From positions 1 to 45,913 of the forward strand of contig JAFYQP010000082.1 in NCBI GenBank assembly GCA_017559855.1: a DNA stretch of 45,913 nt. The letters run 5' to 3'. Position 1 is the first letter of the stretch. The number at the start of each line of letters is the position of its first letter. Origin of the DNA: Clostridia bacterium (GTDB lineage Bacteria > Bacillota > Clostridia > Oscillospirales > JAAYXM01). The notes below the pieces were generated by a model. That model saw only the letters and a list, made by a program, of their open reading frames with translations, ran no database searches and had not been told where the DNA came from. A program made the translations under genes and the position numbers. Of the stretch, positions 1-45,913 are shown one piece after another.

Positions 1-1
1 A

Positions 2-472
2 GATAAATTCGATGATGAGGGACGGTATGTGGATACCGTAATTCTTAAAGATATGGACGTGAGTATGTATCTTATGATGTCGGATAGGAAGTTCTCACCG
101 GAAAAGGTACTTAAGACCGCAGAGATGACCAGTGGATACGTTGAGTTTTCAATGCCTAAATTTAAAATTGAATTTAGTATCGAATTAAACGGTATGTTAA
201 AGGCACTTGGTATAAATCGTGCATTTACAAACGATGCACAGTTTAGTAAAATGTTTGATATGGGCAATATGCGGATAGACAAAACCCTGCACAAAACCTA
301 TATTGACGTGAACGAAGAAGGAACCGAGGCGGCTGCGGTAACCGCAATGGGAATGGCAGGTTCGGCACCTCCGCCTGAACCTGAGAAAATCAAGTTCGAC
401 CGCCCGTTTACTTTCGTTATTAAAGACAACGTAAGTGGTGAAATACTGTTTATGGGCGAATATGCATATTAG
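2..472 (+). CDS. serpin-family serine protease inhibitor, C-terminal part (cut by window edge)
   Basis: The reading frame is open to the left edge; the GTG at 29 is an internal valine, so only the last ~156 residues are present. The fragment has the serpin core strand region (FSIELNGMLKALGI), then the hinge and reactive-centre loop beginning EEGTEAAAVTA, and ends with the family signature FDRPFTFVI followed by a GEILFMGEY strand. Small alanines and threonine at the hinge are what is known for inhibitory serpins, whose loop inserts into sheet A after cleavage. By hinge counting the scissile bond would fall near Ser-Ala in the MAGSAP stretch, suggesting an elastase-like target; that is inference. 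Secretion cannot be judged because the N-terminus is missing. It is followed after 14 bases by the GCAxxG gene. Confidence 0.85.
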   Translation, partial: DKFDDEGRYVDTVILKDMDVSMYLMMSDRKFSPEKVLKTAEMTSGYVEFSMPKFKIEFSIELNGMLKALGINRAFTNDAQFSKMFDMGNMRIDKTLHKTYIDVNEEGTEAAAVTAMGMAGSAPPPEPEKIKFDRPFTFVIKDNVSGEILFMGEYAY

Positions 473-486
473 AAAGGAATAAGGAT

Positions 487-882
487 ATGACAAGATATGA
501 AAAGGCGGTAGAGAAGTATCAGAACGGATACAACTGTGCACAGGCGGTAATTTGTGCGTGTGCCGATATGACCGAGTTTAGTGAAGAACAACTATTTAAA
601 TTGGCAGAGGCTTTTGGCGGCGGAATGGGTGCAACCGGCGGCGTTTGCGGTGCGGTAAGTGCAATGGTTTTTCTTGCAGGACTTAAAGAAAGCGGCGGCC
701 TTGAACTTCTTCCTAATACCAATAAGGCGAAAAGTTGTGCCCTTGCAAGGGAAATGATGACCGAGTTTGAGAATATGAACAAGTCTATAATTTGTTCATC
801 TATTAAAAGTGAGGGCTATCGCTCTTGTGCCGGATGCGTTGAAGATGCGGTGAAAATTATAGAAAAGAAGTTGATGGTATAA
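487..882 (+). CDS. C-GCAxxG-C-C family protein
   Basis: This 131-residue protein has the layout of the C_GCAxxG_C_C family: an early cysteine in YNCAQAV (~residue 18), a glycine-rich GGGMGATGGVCGAV block (~residues 44-57), and late cysteines at CALA, ICSS and SCAGCV. The family is small, often found in anaerobes and thought to be redox- or metal-linked, but no reaction has been assigned. The ATG follows a GGAATAAGGAT ribosome site at good spacing. It lies between the serpin and trmB with short gaps, so it is probably co-transcribed with them, though the three share no obvious pathway. The family call is firm; the function is unknown. Confidence 0.75.
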   Translation: MTRYEKAVEKYQNGYNCAQAVICACADMTEFSEEQLFKLAEAFGGGMGATGGVCGAVSAMVFLAGLKESGGLELLPNTNKAKSCALAREMMTEFENMNKSIICSSIKSEGYRSCAGCVEDAVKIIEKKLMV

Positions 883-885
883 ACT

Positions 886-1524
886 ATGAGAATGAGAAGA
901 AAACCCAATCTTGATAAAAGAATGACCGCCTGCGATGAAATCAGAATTTTAAATCCCGAAGAGTATAAAGGCAGATGGCGAGACGCCCTTGGATTTGACA
1001 GAATTTGCCTTGAAATCGGTTGCGGTAAGGGGAAATTTATAACCGAAACCGCAATGAATGAGCCGAACACACTTTTTATAGCAATCGAGCGTGACTCCAA
1101 CGTTATCGTAATGGCTATGGAAAAGGCTCTGTCTCAGGGTATAAAAAACCTCCGCTTTATGAACGTTGATGCGGGGAAACTTACCGAATATTTTGATGAA
1201 GGTGAACTTAACAGAATTTACCTTAATTTCAGCGATCCATGGCCCAAGTCAAAGCAGGCGAAGCGTCGCCTTACCCATGCAAATTTCCTTACACAGTATG
1301 ATAAGGTGCTTGACGACAAGGGTGAGATTTTCTTTAAAACGGATAACGAAAAATTGTTTGAGTTCTCCCTCAATGAAATGTCAGGCTACGGCCTTGCTTT
1401 GTCAAACATAACCTTCGACTTACATAGTACGGATTACCCCAACGTGGTAACCGAATATGAAGAGCGTTTCTCAAGTCAGGGTATGAGAATTTACAGAGTG
1501 GAAGCAAGAAAAAGGAATGTCTAA
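886..1524 (+). CDS. trmB: tRNA (guanine-N7-)-methyltransferase
   Basis: TrmB uses S-adenosylmethionine to methylate N7 of G46 in the variable loop of tRNAs. The 212 residues match the normal bacterial size. The N-terminus MRMRRKPN resembles the typical MRLRKKPW start, which supports the ATG at 886. The SAM-binding motif EIGCGKGKF lies at residues 43-51, and the family hallmark FSDPWPKSKQAKRR (~115-128) carries the catalytic aspartate. The C-terminal TEYEERF motif, which helps hold the substrate, is also present. Its stop codon lies inside a bidirectional terminator hairpin, separating it from the convergent tmcAL gene. Confidence 0.95.
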   Translation: MRMRRKPNLDKRMTACDEIRILNPEEYKGRWRDALGFDRICLEIGCGKGKFITETAMNEPNTLFIAIERDSNVIVMAMEKALSQGIKNLRFMNVDAGKLTEYFDEGELNRIYLNFSDPWPKSKQAKRRLTHANFLTQYDKVLDDKGEIFFKTDNEKLFEFSLNEMSGYGLALSNITFDLHSTDYPNVVTEYEERFSSQGMRIYRVEARKRNV

Positions 1525-1538
1525 AGACATTCCTTTTT
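1511..1538. terminator. bidirectional terminator between trmB and tmcAL
   Basis: An 11-12 bp perfect inverted repeat (AAAGGAATGTCT / AGACATTCCTTT) has a very short loop and T-runs on the right for plus transcripts and, read in reverse, for minus transcripts. The trmB stop codon is part of the loop. One hairpin serves both convergent genes. Confidence 0.85.
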
Positions 1539-1543
1539 ATCTT

Positions 1544-2677
1544 TTATAAAATAAAGGGCGACCGCTTCCACTCGCTTATCTGCTTATCTTTTGAAAAAAG
1601 AGCATATAAATCAGCGTGGAAAACGCTTTTTTCAAAAGCGGGAATCCCTTTTCCTTGTGTCGGTTTTGTTATGATGGGGAGTGTGGCTTTTTTTCTTGCA
1701 CTTTTAAGGATTTTCTTGCCCGTATCATTCATTGCCAGAACACGAACATAAGCGGGAGCGGTTAAAAGGTCATCCTTTGTGATTCCGAGATAAGCATTTA
1801 ACACAATCCGTCTTACGCGGGAGTGAGCATAACGCTTGGTTTTAACGGATGCATATAAATCTTCCAATGTGTCCGACTCTTTTACCGCGTTAAAAATTCT
1901 GCTTTCAAGCCCTTCCGTAACGTCGGGTGTGTTTTTGAAATCTTCCATACTCAAACGCTTTAAATATGATAAAACGATTTTATCATCGAGTAAAACAGGG
2001 GATGAATCCTTTATAACCTCATAAGATGCCGCAGGGATAAAAGGGGAAACATCAATACCGTTTAAAATCTGTTCTCTTATAAAAGATGCAGAGGCGAATC
2101 CGCCGCAAGGTAAGGTTTCGTCGTGATCCACACCTTGCCGTTTTATGGCGAGGGCATTCATGTCATCGGGTAAAAAACGCAGGTATTCAACCGCAAGGAG
2201 ATTGTTGGGCTTTGCTATAATATCCGCACCTTCGGGCAGGAATTCGCGAATAGCCTCCTCACGTGCCGTGGCAAAGGAAACTCCGCTTTTTAAACGTTTA
2301 GAAATGTTGTCATAAACCGAGGTGTCGTTTAAAATGGTTGCAATCTTTTGTAAAAGGGCGATATCGGTATCCTCTGCACCAAAGGAGAGTGTGTTAACAA
2401 CGCCGAGCGCGGAAAGTATCTCAATACCGCCTTTTGCAAAACGCTCGGCGGATGCACAAGAGTAGGGTGTGGGCAGTTCAACCACAAGGTCGGCACCGGA
2501 CAGAACAGCAGCCGCGGCACGGAGATGCTTTGACACAAGTGATGCCTCGCCACGTTGGACAAAATCGCCGCTCATAACGCAAACCACGCCGTCATAAATC
2601 TTTTTTGTTTCCGCAATGTGGTATGCGTGACCGTTGTGGAATGGGTTGTATTCGCAAATAATTCCGGCAATTTTCAA
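1544..2677 (-). CDS. tmcAL: tRNA(Met) cytidine acetate ligase TmcAL (YlbM family)
   Basis: TmcAL activates acetate with ATP and acetylates the wobble cytidine (C34) of elongator tRNA-Met. The nucleotidyltransferase motif GIICEYNPFHNGH is at residues 4-16, and the FGAED motif follows later. The start is set by GGGAGGT followed at normal spacing by TTG (2675-2677), giving 377 residues. An in-frame upstream extension would put the ribosome site inside the gene and adds residues unlike the family. It is transcribed away from ackA, and both enzymes handle acetate, a pairing I recall as common in clostridia. Confidence in the family is high; the tRNA substrate is inferred from the family. Confidence 0.92.
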   Translation of the reverse strand: MKIAGIICEYNPFHNGHAYHIAETKKIYDGVVCVMSGDFVQRGEASLVSKHLRAAAAVLSGADLVVELPTPYSCASAERFAKGGIEILSALGVVNTLSFGAEDTDIALLQKIATILNDTSVYDNISKRLKSGVSFATAREEAIREFLPEGADIIAKPNNLLAVEYLRFLPDDMNALAIKRQGVDHDETLPCGGFASASFIREQILNGIDVSPFIPAASYEVIKDSSPVLLDDKIVLSYLKRLSMEDFKNTPDVTEGLESRIFNAVKESDTLEDLYASVKTKRYAHSRVRRIVLNAYLGITKDDLLTAPAYVRVLAMNDTGKKILKSARKKATLPIITKPTQGKGIPAFEKSVFHADLYALFSKDKQISEWKRSPFIL

Positions 2678-2763
2678 GTGATATACCTCCCTTGGCAAAA
2701 TATATAAAGAATGGTAAAAAAGCACCTTGCATTTTTGTTAATTGCCAAAAAATATAAAAACCC

Positions 2764-2792
2764 TTGCAAAATGTCTTTTTTTAGGTTAAAAT
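2764..2792 (+). promoter_or_regulatory. SigA-type promoter of ackA
   Basis: TTGCAA (2764-2769) and TAAAAT (2787-2792) are separated by exactly 17 bases, about 75 bases upstream of the ackA start. The surrounding DNA is AT-rich. The match is seen in the sequence; use in vivo is inferred. Confidence 0.65.
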
Positions 2793-2868
2793 ACTTTTAT
2801 TATTGTATACATAATTTCGCCCGATTACAAGAGGCGATGCAACAAATTTTATTTGGAGGATGAATCAG

Positions 2869-4065
2869 ATGAAAATTCTTGTTATTAACGCAGGTAGTTC
2901 ATCACTTAAGTTCCAGCTTATCAATATGGACGACGGTGATGTTCTTGCAAAAGGTTTATGTGAGCGTATCGGTATCGACGGCCGCTTAAAGTATACCAAG
3001 AAGGGTTGCGAGCAGATCGTTGTTGATATTCCCATGCCCACTCACGGCGAGGCTTGTCGTGCTACCACCGATTACCTCGTATCTGCAGAGCATGGTGTTG
3101 TCTCCAGCATGGATGAAATTTCCGCAGTAGGTCATCGTATCGTGCACGGCGGTGAGAAACTTACCAAGGCTCTCCTTGTTACCGATGAGGTTAAGGCAGA
3201 ACTTGAGAAGGTTATTCCTCTTGCACCTCTCCACAACCCGGCACACTTAATCGGTATCAATGCGTGCCAGGAGGTTATGCCCAACATTCCTCACGTTGTT
3301 GTGTTTGATACCGCTTTCCATCAGACAATGCCCGAGAAGGCATATCTCTATGCACTTCCCTATAAGTACTACACCGATTACGCTATCCGTCGTTACGGTT
3401 TCCACGGTACTTCACATCGTTACGTTTCAGCTCGTGCAGCTGAAATGCTCGGCAAGCCGATTGAAGAGTTAAAGATCATCACATGCCACTTAGGTAACGG
3501 TTCTTCCATCTCCGCTGTACAGGGCGGCAAGGTAATCGATACCTCTATGGGATTTACTCCTCTTGCAGGTCTTCCCATGGGTAGCCGTACCGGTGATATG
3601 GACCCGGCTGTTCTTCCTTTCATTATTGAGAAAGAAGGCTTAAATGCTACTGAACTTAACGACTTAATGAACAAGCAGTCCGGCGTTTTAGGTATCTCCG
3701 GCGTTTCCTCTGACTTCCGTGATCTTGAGGTTGAGGCAAAGAAGGGCCACCACTTAAGCCAGGTAGCTCTTGATATGTTTGAGTATTCCGTTCTCAAGTT
3801 TATTGGCGCATATGCAGCTGCAATGAACGGCGTTGATGCTATCGTATTTACCGCAGGTGTAGGTGAGAACAACATCGGTCTTCGTGAGCGTGTAATCGGT
3901 GGTCTCTCATACCTCGGTGCTGCAATTGATCCGGTTAAGAACGACGTTCGTGGCGTAGAGCGTGATGTTTCTGCAGACGGTGCAAAGGTTCGCACTCTTA
4001 TCGTACCCACCAACGAGGAACTTGTTATTGCTCAGGATACAATGAAGATCGCACAGTCCTTATAA
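2869..4065 (+). CDS. ackA: acetate kinase
   Basis: Acetate kinase interconverts acetyl phosphate plus ADP with acetate plus ATP, the energy-yielding step of acetate fermentation. The 398-residue chain has the normal length. It carries the phosphate-binding N-terminus NAGSSSLKF, FDTAFHQTMP with the catalytic aspartate, GFHGTSHRYV, the GNGSS and GFTPLAGLPMGSRTGDMDP blocks, and FTAGVGENN near the C-terminus, typical of the ASKHA fold. The ATG at 2869 is chosen because GGAGG (2855-2859) is 9 bases upstream; the earlier in-frame ATG at 2860 touches the ribosome site. Codon use favours GGT/CGT/AAG, suggesting high expression. No pta gene follows; an unknown membrane protein does. Confidence 0.97.
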   Translation: MKILVINAGSSSLKFQLINMDDGDVLAKGLCERIGIDGRLKYTKKGCEQIVVDIPMPTHGEACRATTDYLVSAEHGVVSSMDEISAVGHRIVHGGEKLTKALLVTDEVKAELEKVIPLAPLHNPAHLIGINACQEVMPNIPHVVVFDTAFHQTMPEKAYLYALPYKYYTDYAIRRYGFHGTSHRYVSARAAEMLGKPIEELKIITCHLGNGSSISAVQGGKVIDTSMGFTPLAGLPMGSRTGDMDPAVLPFIIEKEGLNATELNDLMNKQSGVLGISGVSSDFRDLEVEAKKGHHLSQVALDMFEYSVLKFIGAYAAAMNGVDAIVFTAGVGENNIGLRERVIGGLSYLGAAIDPVKNDVRGVERDVSADGAKVRTLIVPTNEELVIAQDTMKIAQSL

Positions 4066-4089
4066 TTAAAAGAAGGGTAGGAAAAGTAT

Positions 4090-4515
4090 ATGGTTGGTTT
4101 TCCTCGCAGATTGTTAGAAAGTTTCCTTTTGCCGGTTTTACTCTCTGCACTTTGTATGCTCGGTCGTAAGGCATCTATTATTCCCAGTGCGACCATTGCG
4201 GCAGGTGCGTGTATTCTTGCAATACTTGTGTTTAATTATCTCAATATGACAGATTACCTTTTTGAGGTACGACGTGAGGACATTTTCTATAAAACCAATT
4301 TCGCCGTGTTCGGAGTAGGTTTTGCATTCTCCATGATACTCACCGTGATTGACGTTATCGTTGATTTAGGTGTGGCTTATTCTTTCCTCTGTCTGCCTTA
4401 TGAGGTTCTTGCGAACTTAGGTGTTCCGAAGATTTTCTCGGCACTTATTATAAATGCACTTTTTGCCCTTGAAGTTCTCCTTATGCCTTATATCGCAATG
4501 AAAAAGAGAAGATAA
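4090..4515 (+). CDS. hypothetical integral membrane protein
   Basis: This 141-residue protein was not recognised. Hydrophobicity suggests about four membrane segments (roughly residues 8-24, 32-50, 68-93 and 115-135), with a basic KKRR tail on the presumed cytoplasmic side. It lies 24 bases after ackA and ends at a strong terminator, so it is probably co-transcribed with ackA; a link to acetate or anion movement is only a guess. The start ATG is preceded by a GGGTAGG-like ribosome site. Nothing suggests a broken gene. Confidence 0.6.
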   Translation: MVGFPRRLLESFLLPVLLSALCMLGRKASIIPSATIAAGACILAILVFNYLNMTDYLFEVRREDIFYKTNFAVFGVGFAFSMILTVIDVIVDLGVAYSFLCLPYEVLANLGVPKIFSALIINALFALEVLLMPYIAMKKRR

Positions 4516-4519
4516 CTTG

Positions 4520-4558
4520 ATGTGGTTTATCCTTTGTGATAAACCACATTATTTTTTT
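4520..4558 (+). terminator. intrinsic terminator of the ackA unit
   Basis: A 12-bp perfect stem (ATGTGGTTTATC / GATAAACCACAT) with a 6-base loop is followed by TATTTTTTT. It separates ackA and the membrane protein from spoIVA. Confidence 0.9.
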
Positions 4559-4619
4559 GTCATAAAAATTTCCCCCTTGCAATATAAATATACAAAACGG
4601 TCCGCAAGGAGGAATATAA

Positions 4620-6098
4620 GTGGAAAGTCGCACAATATACGAGGACATTGCATTAAGAACATCGGGCGAAATCTATATCGGGGTAGTTGGCCCCGTGCGT
4701 ACGGGAAAATCAACCTTTATCAAGCGTTTTATGGAATCTCTGGTACTGCCCAATATCGATAACGAGTACCGCACCGTAAGAGCGAGAGATGAACTTCCGC
4801 AGAGTTCATCGGGCAGAACAATAATGACTGCAGAACCAAAGTTTGTACCTGAAGAAGCGGTGGGAATTACACTTTGCGATAAGGCGGAATTTAAGGTGCG
4901 GCTTATCGACTGTGTCGGTTATATGATACCTGCGGCACTTGGCGTTAATGAAGAGGGTGAGCCGAGAATGGTCTCAACCCCGTGGAGTGACCGTCAAATG
5001 CCAATGACCGAGGCGGCGGAAATCGGCACGAAGAAGGTAATTGCGGAGCATTCCACCATCGGGCTTGTAGTAACAACCGACGGAAGTGTTACCGACATCC
5101 CGCGTGAGGAGTATGTAAATGCGGAAGAACGGGTGATTGGTGAACTCAAAGCGATCGATAAGCCGTTTATTATTCTGTTAAACTCTGCACATCCCAAAGA
5201 TGCCGAGACCGAGAAATTACGTGCAGACCTTGCAGAAAAATACGGCGTAACTTGTATTGCGGTTAACTGTCTTACCTTGGATGAGCCGGAGATAAACGAA
5301 ATTTTGCAAAAAGTTTTGTTTGAATTTCCGGTAAGCGAAATGCGTGTAAATATTCCGGGATGGGTACTTGAATTACCAAGTGACCACGGCATAAAAGCCG
5401 AACTTTACAACGTGATTTTTGAAAGTGCCAAGCAGGGTAGAAAAATACGTGATGCAGAACTTTGCGTAAGAAATCTTGCTGACTGTGATACAATCTCCAA
5501 CGCAAGTGTGCGGAATATCGACCTCGGAAGCGGGATGATAAGTCTTGATGTGCACCTGCCGCGTGAACTCTTTTATTCAACATTGTCAAAGCAAAGCGGA
5601 TTTGATATCAAAAGCGATGGGGATCTCTTGCCGCTGCTTACAAAACTCAAAGGCGTCAATGAGGAATATAAGAGGGTAGAGGAAGCACTGAACTCCGCAC
5701 GGGATACGGGTTACGGTATCGTTATGCCAAATAGTGAAGAGATGAAATTAGAGGAGCCGGAAATAGTAAAACACGGAAGTTCATATGGTGTAAAACTCCG
5801 TGCAAGTGCACCGTCTATACATATGCTCCGTGCCGACATCACAACGGAAGTTTCACCCATTGTAGGAAGTGAAAAACAATCGGAGGAACTTGTGACAAAC
5901 CTGCTTTCCGAGTTTGAGAGTGATCCGCTCCGTATTTGGGACACAAATATTTTTGGAAAGTCCCTTTATGAATTGGTAAATGACGGATTACACAACAAAC
6001 TTGTGCGTATGCCTGAGGATGCAAGAGAAAGGCTCTCAGAGACCATTGAACGCATTATAAATGAATCCTGCACAGGGCTTATATGTATTATAATTTAA
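4620..6098 (+). CDS. spoIVA: stage IV sporulation protein A (spore coat morphogenetic ATPase)
   Basis: SpoIVA polymerises with ATP hydrolysis on the outer forespore membrane to form the base on which the coat is built; it acts in the mother cell. The 492 residues equal the usual length. The Walker A motif GPVRTGKS is at residues 24-31, and the highly conserved block PQSSSGRTIMTAEPKFVPEEA follows at ~60-80. The C-terminus ends GLICIII, typical of the family's short hydrophobic tail. The start is GTG at 4620 behind AAGGAGG. It is isolated between two terminators, as expected for a developmentally controlled gene, but I do not see a convincing SigE -35/-10 pair upstream, only an ATATACAAA element near 4588. 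Confidence 0.96.
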   Translation: MESRTIYEDIALRTSGEIYIGVVGPVRTGKSTFIKRFMESLVLPNIDNEYRTVRARDELPQSSSGRTIMTAEPKFVPEEAVGITLCDKAEFKVRLIDCVGYMIPAALGVNEEGEPRMVSTPWSDRQMPMTEAAEIGTKKVIAEHSTIGLVVTTDGSVTDIPREEYVNAEERVIGELKAIDKPFIILLNSAHPKDAETEKLRADLAEKYGVTCIAVNCLTLDEPEINEILQKVLFEFPVSEMRVNIPGWVLELPSDHGIKAELYNVIFESAKQGRKIRDAELCVRNLADCDTISNASVRNIDLGSGMISLDVHLPRELFYSTLSKQSGFDIKSDGDLLPLLTKLKGVNEEYKRVEEALNSARDTGYGIVMPNSEEMKLEEPEIVKHGSSYGVKLRASAPSIHMLRADITTEVSPIVGSEKQSEELVTNLLSEFESDPLRIWDTNIFGKSLYELVNDGLHNKLVRMPEDARERLSETIERIINESCTGLICIII

Positions 6099-6104
6099 CA
6101 TATG

Positions 6105-6147
6105 TGACGAGGGTTTTGGTACGTGCCGAACCCTCGTCAATTTTTTG
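6105..6147 (+). terminator. intrinsic terminator after spoIVA
   Basis: An 11-bp stem (TGACGAGGGTT / AACCCTCGTCA) encloses a 13-base loop that can itself pair partly; TTTTTT follows. Confidence 0.85.
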
Positions 6148-6167
6148 TAAATTTTATATATTAGAGA

Positions 6168-6196
6168 TTGACTTTGAAAATTAAATATAGTATAAT
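6168..6196 (+). promoter_or_regulatory. SigA-type promoter of the polysaccharide control module
   Basis: TTGACT (6168-6173), a 17-base spacer and a perfect TATAAT (6191-6196) precede the Wzz-like gene. The TTG that could be taken as an upstream start of that gene is this -35 element, which argues for the later ATG start. Confidence 0.8.
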
Positions 6197-6230
6197 TCCA
6201 TTATACATATTTTTAGATTGGGGAATAGTA

Positions 6231-6914
6231 ATGGAACTGGATTTTAAAGACCTATTGTTGATGTTATGGCAAAAAATATATTGGGTAATTACCGCTGCCG
6301 TCCTTGGTGGTGCAGTTGCTTTCTTGGTATCATATTTTATGATGACACCGATTTATTCCGCAACCGCATCCCTCTATGTATATAACGGTGAGAAAATTTC
6401 CGACCGTGTATCGCAGAGTGACCTTGTGGCGTCCCAGCAACTTGTTGAAACTTACATAGTTATTTTAAAGAGTGACTCTGTACTTGAAGAGGTTTCACGC
6501 CGTACAGGTGATGAGTTTACCGCTGAGGAAATCCGCGATATGCTCTCTGCAAGTTCAACCAACGGTACAGAAGCATTTACAATTACCGTAAGAAATAAAA
6601 ATCCTGAGACCGCACAACGTCTCGTTAATACAGTTATTGAGGTTCTCCCCGGAGAAATTATCCGTGTCGTAAAGGCAGGTGCGGTTGAGATTATCGACCG
6701 TGCAAAGGTTCCGGAAGATCCCTCTAGCCCGAATATCCCGCTTAATACTGCGGTTGGTATTCTTCTCAGTTTCGTTCTCTGTGTCGCAATTATCATTGCT
6801 CGTTCCATGTTCGATACCACGGTTCACAGTGAGGACGACCTTAGCGAGTTTAATATTCCGATTCTTGGTGTAATCCCTGCTCTTGATATGGAAACACCGG
6901 ATAATTACAGTTAG
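6231..6914 (+). CDS. Wzz/CapA-type chain-length regulator and tyrosine-kinase adaptor
   Basis: Proteins of this type span the membrane twice and both set polysaccharide chain length and activate the partner tyrosine kinase. This 227-residue chain has a first membrane segment at ~16-37, an extracytoplasmic region with the usual YSATASLYVY start and DLVASQQLVETYIVILKS helix, and a proline-containing second membrane entry (PEDPSSPNIPLNTAVGILL) before a short cytoplasmic tail, which in Firmicutes contacts CapB/CpsD. The ATG at 6231 follows GGGGA; the longer frame would start inside the promoter. The kinase follows 18 bases later and then the phosphatase, the standard CpsC-CpsD-CpsB set in a different order. 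Confidence 0.88.
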   Translation: MELDFKDLLLMLWQKIYWVITAAVLGGAVAFLVSYFMMTPIYSATASLYVYNGEKISDRVSQSDLVASQQLVETYIVILKSDSVLEEVSRRTGDEFTAEEIRDMLSASSTNGTEAFTITVRNKNPETAQRLVNTVIEVLPGEIIRVVKAGAVEIIDRAKVPEDPSSPNIPLNTAVGILLSFVLCVAIIIARSMFDTTVHSEDDLSEFNIPILGVIPALDMETPDNYS

Positions 6915-6932
6915 AGAAGGGAATAGGAAATA

Positions 6933-7832
6933 ATGAGCAATAATGAAACCAAACAGTCATTAAAATCTGCGGCGAAAAACGCAAAAGAGCAGAAAATAGT
7001 TAATGCCAGAATTGAAAATATCAAACTTGACAGAAAGAATATGCTTACAAAGAAGTCATCATTCACTGTTAAGGAAGCGTATAACTCCGCACGTACAAAT
7101 CTTCTGTTCTTAAAGAAAGATAAGGGTTGTCAGCGTCTCGCATTTACAAGTTGTTACCCTAGTGAAGGTAAGACAATCAACTGCGTTAATATGGCAATCT
7201 CCCTTTCACAGAACAACAAGAAAGTTCTTCTTGTCGACTGCGATATGCGTCGCCCCCGTATCCGTCATATGTTTGACGTACCGGCATCCCCCGGCCTTTC
7301 CGAGCATCTTGCAGGTATCGAGGAGACTCCGATGATCAGAGAAGCGAAGGATTATCCTAATTTATCACTCCTTACCGCAGGTAAACGTCCTCCGAATCCG
7401 GCAGAACTTTTATCCTCTGATGCAATGATTGAAATGCTTGATAAACTCTCAAGTGAGTATGATTATATCCTTTTGGATACACCGCCTGTTAACGTAGTTA
7501 CCGACGCCGCAGTATTAAAACGTGCGGTACACGGATACCTGATGGTTGTTCGTGCAGGTATGACACAACACGATGAAGTAACCGCGGCACTTGCAAAACT
7601 CGAACAGTTGGAAGCAAACGTTCTCGGCTTCATCTTAAACGATGCGTTTACACAGGGTGGCTCACGTTATGGTCGTTACGGTCGTTACAGCCGCTATGCA
7701 AGATACCGCAAGTACAGCAATTACAGCGAGACGGGTGACGGCAAGTACGGTTACCGTTACGGCGGTTATCGTTACGGTTACGGTTACGGCACCGGTTATG
7801 GTTACGGTGGCGGCTACGGCGAGTATAAATAG
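6933..7832 (+). CDS. CpsD/CapB-type bacterial tyrosine kinase with long Tyr-rich tail
   Basis: BY-kinases autophosphorylate a C-terminal tyrosine cluster and control polysaccharide assembly with the adjacent Wzz-like adaptor. In this 299-residue chain the Walker A motif CYPSEGKT lies at residues 74-81, Walker A' VLLVDCDMRRP at 98-108 and Walker B YILLDTPP at 178-185. From ~residue 243 the protein becomes a low-complexity RYGRY/GYRYGGY tail with 18 tyrosines in the last ~56 residues, far more than the three to seven I would expect. The coding DNA of the tail is made of near-repeats (GGTCGTTACGG, TACGGTTACGG), suggesting growth by slippage. A GGGAATAGGA ribosome site precedes the ATG. Confidence 0.9.
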   Translation: MSNNETKQSLKSAAKNAKEQKIVNARIENIKLDRKNMLTKKSSFTVKEAYNSARTNLLFLKKDKGCQRLAFTSCYPSEGKTINCVNMAISLSQNNKKVLLVDCDMRRPRIRHMFDVPASPGLSEHLAGIEETPMIREAKDYPNLSLLTAGKRPPNPAELLSSDAMIEMLDKLSSEYDYILLDTPPVNVVTDAAVLKRAVHGYLMVVRAGMTQHDEVTAALAKLEQLEANVLGFILNDAFTQGGSRYGRYGRYSRYARYRKYSNYSETGDGKYGYRYGGYRYGYGYGTGYGYGGGYGEYK

Positions 7833-7849
7833 AGCCGGGGTGAGGCTTA

Positions 7850-8521
7850 ATGCGTATTGATTTCCACGCACACATCCTCCCACATGCGGATCACGGCAGT
7901 TCTTCTGTTGAATCATCCGTAAAGCAACTTGAAGAGGCAAAAAAGGCAGGCGTTGACTTTATTGTCGCAACCCCGCACTTTTACCCATATAAGCATAACG
8001 TTGATTCCTTCCTCCATCGAAGAAATCGCGGATATGAAAAAATCAAGACAAAACTTGATGAACTTCAGATTCAATGCAGATTAGGTGCAGAGGTTATGCT
8101 CTGTGAAGGACTTGAGAACCTTGAAGGACTTGAAAAACTTTGTATTGACGGAACACCCGTTATGCTTTTGGAACTTCCTTTCAGGGAAATAACACCTCGT
8201 CTTATCACCTCTGTTTGCAATATTATGGAGATGGGCATTGTCCCGATTCTTGCACATATTGACCGTTATACGGTTAAAAACGTCAACTCGGTTTTGCGTG
8301 TAGGAACCGCATCTCAACTTAATGCAGAAGCCTTCTTCCGTATTTTCAAAAGAGGAAAGGCGATAAAAGCGGTAAAACACGGCGTTATTCAAGCACTTGG
8401 TAGTGACGCCCACGAGGACCGAATGAATTGTTACAGTGAATTTGCCCGTGCACTTAAAAAAATCGGGCCGGAGCATGAGTCACGCATTATGCAAAGTGCG
8501 GCAGACTTGTTAAACATTTGA
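7850..8521 (+). CDS. PHP-family protein-tyrosine phosphatase (CpsB/CapC/YwqE type)
   Basis: CpsB-type metal-dependent phosphatases remove phosphate from BY-kinase tails and reset polysaccharide synthesis. The 223 residues have normal length and show the PHP metal ligands: DFHAHILP at residues 4-11, the TPHFYP block at ~41-46, GAEV with its glutamate, ILAHIDRY and GSDAHED near the C-terminus. The ATG at 7850 follows GGGGTGAGG. It is 17 bases after the kinase, its expected substrate, and its last bases precede the SLH-protein leader. The family call is firm; dephosphorylation of this kinase is inferred from gene order. Confidence 0.92.
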   Translation: MRIDFHAHILPHADHGSSSVESSVKQLEEAKKAGVDFIVATPHFYPYKHNVDSFLHRRNRGYEKIKTKLDELQIQCRLGAEVMLCEGLENLEGLEKLCIDGTPVMLLELPFREITPRLITSVCNIMEMGIVPILAHIDRYTVKNVNSVLRVGTASQLNAEAFFRIFKRGKAIKAVKHGVIQALGSDAHEDRMNCYSEFARALKKIGPEHESRIMQSAADLLNI

Positions 8522-8574
8522 TAAGTAAGGTCTTAAACCTTTCTTATATACACTACGAAGTAAGGAGAGATAAC

Positions 8575-10014
8575 ATGAAAAAGTTTTTATCATTAGTTAT
8601 CGCAATGGCAATGCTTGCTACTATGGCACTTGCCGCAGTGCCGTCTGATTTCTCAGACATTCCTAACGACTGGTCAAAAACTGCTATTGAAAATGCAATT
8701 AACAATGGCTTATTGAACGGCTCAAATGGAAAAATCAATGCTGGTTCAAACTTAACCCGTGCTGAAATGTGTGCTATCATCACACGTGCAGCAAAGGCAC
8801 AGTATGCAGCATCTATCAGTTTTACTGACGTTGCATCTGCTAATTGGTTCTATAACGAAGTTGCAAAGGCAGTAGGTATGGAAGTATTCAACGGTGACGG
8901 CAAGACCGCTCGTCCCAACGCTCCCATCACCCGTGAAGAGACAATGGCTATCGTTGCTCGTTTCTTAAAACTTGACAACGTTAACACCGCTGCAGAACTC
9001 GGTAAGTTCTCCGATGCTGCTAATGTTTCCAATTGGGCAAAGGATAACGTTGCTGCTATGATTAACTCCGGTTACATCCAGGGCTCCAACGGCAAGATCA
9101 ACCCCAAGATGAACATCACCCGTAAAGAGTTCGCTGCAATCATGGACCGTGTAGTTACTACCTACATCTCCGATAAGAATGCAGTTACCAAGGATCTTAC
9201 CAACACTATGATTAACACCATCGGCGGTGGCGTAACCCTCAGCAATATGACCATCAACGGCGACTTAATCATCGGTGACGGTGTTGGCACCGGTATCATC
9301 ACCTTAAACAACGTTAAGGTTACCGGCCGACTCCTCGTTCGTGGCGGTAAGGAAGTAAACTTTACCGGCGGTTCTGTTAACAAGATTACCGTTGCTTCCG
9401 ACAACTCCACCGTTAACATCAGTGCTACCACTACCTATACCGAAGCAAACGGTAAGGTATTAGACGATGCAATTGATTCCAAGATCGTTGTTGCTAAGCC
9501 CGCTTCCTCAGGTGGCGGCGGTGGCGGCGGTGCACCTGCTACCAAGAACCCCGAAGAACTCATCTCCTACAAGATGACCGTTGCAGGTTCCGAGGTTGAA
9601 GGTGTTGTTACCGGCGATGCTACCAACGGTTACACCGTAAACGTTGACTTAAGCACTAAGAATGCAGATGATTACATCACTACCGGTATCGCAGACACCA
9701 AGTATGGCTCTGATCTTAAGATCGGCGGCAAGACAGTTAAGACCGATGTTGATGTTTCTGTCTATGACCTTTTCGTTGCTATCGGATTGCGTTCTGAGAT
9801 CTTAAATTCATTGGACGGAAATAGTGACATTCAAGTTGGTGTTGCAGATCTTATTCTTGGTGACATAGTTACTTATGTTAATAAAAACACCAATGATAAT
9901 GTTACTACTCTTGATGATGTAGTAAAGGAAGTTGAAGAAGGTAAATACGAGATTTACGCAACCATGACTCACGACGGCAAGACCACTAACGTTACCTTCG
10001 TGTTCGAGTTCTAA
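8575..10014 (+). CDS. secreted S-layer homology (SLH) domain surface protein
   Basis: The 479-residue protein begins with a signal peptide (MKKFLSLVIAMAMLATMALA, cleavage likely after residue 20). Three SLH domains follow (~25-75, 82-135, 143-195), each with the LTRAEMCAII/ITREETMAIV/ITRKEFAAIM-type core; SLH domains bind pyruvylated or other secondary wall polymers. Residues ~207-285 repeat short G/N/V strands (GGGVTLSNMTINGDLIIGDG) suggesting a small parallel beta-helix. A seven-glycine linker (~313-319) leads to a C-terminal domain (~325-479) I do not recognise. ATG 8575 is set by AAGGAGAG; the longer frame overlaps the phosphatase. Codons rich in AAC/GGC/GTT suggest strong expression. Confidence 0.9.
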   Translation: MKKFLSLVIAMAMLATMALAAVPSDFSDIPNDWSKTAIENAINNGLLNGSNGKINAGSNLTRAEMCAIITRAAKAQYAASISFTDVASANWFYNEVAKAVGMEVFNGDGKTARPNAPITREETMAIVARFLKLDNVNTAAELGKFSDAANVSNWAKDNVAAMINSGYIQGSNGKINPKMNITRKEFAAIMDRVVTTYISDKNAVTKDLTNTMINTIGGGVTLSNMTINGDLIIGDGVGTGIITLNNVKVTGRLLVRGGKEVNFTGGSVNKITVASDNSTVNISATTTYTEANGKVLDDAIDSKIVVAKPASSGGGGGGGAPATKNPEELISYKMTVAGSEVEGVVTGDATNGYTVNVDLSTKNADDYITTGIADTKYGSDLKIGGKTVKTDVDVSVYDLFVAIGLRSEILNSLDGNSDIQVGVADLILGDIVTYVNKNTNDNVTTLDDVVKEVEEGKYEIYATMTHDGKTTNVTFVFEF

Positions 10015-10035
10015 TAAAGATTTGACTGACGTTTG

Positions 10036-10070
10036 TGTGCGTCCTTGGTCCTTCCGAGGACGCACATTTT
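10036..10070 (+). terminator. intrinsic terminator after the SLH gene
   Basis: A 10-bp GC-rich stem (TGTGCGTCCT / AGGACGCACA), extendable by three more pairs inside, is followed by TTTTCGATTTT. It may reduce read-through into the next gene. Confidence 0.85.
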
Positions 10071-10092
10071 CGATTTTGAGGAGTGTAATGAT

Positions 10093-10779
10093 ATGAAACT
10101 GTGGAAGAAAATAGTTCTTTCAATTATCGCATTAATAATTGCGGCAACTGCATTTGTAACCGTATGGCAGTGGGAGAATATCAAGGCACTCTACCTTTTT
10201 GCAACCAATACCGATGAACAGATTGAAAAAATGGCAGAGGAGTCGCACAAAACCAAAGAAGAAGTGCTAAGCCAATATGAAGGAATAACCGTTACCGACT
10301 TAACGCCCGAACAGGAAAATGCAATTATTTCCGGCGAGATGACCGTTGAGGAAGCGGTAAAGGAAATTGATAAAAGCGACACCGCAGTAAATGAAAGCAA
10401 ACCGCAAAAACAGGAGACAAAACCTGTAGATAAAAAAACAGAGATTGTAAATAAGTATTTAAAACAGATTTATGCACTTAAAGCAGAGTTTTTAGGAAAA
10501 CTCGCAAATCTTAAGGACGAGGCTCAGGCGGAGTTTTACAAATTTCCGTTACCTGAGCGTACAAAGGCGAATAAAACCGCCGTTATGACCGATAAACTTA
10601 TCGACTGTTATGAACTTGAAAATCAATGTGACATTAAAATAGAGGCACTACTTAAAGAATTAAAAACAGAACTTGAAAAAATAAACGCTGATACCGCAAT
10701 CGTTGCGGAAATCAGAAAAGCATATAAAGAAGAAAAAAGCGTCAAAAAGGCGTATTATATAAAACTTGCATCTGATTAA
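10093..10779 (+). CDS. hypothetical membrane-anchored protein with coiled-coil tendency
   Basis: The family was not recognised. The ATG at 10093 follows GAGGAG; the longer frame would start in the terminator hairpin. The 228-residue chain has one N-terminal membrane segment (~6-25) with a basic start, so it is probably anchored with the bulk outside. The rest is charged, rich in Lys and Glu, with long helical stretches (~95-228) likely to form coiled coils. A segment near residues 75-95 (LTPEQENAIISGEMTVEEAV) looks like a short helical motif. It is sandwiched between the SLH gene and the nucleotide-sugar enzyme and may belong to the same envelope module, but this rests on position alone. Confidence 0.55.
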   Translation: MKLWKKIVLSIIALIIAATAFVTVWQWENIKALYLFATNTDEQIEKMAEESHKTKEEVLSQYEGITVTDLTPEQENAIISGEMTVEEAVKEIDKSDTAVNESKPQKQETKPVDKKTEIVNKYLKQIYALKAEFLGKLANLKDEAQAEFYKFPLPERTKANKTAVMTDKLIDCYELENQCDIKIEALLKELKTELEKINADTAIVAEIRKAYKEEKSVKKAYYIKLASD

Positions 10780-10796
10780 ATTTGAGGGGATAAAAT

Positions 10797-12680
10797 ATGT
10801 GGAAGTATTCAAAATACCGTAAACCAATAGTGCTCATATTAGATATGCTAATATTGGTACTTTGCAGTTTGTTTGTGTTCATTCTATCACCGAAGGGAAA
10901 TGGTGTAGGACGCGATATAGTAAGTGCTTTGCCCGATATGTTGCTTCTTTACGGATGTATTTTTATAGCACAGATTGTGTTTAAAAGTTATAACACTCTG
11001 TGGCGTTATGCGGAAAGTAGAGAGTATCTTGTCCTGATGTGTGGTGCAATAAGCGGAACGCTTCTGTTCACCATTCTTACAGACACTGTTTTAACAAGAA
11101 AGGTGTCTCATCTTTACGTATTTACAACCGTTACTATGTCCATCGTTATAGTAATGTTGGTGCGTTTTATGTACCGTGCGTACAGAAGAAGTGTTTTAAG
11201 TAAAACGAGAAAAACAAAACGCAGAGTTGTTATCGTCGGTGCAGGCGGTGCAGGTGTTGCTCTGTATAAAGAAATTTCTACAAATCACGATAGTCCGTAT
11301 AGTCTGGCGTTCTTTGTAGACGATGATCCGTACAAAATCAACTGCAGAATAAACGGTGCGGAAATTAAGGGCCCGATTTCAAGCCTTCCCGAAATTATCG
11401 GAAACCAAAAGGCGTATATTGACGAAATAATCATTGCAATTCCGTCAATTTCCAATACACGAAAAAAAGAAATCGTTGACATTTGCAATAAGACCGATAT
11501 CCACGTTAAAATTCTTCCCGGTACACTTGATATTATTATGGGCGATGGCAATAAGGAACTTTTAAGCAGGGTGCGAAACGTAAGCATTGAGGACCTTTTA
11601 GGCCGTGATCAGGTAATGCTTGACGTTGCAGGTGTTAACTTCCTTATCCGTGAGAAAACCATTCTTGTAACCGGAGGCGGCGGTTCAATCGGTTCTGAAC
11701 TTTGCCGTCAGATTGCATCTATAGGTCCGGAAAGACTTGTTATTGTGGATATCTATGAAAATAACGCATACGAAATCCAGCAGGAGTTGCTATCCACATA
11801 TCACAAGAAAATTAATATTTTTGTAGAAATTGCATCTGTTCGTGACGAACAGAGATTAAACGCTGTTTTTGAAAAGTACAAGCCTGACGTTGTGTTCCAT
11901 GCCGCGGCACATAAGCACGTGCCCCTTATGGAATCATGCCCCGGTGAGGCGATTAAAAACAACGTGTTCGGCACATGGAATACAATACGTGCAGCAGAAA
12001 AGTGCGGCGTTTCACGTTTTGTCCTCATATCAACCGACAAGGCGGTTAACCCCACCAACGTAATGGGTGCTACAAAGCGTGTGTGTGAAATGATGCTCCA
12101 GACAATGAGGGATTCCGAGTGTGAGTTTATTGCGGTGCGTTTCGGTAACGTGCTCGGCTCTAACGGTTCTGTAATTCCGCTCTTTAAAAAGCAGATTGAA
12201 AACGGTGGTCCGATAACTATAACCGACAAGCGTATTATCCGTTACTTTATGACCATTCCCGAAGCGGCACAACTTGTGCTTCAGGCGGGTGCAATGGCTA
12301 AAAAGTCTGAGGTTTTTGTACTTGATATGGGTGAGCCGGTGAAGATTTTATCCCTTGCGGAAAATCTTATAACCCTTTCCGGATTAAAGCCGTATGAGGA
12401 TATTAAGATTGTTGAGGTAGGTCTCCGTCCGGGTGAGAAACTTTATGAAGAACTTCTTGTTAAGTCCGACGAACTTATAAAAACTGCAAATCAGAAGATT
12501 TTCATCGAAAAGCAGGAGCCGATTTCCCGTGAATGGATGGAAGCGTCTATTGCTCGACTTAAAGTTGCAATAGATAATGGGGATAGTGCAGAAATCGTCG
12601 AAATTCTCCACGAAATCGTTCCCACATTCAAAGATCCGAATAAGGTAAATTCCGAGGCGGTTGCCAAGGGCGAATTATAA
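10797..12680 (+). CDS. membrane NDP-sugar 4,6-dehydratase (WbpM/PglF/EpsC type)
   Basis: Enzymes of this type convert UDP-GlcNAc to a 4-keto-6-deoxy sugar, the first step towards diamino or deoxyamino sugars for glycans. The 627-residue chain has about four membrane segments (~10-125), a Rossmann domain starting RRVVIVGAGGAG (~142-153), and the SDR catalytic domain starting TILVTGGGGSIGSE (~288-301). The active site shows STDKAV (412-417) and M423-x3-K427 instead of Tyr-x3-Lys, the substitution known for the long WbpM/PglF members. The C-terminal GLRPGEKLYEELL motif is present. It starts 17 bases after the hypothetical gene behind GAGGGG and ends at a strong terminator. The exact substrate is inferred. 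Confidence 0.9.
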   Translation: MWKYSKYRKPIVLILDMLILVLCSLFVFILSPKGNGVGRDIVSALPDMLLLYGCIFIAQIVFKSYNTLWRYAESREYLVLMCGAISGTLLFTILTDTVLTRKVSHLYVFTTVTMSIVIVMLVRFMYRAYRRSVLSKTRKTKRRVVIVGAGGAGVALYKEISTNHDSPYSLAFFVDDDPYKINCRINGAEIKGPISSLPEIIGNQKAYIDEIIIAIPSISNTRKKEIVDICNKTDIHVKILPGTLDIIMGDGNKELLSRVRNVSIEDLLGRDQVMLDVAGVNFLIREKTILVTGGGGSIGSELCRQIASIGPERLVIVDIYENNAYEIQQELLSTYHKKINIFVEIASVRDEQRLNAVFEKYKPDVVFHAAAHKHVPLMESCPGEAIKNNVFGTWNTIRAAEKCGVSRFVLISTDKAVNPTNVMGATKRVCEMMLQTMRDSECEFIAVRFGNVLGSNGSVIPLFKKQIENGGPITITDKRIIRYFMTIPEAAQLVLQAGAMAKKSEVFVLDMGEPVKILSLAENLITLSGLKPYEDIKIVEVGLRPGEKLYEELLVKSDELIKTANQKIFIEKQEPISREWMEASIARLKVAIDNGDSAEIVEILHEIVPTFKDPNKVNSEAVAKGEL

Positions 12681-12690
12681 AAAAATAAAA

Positions 12691-12723
12691 AGCCAATAAT
12701 CTTTGTGATTATTGGCTTTTTTT
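12691..12723 (+). terminator. intrinsic terminator after the dehydratase gene
   Basis: An 11-bp perfect stem (AGCCAATAATC / GATTATTGGCT) with a 5-base loop is followed by a T-run and preceded by an A-rich stretch that extends the stem. Confidence 0.9.
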
Positions 12724-12736
12724 ATGCATTTACTAT

Positions 12737-12764
12737 TTGCTTTTTTATAAATTTTATGTATAAT
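12737..12764 (+). promoter_or_regulatory. SigA-type promoter of the nusB-to-ispA operon
   Basis: TTGCTT (12737-12742), a 16-base spacer and TATAAT (12759-12764) lie about 60 bases before nusB and directly after the upstream terminator. Confidence 0.65.
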
Positions 12765-12821
12765 ATTCTTATATGACAGGTGAGGCATAGGTTTTCCCTC
12801 ACGATGTATGGAGGTAGAGTT

Positions 12822-13259
12822 ATGAGCAGAAAGATTGCCCGTGAAATTGCGGTACATATGGTTTATGAATACGGATATCAGTGTAACACCGCAAGTGAAA
12901 TACTTGAAGAACGCTTAAATCCTGAGTTTTTATCCACTCTGGATGACGATCTTATTTTATACCGTGACTTTGCCAATGAGCAGATGGGATACGTAAACGA
13001 CGTTGTCGGCGGCGTTGTTGTTCACGAGGAAGAAATTGACGATCTTATACAGAAATATTCAATCGGATGGAATATAAAGCGTATATCCCGAATTGCGAGA
13101 GCGATTTTACGCGTTGCAATTTTTGAGATAAAGTTCTATGACGACGTCCCCACAGGCGTTGCAATCAACGAGGCGGTAGAACTTACCAAGCGTTACGACA
13201 CCAAGGAAACCTCCGCGTTTGTAAACGGAATTTTAGGCAAAGTTGCAAGAGGAGAGTAG
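12822..13259 (+). CDS. nusB: transcription antitermination protein NusB
   Basis: NusB binds boxA RNA with NusE (S10) in rRNA antitermination complexes. The 145 residues have the all-helical family pattern: an N-terminal SRKIAREIAVHMVYEY helix, and the C-terminal signatures RISRIARAILRVAIFEI and VAINEAVELTKRY, then FVNGILGKV. The ATG at 12822 follows TGGAGG; the in-frame ATG at 12804 precedes that site and adds non-conserved residues. It begins a tight cluster, with the next ATG two bases after its stop. nusB next to xseA, xseB and ispA is standard in Firmicutes. Confidence 0.95.
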   Translation: MSRKIAREIAVHMVYEYGYQCNTASEILEERLNPEFLSTLDDDLILYRDFANEQMGYVNDVVGGVVVHEEEIDDLIQKYSIGWNIKRISRIARAILRVAIFEIKFYDDVPTGVAINEAVELTKRYDTKETSAFVNGILGKVARGE

Positions 13260-13261
13260 TT

Positions 13262-14146
13262 ATGACCGCTCTCGGTTTTGATACAAGCAATTATACCACA
13301 TCAACGGCATTATACGGCGACACCGTGAAGAACTGCTCACGCCTACTACCCGTGCGTGAGGGTGCACTGGGACTTCGTCAGTCCGATGCCGTTTTTTCGC
13401 ATATAAACGCAATATACGATCTGTTAGATGAGTTGTATACCGATTTTAACGGTACCGTGGATGCGGTGGGCGTAAGTTATGCACCACGCCGTGTTGAAGG
13501 TTCGTATATGCCGTGTTTTAAGGTTGGAGAGACGGTTGCAAAAAGTATTGCAAGAGCACTTAACGTACCTTGCTTTGCCTTTTCACATCAGGAGGGACAC
13601 CTTGCGGCGGCACTTTTCACCACCGGAAATGAGGAACTCCTTGAAAAAACATTTTTAGCATGGCATCTGTCCGGCGGTACAACCGAACTTCTTTTGGTAA
13701 AACCCGGACTCATTGCTGAAAAAATCGGTGGTACAACCGATATTTCCGCAGGGCAGTTAATTGACAGAACGGGTGTGGCACTCGGAATGAAATTCCCCTC
13801 CGGCAGGGAACTAGACGGCATTGCCGTGGATGTAAAGCCTTTTAAAATTAAGGAAAAAGATTTATCCTTCTCACTTTCCGGCATGGAAAATAAAGTGAAG
13901 GAAATGAATGAGGAAAAGACGCACGTTGCAGGTTTTGTTATGCACACGGTGGCGGATATAATATGCCGCACAACACAATCGGCACTGAAAATGTTTGGAG
14001 ACCTTCCCGTACTTGTAACGGGCGGTGTAGGCGGCAGTAGTGTACTACGCAGGAAGATGCAGGGGGCAATTTTTTGTGAGCCGAAATACAGTGCGGACAA
14101 CGCATTGGGCATTGCCGCCCTTGCTCATTTTAAAGGTGGTAAGTAA
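13262..14146 (+). CDS. TsaD/Kae1-like paralogue (ASKHA fold)
   Basis: True TsaD makes t6A37 in tRNA and is about 335 residues; this 294-residue protein is a shorter, divergent relative. It keeps the ASKHA landmarks: GFDTSNYTTS at residues 5-14, the metal-ligand motif HQEGH at 109-113, HLSGGTTELLL, DISAGQLIDRTGVALG, SFSLSGMENKV and TGGVGGSSVL. The last block replaces the more usual GGVAANxxLR. It occupies the place where folD often sits between nusB and xseA. Starts and stops touch its neighbours (ATG two bases after nusB; its TAA abuts the xseA ATG), so translation is probably coupled. Its substrate is unknown and it should not be called tsaD without finding whether another copy exists. Confidence 0.7.
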   Translation: MTALGFDTSNYTTSTALYGDTVKNCSRLLPVREGALGLRQSDAVFSHINAIYDLLDELYTDFNGTVDAVGVSYAPRRVEGSYMPCFKVGETVAKSIARALNVPCFAFSHQEGHLAAALFTTGNEELLEKTFLAWHLSGGTTELLLVKPGLIAEKIGGTTDISAGQLIDRTGVALGMKFPSGRELDGIAVDVKPFKIKEKDLSFSLSGMENKVKEMNEEKTHVAGFVMHTVADIICRTTQSALKMFGDLPVLVTGGVGGSSVLRRKMQGAIFCEPKYSADNALGIAALAHFKGGK

Positions 14147-15355
14147 ATGAGAGGACATATCTTCACGGTAACTGAGGCAAATCAGTACCTGAAAAACCTT
14201 ATGGAGGCGGATAAAAACCTTTCGCTTATCTATATTAAAGGTGAAATATCAAACTATAAATTCCATTCCTCAGGTCATCATTATATGACACTTAAGGATG
14301 AGAGTGGTGCCATCCGTGCGGTTATGTTTAAGTATGACGCGGTAAAACTGAAATTCCGTCCTGAAAGTGGTATGAAGGTTATTGCAAAGGGTAAAATCAC
14401 CGTTTATCCACGTGACGGTCAGTACCAACTTTATATTGCCGATATGATCCCTGACGGCGTGGGTGCTCTTTACGTTGCATTCGAGCAACTTAAGAAAAAA
14501 CTTGCAGCAGAAGGACTTTTTAATCCCGAACATAAGAAACCCTTGCCGAGATTTCCCAAAACAATAGCCCTTGTAACCTCACCTACAGGTGCGGCGGTAC
14601 GGGATATGTTGCGGATACTCAAGGCTCGATGGAGTGGTGCTAAAATTTTAATCTATCCCGTCCTGGTTCAGGGTGAAGGGGCACCGCCCGACATAATCGA
14701 TGCAATCAATACGCTAAACGCTAACAATGCCTGCGACCTGATAATAACCGGACGTGGCGGCGGCTCGATTGAGGACTTGTGGGCGTTTAACGACGAGGGT
14801 GTTGCACGGGCAATTTTCGCATCCCGCATACCCGTAATTTCGGCGGTAGGCCATGAGCCTGACGTTACAATTGCGGATTTTGTAGCGGACGTACGTGCCG
14901 CAACCCCGTCCAATGCGGCGGAACTTGCCGTGCCGGATATTATGCATTTAAAACGCAATCTTTACGATATGAATGCAAGACTAAACGGTGCGGTAATAAG
15001 TAAACTTAAAATCAGTAAAGAACGATTGGAGCGACTTTCCGCCCGTCCCATTATGCAAAGTCCCATGAATTACTTTGCAGAGCGGAGAATAACTCTTGAC
15101 CGTATAAGTGACAGATTGGTCAATGTTATAAAGCAGAAAAATGCGTCAAATCGCGAGGTTTTTGTTCGCCTTGCGTCTAAACTTGATGCAATGAGTCCGC
15201 TTAAGGTTTTAGGTCGAGGATACAGTTTTGCCACCGACGAGGGCGGCGACATTATTAAGTCTGTTGACAATGTAAAGAGCGGCGACCAAATCACAATGTG
15301 TGTGCAGGATGGTAAAATCAACTGCACGGTAAAGAATACCGAAAGGAGTAAGTAG
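14147..15355 (+). CDS. xseA: exodeoxyribonuclease VII large subunit
   Basis: XseA with several XseB subunits degrades single-stranded DNA to oligonucleotides. The 402 residues show the N-terminal OB fold (FTVTEANQYLKNLM..., then IKGEISNYKFHSSGHHYMTLKD at ~30-51) and the catalytic core with VTSPTGAAVRDM (~139-150), GRGGGSIEDLWAFNDE (~202-217) and SAVGHEPDVTIADFVAD (~231-247). The C-terminus ends with the LGRGYSFA strand and a short region that contacts XseB. It starts immediately after the previous stop and is followed by xseB after three bases. Confidence 0.96.
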   Translation: MRGHIFTVTEANQYLKNLMEADKNLSLIYIKGEISNYKFHSSGHHYMTLKDESGAIRAVMFKYDAVKLKFRPESGMKVIAKGKITVYPRDGQYQLYIADMIPDGVGALYVAFEQLKKKLAAEGLFNPEHKKPLPRFPKTIALVTSPTGAAVRDMLRILKARWSGAKILIYPVLVQGEGAPPDIIDAINTLNANNACDLIITGRGGGSIEDLWAFNDEGVARAIFASRIPVISAVGHEPDVTIADFVADVRAATPSNAAELAVPDIMHLKRNLYDMNARLNGAVISKLKISKERLERLSARPIMQSPMNYFAERRITLDRISDRLVNVIKQKNASNREVFVRLASKLDAMSPLKVLGRGYSFATDEGGDIIKSVDNVKSGDQITMCVQDGKINCTVKNTERSK

Positions 15356-15358
15356 GTT

Positions 15359-15592
15359 ATGTCTGAAAAAATAACTTTTGAAGCATCCGTTATGCGTCTT
15401 GAAGAAATTGTACGTTTACTTGAAAGGGGAGACGCACCTCTTGACGAGTCTCTTAAACTTTTTGAGGAAGGTACCGCCCTTATTTCAGGTTGTTCTAAAA
15501 TGCTTGAAAATGCAGAGCAGACGGTTTTAAAACTCACGAAGAAGAGTGACGGAACTCTTGAAGAAACTCGCTTTGACGGTGAGGAGGAATAA
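15359..15592 (+). CDS. xseB: exodeoxyribonuclease VII small subunit
   Basis: XseB is the small helical subunit of exonuclease VII. The 77-residue protein has the family pattern FEASVMRLEEIVRLLERGDAPLDESLKLFEEG, which forms the two helices that wrap the large subunit. It follows xseA by three bases, and its end carries the GAGGAGG ribosome site of ispA. Confidence 0.95.
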   Translation: MSEKITFEASVMRLEEIVRLLERGDAPLDESLKLFEEGTALISGCSKMLENAEQTVLKLTKKSDGTLEETRFDGEEE

Positions 15593-15593
15593 T

Positions 15594-16469
15594 ATGAATT
15601 TCAAGGAAATGTTAAATGGCTATGCAGAGGAGATAAATGCAGCACTTGCGGCGTCCCTTGACGGTGAAAATCTTCCGCAAAAGAAGGTTTTCGACGCAAT
15701 GGCATATAGTTTAAATGGCGGTGGAAAGAGAATTCGCCCTATATTGGTGCTCGAATTTGCACGTCTTGCAAAGGTCAGTAAGGAAAAGGCGATGCCCTTT
15801 GCCTGTGCTATCGAAATGGTGCATACATACTCACTTATCCATGATGACCTTCCCTGTATGGACGATGATGCCCTCCGCAGAGGCAGACCTACCTGCCACA
15901 TCGCATATGACGAAGCAACCGCAGTACTTGCGGGAGACGGCCTTTTAAACTACGCTTATGAAACAATGCTGGATGCAGATGTTCCTGCAGAAACAAAACT
16001 AAATGCAATATCCGCACTTGCAAAAGCGTCAGGTGTTTACGGTATGATCGGCGGTCAGATTGTTGATATGGAAGGCGAGGAGAGGGCACTTTCTGCATCC
16101 GAACTTACCGAAATGCACAGAATGAAAACAGGTGCACTTATTCGTGCCGCTTGTGAAATGGGTGCATATCTCGGTGGCGGAGATGAAAATCTTTTAGACG
16201 CTGCAAGACGGTATGCGGATGCTCTGGGCCGTGCGTTCCAGATTCAGGATGACGTATTAAACGTAATCGGCACGGCAGAGGAAATGGGTAAAGACGTAGG
16301 AAACGATGCGGAAAGCGGAAAGAGTACGTTTGTTACATTAAACGGCCTTGATGCTTGTATCAAGGATGTAAATGACCTCACCAACACCGCAGTAGATGCG
16401 GTAGCGGGAATTGAGGGCAGCGAATTCCTCACAGAACTTGCAAAAAGTCTTGCAACCCGTAAAAATTAG
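15594..16469 (+). CDS. ispA: short-chain polyprenyl (farnesyl/geranyl) diphosphate synthase
   Basis: IspA condenses isopentenyl diphosphate with allylic diphosphates to make farnesyl diphosphate, precursor of undecaprenyl carriers and quinones. The 291 residues carry the first aspartate-rich motif DDLPCMDDDALRRGRPT (~84-100) with the two-residue insertion typical of bacterial FPP synthases, and the second aspartate motif FQIQDDVLNV (~213-222). GGGKRIRP (~40-47) binds the homoallylic substrate. ATG 15594 is one base after the xseB stop behind GGAGG. It lies just before the OLE-like RNA and two genes before dxs, which supplies its pathway. Confidence 0.95.
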   Translation: MNFKEMLNGYAEEINAALAASLDGENLPQKKVFDAMAYSLNGGGKRIRPILVLEFARLAKVSKEKAMPFACAIEMVHTYSLIHDDLPCMDDDALRRGRPTCHIAYDEATAVLAGDGLLNYAYETMLDADVPAETKLNAISALAKASGVYGMIGGQIVDMEGEERALSASELTEMHRMKTGALIRAACEMGAYLGGGDENLLDAARRYADALGRAFQIQDDVLNVIGTAEEMGKDVGNDAESGKSTFVTLNGLDACIKDVNDLTNTAVDAVAGIEGSEFLTELAKSLATRKN

Positions 16470-16479
16470 GTTGATTAAC

Positions 16480-16496
16480 ACCCCTTGATATGGGGT
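16480..16496. promoter_or_regulatory. inverted repeat straddling the -35 of the RNA promoter
   Basis: ACCCC (16480-16484) and GGGGT (16492-16496) flank seven bases that contain the TTGATA -35 element. There is no T-run, so it is not a classical terminator for ispA. It could be an operator or a weak hairpin; evidence is symmetry only. Confidence 0.35.
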
Positions 16497-16513
16497 AAAA
16501 AATGTGTTATACT
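16485..16513 (+). promoter_or_regulatory. SigA-type promoter of the OLE-like RNA
   Basis: TTGATA (16485-16490), a 17-base spacer and TATACT (16508-16513) precede the RNA; a second TATAAT overlaps at 16513-16518. Transcription would begin near 16520, about 10-13 bases before the terminal stem of the RNA. A dedicated promoter inside the operon argues for an independent noncoding transcript. Confidence 0.7.
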
Positions 16514-16519
16514 ATAATG

Positions 16520-17140
16520 TGCAAAAAATATTGGGTGGCAGTATCCTAGTCAAAAATTTCGTATCCTAAGGCGGGCCTAAAAATCCGCAAAAGGGCACAT
16601 CGATGAAGTCCCTGGTGTTTGCTTCTCTCGCCCAGATTGGGGTGGATGCTGGGGGTTAAGGCTTTCGGGCGGCTTACAATGGCATGTATACCCGACCCGA
16701 CTGCCGTGGAGACCCGAATTCGTTGGAAGCCTATATATTCCAAGTAGTTGACGGACGACCTACGGTTCGGGGTAGAACCTGCAATGCGGTGGAAGGGCAT
16801 GACCCGACTTGCTGTGTGCAGAGTAGCCTGCCTTGAGTGGTGCGTGCGGATGGGAGAATCAGGCAACGTGTTCTGTGGCCACAGTTCACGTGTCATTGCT
16901 CTCTGAAATACGTTCTGCAAAAGAGGCTAAGAGACGGAGTTTTTGTTATAGAAAATATCTAGGCTGTCTTCGCAGATAAGGGATTGCAGTGCGGACTAAG
17001 TGGCGATTCGGTGTCGATGCAGGTAACACTTCGAGGTGCCCTTTAAAGGGAAACCGCCCTCATTGGCAACAAAGGGTAGGGCATTGTGAAATACTACCGA
17101 ACCAAAGCCGTAAAGTTTACCTTATCTGCCACCCAGATTT
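16520..17140 (+). ncRNA. ole: OLE-like large structured noncoding RNA
   Basis: Nearly 700 bases between ispA and the next gene hold no convincing coding frame but much structure. OLE RNAs are about 600 nt, occur between ispA and a membrane-protein gene (oapA) ahead of dxs, and form a membrane ribonucleoprotein linked to cold, ethanol and magnesium stress. Size, position and partner all match here. The ends pair: 16531-16541 (TTGGGTGGCAG) with 17126-17136 (CTGCCACCCAG), 11 consecutive pairs including one G-U. Further hairpins include TTGGAA/TTCCAA near 16720-16750 and CTGTGGCCACAG near 16880. GC content is above the intergenic background. No strong terminator separates it from oapA. Identification is by context and structure; I could not align it to the family model. 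Confidence 0.88.
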
Positions 17141-17168
17141 TATTATGTAATTTCAGGAGGTCATGGTC

Positions 17169-17705
17169 TTGAAAAAAGGCAATGGCAAAAGTGTTAATAT
17201 ACGTTGGGCACTTACAACTCTTGTCTGGAGTTTTGTGCTTTCAATGGCTTTTCGCTTCGGGTCAGACGTTGCACTTTCAAGTGTAAATCTTCCCGTTGCG
17301 TTTGTAATTTTACTTATAGTTATTTTAATTGGTATTGGTTTTGATGTTTTGGGTGTTGCAACCGCAACTGCAGATGAAGTGCCTTTCCACGGGATGGCGG
17401 CAAGGCGTATCCCTTGGGCGAAACGCTCACTTGCCCTTATCCGCAATGCGGACAAGGTATCGAGTTTCTGTAACGATATAATCGGCGATATCTGCGGAAT
17501 TATAAGCGGTGCGATTACCACGGTAATCATTGTTCGTATTCCGTTTGAAGGAGTATTACTTACGGTTACAACCCTTGCGATAACAGGTGCGGTTGCCGCA
17601 CTTACAATTGGCGGCAAGGCACTTTGTAAAGGTCTTGCAATGAATAACGCGAATTCGGTTTTAATGTTTGTAGGCAGAGTAATTTATATATTCAAGAAAG
17701 ATTAA
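17169..17705 (+). CDS. oapA: OLE-associated protein A-like membrane protein
   Basis: OapA is the membrane protein that binds OLE RNA and holds it at the cell membrane. This 178-residue protein has about four hydrophobic segments (~12-30, 41-63, 105-124, 128-148). A conserved-looking cytoplasmic stretch between segments 2 and 3 holds FDVLGVATATADEVPFHGM (~58-76) followed by a basic ARRIPWAKRS run suited to RNA contact. The DVLGVA stretch resembles CNNM/DUF21-type transporters, an idea from memory. TTG at 17169 is preferred over ATG at 17163 because AGGAGG (17155-17160) is then 8 bases upstream. It sits directly between the RNA and dxs, the standard arrangement. Confidence 0.85.
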   Translation: MKKGNGKSVNIRWALTTLVWSFVLSMAFRFGSDVALSSVNLPVAFVILLIVILIGIGFDVLGVATATADEVPFHGMAARRIPWAKRSLALIRNADKVSSFCNDIIGDICGIISGAITTVIIVRIPFEGVLLTVTTLAITGAVAALTIGGKALCKGLAMNNANSVLMFVGRVIYIFKKD

Positions 17706-17719
17706 ACAGGTGGATTTGA

Positions 17720-19561
17720 ATGGATATGCAGCTACTTGACAGTGTAATATCGGCTGAGGATCTTAAAAATCTCTCGGTAGATCAGTTGTATAAACTGTCG
17801 GATGAAATGCGTGAATTTTTAATAAAGCACATATCCGAAACCGGCGGTCATTTGGCGTCAAATTTAGGCGTTGTTGAAATGATGCTTTGCATCCATAAAA
17901 TTTTTGACACATCAAAGGATAGACTTGTTCTCGATGTCGGACATCAGTGTTACGTCCATAAAATGCTCACCGGTCGCCGTGACGGATTTGACAATCTGCG
18001 TCAATATGGCGGTATGGCAGGATTTTTAAGACCTGACGAGAGTGTGCACGACGCTTGCGTTTCAGGACATGCGTCAAACTCTGTTTCCGTGGCACTTGGT
18101 ATGGCACGTGCCCGTACGTTAAAGAGAGAAGACTATAGCGTAATTGCGGTAATCGGAGACGGTGCCCTTACCGGCGGTCTTGCGTATGAGGCACTCAACG
18201 ATGCGGGACAAAGCGGTGAACCGCTTATTATCATATTGAATGATAATGAAATGTCCATTACTGAAAACGTAGGAGCAATGACAAATCACTTGTCAAAACT
18301 GCGTTTAAAACCCAGATATTTGTATTTCAAAGATAAATATAGGAAGTTTATGAAGAAAGCACCGGGCGGTATGGCGGTTGATAAGGTAATTCATTCTGTT
18401 AAAAATTCCTTCAAACGTGCGTTTCTCCCTTCGTCTTTCTTTGAAAATATGGGCTTTACTTATCTCGGTCCATCTGACGGTCACGATATAAAATATACCC
18501 TCTACCTTTTGGAACTTGCACGAGATCTTGCCCGTCCTGTGATTATTCACTTAACCACGAAAAAAGGTAAAGGATATAAATATTCAGAAGAAAATCCTCA
18601 GGATTTCCACGGCGTGTCTTGCTTTGACATCGGCTCCGGTACACCGGTTAAAAAAGGCGGAAAATCCTTCTCATCGGTTTTTGGCGAAAAACTTGTGTCC
18701 CTTGCAGAAAAAGATGCAAGAATATGTGCCATAACCGCCGCAATGCAAACAGGTGTCGGACTTTCCGGCTTTGCGGAAAAATATAAAGAACGATTTTTTG
18801 ACGTTGGTATTGCGGAAGGACATGCGGTGGCACTTTCTGCAGGCCTTTCCCGTGCGGGAATGGTGCCTGTGTGTGCGATTTATTCCACTTTCCTGCAACG
18901 TGCATACGATATGCTCATCCACGACGTTGCAATATCAAAGGAACACGTGATTTTCGGTGTTGACCGTGCAGGTCTTGTAGGCGAGGATGGTGAGACGCAT
19001 CAGGGCAGTTTTGACGTAGCCTATCTTTCATCAATCCCCAATATGCAGATTTTGGCACCGTCGGATTTTGCGGAACTTGAAGCGATGCTCGAATATGCTG
19101 TCTGCGAAATGGATGGTCCGGTTGCCATCCGATACGGTCGTGGCGGCGAAGGAAAGTTTAAGGAAAACTCTTTTGAAAATGCGTCCCTTTCGGTAAAAAT
19201 GAAGGACGGCGATAAAGTTACTCTGGTTACCTACGGTACAATGATAAACGAGGTTATTGCCGCATCCGAAAAGTGCGAGGGTTGTGAGGTTATAAAGTTA
19301 AATTCTCTCGCTCCGCTTGATTTGAGTTGTGTGATTGAATCCGTTAAGAAAACGGGAAGAATTATCGTATGCGAAGATGTCTGCAATAAAGGATGTATTG
19401 GCGAAAAAATTGCCGCAACCATTGCTAAAGAAGGTATCTCGGCAAAAGTTATTCTTGCGAACACCGGTGACGATTTCGTATCTCACGGTGCGGTATCAAA
19501 ACTTTACGAGCAGTGCGGAATAGATGCAGACAGTATATTAAAGAAAATTTTGGAGGCGTAG
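17720..19561 (+). CDS. dxs: 1-deoxy-D-xylulose-5-phosphate synthase
   Basis: Dxs joins pyruvate and glyceraldehyde 3-phosphate, with thiamine diphosphate, in the first step of the MEP isoprenoid pathway. The 613 residues show HISETGGHLASNLGVVE (~35-51), the cofactor motif GDGALTGGLAYEALNDAG (~150-167), the GPSDGHD block, transketolase pyrimidine domain with DVGIAEGHAVALSAG, and GVDRAGLVGEDGETHQGSFD in the core. It is slightly shorter than enteric forms but complete. It follows oapA by 14 bases, so OLE RNA, oapA and dxs are probably one transcript. ispA and dxs together place isoprenoid supply on both sides of the RNA. Confidence 0.96.
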   Translation: MDMQLLDSVISAEDLKNLSVDQLYKLSDEMREFLIKHISETGGHLASNLGVVEMMLCIHKIFDTSKDRLVLDVGHQCYVHKMLTGRRDGFDNLRQYGGMAGFLRPDESVHDACVSGHASNSVSVALGMARARTLKREDYSVIAVIGDGALTGGLAYEALNDAGQSGEPLIIILNDNEMSITENVGAMTNHLSKLRLKPRYLYFKDKYRKFMKKAPGGMAVDKVIHSVKNSFKRAFLPSSFFENMGFTYLGPSDGHDIKYTLYLLELARDLARPVIIHLTTKKGKGYKYSEENPQDFHGVSCFDIGSGTPVKKGGKSFSSVFGEKLVSLAEKDARICAITAAMQTGVGLSGFAEKYKERFFDVGIAEGHAVALSAGLSRAGMVPVCAIYSTFLQRAYDMLIHDVAISKEHVIFGVDRAGLVGEDGETHQGSFDVAYLSSIPNMQILAPSDFAELEAMLEYAVCEMDGPVAIRYGRGGEGKFKENSFENASLSVKMKDGDKVTLVTYGTMINEVIAASEKCEGCEVIKLNSLAPLDLSCVIESVKKTGRIIVCEDVCNKGCIGEKIAATIAKEGISAKVILANTGDDFVSHGAVSKLYEQCGIDADSILKKILEA

Positions 19562-19564
19562 CCG

Positions 19565-20362
19565 TTGGCTAAAACAAGACTTGATGTTGCACTTGTAGAG
19601 CGTGGGCTTATTACAAGTCGTGAACGTGCAAAGACTACTATAATGAGCGGCCTGGTGTACGTCAATGGTCAAAAGGCCGACAAAGCGGGCGACACGGTCC
19701 GTGACGATGATAAAATCGAGGTGCGTGGCGACACGCTTAAATATGTAAGCCGTGGCGGTCTTAAACTTGAAAAGGCAATGGCGGAATTCCCCATAACCCT
19801 TGAGGGCAAGGTGGCAATGGACATAGGTGCATCCACCGGCGGTTTTACCGACTGTATGCTTCAAAACGGTGCGGTAAAAGTTTTTGCGGTTGACGTGGGA
19901 TACGGTCAACTTGCCTGGTCACTTCGTACCGATGCTCGTGTTGTTAATATGGAGCGAACCAATATCCGTTACGTTACCGAAGATGACATAGGAGAGAAAA
20001 TAGATTTTGCGTCAATTGACGTTTCGTTTATTTCCTTATCCCTTGTGCTTAAACCCTGCCGTGCTTTATTAAACGATGGCGGTGAGGTAGTGTGCCTTGT
20101 AAAACCGCAGTTTGAAGCAGGACGAGAAAAGGTGGGCAAGAAGGGCGTTGTCCGTGATCCGGCAGTTCATCTTGAAGTGCTTGAGAATTTCTTAACTCAC
20201 GTCAGCGATGCAGGTTTCGTTCTGTCGGGCATTACCTATTCACCCATAAAGGGGCCGGAAGGCAATATCGAATATTTAGGATATCTCAAAACGCAAGGAG
20301 AGCCTTGCGAGGTTGATTTAAAGGCGTTGGTTGATGCGTCACATCAAGATTTAAAGGGGTAG
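19565..20362 (+). CDS. tlyA: TlyA-family rRNA (cytidine-2'-O)-methyltransferase
   Basis: TlyA-type enzymes 2'-O-methylate rRNA cytidines and are often misnamed haemolysins. The 265-residue protein has an N-terminal S4 RNA-binding domain (RLDVALVERGLITSRERAKTTI, ~4-25) and a Rossmann methyltransferase with AMDIGASTGGFTDCML (~84-99) as the SAM site and the downstream FASIDVSFISL and VCLVKPQFEAGREKVGKKGVVRD blocks. The start is TTG at 19565, three bases after the dxs stop, with GGAGG inside the dxs end. It is standard next to dxs in Firmicutes. Which rRNA positions are modified cannot be told. Confidence 0.92.
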   Translation: MAKTRLDVALVERGLITSRERAKTTIMSGLVYVNGQKADKAGDTVRDDDKIEVRGDTLKYVSRGGLKLEKAMAEFPITLEGKVAMDIGASTGGFTDCMLQNGAVKVFAVDVGYGQLAWSLRTDARVVNMERTNIRYVTEDDIGEKIDFASIDVSFISLSLVLKPCRALLNDGGEVVCLVKPQFEAGREKVGKKGVVRDPAVHLEVLENFLTHVSDAGFVLSGITYSPIKGPEGNIEYLGYLKTQGEPCEVDLKALVDASHQDLKG

Positions 20363-20367
20363 TGTAT

Positions 20368-21234
20368 ATGAAAAAAATAATGATGCATCCAAATCCCACC
20401 CGTGATATCAATTTGGAAAATACACGCAAAATAGCACAGTTTTTAACATCCCGTGGCATTGAGGTAACGATACCTGAAGACGTTGCAACGGTTGACTATC
20501 CCTGTTTCAAAATTCTTCCATTTGAAGAGGCGGTTTGTGATGCGGATATGATTATCTCTCTTGGCGGCGACGGCTCTATTCTTCATACCGTTGCAAAAAC
20601 CGCAGGAATGGGAATTGAAATTCTCGGCATCAATAGCGGAAGAATGGGCTATATGGCAGAAATTGAAGCGGACGAGTTTGATTATCTTGAGCAAGTGCTT
20701 GACGGCAATTACATTGTGGAAGAGCGTATGATGATAGACGTGGCAATTCGCCGCGGTCAGGATATAATTGCAGAGGGTTCCGGTCTTAACGACGTTGTCG
20801 TTGCAAAGACCAACCGACTTAAAATCATAGATATAGACGTTTACGCAGACCGTTCCTTCATTTCTCACTATCAGGGTGACGGTGTTGCCATTGCAACGCC
20901 CACCGGCTCTACGGCATATTCAATGTCCGCAGGAGGCCCGATTGTAGATCCGATAACCGAAAGTATTACAATTACTCCGATTTGCACACATTCCCTTTCT
21001 GCAAAGCCAATCGTTCTTTCATCCAAACGTGAGATTTCCGTACAAGCCCTGTCACGAGTTGAGGGTTCAATAGGTGTCAGTGTTGACGGCTCGTCACCGG
21101 TTGAATTAAACTATGGTGATCAGGTAATTATAAAACGTTCAAACCATATGACGAAGTTGGTACGCGTTAAAAACATCAACTTCTACGATATTCTTTGCAC
21201 AAAACTTTCAGACAGGAGGTTCGATGCCAATTGA
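20368..21234 (+). CDS. nadK: NAD kinase
   Basis: NadK phosphorylates NAD to NADP. The 288-residue protein has the active-site GGDG at residues 66-69 within IISLGGDGSILHTV, and the TPTGSTAYSMSAGGPIV block that binds NAD. The ATG at 20368 is about nine bases after AAAGGGG; an in-frame GTG at 20362 lies too near that site. It overlaps the argR start by four bases, suggesting coupled translation in the tlyA-nadK-argR-recN run common to clostridia and bacilli. Confidence 0.95.
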   Translation: MKKIMMHPNPTRDINLENTRKIAQFLTSRGIEVTIPEDVATVDYPCFKILPFEEAVCDADMIISLGGDGSILHTVAKTAGMGIEILGINSGRMGYMAEIEADEFDYLEQVLDGNYIVEERMMIDVAIRRGQDIIAEGSGLNDVVVAKTNRLKIIDIDVYADRSFISHYQGDGVAIATPTGSTAYSMSAGGPIVDPITESITITPICTHSLSAKPIVLSSKREISVQALSRVEGSIGVSVDGSSPVELNYGDQVIIKRSNHMTKLVRVKNINFYDILCTKLSDRRFDAN

Positions 21235-21683
21235 AACTTCAAAGACAGTCTAAGATTTTACAGTTAATTGAGCAATATGACATAGAAACCCAGATGGAAC
21301 TCACTGAATATTTAATTCGTGCGGGTTTTGATACAACTCAGGCAACGGTTTCCCGTGATATAAAGGAACTTCGCCTTGTCAAAACCGCATCAAAAAGCGG
21401 CAGGAATAAATACGCCGCCGCAACCGGTCAGGCAGAAACAGGTTTCTCCGGCCGTCTCCGCACGATTTTCCGTGAGGGTGTGCTTTCCTATGACTATGCA
21501 CAGAACATCGTTGTAATCAAGACCATGCCGGGCCTTGCCTCGGCAGCATGCTCGGCACTTGACGGTATGCACCTTGCCGACGTTGTCGGCACTATTGCAG
21601 GTGATGATACGGGCTTCCTCGTACTTCGCACAACGGAAAGTGCACACGCATTTTGTGACGATTTAAAGAAAATGCTTGAATAA
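21231..21683 (+). CDS. argR: arginine repressor
   Basis: ArgR is a hexameric, arginine-dependent regulator of arginine synthesis and breakdown. The 150 residues carry the N-terminal winged helix (QSKILQLIEQYDIETQMELTEYL..., ending TTQATVSRDIKELRLVK at ~37-53) and the C-terminal oligomerisation domain with GTIAGDDTGFLV (~121-132), which binds arginine. The start is TTG at 21231, 11 bases after AGGAGG and overlapping the nadK stop; longer frames would read through nadK. No arginine genes are in the window, so the gene is here by operon convention (argR-recN). Confidence 0.93.
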   Translation: MKLQRQSKILQLIEQYDIETQMELTEYLIRAGFDTTQATVSRDIKELRLVKTASKSGRNKYAAATGQAETGFSGRLRTIFREGVLSYDYAQNIVVIKTMPGLASAACSALDGMHLADVVGTIAGDDTGFLVLRTTESAHAFCDDLKKMLE

Positions 21684-21701
21684 TTGCAGGAGGTGAGCCT
21701 T

Positions 21702-23390
21702 GTGCTGAAACTTTTGCATATCGAAAATATTGCAATAATTGAAAAGTGTGATATAGAATTCGGCACGGGCTTTAACGTTCTTACCGGTGAAACCGGTGCG
21801 GGTAAATCGATTATCATCGATGCTATCTCGGCGGTTTTAGGTCAGAGAAGCAGTCGCTCATTGGTGCGGTCGGGTGCAGACAGAGCATTTGTCTCCGCCC
21901 TCTTCGAAACCACGGAAAATGCAGAACTTTGGCTCCGTGAGCAGGGCTTTGAGGTCGAAGGGGAACTATTGCTCCAGCGTGAGATTACCCCTGATGGAAA
22001 AACCACCTGCCGTGTAAACGGTAAACCTATCTCCGTGGGGCTCTTAAAGTCGCTGGGTGACACCCTACTGAATATCCACGGTCAACACGACAGCCAAAGT
22101 TTGCTCGATACAGAACATCATGCCGAATATATCGACCGTTTTGCGGAAAAGGAAACTTATGAAGCCATTTTCGCTCGATATGAAAGTGAATATAACAGAT
22201 TTTTAGACCTTACCCGTGAACTAAAAGTGCTAAGTATGTCGGAGCAGGAGTATGTGCGTCGTGTGGATATGCTCCGATATCAGATAGAAGAACTTGAGGG
22301 AGCAAACCTTAAAGCGGGAGAGTATGACGAACTTATTGAGCGTCGTACAATGCTCAGAAACGCCGCGAAAATTACAGAATCCCTCAACTTGGTAGCGTCC
22401 CTTTTTACGGGGGATGATGAACGTGCGGGAATTATATCCGACTTAGGCGGTGCCGAACGTGCATTGTATGGACTTAAACTTTCCGATACCGACGATATTA
22501 CCGCACGGGTTGGCGAACTTCTTGCCAATGCACAGGATGTATCCCAAGATGTAAACGAAATCTTAAGAAAAATAGACGCATCTCCCGAAGAGATAGAACG
22601 GGTTGAAGACAGATGCGACTTCCTAAAACGCCTGACCGTAAAATACGGCGGCAGTGAAGAAGAACTAATTGCACAACTCAACTCATTTAAGGATGAACTT
22701 GCAACTATTGAACATTCGGACGAGCGTAAGTGTGAAGTTGAAAAACTTTTAGACGAGTGCGAGAATGAATGTTGGGACCTTGCACAAAAGTTGTTCAATT
22801 TAAGACGTCGTACCGCAAGGGACTTTGAGCGGCGTGTAATGAGTGAACTATCCGACCTTGATATGTCAAAGGTTACCTTTGTGGCGGAGATTTCACCTTG
22901 TGAAAACTTAGGTGTGCGTGGTGCGGATACCATTGAATTTTTAATATCCACAAACTTGGGTGAGCCGTTAAAACCCCTTGCGAAAATCGCATCCGGCGGT
23001 GAAATGGCACGAATTATGCTTGCTCTTAAGAACGTACTTGCGGAGAACGATAAAGTTCAAACCTTGATTTTTGACGAGGTAGACGCAGGTGTCAGCGGCA
23101 GGGCGGCACAAAAAGTTGCGGAGAAACTTGCAAAACTTTCCGGCAAAAAGCAAATTCTCTGTGTAACACATCTTCCGCAGATGTCCGCAATGGCGGATAC
23201 TCATTTCAAGATAGAAAAGGAAGAGGTGGGTGGCAGAACGGTCACCAACGTAACAATTATGGATGATAGCGGCAGAATTCTTGAACTTGCAAGACTTCTT
23301 GGCGGTGCGGATATAACCGAAACAACCAAGAACAACGCACGAGAGTTAATAGAAACCGCAAAGAAAATAAAAAAGGAGCAAAACAAATGA
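21702..23390 (+). CDS. recN: DNA repair protein RecN
   Basis: RecN is an SMC-like ATPase acting at DNA double-strand breaks. The 562 residues show Walker A GETGAGKS at 29-36, long coiled-coil arms (~150-370) with Glu/Lys/Leu heptads, the ABC signature [14 protein letters not shown] and Walker [14 protein letters not shown], then [13 protein letters not shown] at 21702 is chosen because GCAGGAGGTGA lies just upstream; the TTG at 21684 precedes that site. The stop overlaps the tyrS ATG (ATGA). Confidence 0.95.
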
Positions 23391-24610
23391 AACTCTATGA
23401 AGAATTAAAGGCGAGAGGCCTTATTGCACAGACAACCAATGAGGAACTTATTTCTCATATGCTCAATGAAGAGCAGATTACCTTCTACACAGGCTTCGAT
23501 CCCACGGCAGATAGCCTTCACGTAGGACACTTCCTTGTACTTACCGTTATGAAGCGTCTCCAGATGGCAGGCCATCGCCCCATTGCACTTCTCGGCGGCG
23601 GTACCACATTGGTAGGTGATCCCACAGGCAAAACCGATATGCGTAAGATGCTCACTATTGAACAGATTCAGTCCAACGCAGATCGTTTTAAAGAGCAGAT
23701 GGGCCGCTTTATTGATTTCTCCGATGGCAAGGCAATTATGGTAAATAACGCAGATTGGCTCTGCGACTTAAAGTATCTTGAGTTCTTAAGAGAGATCGGT
23801 GTTCACTTCTCTGTAAATCGTATGCTTACTGCAGAATGCTTTAAAAGCCGTCTTGAAAAGGGCCTTACTTTCATCGAGTTTAACTATATGCTTATGCAGA
23901 GTTATGACTTCTTAAAACTCTTTGAGACTTACGGTTGCCGTTTAGAGTGCGGTGGTGACGACCAGTGGTCAAACATTTTAGGCGGTACCGAACTCGTTCG
24001 CCGTGTTCACGGTGAAGATGTAAATGGTCTTACCTTCACCTTACTTACCACCTCCGAGGGCAAGAAGATGGGCAAGACCGAAAAAGGTGCTGTTTGGCTT
24101 GATCCTGAAAAGACTACGCCCTATGAGTTTTATCAGTATTGGAGAAACGTCCGTGACGATGACGTTATCCGTTGCCTTAAGATGCTTACCTTTATGCCGC
24201 TTGAAGAAATTGCAGAGTATGAAGGTTTAGAAGGTCAAGAACTCAACCGTGCAAAGAGTCGCCTTGCATATGAACTTACCAAACTTGTTCACGGTGAGGA
24301 AGAAGCGAACAAGGCAGACGAGGCTGCAAAATCCCTCTTTACATCCCAGAGCGATTCTGCTAATATGCCATCAACCGACCTTACCGATGCAGACTTTACC
24401 GACGGTGCAATTGCCGCCCTTGATCTTTTGGTAAAGTGTGGCTTAACCCCGTCAAAGTCCGAGGCTAGACGTGTTGTTCAGCAGGGCGGACTTGTAGTAA
24501 ATGATGAGAAGGTTACCGACATTGCAAAGACCTTTACAAAGGATGATTTCAAAGACGGCAAACTTATCATCAAGAAGGGCAAAAAGACCTTCCACAGAGT
24601 AAATTACTAA
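23387..24610 (+). CDS. tyrS: tyrosyl-tRNA synthetase
   Basis: TyrS charges tRNA-Tyr. The 407-residue chain has the class I HIGH variant HVGH in [14 protein letters not shown] (~40-53), [12 protein letters not shown] in the active site, the KMSKS-loop form [10 protein letters not shown] and a C-terminal S4 RNA-binding domain (~345-405, [19 protein letters not shown]). It overlaps recN by four bases. I see no T-box leader upstream, since the gene is inside the operon, unlike many Firmicute tyrS genes. It ends at a strong terminator that closes the nusB-tyrS cluster. Confidence 0.96.
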
Positions 24611-24616
24611 AAATTC

Positions 24617-24652
24617 AAGACACCGAGAAAATTTTTCTCGGTGTCTTTTTCA
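24617..24652 (+). terminator. intrinsic terminator after tyrS
   Basis: A 14-bp stem (AAGACACCGAGAAA / TTTCTCGGTGTCTT) with a 3-base loop is followed by a T-run. It ends the long nusB-to-tyrS cluster. Confidence 0.92.
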
Positions 24653-24685
24653 TTACGTGTGCATAAAATAGAATGAGGTGGTTTT

Positions 24686-25315
24686 GTGCGGCGTAAATAT
24701 AAAAAAATCAGAAGAAAATTCCCCGTTTTTTTATTTGCTCTTATATCCCTGGTTTTAGCCATTAGTATATACTACACTATCGTTATAAGACCTATCCTTG
24801 AAGAGTACGTAAATGCAGAACTTGCAAACAGTGTGAATCTTATAATAAACGGTAAAACCGCCGAGATTATTGAGAAAAACGGCGTTACATATGAATCGCT
24901 CATTTCACTTTCAAGAGATAAGGAGGGGAGGATTCTATCTCTTTATACTAACGTATCCCAAATGAATGCACTTAAACTTGATATAGAAAAGGGGATACTC
25001 AGTATGTTGCAGGATACGGATAGTATAGCAGTCGAGGTTCCGGTAGGAAGTCTTATGGGCGGCGAGTTCTTATCGGGCATAGGACCGTGTATTAAAGTTC
25101 ATGCAGTACCCATAACAAGACTGTTTACCGAATTTGAAAATGAATTCGACTCATCCGGTATCAACCAAACGCGGCACAGGATATTACTTAAGTATAATAT
25201 TTCGCTTAAAATTTTACTTCCCGGTAAGCGGGACAGTATGAATATAAAAGAGGAAATTTGCATTGCAGAAACCATAATCGTGGGTAATATTCCAAACTTC
25301 TATGCGGGAAAATAA
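24686..25315 (+). CDS. yunB: sporulation protein YunB
   Basis: YunB is a mother-cell sporulation protein needed for normal spore formation; its precise action is unknown. The 209 residues show the family layout: a basic N-terminus, one membrane segment (~13-33), then a conserved domain with INGKTAEII, VSQMNALKLDIEKGI, VEVPVGSLMGGEFLSGIGPCIKV and a SLKILLPGK C-terminal block. The start is GTG at 24686 behind GAGGTGG. A CATAAAAT element at 24662-24669 resembles a SigE -10, but I see no good -35 partner. It stands alone between the tyrS terminator and ligA. Confidence 0.9.
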   Translation: MRRKYKKIRRKFPVFLFALISLVLAISIYYTIVIRPILEEYVNAELANSVNLIINGKTAEIIEKNGVTYESLISLSRDKEGRILSLYTNVSQMNALKLDIEKGILSMLQDTDSIAVEVPVGSLMGGEFLSGIGPCIKVHAVPITRLFTEFENEFDSSGINQTRHRILLKYNISLKILLPGKRDSMNIKEEICIAETIIVGNIPNFYAGK

Positions 25316-27361
<2,046 letters not shown>

Positions 27362-27362
27362 C

Positions 27363-27533
27363 GTGAATATTTCGGACATGATAGAGTTTGTAAATAAAAT
27401 ATCCGCATTTGAATTTTCCAAGAAGTCATTAGCGGATAGTGTACCCATGTCCGAATTACGCGAGGATCGTGTGGAAAAATCCGATTGCACAATGGAAAGA
27501 CAAGTAGTTGTCGATAAAGTGGAGGGCGTGTAA
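27363..27533 (+). CDS. gatC: miniature GatC-like amidotransferase subunit
   Basis: This 56-residue frame fills the gap between ligA and gatA. Its stop overlaps the gatA ATG by one base (TAATG), and a GTG start at 27363 follows the ligA stop with GGAGGT just upstream. GatC normally has about 95 residues and acts as a belt holding GatA and GatB together. The segment DMIEFVNKISAF...MSELREDRVEKSD resembles the second half of GatC, including the VLREDxV motif. The N-terminal helical half and the proline-rich linker are missing or shortened. Position and the LRED motif support the call. It was missed by automated calling because of its size. Confidence 0.65.
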   Translation: MNISDMIEFVNKISAFEFSKKSLADSVPMSELREDRVEKSDCTMERQVVVDKVEGV

Positions 27534-28747
27534 TGACACTTGCGGAATTATCGCGTAAACTCCAAAATGGTGAGTTTTCAGCCTATGAACTTACAAAAAA
27601 CTATCTTGAAAAAGAAGACGAATACGGTGCATATCTTTTTAAAAACGAGGACGCAATAAGCGTTGCAAAAGAGATTGACAACCGCCGTTTATCGGGTGAA
27701 AAATTGCACCCTCTTGCGGGGATTCCCATTGCAATTAAAGACAATATCGTGACAAAGGGGATGCCGACCACTTGTGCCTCCCGTACCCTTGAAGGCTACA
27801 TTCCGCCGTATGATGCAACGGTTGTTGAGAAAATAAAAAAAGCGGGAATGCCAATTTTGGGAAAAACCAATATGGACGAGTTTGGTATGGGCTCAACGGG
27901 TGAAAATTCCGCATTTTATCCAACTAAAAATCCGAAGGACACAACTTTAGTTCCCGGAGGATCATCGTCAGGCTCCGCGGCTGCGGTGTCCGGCGGACTC
28001 GCTCCCGTTGCTCTTGGAAGTGATACGGGCGGCTCTTGCAGATTGCCTGCAACATACTGCGGCGTGGTTGGCTTTAAGCCAAGTTACGGTGCGGTTTCAC
28101 GCTACGGTCTCATCGCCTTTGCATCAAGTCTTGATCAGATTGGAATAATAGGAAAGTGTGCCGAGGATATAGGCCTTGTTTTCGATTTGATTTCCGGTAG
28201 AGATCCGAGGGATATGACAAGTATTGAAACGAAAAATATAAGGATAGACAGACCGCGAGTAAGAAATATTTGCGACTTTAATGACAAGATTTTCAAAACG
28301 GTACTTTACGCATACTACATAATTTCATCTGCGGAAGCATACAGCAATTTAAACCGCTACGATGGTGTGTATTATGGCAAATGCCGAAAATTCGGCGAGG
28401 AAGTACAAAGAAGAGTCGAACTCGGTGCATATGTATCAGGCCATGAAAACGTGGGCGAATATTATGAAAAAGCAAGTGCCGCACGACGTGCCATTTGTGA
28501 TAAAATGGACGAGATTTTTAAAGAATGTGACTTTATCGTCACCCCTACGGTAAAAGGGGACGTGCCACAACTCGGCAGTCTTAAAAACGGTGCGGATATG
28601 TATGAGTTGGATGAATTTACAACTCTTGCAAATCTGGCGTATCTTCCCGCCATTTCTCTACCGTCGGGAATTACCATTATGGGACGGCGTGGGGAAGATA
28701 TGTCCCTCATCTCTTATGCACGGGAGGTGGAGAAGAATGGTATATGA
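27533..28747 (+). CDS. gatA: aspartyl/glutamyl-tRNA amidotransferase subunit A (compact form)
   Basis: GatA releases ammonia from glutamine for GatB to amidate Glu-tRNA-Gln or Asp-tRNA-Asn. The amidase triad is intact by family spacing: Lys69 in AIKDN, Ser144 in GGSSSGSAAAV and Ser168 in DTGGS. At 404 residues it is some 70-80 shorter than usual GatA: after IRIDRPRV the segment that should hold a helix-strand-VSLP region is gone, and it rejoins at YAYYIISSAEAYSNLNRYDGV. The frame is continuous and later motifs (VTPTV, LPAISLPSG) are preserved, so this looks like genuine shortening rather than a frameshift. It overlaps gatB by 11 bases. Confidence 0.92.
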   Translation: MTLAELSRKLQNGEFSAYELTKNYLEKEDEYGAYLFKNEDAISVAKEIDNRRLSGEKLHPLAGIPIAIKDNIVTKGMPTTCASRTLEGYIPPYDATVVEKIKKAGMPILGKTNMDEFGMGSTGENSAFYPTKNPKDTTLVPGGSSSGSAAAVSGGLAPVALGSDTGGSCRLPATYCGVVGFKPSYGAVSRYGLIAFASSLDQIGIIGKCAEDIGLVFDLISGRDPRDMTSIETKNIRIDRPRVRNICDFNDKIFKTVLYAYYIISSAEAYSNLNRYDGVYYGKCRKFGEEVQRRVELGAYVSGHENVGEYYEKASAARRAICDKMDEIFKECDFIVTPTVKGDVPQLGSLKNGADMYELDEFTTLANLAYLPAISLPSGITIMGRRGEDMSLISYAREVEKNGI

Positions 28748-30137
28748 AGCGATGATCGGCCTTGAGGTCCATGCGGAACTGAATACAAAGACGAAAATGT
28801 ACTGTTCCTGCGAGAATGCCTTCGGTGGAGAGCGAAATACACGAATCTGTCCTGTTTGCACAGGCCAGCCGGGCGTCCTTCCCGTTCTTAATAAAGTGGC
28901 TGTTGAAAAGGCGATATTAGTCGGACGAATGATGAATTGCACGATTGCAAAAAGAACACGGCAGTATCGCAAACACTACCGATATCCCGATTTGCCCAAA
29001 GGATATCAGATTTCGCAACTTACCGTACCGCTGTGCTCAAATGGCAGGTTTGAGTACTTTAGCGGTGGTGCGGTGAATATAGCCGATATAAGACAGATTC
29101 ATATAGAAGAAGATGCGGGCAAACTTGTCCACGATGGAGAATGTACCTACGTAGACTATAACCGTTGCGGTGTGCCGCTTATCGAAATAGTTACGGAACC
29201 TTGCTTTAATTCATCGGTTGATGCGTACGCCTTTCTTGAAGCGGTGCGTACAATGCTCCTTGACATCGGTGTTTCCGATTGCCGAATGGAGGAAGGTTCT
29301 CTTCGTGTCGACGTGAACGTCTCCACAAGACGGGCAGGGGATAAGCATTTGAATCATCGTGTAGAAATGAAAAACCTCGCAACGTTTTCAGGTGCTCGTC
29401 GTGCCATTGATTATGAGATAATGCGGCAACTTAAAATGATTGACAGAGGCGAGGAAATTCTGCCGCTTACCATGCGTTGGGATGATGAAAAAGGAGTCAG
29501 CATCTTTATGCGTGATAAGGAAAGTGCAGCGGATTACAGATTTATCCCTGAACCGGACATCCCTGAAATTGAAATAGAGTTTGAGGAAACAAAACTTCCG
29601 GAGAGTGAAACTCAAAGAAGAAAACGCCTCATGGGATGTTTACACTCGGTACAGGCAATGGAAATTGCAAAAAACAAAGACCTTTGTGCCTATTTCGACA
29701 GAGTATCCCGGTGTGGGGCAAAGGAGTGTGCAAAGTTTTTGATCGGTTGCATAGCAAAACTTACCAATGCAAGTAATATCCCCGTGTGGGAATCACACTT
29801 GACAGAGGATAAATTCTGTGCGATTATAACAAAGTTGAATGAAGGGAAAATAAACGGCGACGGTGCAAAACTCCTTTTTGAAAAACTGTATTTTGAAGAC
29901 GGAGAGGTTGACGAGTTGATAAAGTCACTTGAACTTGAGACCTGCCGTGATATGTCCGATTATCGTTTTATCGCAAATTTTGTTCTTGTTAACAATAAAA
30001 AAGCGGTTGACGATTACAAATCGGGCAAGAAAAGCGTTATCGGTTTCCTTGTGGGGCAGTGTATGCGGTCGTCCGGCAAGGGAATGGATGCAAATGTTTT
30101 CAAAGAGGTATTGGAGGAGGTACTTGAATGCCTGTAA
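28737..30137 (+). CDS. gatB: aspartyl/glutamyl-tRNA amidotransferase subunit B
   Basis: GatB phosphorylates the misacylated tRNA carboxyl group and amidates it with ammonia from GatA. The 466-residue chain starts MVYEAMIGLEVHAEL; a zinc site is suggested by CSC...CPVC (~27-45). The kinase fold has RKHYRYPDLPKGYQISQ and HIEEDAGKLVH. The C-terminal YqeY-like domain ends with DYKSGKKSVIGFLVGQCMRSSGKG, contacting tRNA. ATG 28737, behind GGGAGGTGG, is chosen; the longer frame runs through gatA. Partners are the gatC-like and gatA genes, and presence of GatCAB suggests no GlnRS or AsnRS route, though this cannot be checked here. Confidence 0.95.
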   Translation: MVYEAMIGLEVHAELNTKTKMYCSCENAFGGERNTRICPVCTGQPGVLPVLNKVAVEKAILVGRMMNCTIAKRTRQYRKHYRYPDLPKGYQISQLTVPLCSNGRFEYFSGGAVNIADIRQIHIEEDAGKLVHDGECTYVDYNRCGVPLIEIVTEPCFNSSVDAYAFLEAVRTMLLDIGVSDCRMEEGSLRVDVNVSTRRAGDKHLNHRVEMKNLATFSGARRAIDYEIMRQLKMIDRGEEILPLTMRWDDEKGVSIFMRDKESAADYRFIPEPDIPEIEIEFEETKLPESETQRRKRLMGCLHSVQAMEIAKNKDLCAYFDRVSRCGAKECAKFLIGCIAKLTNASNIPVWESHLTEDKFCAIITKLNEGKINGDGAKLLFEKLYFEDGEVDELIKSLELETCRDMSDYRFIANFVLVNNKKAVDDYKSGKKSVIGFLVGQCMRSSGKGMDANVFKEVLEEVLECL

Positions 30138-30637
30138 TTTACGATAAATTTGTTTTTAAAACAGATCTTCTTTTCGAGGATTATATGGAACTTAATAAGA
30201 TTATCATCGGCAAGATGATGCTGCTTTTGGTTATTGCAATTGATGCCTTTTTCTGCTATATGATTTTTGACAGAATCGGCAGGTCAATTCCTGTGATAGT
30301 GCTTATTTTTGCGGCACTTTTTGTTGTGTTGTATCTCCTTGAATGGTATTTTATCCGCTGGCGTGCGAAGAAGATTTTCGGTAAAACCACCGTGTCCCGT
30401 GAAATAAAAATAACAATGGACGATGAAGTGATCGTGCAGGAGTCCCGTACAGGTGAGACAACTCTCGCGTGGAAGGACGTTTACCGAGTGGTTGGTGGAA
30501 AAAGATGCTATTTCATTTTCCTGACCAAGAACAAGGCGTTTTACTTTCCGAAAAGAAACTTTAAAGACAAAGATGATGAACAACTTTTCTGCGACTATAT
30601 CATAAGAAACACAACGCCGTTTAAAGTGAAATTTTAA
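30128..30637 (+). CDS. YcxB-like membrane protein
   Basis: The 169-residue protein overlaps gatB by 10 bases, with its ribosome site (GGAGGAGG) inside the gatB end. A short N-terminal region is followed by two membrane segments (~28-46 and 52-70) and a soluble C-terminal domain of beta strands with the motif LAWKDVYRVVGGKRCYFIFLTKNKAFYFPKRNF, characteristic of the YcxB-like family. Function is unknown. It ends at a small bidirectional terminator. Confidence 0.7.
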   Translation: MPVIYDKFVFKTDLLFEDYMELNKIIIGKMMLLLVIAIDAFFCYMIFDRIGRSIPVIVLIFAALFVVLYLLEWYFIRWRAKKIFGKTTVSREIKITMDDEVIVQESRTGETTLAWKDVYRVVGGKRCYFIFLTKNKAFYFPKRNFKDKDDEQLFCDYIIRNTTPFKVKF

Positions 30638-30646
30638 CAATAAAAA

Positions 30647-30672
30647 GACTGAACCTAAGTTCAGTCCTTTTT
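30647..30672. terminator. bidirectional terminator between the YcxB-like gene and dgkA
   Basis: An 8-bp stem (GACTGAAC / GTTCAGTC) with a 4-base loop has T-runs in both directions; the dgkA stop codon lies within it. Two convergent transcripts end here. Confidence 0.75.
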
Positions 30673-31119
30673 CTTTATTGCAAACATAAAAAGCAGTGCT
30701 ATGGGTATGGATATTAAAAAACCGATAAGAACTGCAGGGGAAGTACCGAATAGTGTGAATACCGTTGTGAGAACATTCTCCTGCAGGAAGATGAAAAGTC
30801 CTGCCGTAGCGGCGAAAATTGCGGAGATAAGTACCGCACCTGCGCATAAATCCTTTACTTTTCCAATAATTGCATCCCTCTCACGTGTTATGCGGTCGCA
30901 CAATGCCTCAAGTGCCGTGTTTATAAGTTCGAGGGCAAGGACTATTGCGATAAGTGCACAAAGGGTTGCAAATTCGGAAATGCTAACCTCTCCGATGAAC
31001 GCAAAGAACAGAACGTAGAGTGCCATAACTATATGTACACGAAAGTTAATTTCGCTTTTTATTACAGACATTATGCCGTTTGTGGCATATTTAAAACCCC
31101 GTAAAAATTTTTTCATCAT
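30661..31119 (-). CDS. dgkA: undecaprenol/diacylglycerol kinase family protein
   Basis: In Gram-positives this family mostly phosphorylates undecaprenol to recycle the lipid carrier of wall synthesis. The 152-residue protein has the N-terminal FLRGFKYATNGI amphipathic region, SEINFRVHIVMALYV, and ELINTALEALCDR (~64-76), with Glu and Asn that bind Mg-ATP, then three or four membrane segments. It is longer than the usual ~120-130 because of an extra hydrophobic C-terminal hairpin (~115-147). It starts with ATGATG overlapping the ybeY stop, so it is last in the yqfC-yqfD-phoH-ybeY-dgkA operon seen widely in Firmicutes. Confidence 0.9.
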   Translation of the reverse strand: MMKKFLRGFKYATNGIMSVIKSEINFRVHIVMALYVLFFAFIGEVSISEFATLCALIAIVLALELINTALEALCDRITRERDAIIGKVKDLCAGAVLISAIFAATAGLFIFLQENVLTTVFTLFGTSPAVLIGFLISIPIALLFMFAIKKKD

Positions 31120-31625
31120 TCATCACCCACGTCACGGGAAATGCCGCAGGATTCTAAAAGTTCCTCCTGCAGGGCAAAATGAATTTTTTCGTCCTCTTCA
31201 CTCAGTTCATGGTCATAGCCTAAAAGGTGTAAAATCGAGTGTGCACAGAGGAAACAAAGTTCACGTGTAAGAGAATGGTTAAACTCTTCTGCCTGAGCCT
31301 TTGCACGGTCTAAGGAGATAACTATATCACCAAGCATAAGTGCACCGGTATCAGGATCAAGTTCGAGAGGTGAGGGGATATACTCCTCGCCGGGTGTAAA
31401 CTCCTGCATAGGGAATGAGAGTACGTCGGTAGGGGAGTTTTTACCTCTGTGCTCGTTATTTAACTGACAAATACCACCATCATCGGTAATCATTATATAA
31501 ACGTCGCAAGGGAAGGTGTGCCCCTCGTGTGCAATGGCAGCGGTAATCACTTTTTCCATAAGTGCCTTTACCTTATCGCTTATATCGAGTCCGTCTTTTG
31601 CGGGTACAAATGAAATGTTGTGCAT
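31116..31625 (-). CDS. ybeY: endoribonuclease YbeY (rRNA maturation)
   Basis: YbeY is a zinc-dependent RNase involved in 16S rRNA 3' maturation and ribosome quality control. The 169 residues include NNEHRGKNSPTDVLSFPM (~55-72) and the metal-binding HSILHLLGYDH (~133-143), the H-x3-H-x5-H signature. It follows phoH by 12 bases and overlaps dgkA. The length is normal. Confidence 0.95.
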   Translation of the reverse strand: MHNISFVPAKDGLDISDKVKALMEKVITAAIAHEGHTFPCDVYIMITDDGGICQLNNEHRGKNSPTDVLSFPMQEFTPGEEYIPSPLELDPDTGALMLGDIVISLDRAKAQAEEFNHSLTRELCFLCAHSILHLLGYDHELSEEDEKIHFALQEELLESCGISRDVGDE

Positions 31626-31637
31626 AGGATAATCTCC

Positions 31638-32612
31638 TTATTTTTTAACTTGTTTCTTTCTGTCGTTGTCGTATTTATCGTATGCCTCGATAATGCGTGA
31701 CACAAGAGAGTGACGTACAACGTCGCTTGTGGTGAGGACACATTGACTTATATCCTCCACGTTTTTAAGCACACGCATTGCCTCTTTAAGGCCGGATGCC
31801 TTGCCGTCGGGTAAGTCAATCTGTGTAATGTCACCGGTAATTACCGCCTTAGAGCCAAATCCAAGTCGGGTTAAAAACATTTTCATCTGTTCAGGAGTTG
31901 TGTTCTGTGCCTCATCTAAAATAATGAATGAGTCATCCAATGTACGACCACGCATATACGCAAGGGGTGCTACCTCGATAGAACCACGCTCGAAATATCG
32001 CTGATAGGTATCAGGTCCCAACATATCGAATAGACCGTCGTAAAGGGGACGGAGGTATGGGTCAACCTTGCTCTGTAAATCGCCCGGAAGAAAACCGAGT
32101 TTTTCACCTGCTTCAATAGCGGGACGGGTTAAGATAATTCTGCTTACCTGCTTTTTACGGAAAGCGGCAACCGCCATAGCCACCGCAAGATAGGTTTTTC
32201 CTGTACCTGCAGGGCCGATACCCATGGTAATTGTGTTATTTTCGATGGATTCAATGTATTTTTTCTGACCGAGAGTTTTAGGCTTTATTGGCTTACCCTT
32301 TGTTGTGATACAGATTATGTCACGGGAAAGAGTTTCGATCTGTCCCTCTTCACCTGCGGAGACAAGGCCCATAACGTAGCGGAGGTTTTGTTCATTAATG
32401 CTCTCTCCGCGAGCGGCGTAGGAGAAAAGTGCACGGATTGTACGCTCTGCACGTTCAACTGCATCATCATCGCCTGAAATTTTAAGTTCGTCACCACGAT
32501 TTACAATGCTTACTTTAAGTTCACGTTCAAGCAAACTGCAATTCTCGTCGTAAGAGCCGAATAAGTCAAGCATATGCTCCGGATGTTCAATTACAAAAGA
32601 TATTTCTGCCAC
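31638..32612 (-). CDS. phoH: PhoH-like ATPase
   Basis: PhoH-like proteins are RecA-type ATPases with a presumed RNA helicase role, linked to YbeY in ribosome or RNA processing. The 324-residue chain has an N-terminal KH-like region (~1-75), Walker A GPAGTGKT at 133-140, and Walker B FIILDEAQNTT at ~229-239, followed by FLTRLGFGSKAVITGD. It begins six bases after yqfD and precedes ybeY by 12 bases, the conserved arrangement. Confidence 0.94.
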   Translation of the reverse strand: MAEISFVIEHPEHMLDLFGSYDENCSLLERELKVSIVNRGDELKISGDDDAVERAERTIRALFSYAARGESINEQNLRYVMGLVSAGEEGQIETLSRDIICITTKGKPIKPKTLGQKKYIESIENNTITMGIGPAGTGKTYLAVAMAVAAFRKKQVSRIILTRPAIEAGEKLGFLPGDLQSKVDPYLRPLYDGLFDMLGPDTYQRYFERGSIEVAPLAYMRGRTLDDSFIILDEAQNTTPEQMKMFLTRLGFGSKAVITGDITQIDLPDGKASGLKEAMRVLKNVEDISQCVLTTSDVVRHSLVSRIIEAYDKYDNDRKKQVKK

Positions 32613-32618
32613 AAAAGT

Positions 32619-33800
32619 TCACTCGCCTTTCGGTATCATTTGTTCAACGCCGATTTTTCTCTCGCACTCTGCGGTGTAGAGTAGGGTTATTCTACCACTG
32701 TTTTTTCGGCAGTCAAAGGTGCGGTTTGTTATTCTGTCGGTGTTTTTGAGATGTATATACGCATCGGCATTTCGTGTAAGATATGCCTCCGCACGGGAGG
32801 TGTCGAGAATATATGACTCTGACGCATACTCTCTTGCGATGCATTCCTCAAAATATAGGGGGAGTTTAATGCCAAACGGCAGGGTAAGTTGCACCCTTTT
32901 TATTATTTTATCACAAGTTGGTGGAAAATTACTAGTACCAAAATACAAATTTAGCCGATTTCTTCCCAAAATAATACTGTATTTATGAATCTCCTTACCA
33001 ACATATATCTTTTTAAGCGTTGTATCGGGCATAACGATTTCCCGTACATCCCACGTTCGGGCATAAATGTCCGCGGTCGCCCGATATTCCACAACCTTGC
33101 CCGTTCGTCCGGTCATATATCCACCGGCAAGAAGTTGACCTTTGGTAACAGTGTCGCCGGGACTTACCTCCGGAGTGCCGGAGGTAACCGTTATAGAGGT
33201 TATTATTCCGTCTCGGTCGGATATTATGTTGCTTGGCGTTGAGTAATCAATGATTTCGGGAATGGGTGTTTTTAGGTGCAGTTCAACTTTTGCATGCATA
33301 CCGCTGACGTTTACCGTGAAGTTTGCAATTTCAGGGAAGTTTAATAGCACGTCGTTTTTTAATTCACTATAATTTATACCATAGGAGTAGACACCGGGTT
33401 TTAAACCGTTTAAAGCAAGTTGCTCTCTGACCTTATATTGAAGTTCTGCATCTCCGCCGTTTATGTCGACCACCCACACAAAGCAGGTGCAAAACCACGC
33501 AAGAGCAAAGAAGAAAACTATACCGGAAGCGAGTGCAACTCTTCCTTTAAACTTTCGCAGAAAAAAGGGTATCCCGAACTTTTTAAGGATTTTTATCCTG
33601 CAAGAGGTGCGACGGGCAATGGGGTGAAGTTTTCTGAAATCTGAAATTCTGAGTTTAAACACTATTTCGTAATGGTTTATATACTCAAGATGCCAAAAAT
33701 GTATCCGCCGACGTGCGATAAGGTTTAAAAATCTGCCTGTGTATGGTCCGTATACTTTAATGTTAACGTATCCCAGAATGAAATTTATAATCCCTAACAA
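32619..33800 (-). CDS. yqfD: sporulation protein YqfD
   Basis: YqfD is a membrane sporulation protein of uncertain role, usually made in the mother cell. The 393-residue protein has a short N-terminal GYVNIKVYG region, a membrane segment at ~92-112 (ALASGIVFFFALAWFCTCFVW), and a long external domain with VREQLALNGLKPGVYSYGIN, a strand-rich region and GDTVTKGQLLAGG. The start TTG at 33798-33800 follows GGGAGGT with 8-base spacing. It lies between yqfC and phoH as in Bacillus and clostridia. Confidence 0.93.
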   Translation of the reverse strand: MLGIINFILGYVNIKVYGPYTGRFLNLIARRRIHFWHLEYINHYEIVFKLRISDFRKLHPIARRTSCRIKILKKFGIPFFLRKFKGRVALASGIVFFFALAWFCTCFVWVVDINGGDAELQYKVREQLALNGLKPGVYSYGINYSELKNDVLLNFPEIANFTVNVSGMHAKVELHLKTPIPEIIDYSTPSNIISDRDGIITSITVTSGTPEVSPGDTVTKGQLLAGGYMTGRTGKVVEYRATADIYARTWDVREIVMPDTTLKKIYVGKEIHKYSIILGRNRLNLYFGTSNFPPTCDKIIKRVQLTLPFGIKLPLYFEECIAREYASESYILDTSRAEAYLTRNADAYIHLKNTDRITNRTFDCRKNSGRITLLYTAECERKIGVEQMIPKGE

Positions 33801-33812
33801 AAAAATACCTCC

Positions 33813-34091
33813 CTAAACGGACTCAAACCTGACAGATGTTATCTCACCACTTAAGCGGAGACCGCGTTCGTCCATTGCGGAGATTTTAAGATTCGCTCCC
33901 TCTAAGGTAAGTATCTTCGTTCCCAGATTGAGTGAAAGGGTGGTGTCACCGTATTCTAGAATGCCTTTGTGATTTTCAATGATGGCGTCTCTTGTGCCGA
34001 TAATTTCTATATGTGATTTTCCTGCAACCGCATCTGCGGGCAGTTCGAGTAATTTAGCGGCACGAAGGAGCAGGTTTTCCGTTTCACGCAT
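33813..34091 (-). CDS. yqfC: sporulation protein YqfC
   Basis: YqfC is a small protein made during sporulation; its role is unclear. The 92-residue chain keeps the family pattern with EIIGTRDAIIENHKGILEYGDTTLSLNLGTKILTLEGANLKI. ATG at 34089-34091 lies about 9 bases after AAGGGA; an upstream in-frame GTG (34109) overlaps that site. It is the first gene of the yqfC-yqfD-phoH-ybeY-dgkA run. Confidence 0.88.
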   Translation of the reverse strand: MRETENLLLRAAKLLELPADAVAGKSHIEIIGTRDAIIENHKGILEYGDTTLSLNLGTKILTLEGANLKISAMDERGLRLSGEITSVRFESV

Positions 34092-34156
34092 AAAATCACA
34101 TCCCTTCACAGAATACTATGAAAAAAAGGCGGTCAAAAGACCGCCTTTTAAAATAT

Positions 34157-35212
34157 TTAGATTTGCTTATCACAATAACTGCAATAGGTAATGCCGTCAA
34201 TTTCGTGCGTGAGAGGGGGGAGATAAATCTCGCTCTGTGTAACGCATTTTGGATTTTTACAGGTGCATCCGCCGATGGGTACGGGCTCAGGATTAGATGC
34301 CCTGTGGCGGAGCATAATGGTAAGAAGTGCCATACGCATATACATACCGTATCTCGCCTGATCAAAATAAAACGCACGTGGATCATCGTCAACGTCAACG
34401 CTGATTTCATCAACACGGGGCAGCGGGTGCAGAATGAGCATCTTTTCCCTTGCTTCCTTAAGCATTGCACGTTCCAAAACGTAGGCGTTTTTGAGTCTGT
34501 CATATTCATTGGGGCAGGAGAAACGCTCACGCTGGATGCGTGTCATATAAAGAACGTCGAGACAGTTGATTGTATCGTGAAGTGAGGTAACCTCGATGTA
34601 TTTCTGGTTATGAATGTCCATAAAATGACGAACATAGTCGGGGATTTTAAGTTCCTCCGGAGAAATCAGGTAGAAGCAAACGTTGGGGTAGCGGGAAAGT
34701 GCTTTTATGAGTGAGTGAACCGTACGCCCGTTTTTCAAATCACCGCAAAGACCGACGTTAAGACCTTCAAACTTACCAAGATGCATACGAATTGTGCAAA
34801 GGTCGGCAAGAGTTTGCGTAGGGTGAAGATGCCCGCCATCACCTGCGTTTATAACCGGAACGCGGGAGTATAGCGAAGCCGCACGTGCAGCACCCTCCAT
34901 GGGATTACGGATAACGATTGCGTCGGCATAATTTGACATCATTGCGATGGTATCCTTGAGGGATTCACCTTTTGCAACGGATGAAGAACTCGGATCGGAG
35001 AAACCGATTACACTACCGCCAAGACGAAGCATAGCGGTCTGGAATGAAAGGTTGGTACGGGTACTGGGCTCATAGAAAAGATTTGCGGAAACTTTGCCTC
35101 GTGCCTCGTCACGATAATCGTGAGGTGAGTGCATAATGTCCTCGAAAAGCCAGTACAAGCCGTCAAACTCGTCAGGTGTAATGTCAATAAAGTCAATTAA
35201 ATTCCGTGTCAT
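34157..35212 (-). CDS. pyrB: aspartate carbamoyltransferase with fused C-terminal zinc ribbon
   Basis: PyrB makes carbamoyl-aspartate, the committed step of pyrimidine synthesis. The 351 residues show the carbamoyl-phosphate motif STRT at 50-53, GDGGHLHPTQTLADL (~128-142), HPLPRVDEI and the C-terminal RMALLTIML helix. Beyond the normal end is a 38-residue tail (~314-351) with C318-x4-C323-x20-C344-x2-C347, ending YCSYCDKQI, closely like the zinc domain of the regulatory subunit PyrI, but with no allosteric nucleotide-binding domain. The start ATG (35210-35212) follows GAAGG. The gene stands alone; no pyrI or other pyrimidine genes are in view. Confidence 0.92.
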   Translation of the reverse strand: MTRNLIDFIDITPDEFDGLYWLFEDIMHSPHDYRDEARGKVSANLFYEPSTRTNLSFQTAMLRLGGSVIGFSDPSSSSVAKGESLKDTIAMMSNYADAIVIRNPMEGAARAASLYSRVPVINAGDGGHLHPTQTLADLCTIRMHLGKFEGLNVGLCGDLKNGRTVHSLIKALSRYPNVCFYLISPEELKIPDYVRHFMDIHNQKYIEVTSLHDTINCLDVLYMTRIQRERFSCPNEYDRLKNAYVLERAMLKEAREKMLILHPLPRVDEISVDVDDDPRAFYFDQARYGMYMRMALLTIMLRHRASNPEPVPIGGCTCKNPKCVTQSEIYLPPLTHEIDGITYCSYCDKQI

Positions 35213-35247
35213 AAAGACCTTCATCCCTTTCGTGTTTTCTGTTTTAT

Positions 35248-35276
35248 AGTCTATCACAAAAAAATAAAATAGTAAA
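35248..35276 (-). promoter_or_regulatory. possible SigA-type promoter of pyrB
   Basis: On the minus strand TTTACT and TAGACT are separated by 17 bases, about 35 bases before the pyrB start. Both hexamers deviate from consensus, so the call is tentative. It lies in the divergent region shared with the SLOG gene. Confidence 0.35.
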
Positions 35277-35299
35277 CATATTTTTCGCTATTTTTCCTC

Positions 35300-35328
35300 T
35301 TGCAATGTAAATACAGACATAGTATAAT
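35300..35328 (+). promoter_or_regulatory. SigA-type promoter of the SLOG gene
   Basis: TTGCAA (35300-35305), a 17-base spacer and a perfect TATAAT (35323-35328), 30 bases before the GTG start. Confidence 0.75.
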
Positions 35329-35357
35329 ATAACAAACAACTGTACGGAGGTGGGAGC

Positions 35358-35822
35358 GTGTTAAAAGGTGCTTGTATGTTTACGGGGCATCGGGTTATTC
35401 CGAAGAGTCGTCATAGTGATTTGTGCAAAAAACTATGGGACGTCCTTCACGCTCTTTACGATGACGGCGTTCGTACGTTTATTGCAGGGGGAGCACTTGG
35501 GTTTGATACGCTTTCGGCACAAGCGGTGCTTGAACTTAAGAAGATTTATCCCGACGTAAAGTTAAATCTCTGCCTTCCGTGCCGTGATCAGGATAAAATG
35601 TGGAATACGTTAAACCGTGAAAGGTATAGAAACATTTTATCCCTTGCGGATGAGATTCTTTATGTCAGTGACAAATACACCTCGACCTGTATGCACGAGA
35701 GGAACCGTAAAATGGTGGAATCCGCCACCTTCTGCATCGCATTCCTTGAGAAGGATACCGGCGGTACGGCATATACGGTAAACTATGCCTTAAGTAAAGG
35801 TCTTACGGTTATAAGAATATAA
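35358..35822 (+). CDS. SLOG-family (DUF1273/YpsA-like) protein
   Basis: SLOG proteins have a Rossmann-like nucleotide-binding fold and are thought to sense or process nucleotide-derived ligands; none of the usual partners is visible here. The 154 residues open with FTGHR (~8-12), then FIAGGALGFDTLSAQAVLELK (~41-61) with the glycine-rich phosphate-binding turn, CLPCRDQDKMW, MHERNRKMV and DTGGTAYTVNYA near the end. GTG at 35358 is 8 bases after CGGAGG. It is a single gene with its own promoter and terminator. Confidence 0.82.
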   Translation: MLKGACMFTGHRVIPKSRHSDLCKKLWDVLHALYDDGVRTFIAGGALGFDTLSAQAVLELKKIYPDVKLNLCLPCRDQDKMWNTLNRERYRNILSLADEILYVSDKYTSTCMHERNRKMVESATFCIAFLEKDTGGTAYTVNYALSKGLTVIRI

Positions 35823-35852
35823 AAAAGCGAAGTCTAAGACTTCGCTTTTTTT
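35821..35852. terminator. bidirectional terminator between the SLOG gene and the flippase gene
   Basis: An 8-bp GC-rich stem (GCGAAGTC / GACTTCGC) with loop TAA is extended by an A-run on the left and T-run on the right, usable in both directions. The minus-strand gene's stop codon lies within it. Confidence 0.88.
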
Positions 35853-37603
35853 ACAAGTGACGGTAATTTATTATAGATTTTAAGAAGTTTCTCTCCCTTG
35901 GGGAGCATAAGAATATCCGAGTCCTCAAGGCCTCGTATAAGCACCATAACTATAACGTAAACCGCAACGCCAACTGCGATTGCCCCGATGGTCGCAAGAT
36001 TTTCGGAGGGGAGAATACCCTCAAAAAGGCGGCAGGAAAAATACGCACTGAGAGCACAGGAAACACCGCCGATTGCAGGTTTTATAAAAATTGACATATA
36101 ATTTGCCTTGATTTTCGTTATTCGGAGCAGACAAATTACGCTTACCGTCATAATTAGCATATAACAGATAAGTGTACTTACAGCCGCACCGCGGATATTG
36201 ATTTCCGGAATACCTACCAACACGTAGTTGAGACCGATTTTCACGAAACTGCAACACGCCATAATTATAAGGGGAACGTATGTGTGGCCGGTTGCCTGAA
36301 GCATACTGTTTACAGGTGAGCAGGTAGCGGAGAAAATAACCGCAATACCGAGGAAGAAAAGAAGGGGAGCGGCAATTGTCACCTCGTCAGGGCGACTGCC
36401 GAATAGAAGCATAAGAATATCCTCGGAAAGAAGTGCCATGCTGAGACCTGCAGGGATTGCGAGAATCAAAGTTGCACGAAGTGCAGCTTCCACGTTTGTT
36501 TTAAGTGATTCGTGGTCGTTTTTCTCCCACGCAACCGTAACTGCAGGAAGAGCACTTACGCCCATTGCAACAGTGAAAGTGGGAAGTAGATTATAAAGGG
36601 TTACCGCAAGGCCTTTGTACGAGCCGTTTAAAAAGTTAGGTATGTCGGCAAGTGCGTGGGATGCGGGAATTGCACCGTTATACATAGATATAATTGCTTC
36701 CGCATTTATGCCTACCGCATCGTGGAGACGACGCATAATGGTAAATAAGTCGATAACGTTTGTAAGTTGGCTTACACAAGAGCCCAGGGCGATGGGAATT
36801 GCAAAGGTGATTATTCGCTTTGCAAGTTTTCTTTTAGGTGTGTCAATCTGTGGTGCGTCCAATTCTTCACGGGTGATACTGTCACCGCTTATTTTGTGCT
36901 TTAGATAAATTGAAAGGGCAGCACCTAATGAACCGAGGCCTACACCGGCAATTGCACCACCTGCAGCATACTGTAAAACAACAAGTTTTGCGGCGTCTAC
37001 AGATTCGCAAATTTTTCCGAATACCATACCGGTTGTGGCATAGTCGTTCATACCGTAAGAGTAGATGAACATTGAAAGGCCAAGACCGAGTATAAGTTTT
37101 ACAAGTGCTTCGACAACTTGGGAAATAGCGGTGGGGACCATGTTCTGAAGTCCCTCGTAATAACCGCGGAAAGAGCAGGTAAGACAAACGAAAAATACCG
37201 TGGGTGCCATCATCATAACCGCAAGGTATGCACCCGGATTTTTAATGTAATTTACAAACCATTCTGCACCGAGGAACATTATAAGCATACCGGTAAGACC
37301 GGTGCAAAAGAAGATTAAGTTAGATAGTTTTAAAACCTTGCGTGCGTCCCTGAATCTGCCCTTTGAGGTACATTCGGCAACCACACGGGCAACCGCAACG
37401 GGAAGTCCTGCGTTGGACAGTACGTAGATGGGCATATACATATCGTAGGCGGTGGTATAGTATCCCATACCGTCGCCGCCTAAAATGTTGGCAAGGGGAA
37501 TTTTGAACACGGCACCGATTATCTTAACGATAAGTGCCGCAAGAGAAAGTACCAAAGCACCTTTTAGAAAACTTTGCTTCGGACGTGCGTTTTCTTTGCT
37601 CAT
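35834..37603 (-). CDS. SpoVB/MATE-like polysaccharide flippase
   Basis: This is a member of the MOP flippase superfamily close to SpoVB, MurJ and Wzx proteins, which move lipid-linked sugars across membranes; SpoVB itself acts in spore cortex synthesis. The 589-residue protein has about 14 membrane segments and the family start FLKGALVLSLAALIVKIIGAVFKIPLANILGGDGMGYY. An insertion around residues 195-265 (containing a helix pair and SGDSITREELDAPQ) makes it longer than classical SpoVB (~520). A sporulation role is likely from family resemblance but not certain. Its ATG lies 6 bases downstream of the rpe stop, so the two may be co-transcribed. Confidence 0.82.
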   Translation of the reverse strand: MSKENARPKQSFLKGALVLSLAALIVKIIGAVFKIPLANILGGDGMGYYTTAYDMYMPIYVLSNAGLPVAVARVVAECTSKGRFRDARKVLKLSNLIFFCTGLTGMLIMFLGAEWFVNYIKNPGAYLAVMMMAPTVFFVCLTCSFRGYYEGLQNMVPTAISQVVEALVKLILGLGLSMFIYSYGMNDYATTGMVFGKICESVDAAKLVVLQYAAGGAIAGVGLGSLGAALSIYLKHKISGDSITREELDAPQIDTPKRKLAKRIITFAIPIALGSCVSQLTNVIDLFTIMRRLHDAVGINAEAIISMYNGAIPASHALADIPNFLNGSYKGLAVTLYNLLPTFTVAMGVSALPAVTVAWEKNDHESLKTNVEAALRATLILAIPAGLSMALLSEDILMLLFGSRPDEVTIAAPLLFFLGIAVIFSATCSPVNSMLQATGHTYVPLIIMACCSFVKIGLNYVLVGIPEINIRGAAVSTLICYMLIMTVSVICLLRITKIKANYMSIFIKPAIGGVSCALSAYFSCRLFEGILPSENLATIGAIAVGVAVYVIVMVLIRGLEDSDILMLPKGEKLLKIYNKLPSLVKKAKS

Positions 37604-37609
37604 AAAAGC

Positions 37610-38254
37610 CTACCCCCGTAAGGCACAAATTGCATCTGCCATATTCTCTGCACCGAAAACCGCGGAACCGGCAACCAAAATATCAGCACCGGCCTCGATA
37701 ATTTCCTTGCAGTTTGCAGGAGAAACACCCCCGTCGATTTCCAGGAGACAAGCGGGGTTTGTGGAATCGATGAGGGAACGGATTTTTGACAGACGGTCAA
37801 TGGACTCCGGCATAAATTTCTGACCGCCAAAGCCAGGTTCAACCGACATGAGAAGAATCATATCGCAAAGCGGGAGATACTCGCAAATAGCATCAACTTC
37901 AGTACCGGGCTTAATGGAAAGTCCTGCCTTAACGCCGAGTTCACGAATCATGGCAAGTGTTTCACCAATGTCTGAATCACACTCTAAATGAATGGTTATA
38001 TACTCAGCCCCTGCTGATGCAAAATCCTCAACGTAGCGGTGGGGTTCAGATATCATAAGGTGAACGTCAAGGGGAAGTTCGGTTACCTTGGAAAGTGCCT
38101 TTACCACGGGAGCACCGATTGTAAGGTTCGGCACGAAATGACCGTCCATAACGTCAACGTGTGCAAGATCTGCACCGGCTTCTTCAAGACGTTTTAAATC
38201 ACGCTCTAAATTGGCGAAATCCGCAGATAAAATAGAAGGGGAAACCTGAATCAT
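37610..38254 (-). CDS. rpe: ribulose-phosphate 3-epimerase
   Basis: Rpe interconverts ribulose 5-phosphate and xylulose 5-phosphate in the pentose phosphate pathway. The 214-residue TIM barrel starts MIQVSPSILSADFANL and has the metal and catalytic residues in HVDVMDGHFVPNLTIG (~32-47), DVHLMISEPHRYV (~65-77), MSVEPGFGGQKFMP and EIDGGVSPAN. The ATG is set by GGAGGA; the upstream in-frame frame is AT-rich. A promoter with 17-base spacing lies upstream. The spoVB-like gene follows 6 bases after it. Confidence 0.96.
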   Translation of the reverse strand: MIQVSPSILSADFANLERDLKRLEEAGADLAHVDVMDGHFVPNLTIGAPVVKALSKVTELPLDVHLMISEPHRYVEDFASAGAEYITIHLECDSDIGETLAMIRELGVKAGLSIKPGTEVDAICEYLPLCDMILLMSVEPGFGGQKFMPESIDRLSKIRSLIDSTNPACLLEIDGGVSPANCKEIIEAGADILVAGSAVFGAENMADAICALRG

Positions 38255-38287
38255 TTCATATTCCTCCAAAAAAATAAATATACAAAT

Positions 38288-38316
38288 ATAATAACGCAAA
38301 AGTTTGAATAGGTCAA
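38288..38316 (-). promoter_or_regulatory. SigA-type promoter of rpe
   Basis: On the minus strand TTGACC, a 17-base spacer and TATTAT precede the rpe start by about 35 bases. Confidence 0.7.
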
Positions 38317-38339
38317 TAGTAACAAGTAATCAAGTGTGG

Positions 38340-38434
38340 GCATATTCTGTGATTAGAGGCAAGGGATACCCCTTTTTCTCGGCTAAAGTTTATAAAACGG
38401 CCTCGTGCTGTCCCTGACTCTTTTTAATATATGT
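38340..38434. other. gene-free stretch with possible compact RNA fold before a terminator
   Basis: No gene is present. On the plus strand, GAGGC (38356-38360) can pair with GCCTC (38400-38404), and AGGGA (38362-38366) with TCCCT (38411-38415). Both pairings together would make an H-type pseudoknot. A competing hairpin, AAGGG/CCCTT (38361-38374), is also possible. GCATAT and ATATGT (around 38340 and 38429) could close the fold. A strong terminator follows. I do not recognise the element and see no strong promoter before it. Confidence 0.3.
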
Positions 38435-38472
38435 GACTGCGTGGGTAAAAACTCACGCAGTCGGTCTTTTTT
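38435..38472 (+). terminator. strong terminator upstream of the purL promoter
   Basis: A 9-bp GC-rich stem (GACTGCGTG / CACGCAGTC), extendable by three inner pairs, is followed by GGTCTTTTTT. No plus-strand gene lies upstream, so it must end an unrecognised RNA, a leader, or background transcription. Confidence 0.8.
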
Positions 38473-38476
38473 AGCA

Positions 38477-38505
38477 TTGACAAGTTGGCGTAAAAATCGT
38501 AAAAT
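38477..38505 (+). promoter_or_regulatory. SigA-type promoter of purL
   Basis: A perfect TTGACA (38477-38482), a 17-base spacer and TAAAAT (38500-38505) lie 33 bases before the purL ATG. The resulting leader is too short for a riboswitch. Confidence 0.82.
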
Positions 38506-38538
38506 AGAGGATAGAAAAAATCGTGGAGGATAGTCACT

Positions 38539-41500
38539 ATGAATAAAGTTTACCGTTGCTTTGCAGAAAAGCGTGAAGGTTTCGACGTTGAAGCGAGAGG
38601 CCTTTGTGCTGAGGTGCGTGGAAACCTCGGTGTAAAAAGTCTTGAGCGCGTCAGAATATTTAATCGCTATGATGTTCAGGGAATAGGGGATGAGGCGTAT
38701 GCATCCGCTCGTATTTCCATTTTCTCCGAGCCTCAGTGTGACGATTGTTTTGATGAGGTTATGCCCGAAATTTCCGGCAGCCACACCAAGATTGTTGTTG
38801 AAGCACTTCCGGGCCAGTATGACCAGAGAGCAGACTCCTGTGCACAGTGTATCCAGATTATGACCTGCGGTGACAGACCTATTGTAAAGTCTGCCCGTGT
38901 TTACGTTCTTTACGGTGAGTTATCCGAAACTGATATAAAGACTATAGAAACATATCTCATCAACCCGGTGGAATCCCGCCGTGCAAGTGAGGACAAACCC
39001 GAAACTCTTGAAGAGAAGTTTACCGCACCCGATTCGGTTGCTACTCTTAATGGCTTTATCGCAATGGATGATGCGGCACTTTCCGCATTCCTTTCCGAGA
39101 TGGGCCTTGCGATGGATATGGACGACCTTCGCCTCCTTCAATCTTATTTTAGAGACGAAGAGGGCAGAGATCCCACAATTACCGAGGTGAAGATGGTTGA
39201 TACGTATTGGTCCGACCATTGCCGTCATACCACCTTCGGTACACACATTAAAGATATTACAATTGATGACGATAAGGTGCAGAGTGCATTTGACAAGTAT
39301 ATTTCCGCCCGTGTTGAAATTTACGGCGACCGTGCAAAGGATCGTGCAATTACCCTTATGGATATTGCAACCTGCGGTGCAAAAGTTTTAAAGAAACGCG
39401 GCATACTCAAGAATTTAGATGAGTCTGAGGAAATCAATGCATGCAGTGTGCACGTAAGTGCAAATGTAAACGGCGAAGAGCAAGATTGGCTCCTTATGTT
39501 CAAGAACGAAACCCACAACCACCCCACAGAGATCGAACCTTTCGGTGGTGCGGCAACCTGTCTCGGCGGTGCAATCCGCGATCCGCTTTCCGGCAGAAGT
39601 TACGTTTATCAGGCAATGCGTGTTACCGGTAGCGGTGATCCGAGAGTTGCTGTATCCGATACATTACCCGGCAAACTTCCCCAGCGTAAGATTACCCAAA
39701 CCGCAGCGGCAGGTTATTCCTCCTACGGTAACCAGATTGGTCTTGCAACCGGTTTGGTTCACGAGGTATATCATCCCGGCTACGTTGCAAAGCGTATGGA
39801 AATCGGTGCGGTTGTCGGCGCGGCACCTGCAAGTGCTGTCCGCCGTGAAGTTCCGGTTGACGGCGACGTAATCATCTTGCTCGGCGGCAAGACCGGTCGT
39901 GACGGATGTGGCGGTGCAACCGGCTCATCCAAGACTCACACCCTTGAGTCACTTACAACTTGCGGCTCCGAGGTACAGAAGGGTAACCCGCCCGAAGAGC
40001 GTAAGATTCAGCGTCTCTTCCGTGACGAGAACGTAACTCGTCTTATCAAACGTTGTAACGACTTTGGTGCAGGCGGTGTTTCCGTTGCAATCGGTGAACT
40101 TGCAGACGGTCTTACTATTGACCTTGATAAAGTACCCAAGAAATATGAAGGTCTTGACGGTACCGAACTTGCAATTTCCGAGTCTCAGGAGCGTATGGCG
40201 GTAGTGGTTGCCGCAAAGGATGCAGATGCTTTTATCGCATATGCAGCACGTGAAAACCTTGACGCGGTTATCGTTGCACGTGTTACCGAGGCACCTCGCC
40301 TTGTTATGAATTGGAACGGTAAGAAGATTGTTGACCTTTCACGCAAATTCTTAAATTCCAACGGTGCGGACAAGGTATCCAACGTAAACGTACCGAAGAG
40401 AACCGTTTCCTTTAATAAGTCAAATACTCCTGCAAGTGAGCGTTTAAAAGCCCTTGCACAGGATCTTAATATTGCGTCCCAGCGTGGTCTTGGAGAGCGT
40501 TTCGACTCCACCATCGGTGCAGGAAGTGTACTACATCCCTTCGGCGGTAAAAACCAACTTACCCCCACTCAGGTTATGGCGGCAAAACTTCCGGTACTCA
40601 AGGGTGAGACCGATACCTGCTCTGTAATGAGTTATGGTTTCAATCCTTTCGTCAGTGAACAGGACCCCTATACAGGTGCTGAAAGTGCGGTTGTTGAGTC
40701 GGTTGCAAAACTTGTAGCTGCAGGTTGTGACTACCGTACAAGTTACCTTACTTTCCAGGAATATTTCGAGCGTCTCCGTGAGGATGCAACCCGTTGGGGT
40801 AAGCCTTTTGCGGCACTTCTTGGCGGATTTAATGCACAGGTTGAACTTGGCATCGGTGCAATCGGCGGTAAGGACTCTATGTCCGGTTCATTTATGGATA
40901 TGGACGTTCCGCCCACACTTGTATCCTTTGCTATCTGCCCCGAAAAGGTAGAAAACGTACTTTCACCCGAATTCAAGGCGGCAGGCAATAAAGTTTATTT
41001 CTTCGAGGCTAAAAAGTGCGGCGAGGTTCCCGATTATGAACAGATGAAGGCAATGTGGGAACAGATAAATCGCCTCTGCCGTGAAGGCAAGGTGCTCTCC
41101 GGTTGGGCGGTTGAAATCGGCGGTATCGCAGAGGGTATCCTCAAGATGTCCGTTGGTAACGATATCGGCTTTAAGTTAGATTCTGCATTTGATGCCGACA
41201 AGTTATTTGAACTTTCTTCCGGCTCAATTATCATCGAAACCAACTGTGCGGTTGAGGGTGGCGTTTTACTTGGTGAAACCACCGCAGACGGTAAGATTAC
41301 TCTTGACACACCGATTGAAATTTCAGAGATTAAAGCCCTTTGGGAAGGCGTGTTCGAGCCCGTATTCGCAACTCAGGCGGGTGAGAGCAAGATCTGCCCC
41401 AAGATTGAATATGCAACACGTGGTAAGGCACATAGCGATATCACAATTGCAAAACCCCATGCGGTTATCCCGGTATTCCCCGGTACAAACTGTGAGTACG

Positions 41501-42249
41501 ATACCGCACGTGCTATCGAGCGTGCAGGCGGCGAGGCAGAAATCCTCGTTATCCGCAACTTAAATCAAGCAGGTCTTGAGGAATCTGTAAAGGCGTTTGC
41601 CGCTGCGGTTAAGCGTTCACAGATGGTTGTTCTTCCCGGCGGTTTCTCCGGCGGTGACGAGCCTGAGGGTAGCGGTAAGTTCATCGCATCCTTCCTCCGT
41701 AATCCGGAAATCACCGATGCAATACATGAACTCTTGAAAAACCGTGACGGCTTGATGCTTGGTATCTGTAACGGTTTCCAGGCACTTATCAAGTTAGGTC
41801 TCGTTCCTTTCGGTGAAATCCGTGCTATGGACGATACTTGTCCCACGCTCACATTCAACTTAATCGGACGTCACCAGTCAAGATACGTAAGCACTGCGGT
41901 TGCTTCTGTTAAGTCACCGTGGCTATCCAAGTGTAACTTGGGTGAGCAGTATTCAATTGCAATGTCACACGGTGAAGGACGTTTCGTTGCAAGTGATGAA
42001 ATGCTAAAGAACCTTATCGCAAACGGTCAGGTTGCAACACAGTACGTAATGCCCGACGGCACACCGTCACTTGATATTGCATATAACCCCAACGGCTCAC
42101 TCTGTGCAATCGAGGGTATCACATCACCCGACGGCAGAGTATTCGGTAAAATGGGCCACGTTGAGAGAACAAGCAACGGTGTCGGCAAGAACATCGCAGG
42201 CGAAAAGTTCCAGCCTATCTTTGAAGGTGGCGTAGCATACTTTAAATAA
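38539..42249 (+). CDS. purL: phosphoribosylformylglycinamidine synthase, single chain
   Basis: PurL converts FGAR, glutamine and ATP to FGAM in purine synthesis. The 1236-residue chain is the large single-polypeptide type, fusing the synthase (two AIR-synthase-like halves, with DTYWSDHCRHTTF, NETHNHPTEIEPFGGAATCLGG and GGKDSMSGSF) to a C-terminal class I glutamine amidotransferase (~970-1236) containing GICNGFQ with the catalytic cysteine and SHGEGRF with the histidine and glutamate. The glutaminase looks complete, in contrast with guaA downstream. Codons are those of a well-expressed gene. It starts at ATG 38539 behind GGAGGA and is monocistronic with its own terminator. Confidence 0.96.
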   Translation: MNKVYRCFAEKREGFDVEARGLCAEVRGNLGVKSLERVRIFNRYDVQGIGDEAYASARISIFSEPQCDDCFDEVMPEISGSHTKIVVEALPGQYDQRADSCAQCIQIMTCGDRPIVKSARVYVLYGELSETDIKTIETYLINPVESRRASEDKPETLEEKFTAPDSVATLNGFIAMDDAALSAFLSEMGLAMDMDDLRLLQSYFRDEEGRDPTITEVKMVDTYWSDHCRHTTFGTHIKDITIDDDKVQSAFDKYISARVEIYGDRAKDRAITLMDIATCGAKVLKKRGILKNLDESEEINACSVHVSANVNGEEQDWLLMFKNETHNHPTEIEPFGGAATCLGGAIRDPLSGRSYVYQAMRVTGSGDPRVAVSDTLPGKLPQRKITQTAAAGYSSYGNQIGLATGLVHEVYHPGYVAKRMEIGAVVGAAPASAVRREVPVDGDVIILLGGKTGRDGCGGATGSSKTHTLESLTTCGSEVQKGNPPEERKIQRLFRDENVTRLIKRCNDFGAGGVSVAIGELADGLTIDLDKVPKKYEGLDGTELAISESQERMAVVVAAKDADAFIAYAARENLDAVIVARVTEAPRLVMNWNGKKIVDLSRKFLNSNGADKVSNVNVPKRTVSFNKSNTPASERLKALAQDLNIASQRGLGERFDSTIGAGSVLHPFGGKNQLTPTQVMAAKLPVLKGETDTCSVMSYGFNPFVSEQDPYTGAESAVVESVAKLVAAGCDYRTSYLTFQEYFERLREDATRWGKPFAALLGGFNAQVELGIGAIGGKDSMSGSFMDMDVPPTLVSFAICPEKVENVLSPEFKAAGNKVYFFEAKKCGEVPDYEQMKAMWEQINRLCREGKVLSGWAVEIGGIAEGILKMSVGNDIGFKLDSAFDADKLFELSSGSIIIETNCAVEGGVLLGETTADGKITLDTPIEISEIKALWEGVFEPVFATQAGESKICPKIEYATRGKAHSDITIAKPHAVIPVFPGTNCEYDTARAIERAGGEAEILVIRNLNQAGLEESVKAFAAAVKRSQMVVLPGGFSGGDEPEGSGKFIASFLRNPEITDAIHELLKNRDGLMLGICNGFQALIKLGLVPFGEIRAMDDTCPTLTFNLIGRHQSRYVSTAVASVKSPWLSKCNLGEQYSIAMSHGEGRFVASDEMLKNLIANGQVATQYVMPDGTPSLDIAYNPNGSLCAIEGITSPDGRVFGKMGHVERTSNGVGKNIAGEKFQPIFEGGVAYFK

Positions 42250-42251
42250 AT

Positions 42252-42283
42252 AAAAAAGGACGCAAAACTTGCGTCCTTTTTTA
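42252..42283 (+). terminator. intrinsic terminator after purL
   Basis: An 8-bp GC-rich stem (GGACGCAA / TTGCGTCC) with loop AAC, extended by A/T pairs, is followed by a T-run. Confidence 0.9.
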
Positions 42284-42305
42284 TTAAAAATTTTTTCATT
42301 CCCCG

Positions 42306-42334
42306 TTGCATTTTCAGAGAAGATGTTGTAAAAT
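42306..42334 (+). promoter_or_regulatory. SigA-type promoter of the DUF1846 gene and guaA
   Basis: TTGCAT (42306-42311), a 17-base spacer and TAAAAT (42329-42334) lie 40 bases before the DUF1846 start. Confidence 0.65.
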
Positions 42335-42373
42335 AATACTTTAGATAAGATAATGGGAAAGAGGTGCTTTGCA

Positions 42374-43849
42374 ATGACAAAAATCGGCTTTGATAATGAC
42401 AAATATCTTCAGTTGCAGTCCGAACATATAGGAGAGCGTATCGCAAAATTCGGCGGTAAGTTATATCTTGAATTCGGCGGCAAACTTTTTGACGATTTTC
42501 ATGCATCCCGTGTGCTTCCGGGTTTCCAACCGGACAGTAAACTTCGTATGCTTCTTCAACTTCGTGAGCGTGTAGAAATTGTTATTGCAATCAACTCATC
42601 TGATATAGAGAAAAACAAACTCCGTGGTGACCTCGGCATTACCTACGATATGGACGTGCTCCGTCTTATCGATTGCTTCAGAAATATCGGACTTTACGTG
42701 GGCAGTGTTGTCCTTACACAGTTTAACGGTCAACCTGCGGCACAAGCATTCCAAAGACGTTTAGAGTCCCTCGGTGTCCGTGTGTACCGTCATTTTTCAA
42801 TTGAGGGTTATCCCTCCGATATTGCAAAGGTAGTAAGTGACGAGGGATACGGCAAGAATGAGTATATTGAAACAACCCGTGAACTTGTAGTTGTAACCGC
42901 ACCGGGTCCCGGCAGCGGAAAAATGGCAACCTGTATGTCGCAACTTTATCACGAGCATAAAAAGGGAATTAGGGCAGGATATGCAAAATTTGAAACTTTC
43001 CCCATATGGAATCTTCCTTTACAGCACCCGGTAAATATGGCGTATGAGGCGGCAACCGCCGATTTAAATGACGTCAATATGATTGATCCGTTCCATTTAG
43101 AGGCTCATGGCGAACTAGCGACAAACTATAACCGTGACGTTGAAATTTTCCCGGTTGTAAACGCAATGTTCGAGAAAATTTACGGCGAGTGTCCGTACAA
43201 GTCTCCTACCGATATGGGCGTTAATATGGCAGGTTATTGCATTATTGACGACGATATTACACAACAGGCGTCAAAGCAGGAGATTTTAAGACGTTATTAT
43301 GCAGCCCTTTGTGATCAGAAAAAGGGAATACTCTCTGAAGACGTCGTGTTCAAACTTGAACTTCTTATGAAAAAAGCGGGAATTTCCCCGCAAGACCGTC
43401 CGGTAATTGCTGCGGCACTGCAGAAAGAGGCACTCACCGGTGCACCTGCAGCGGCAATCGAACTTCCCGACGGAAGAATTGTTACCGGTAAAACTTCAAG
43501 CCTTCTCGGTGCATCATCTGCACTTCTTTTAAATGCACTTAAAGAACTTGCAGGTCTTGATGAAGAACTCCATATGATTTCACCGGTAATTATCGGCCCG
43601 ATACAACATCTGAAGGTTGACCACTTAGGCAATCGCAACCCACGACTCCACACCGACGAAGCACTTATCGCACTTTCTATCTGTGCCGCAACCGATCCGC
43701 AGGCGGAGCAGGCGATGGAACAACTCTATAAATTGCGGGGTTGTGAGGTGCATTCATCCGTTATTTTAGCGTCAGTTGACGAAAAGGTCTTCCGTCGCTT
43801 AGGTATAAACTTAACTTGTGAACCCACGTATCAAGTTCGCAACGTTTAG
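42374..43849 (+). CDS. DUF1846 (UPF0371) family protein
   Basis: This 491-residue protein belongs to the conserved DUF1846 family of unknown function; family size is about 500. It starts TKIGFDNDKYLQLQSEHI. A glycine-rich APGPGSGKMATCMSQLYHEH (~residues 179-198) resembles a P-loop, hinting at nucleotide binding. Other conserved stretches are NSSDIEKNKLRGDLGITYD and LKVDHLGNRNPRLHTDEALIALS. ATG 42374 is about 8 bases after AAGAGGTG. guaA follows after 22 bases with no terminator between, so they share a transcript, and purL precedes. Association with purine metabolism is inferred from context only. Confidence 0.85.
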   Translation: MTKIGFDNDKYLQLQSEHIGERIAKFGGKLYLEFGGKLFDDFHASRVLPGFQPDSKLRMLLQLRERVEIVIAINSSDIEKNKLRGDLGITYDMDVLRLIDCFRNIGLYVGSVVLTQFNGQPAAQAFQRRLESLGVRVYRHFSIEGYPSDIAKVVSDEGYGKNEYIETTRELVVVTAPGPGSGKMATCMSQLYHEHKKGIRAGYAKFETFPIWNLPLQHPVNMAYEAATADLNDVNMIDPFHLEAHGELATNYNRDVEIFPVVNAMFEKIYGECPYKSPTDMGVNMAGYCIIDDDITQQASKQEILRRYYAALCDQKKGILSEDVVFKLELLMKKAGISPQDRPVIAAALQKEALTGAPAAAIELPDGRIVTGKTSSLLGASSALLLNALKELAGLDEELHMISPVIIGPIQHLKVDHLGNRNPRLHTDEALIALSICAATDPQAEQAMEQLYKLRGCEVHSSVILASVDEKVFRRLGINLTCEPTYQVRNV

Positions 43850-43871
43850 AATATTTTAGGAGGTTTTGTCA

Positions 43872-45161
43872 ATGAAACAGGATATGATTTTAATTTTGGA
43901 CTTAGGCAGTGAGGAAAATGCCCGTCTTGCCCGTGAAATTCGTGCAATGGGCGTTTATACAGAAATCCATCCTCACGATATTACCGCTAGTGAACTTGCA
44001 GCACTTCCCAACGTAAAGGGTATTATTTTAAACGGTGGCGTTAACCGTGTGGTTGACGGTGTTGAGATCGACGCAAGTGATGCGGTTTATGATTCCGGTT
44101 TCCCGGTTATCGCATATGACCATCAGGGTGCACCGGCACTTCCTGATAGCGGAGACGTTCGTGAGAACCTCATTCGCTCCTTCGTGTTTGATACATGTAA
44201 GGCAGAGGCAAATTGGAATATGAAGAACTTCATTGAAGACCAGGTTGAACTTATCCGCCGTCAAGTAGGCGACAAGAAGGTTCTTTTAGCACTCTCCGGT
44301 GGTGTAGACAGTTCTGTTGTTGCGGCTCTTTTACTTAAGGCTATCGGCAATCAACTTGTTTCTGTACACGTAAACCACGGTCTCCTTCGTAAAGGTGAGC
44401 CGGAAGAGGTTGTGCGAGTATTCCGTGAGGAACTTAATGCAAATCTTGTTTATGTTGATGCAATTGACCGTTTCCTTGACAAACTCAAAGACGTGGCAGA
44501 TCCCGAAGAAAAGAGAAAAATCATCGGTGCAGAGTTTATCCGTGTATTTGAGGAAGAGGCTCGCAAACTCGAGGGCATCGAATTCCTCGGTCAGGGAACA
44601 ATCTATCCCGATATTATCGAGTCCGGCACAAAGACAGTCAAGGCGGTTAAGTCTCACCACAACGTAGGTGGTCTCCCTGAGGATTTACAGTTTGAACTTG
44701 TAGAGCCGCTTAAGATGCTCTTTAAAGACGAGGTTCGTGCCTGCGGTTTGGAACTTGGTCTCCCCGCAAGTATGGTATACCGTCAGCCGTTCCCCGGTCC
44801 CGGTCTCGGCGTTCGTTGTCTCGGTGCAATCACCCGTGACAGACTTGAAGCGGTTCGTGAGTCTGACGCTATCCTCCGTGAAGAATTCGCAAAGAATGGC
44901 TTAGAGGGCAAGGTGTGGCAGTACTTTACCGCAATTCCGGACGTTAAGAGCGTAGGTGTTCGTGATAATAAACGTGCTTTCGAATGGTGCGTAATCATCC
45001 GTGCCGTAAATACAATTGATGCCATGACCGCAAGTATCGAGCCCATTCCCTACGAACTTTTAGGTCATATCACAGAGAGAATAACAAACGAAGTACCGGG
45101 CGTTAACCGTGTACTCTACGACCTCACTCCGAAGCCCACCGGCACCATCGAGTGGGAGTAA
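43872..45161 (+). CDS. guaA: GMP synthase with degenerate glutaminase domain
   Basis: GuaA makes GMP from XMP. At 429 residues this is ~80 shorter than normal (~510). The ATP-pyrophosphatase domain is intact: LSGGVDSS at 141-148, VNHGLLRKGE, QGTIYPDIIESG, KSHHNVGGLP, and the dimerisation domain ending KPTGTIEWE. The N-terminal class I amidotransferase is degraded. The first ~85 residues still resemble it (ILILDLGS, EIHPHDI, GIILNGG), but the nucleophile elbow normally reading GICYGMQ is now PVIAYDHQG with no cysteine, and the following ~75 residues with the catalytic His-Glu are gone. Ammonia must be used directly or supplied by another protein. Start ATG follows AGGAGG. Confidence 0.93.
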   Translation: MKQDMILILDLGSEENARLAREIRAMGVYTEIHPHDITASELAALPNVKGIILNGGVNRVVDGVEIDASDAVYDSGFPVIAYDHQGAPALPDSGDVRENLIRSFVFDTCKAEANWNMKNFIEDQVELIRRQVGDKKVLLALSGGVDSSVVAALLLKAIGNQLVSVHVNHGLLRKGEPEEVVRVFREELNANLVYVDAIDRFLDKLKDVADPEEKRKIIGAEFIRVFEEEARKLEGIEFLGQGTIYPDIIESGTKTVKAVKSHHNVGGLPEDLQFELVEPLKMLFKDEVRACGLELGLPASMVYRQPFPGPGLGVRCLGAITRDRLEAVRESDAILREEFAKNGLEGKVWQYFTAIPDVKSVGVRDNKRAFEWCVIIRAVNTIDAMTASIEPIPYELLGHITERITNEVPGVNRVLYDLTPKPTGTIEWE

Positions 45162-45218
45162 TCCCGCACCCTCAAAAAAGCCTTATTTTAAGCGGTTTTG
45201 CGAGATAGGCAAGGTGTT

Positions 45219-45240
45219 TTGACAACACTTTGACAACACT
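45219..45240. repeat. direct repeat pair TGACAACACT (left copy)
   Basis: Two copies of TGACAACACT (45220-45229 and 45231-45240) lie 58 bases after guaA, followed by a T-run. The same double unit reappears at 45892-45913, bracketing a single-gene AT-rich segment. A five-base hairpin, GTGTT/AACAC, overlaps the first copy. Confidence 0.75.
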
Positions 45241-45391
45241 TTTTTGAACAGAGGATAATTGATACTCTGCTGAAATGTAAATGATTTAAAACCCGAACTC
45301 ACAGCAGATTGGATTTGTATGAGTTTTTTACAAAACATATTTCGCATAATTTACAAACTATGTTTTGAAAAAAATATACGGAGGAAAACAA

Positions 45392-45877
45392 ATGAGTAAT
45401 ATAACATTATTAGAAGATGAAGTTGTATTATATGAGGGTACAGCGACAAGCAACGATTATAAAGGTAGCCTTCATATTACATTAACATCATATCAAATGG
45501 TTATTGAGAAAGAAAAAGGATTCTTCAAAAAGGAAATTGAACTTGTTGATGCTATTTCATTAGAAGATATAAAAACATATAATGATGTAGCACAAATTAA
45601 ACAAAAAGGCAGTTCGGTTGAAATACAAACCAAAGCGAAGAATATCACATTATCATTCTCTGGAATGTTTGAAGCAAGAAAATTTGTCGGTAAAGCGATT
45701 GACGCAACAACAGGAACAACATTAGCAAAACGAAGTTCTGACAAAGTAAAAAATGCTTTTGAAATGATTGATGATACATTAGGATTAGATACTAGAGGAA
45801 CAATTAAAGGTATTTTGGAACAAGGCGTAAAAGGTACAATCATTAACGGTATTAAAAAGACCAAGAAAGATGAATAA
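45392..45877 (+). CDS. hypothetical protein, possibly PH-like domain
   Basis: This 161-residue protein is not recognised. Residues ~8-100 alternate strands in a way that recalls PH/GRAM-like folds: LLEDEVVLYEGTAT, GSLHITLTSYQMVIEKE, a KGFFKKEIELVDAISLEDIKTYN stretch, then SSVEIQTKAKNITLSF and a helix FEARKFVGKAI. The C-terminal third has helices and ends with a lysine-rich KKTKKDE. The ATG at 45392 follows CGGAGG with 9-base spacing. Codon use (ACA, TTA, AAA, ATA) is clearly more AT-rich than in guaA and purL. It is flanked by matching direct repeats, suggesting recent arrival as a small cassette. Confidence 0.6.
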   Translation: MSNITLLEDEVVLYEGTATSNDYKGSLHITLTSYQMVIEKEKGFFKKEIELVDAISLEDIKTYNDVAQIKQKGSSVEIQTKAKNITLSFSGMFEARKFVGKAIDATTGTTLAKRSSDKVKNAFEMIDDTLGLDTRGTIKGILEQGVKGTIINGIKKTKKDE

Positions 45878-45891
45878 AATCAATAATTCTC

Positions 45892-45913
45892 TGACAACAC
45901 TTTTGACAACACT
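45892..45913. repeat. direct repeat pair TGACAACACT (right copy, at window edge)
   Basis: Copies at 45892-45901 and 45904-45913 match the pair after guaA, with two rather than one base between the units. The window stops here, so more copies could follow. Confidence 0.75.

Follow-up and report, generated by a model that had tools for sequence, protein, structure and literature searches.

The OLE RNA is, to our knowledge, among the largest and most conserved of the bacterial RNAs that lack a known biochemical function, and we know of no work in the literature that has settled what that function is. OLE has been identified in 2,822 Bacillota genomes, those of uncultured gut bacteria included (PMC11332333), and its hosts have been described as 'extremophilic and/or anaerobic' (PMC10898510). 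In H. halodurans the RNA is abundant and protein-binding (PMC12265935), and work on the membrane complex of this organism ties it to stress from cold, alcohol, Mg2+ and the carbon source (PMC12265935, PMC10898510). Cryo-EM models place dimer contacts at an A-rich P4 loop and, as a kissing loop, at the P9 loop (PMC12265935), while the P13 region is bound by OapB (PMC9723947, PMC11332333). OLE variant 1 is often without P13, and shortened variants have been reported for TANB77 and RF39 bacteria (PMC11332333). A relation of the associated protein OapA to the CNNM family, and an anticorrelation between OLE and MpfA in the Bacillota, have also been published (PMC11332333).

The window analysed here is the whole 45,913-nucleotide contig JAFYQP010000082.1 of a Clostridia bacterium (assembly GCA_017559855.1). 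From its sequence the order nusB, xseA, xseB, ispA, RNA, oapA, dxs, tlyA, argR and recN had been proposed; this order is correct but was incomplete, a TsaD-like gene and nadK having been missed. The cluster reads as follows.

12780 to 13259, plus strand: nusB, with a probable start at 12816 (profile match).
13262 to 14146, plus strand: TsaD-like protein, between nusB and xseA (PF00814, 84 bits).
14147 to 15592, plus strand: xseA and xseB (profile match).
15594 to 16469, plus strand: ispA, farnesyl diphosphate synthase (NF045485, 324.7 bits, over the cut-off).
16517 to 17151, plus strand: OLE RNA (RF01071), full-length class, 635 nt (covariance-model match).
17163 to 17705, plus strand: oapA, 178-180 aa (DxxxD motif and predicted CNNM-like fold).
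17720 to 19561, plus strand: dxs (profile match).
19565 to 23390, plus strand: tlyA, nadK, argR and recN (profile match).
20362 to 21234, within the preceding group: nadK, between tlyA and argR.

The position of the RNA within the nusB-xseAB-ispA-dxs-tlyA-argR-recN cluster is the same as in known OLE loci. With a score well below the TsaD equivalog cut-off, the TsaD-like protein is likely to be a paralogue of this tRNA-modifying enzyme. Further along the window, at 24686-25315, is a gene for the sporulation protein YunB (NCBIfam match over cut-off), in keeping with the association of OLE with spore formers reported in the literature.

No credible protein gene was found between the ispA stop at 16469 and the start of oapA, the sole candidate being an unsupported 124-aa open reading frame on the minus strand inside the RNA, which was rejected. 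Positions 16517-17151 of the plus strand match the Rfam family RF01071 (OLE) at 440.6 bits (E 3.2e-126), the curated cut-off being 50 bits, and the alignment spans the whole model (1-616 of 616). This covariance search had been proposed as a check in the original prediction, and its outcome upholds the probable RNA of about 600 nt suggested there. The same model found a single OLE copy in the 1.58-Mb genome (96% complete) and none in 14 control genomes. The ispA-oapA gap thus encodes a genuine OLE RNA.

Projection of the RF01071 structure onto the window sequence gave 154 consensus pairs, of which 133 are standard in the window RNA and 21 non-standard, and every helix of the Rfam model was found. 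To assess how well this pairing is conserved, the window RNA was aligned with the OLE RNAs of 20 relatives from its order, giving 21 sequences (alignment A3). Across these sequences 88.1% of cells are paired, compared with 38-46% when the partners are slid by 1-3 columns. Changes on both sides occur in 98 of the 154 pairs, and the cells changed on both sides number 559; shuffling lowered this count to 192 and sliding to 90-148. On each of the five pairing measures used, the real alignment exceeded every one of the 500 shuffles and every slid control. The OLE pairing is therefore upheld here by compensatory changes. Four conserved elements can be placed within the structure.

16570 to 16589, plus strand: P4-like hairpin with the A-rich loop CCUAAAAA (covariance model and alignment).
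16594 to 16663, plus strand: candidate OapC k-turn region (conservation, and analogy with PMC9723947).
16861 to 16896, plus strand: tip of P9, a terminal hairpin with the self-complementary loop UGGCCA (alignment and projected structure).
17056 to 17077, plus strand: P13-like hairpin (covariance model and pairing test).

CUAAAAA is invariant in the P4-like hairpin across the aligned RNAs, and GGCACAUCGAUGAAG is nearly invariant in the second of these elements, which by analogy would correspond to the k-turn bound by OapC (PMC9723947). Because the P4 loop, the k-turn region, the UGGCCA loop of P9 and P13 are all present, the RNA belongs to the full-length class and not to the shortened variants; the P13-like hairpin in particular sets it apart from variant 1, and with P7-P9 and the P13 end both present it has the full-length form rather than that of variant 1 or 2. 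It shares with Rfam OLE the full-length match, all helices, the conserved dimer-contact loops and the tandem oapA. It differs in that the loops of two hairpins carry additional sequence (16738-16752 and 16794-16807) and that only a stub stands in place of one small hairpin near 16968; it is otherwise ordinary. At loci L029, L037, L038, L039 and L040, from MAGs labelled Bacilli, Clostridia or Erysipelotrichaceae, a full OapA is accompanied by a short OLE RNA of about 470-490 nt (200-230 bits) that resembles the published variant 2.

The ends of the RNA had been predicted to pair over 11 bases. The complementarity is real, 16531-16541 and 17126-17136 forming 10 Watson-Crick pairs and one G-U, but the length did not stand. 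Since 17126-17129 is already taken up by a conserved inner helix (16971-16980/17120-17129), four of the pairs compete with that helix and the 11-bp closing helix was rejected in favour of one of about 7 bp.

16531 to 16537, plus strand: 5' arm of the end helix (own-versus-cross pairing test).
17130 to 17136, plus strand: 3' arm of the end helix (own-versus-cross pairing test).

The Rfam OLE structure is without this helix. Each of the 21 aligned sequences has a version of its own, of 5-10 bp, and the mean score was 18.0 for own arms against 12.0 for mismatched combinations (0 of 5000 permutations), a result somewhat inflated by the relatedness of the sequences.

A promoter belonging to the RNA itself had also been predicted, and a candidate lies just ahead of it.

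16485 to 16513, plus strand: promoter-like site TTGATA-17 nt-TATACT, with TG before the second hexamer (consensus match).

This sigma-70-like site has 10 of 12 consensus bases and a predicted start near 16520. Support comes also from the relatives, in which the region just upstream of OLE has a promoter score of 9.2 compared with 7.3 in shuffles. The assignment, based on consensus, is suggestive only, since the scanned region contains five promoter-like sites where 2.7 are expected. A single long transcript covers the cluster in H. halodurans (PMC12265935), so that an own promoter and read-through are both possible. No intrinsic terminator was found after OLE on the plus strand.

The gene behind the RNA begins 12-18 nt past the end of the OLE model, at either ATG 17163 or TTG 17169. 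The second is the better fit to the ribosome-binding site, which lies 8 nt from the TTG and 2 nt from the ATG.

17155 to 17160, plus strand: ribosome-binding site AGGAGG of oapA (spacing).

The four-helix membrane protein foreseen at this position is OapA, with four long membrane helices. Its DxxxD motif is DIIGD (residues 105-109), both aspartates being invariant in 21 sequences, and the family has further invariant FD, CND..GD and G.KA..K positions. An AlphaFold2 model (pLDDT 86.6) resembles the archaeal CorB structures 7m1t (Z 12.8, rmsd 2.6 over 129 residues) and 7m1u (Z 11.9); the next unrelated entry scores Z 6.7. The same CorB entries rank first in Foldseek, weakly (E 0.12), and the match to Pfam CNNM (E 4.4e-4) falls below the Pfam cut-off. 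Together with the occurrence of an OapA homologue beside the Rfam OLE match in 19 of 19 named-organism loci, and of OapA in the same 43 genomes as OLE (see below), this confirms the identity given to 17169-17705 in the original prediction and assigns to the protein a predicted CNNM/CorB-like fold. The four long membrane helices, the DxxxD motif, the CNNM-like fold and the place of the gene directly behind ole are shared with OapA of H. halodurans and C. botulinum; there is no notable difference from known OapA, and the window protein is 32-51% identical to the aligned homologues. The likeness to the MpfA/CorC/CorB Mg2+ exporters lies in the CorB transmembrane domain, which matches the predicted fold. 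Unlike these exporters, OapA is without CBS and CorC_HlyC domains, so that of the MpfA-type architecture (CNNM, CBS pair and CorC_HlyC) it has only the CNNM-like part.

The other known partners are encoded elsewhere in the genome, and the search for OapB and OapC homologues that had been suggested found both. The OapB gene (G000:C80, 3812-4120, minus strand) was located by reading the gap between map and infA, the PF00467 (KOW) profile having returned only L24 and NusG. Its product matches PDB entry 7k9b, 'OLE-associated protein B' (E 1.2e-7), and is a KOW-type small RNA-binding protein in a translation operon. OapC/YbxF, a predicted L7Ae-type k-turn binder of 79 aa, is encoded upstream of rpsL/rpsG; it matches YbxF 4lck (E 9.9e-12) with a score below the NCBIfam equivalog cut-offs. 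A bS21 gene is present as well, and oapA, oapB and oapC are all intact. No MpfA-type exporter was found in the genome, its single weak CorC_HlyC match being a 211-aa membrane protein of other architecture. In that protein a lone CorC_HlyC-like domain forms the end, and the gene (C35; L046:1167-1802) lies beside a pseudouridine synthase-like gene. The locus is almost certainly a complete OLE-OapA module, and it is an ordinary new example of a well-described system, not a new system.

A survey of the order covered 98 genomes: 43 have both OLE and OapA, and the other 55 have neither. The window RNA scores in the middle of the range of these 43 genomes, the best relatives reaching 470.3 bits. OLE and oapA are in tandem in 40 of the 43, with OLE 20-225 nt from the OapA-profile match. 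Two genomes of one family, G009 (L047:4831-5465) and G033 (L048:3758-4391), have a complete OLE without oapA behind it; in both, oapA is kept ahead of dxs on a different contig and OLE adjoins other genes, that of G009 lying upstream of an mfd-like gene. An apparent split in G035 was rejected as such, the spacer there holding an apparent group II intron about 30 nt past the OLE end, inside which the assembly breaks (L049:4498-5516, L052:4282-4366). In G012 the first OapA adjoins OLE and a second lies ahead of dxs (C94:6632-7132, L053), which may represent a second strain in the bin.

The C-terminal domain CorC_HlyC, used as the marker for MpfA, is present in 4 of the 43 OLE carriers and in 47 of the 55 non-carriers (Fisher 7.6e-15). 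When states were shuffled only inside the families that hold both, two co-occurrences were observed against 7.4 expected (P = 0.0001), and the swap recurs in six families (f1, f6, f13, f16, f17 and f19). The one-order result repeats the published anticorrelation. It is a tendency, because four OLE carriers have both and eight of the 55 OLE-negative genomes, several incomplete assemblies among them, are without CorC_HlyC. OapB occurs in 39 of 43 carriers and 32 of 55 non-carriers, a difference that is not significant within families.

The genomes of one order are related and some families are uniformly in one state, and the exclusion could for this reason reflect lineage history rather than functional replacement. 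This is unlikely given the recurrence of the swap inside mixed families in the stratified test and the same trend across the Bacillota (PMC11332333). The RNA lies a short distance ahead of oapA-dxs on the same strand and no intrinsic terminator was found after it, which might instead suggest that it is mainly a structured, cis-regulatory leader of the oapA-dxs transcript and not a free-standing complex RNA. We consider this very improbable: the complete OLE on another contig than oapA in G009 and G033 is as expected for a trans-acting RNA, the OapB and OapC genes are located elsewhere, and the H. halodurans RNA is abundant and binds proteins (PMC12265935). That the RNA is a decayed, non-functional remnant is scarcely credible. 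Its 21 non-standard pairs and a score slightly under that of the best relatives could be taken as decay, but the match is full-length, 133 of 154 pairs are standard, all invariant blocks are retained, the three partner genes are intact and the score is mid-range. The locus most likely forms a membrane complex of the H. halodurans type.

By analogy with published work on other species, the RNA, whether transcribed from the promoter just ahead of it or by polymerase reading through from ispA, would fold into the full-length OLE structure and might form a homodimer via the P4, P5.1/P6.1 and P9 loops, as in the solved OLE RNAs. It would bind OapA, the CNNM-like membrane protein specified by the next gene, and with OapC at the k-turn and OapB at P12.2/P13 would give a membrane ribonucleoprotein that may help the cell to withstand divalent-metal (Mg2+) and other envelope and energy stresses. 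In this order OLE-OapA tends to stand in for Mg2+ exporters of the MpfA/CorC type. The chances that the module acts mainly through metal homeostasis appear evenly balanced. Less likely than not is the proposal that OLE-OapA and MpfA/CorC are interchangeable, with the role of the CBS and CorC_HlyC domains taken by the RNA as an RNA-built control unit for a CNNM-type metal transporter; this idea has been published as a hypothesis, which the within-family swap sharpens.

According to the original prediction, the setting of OLE would be widened if the host were a mesophilic anaerobe. Such a setting is not new, anaerobes and uncultured gut bacteria being among the hosts in earlier surveys (PMC11332333). 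Several of the OapA/OLE loci compared here belong to MAGs of the rumen, caecum and rectum. A proteome-based growth temperature of about 47 C, estimated from 37 open reading frames, was discarded as too rough. What the locus adds is an ordinary, complete OLE example accompanied by every known partner. Of most use is the recurrent swap of OLE and MpfA within families, and related genera with either OLE-OapA or an MpfA-type exporter are natural matched pairs for asking what the RNA replaces.
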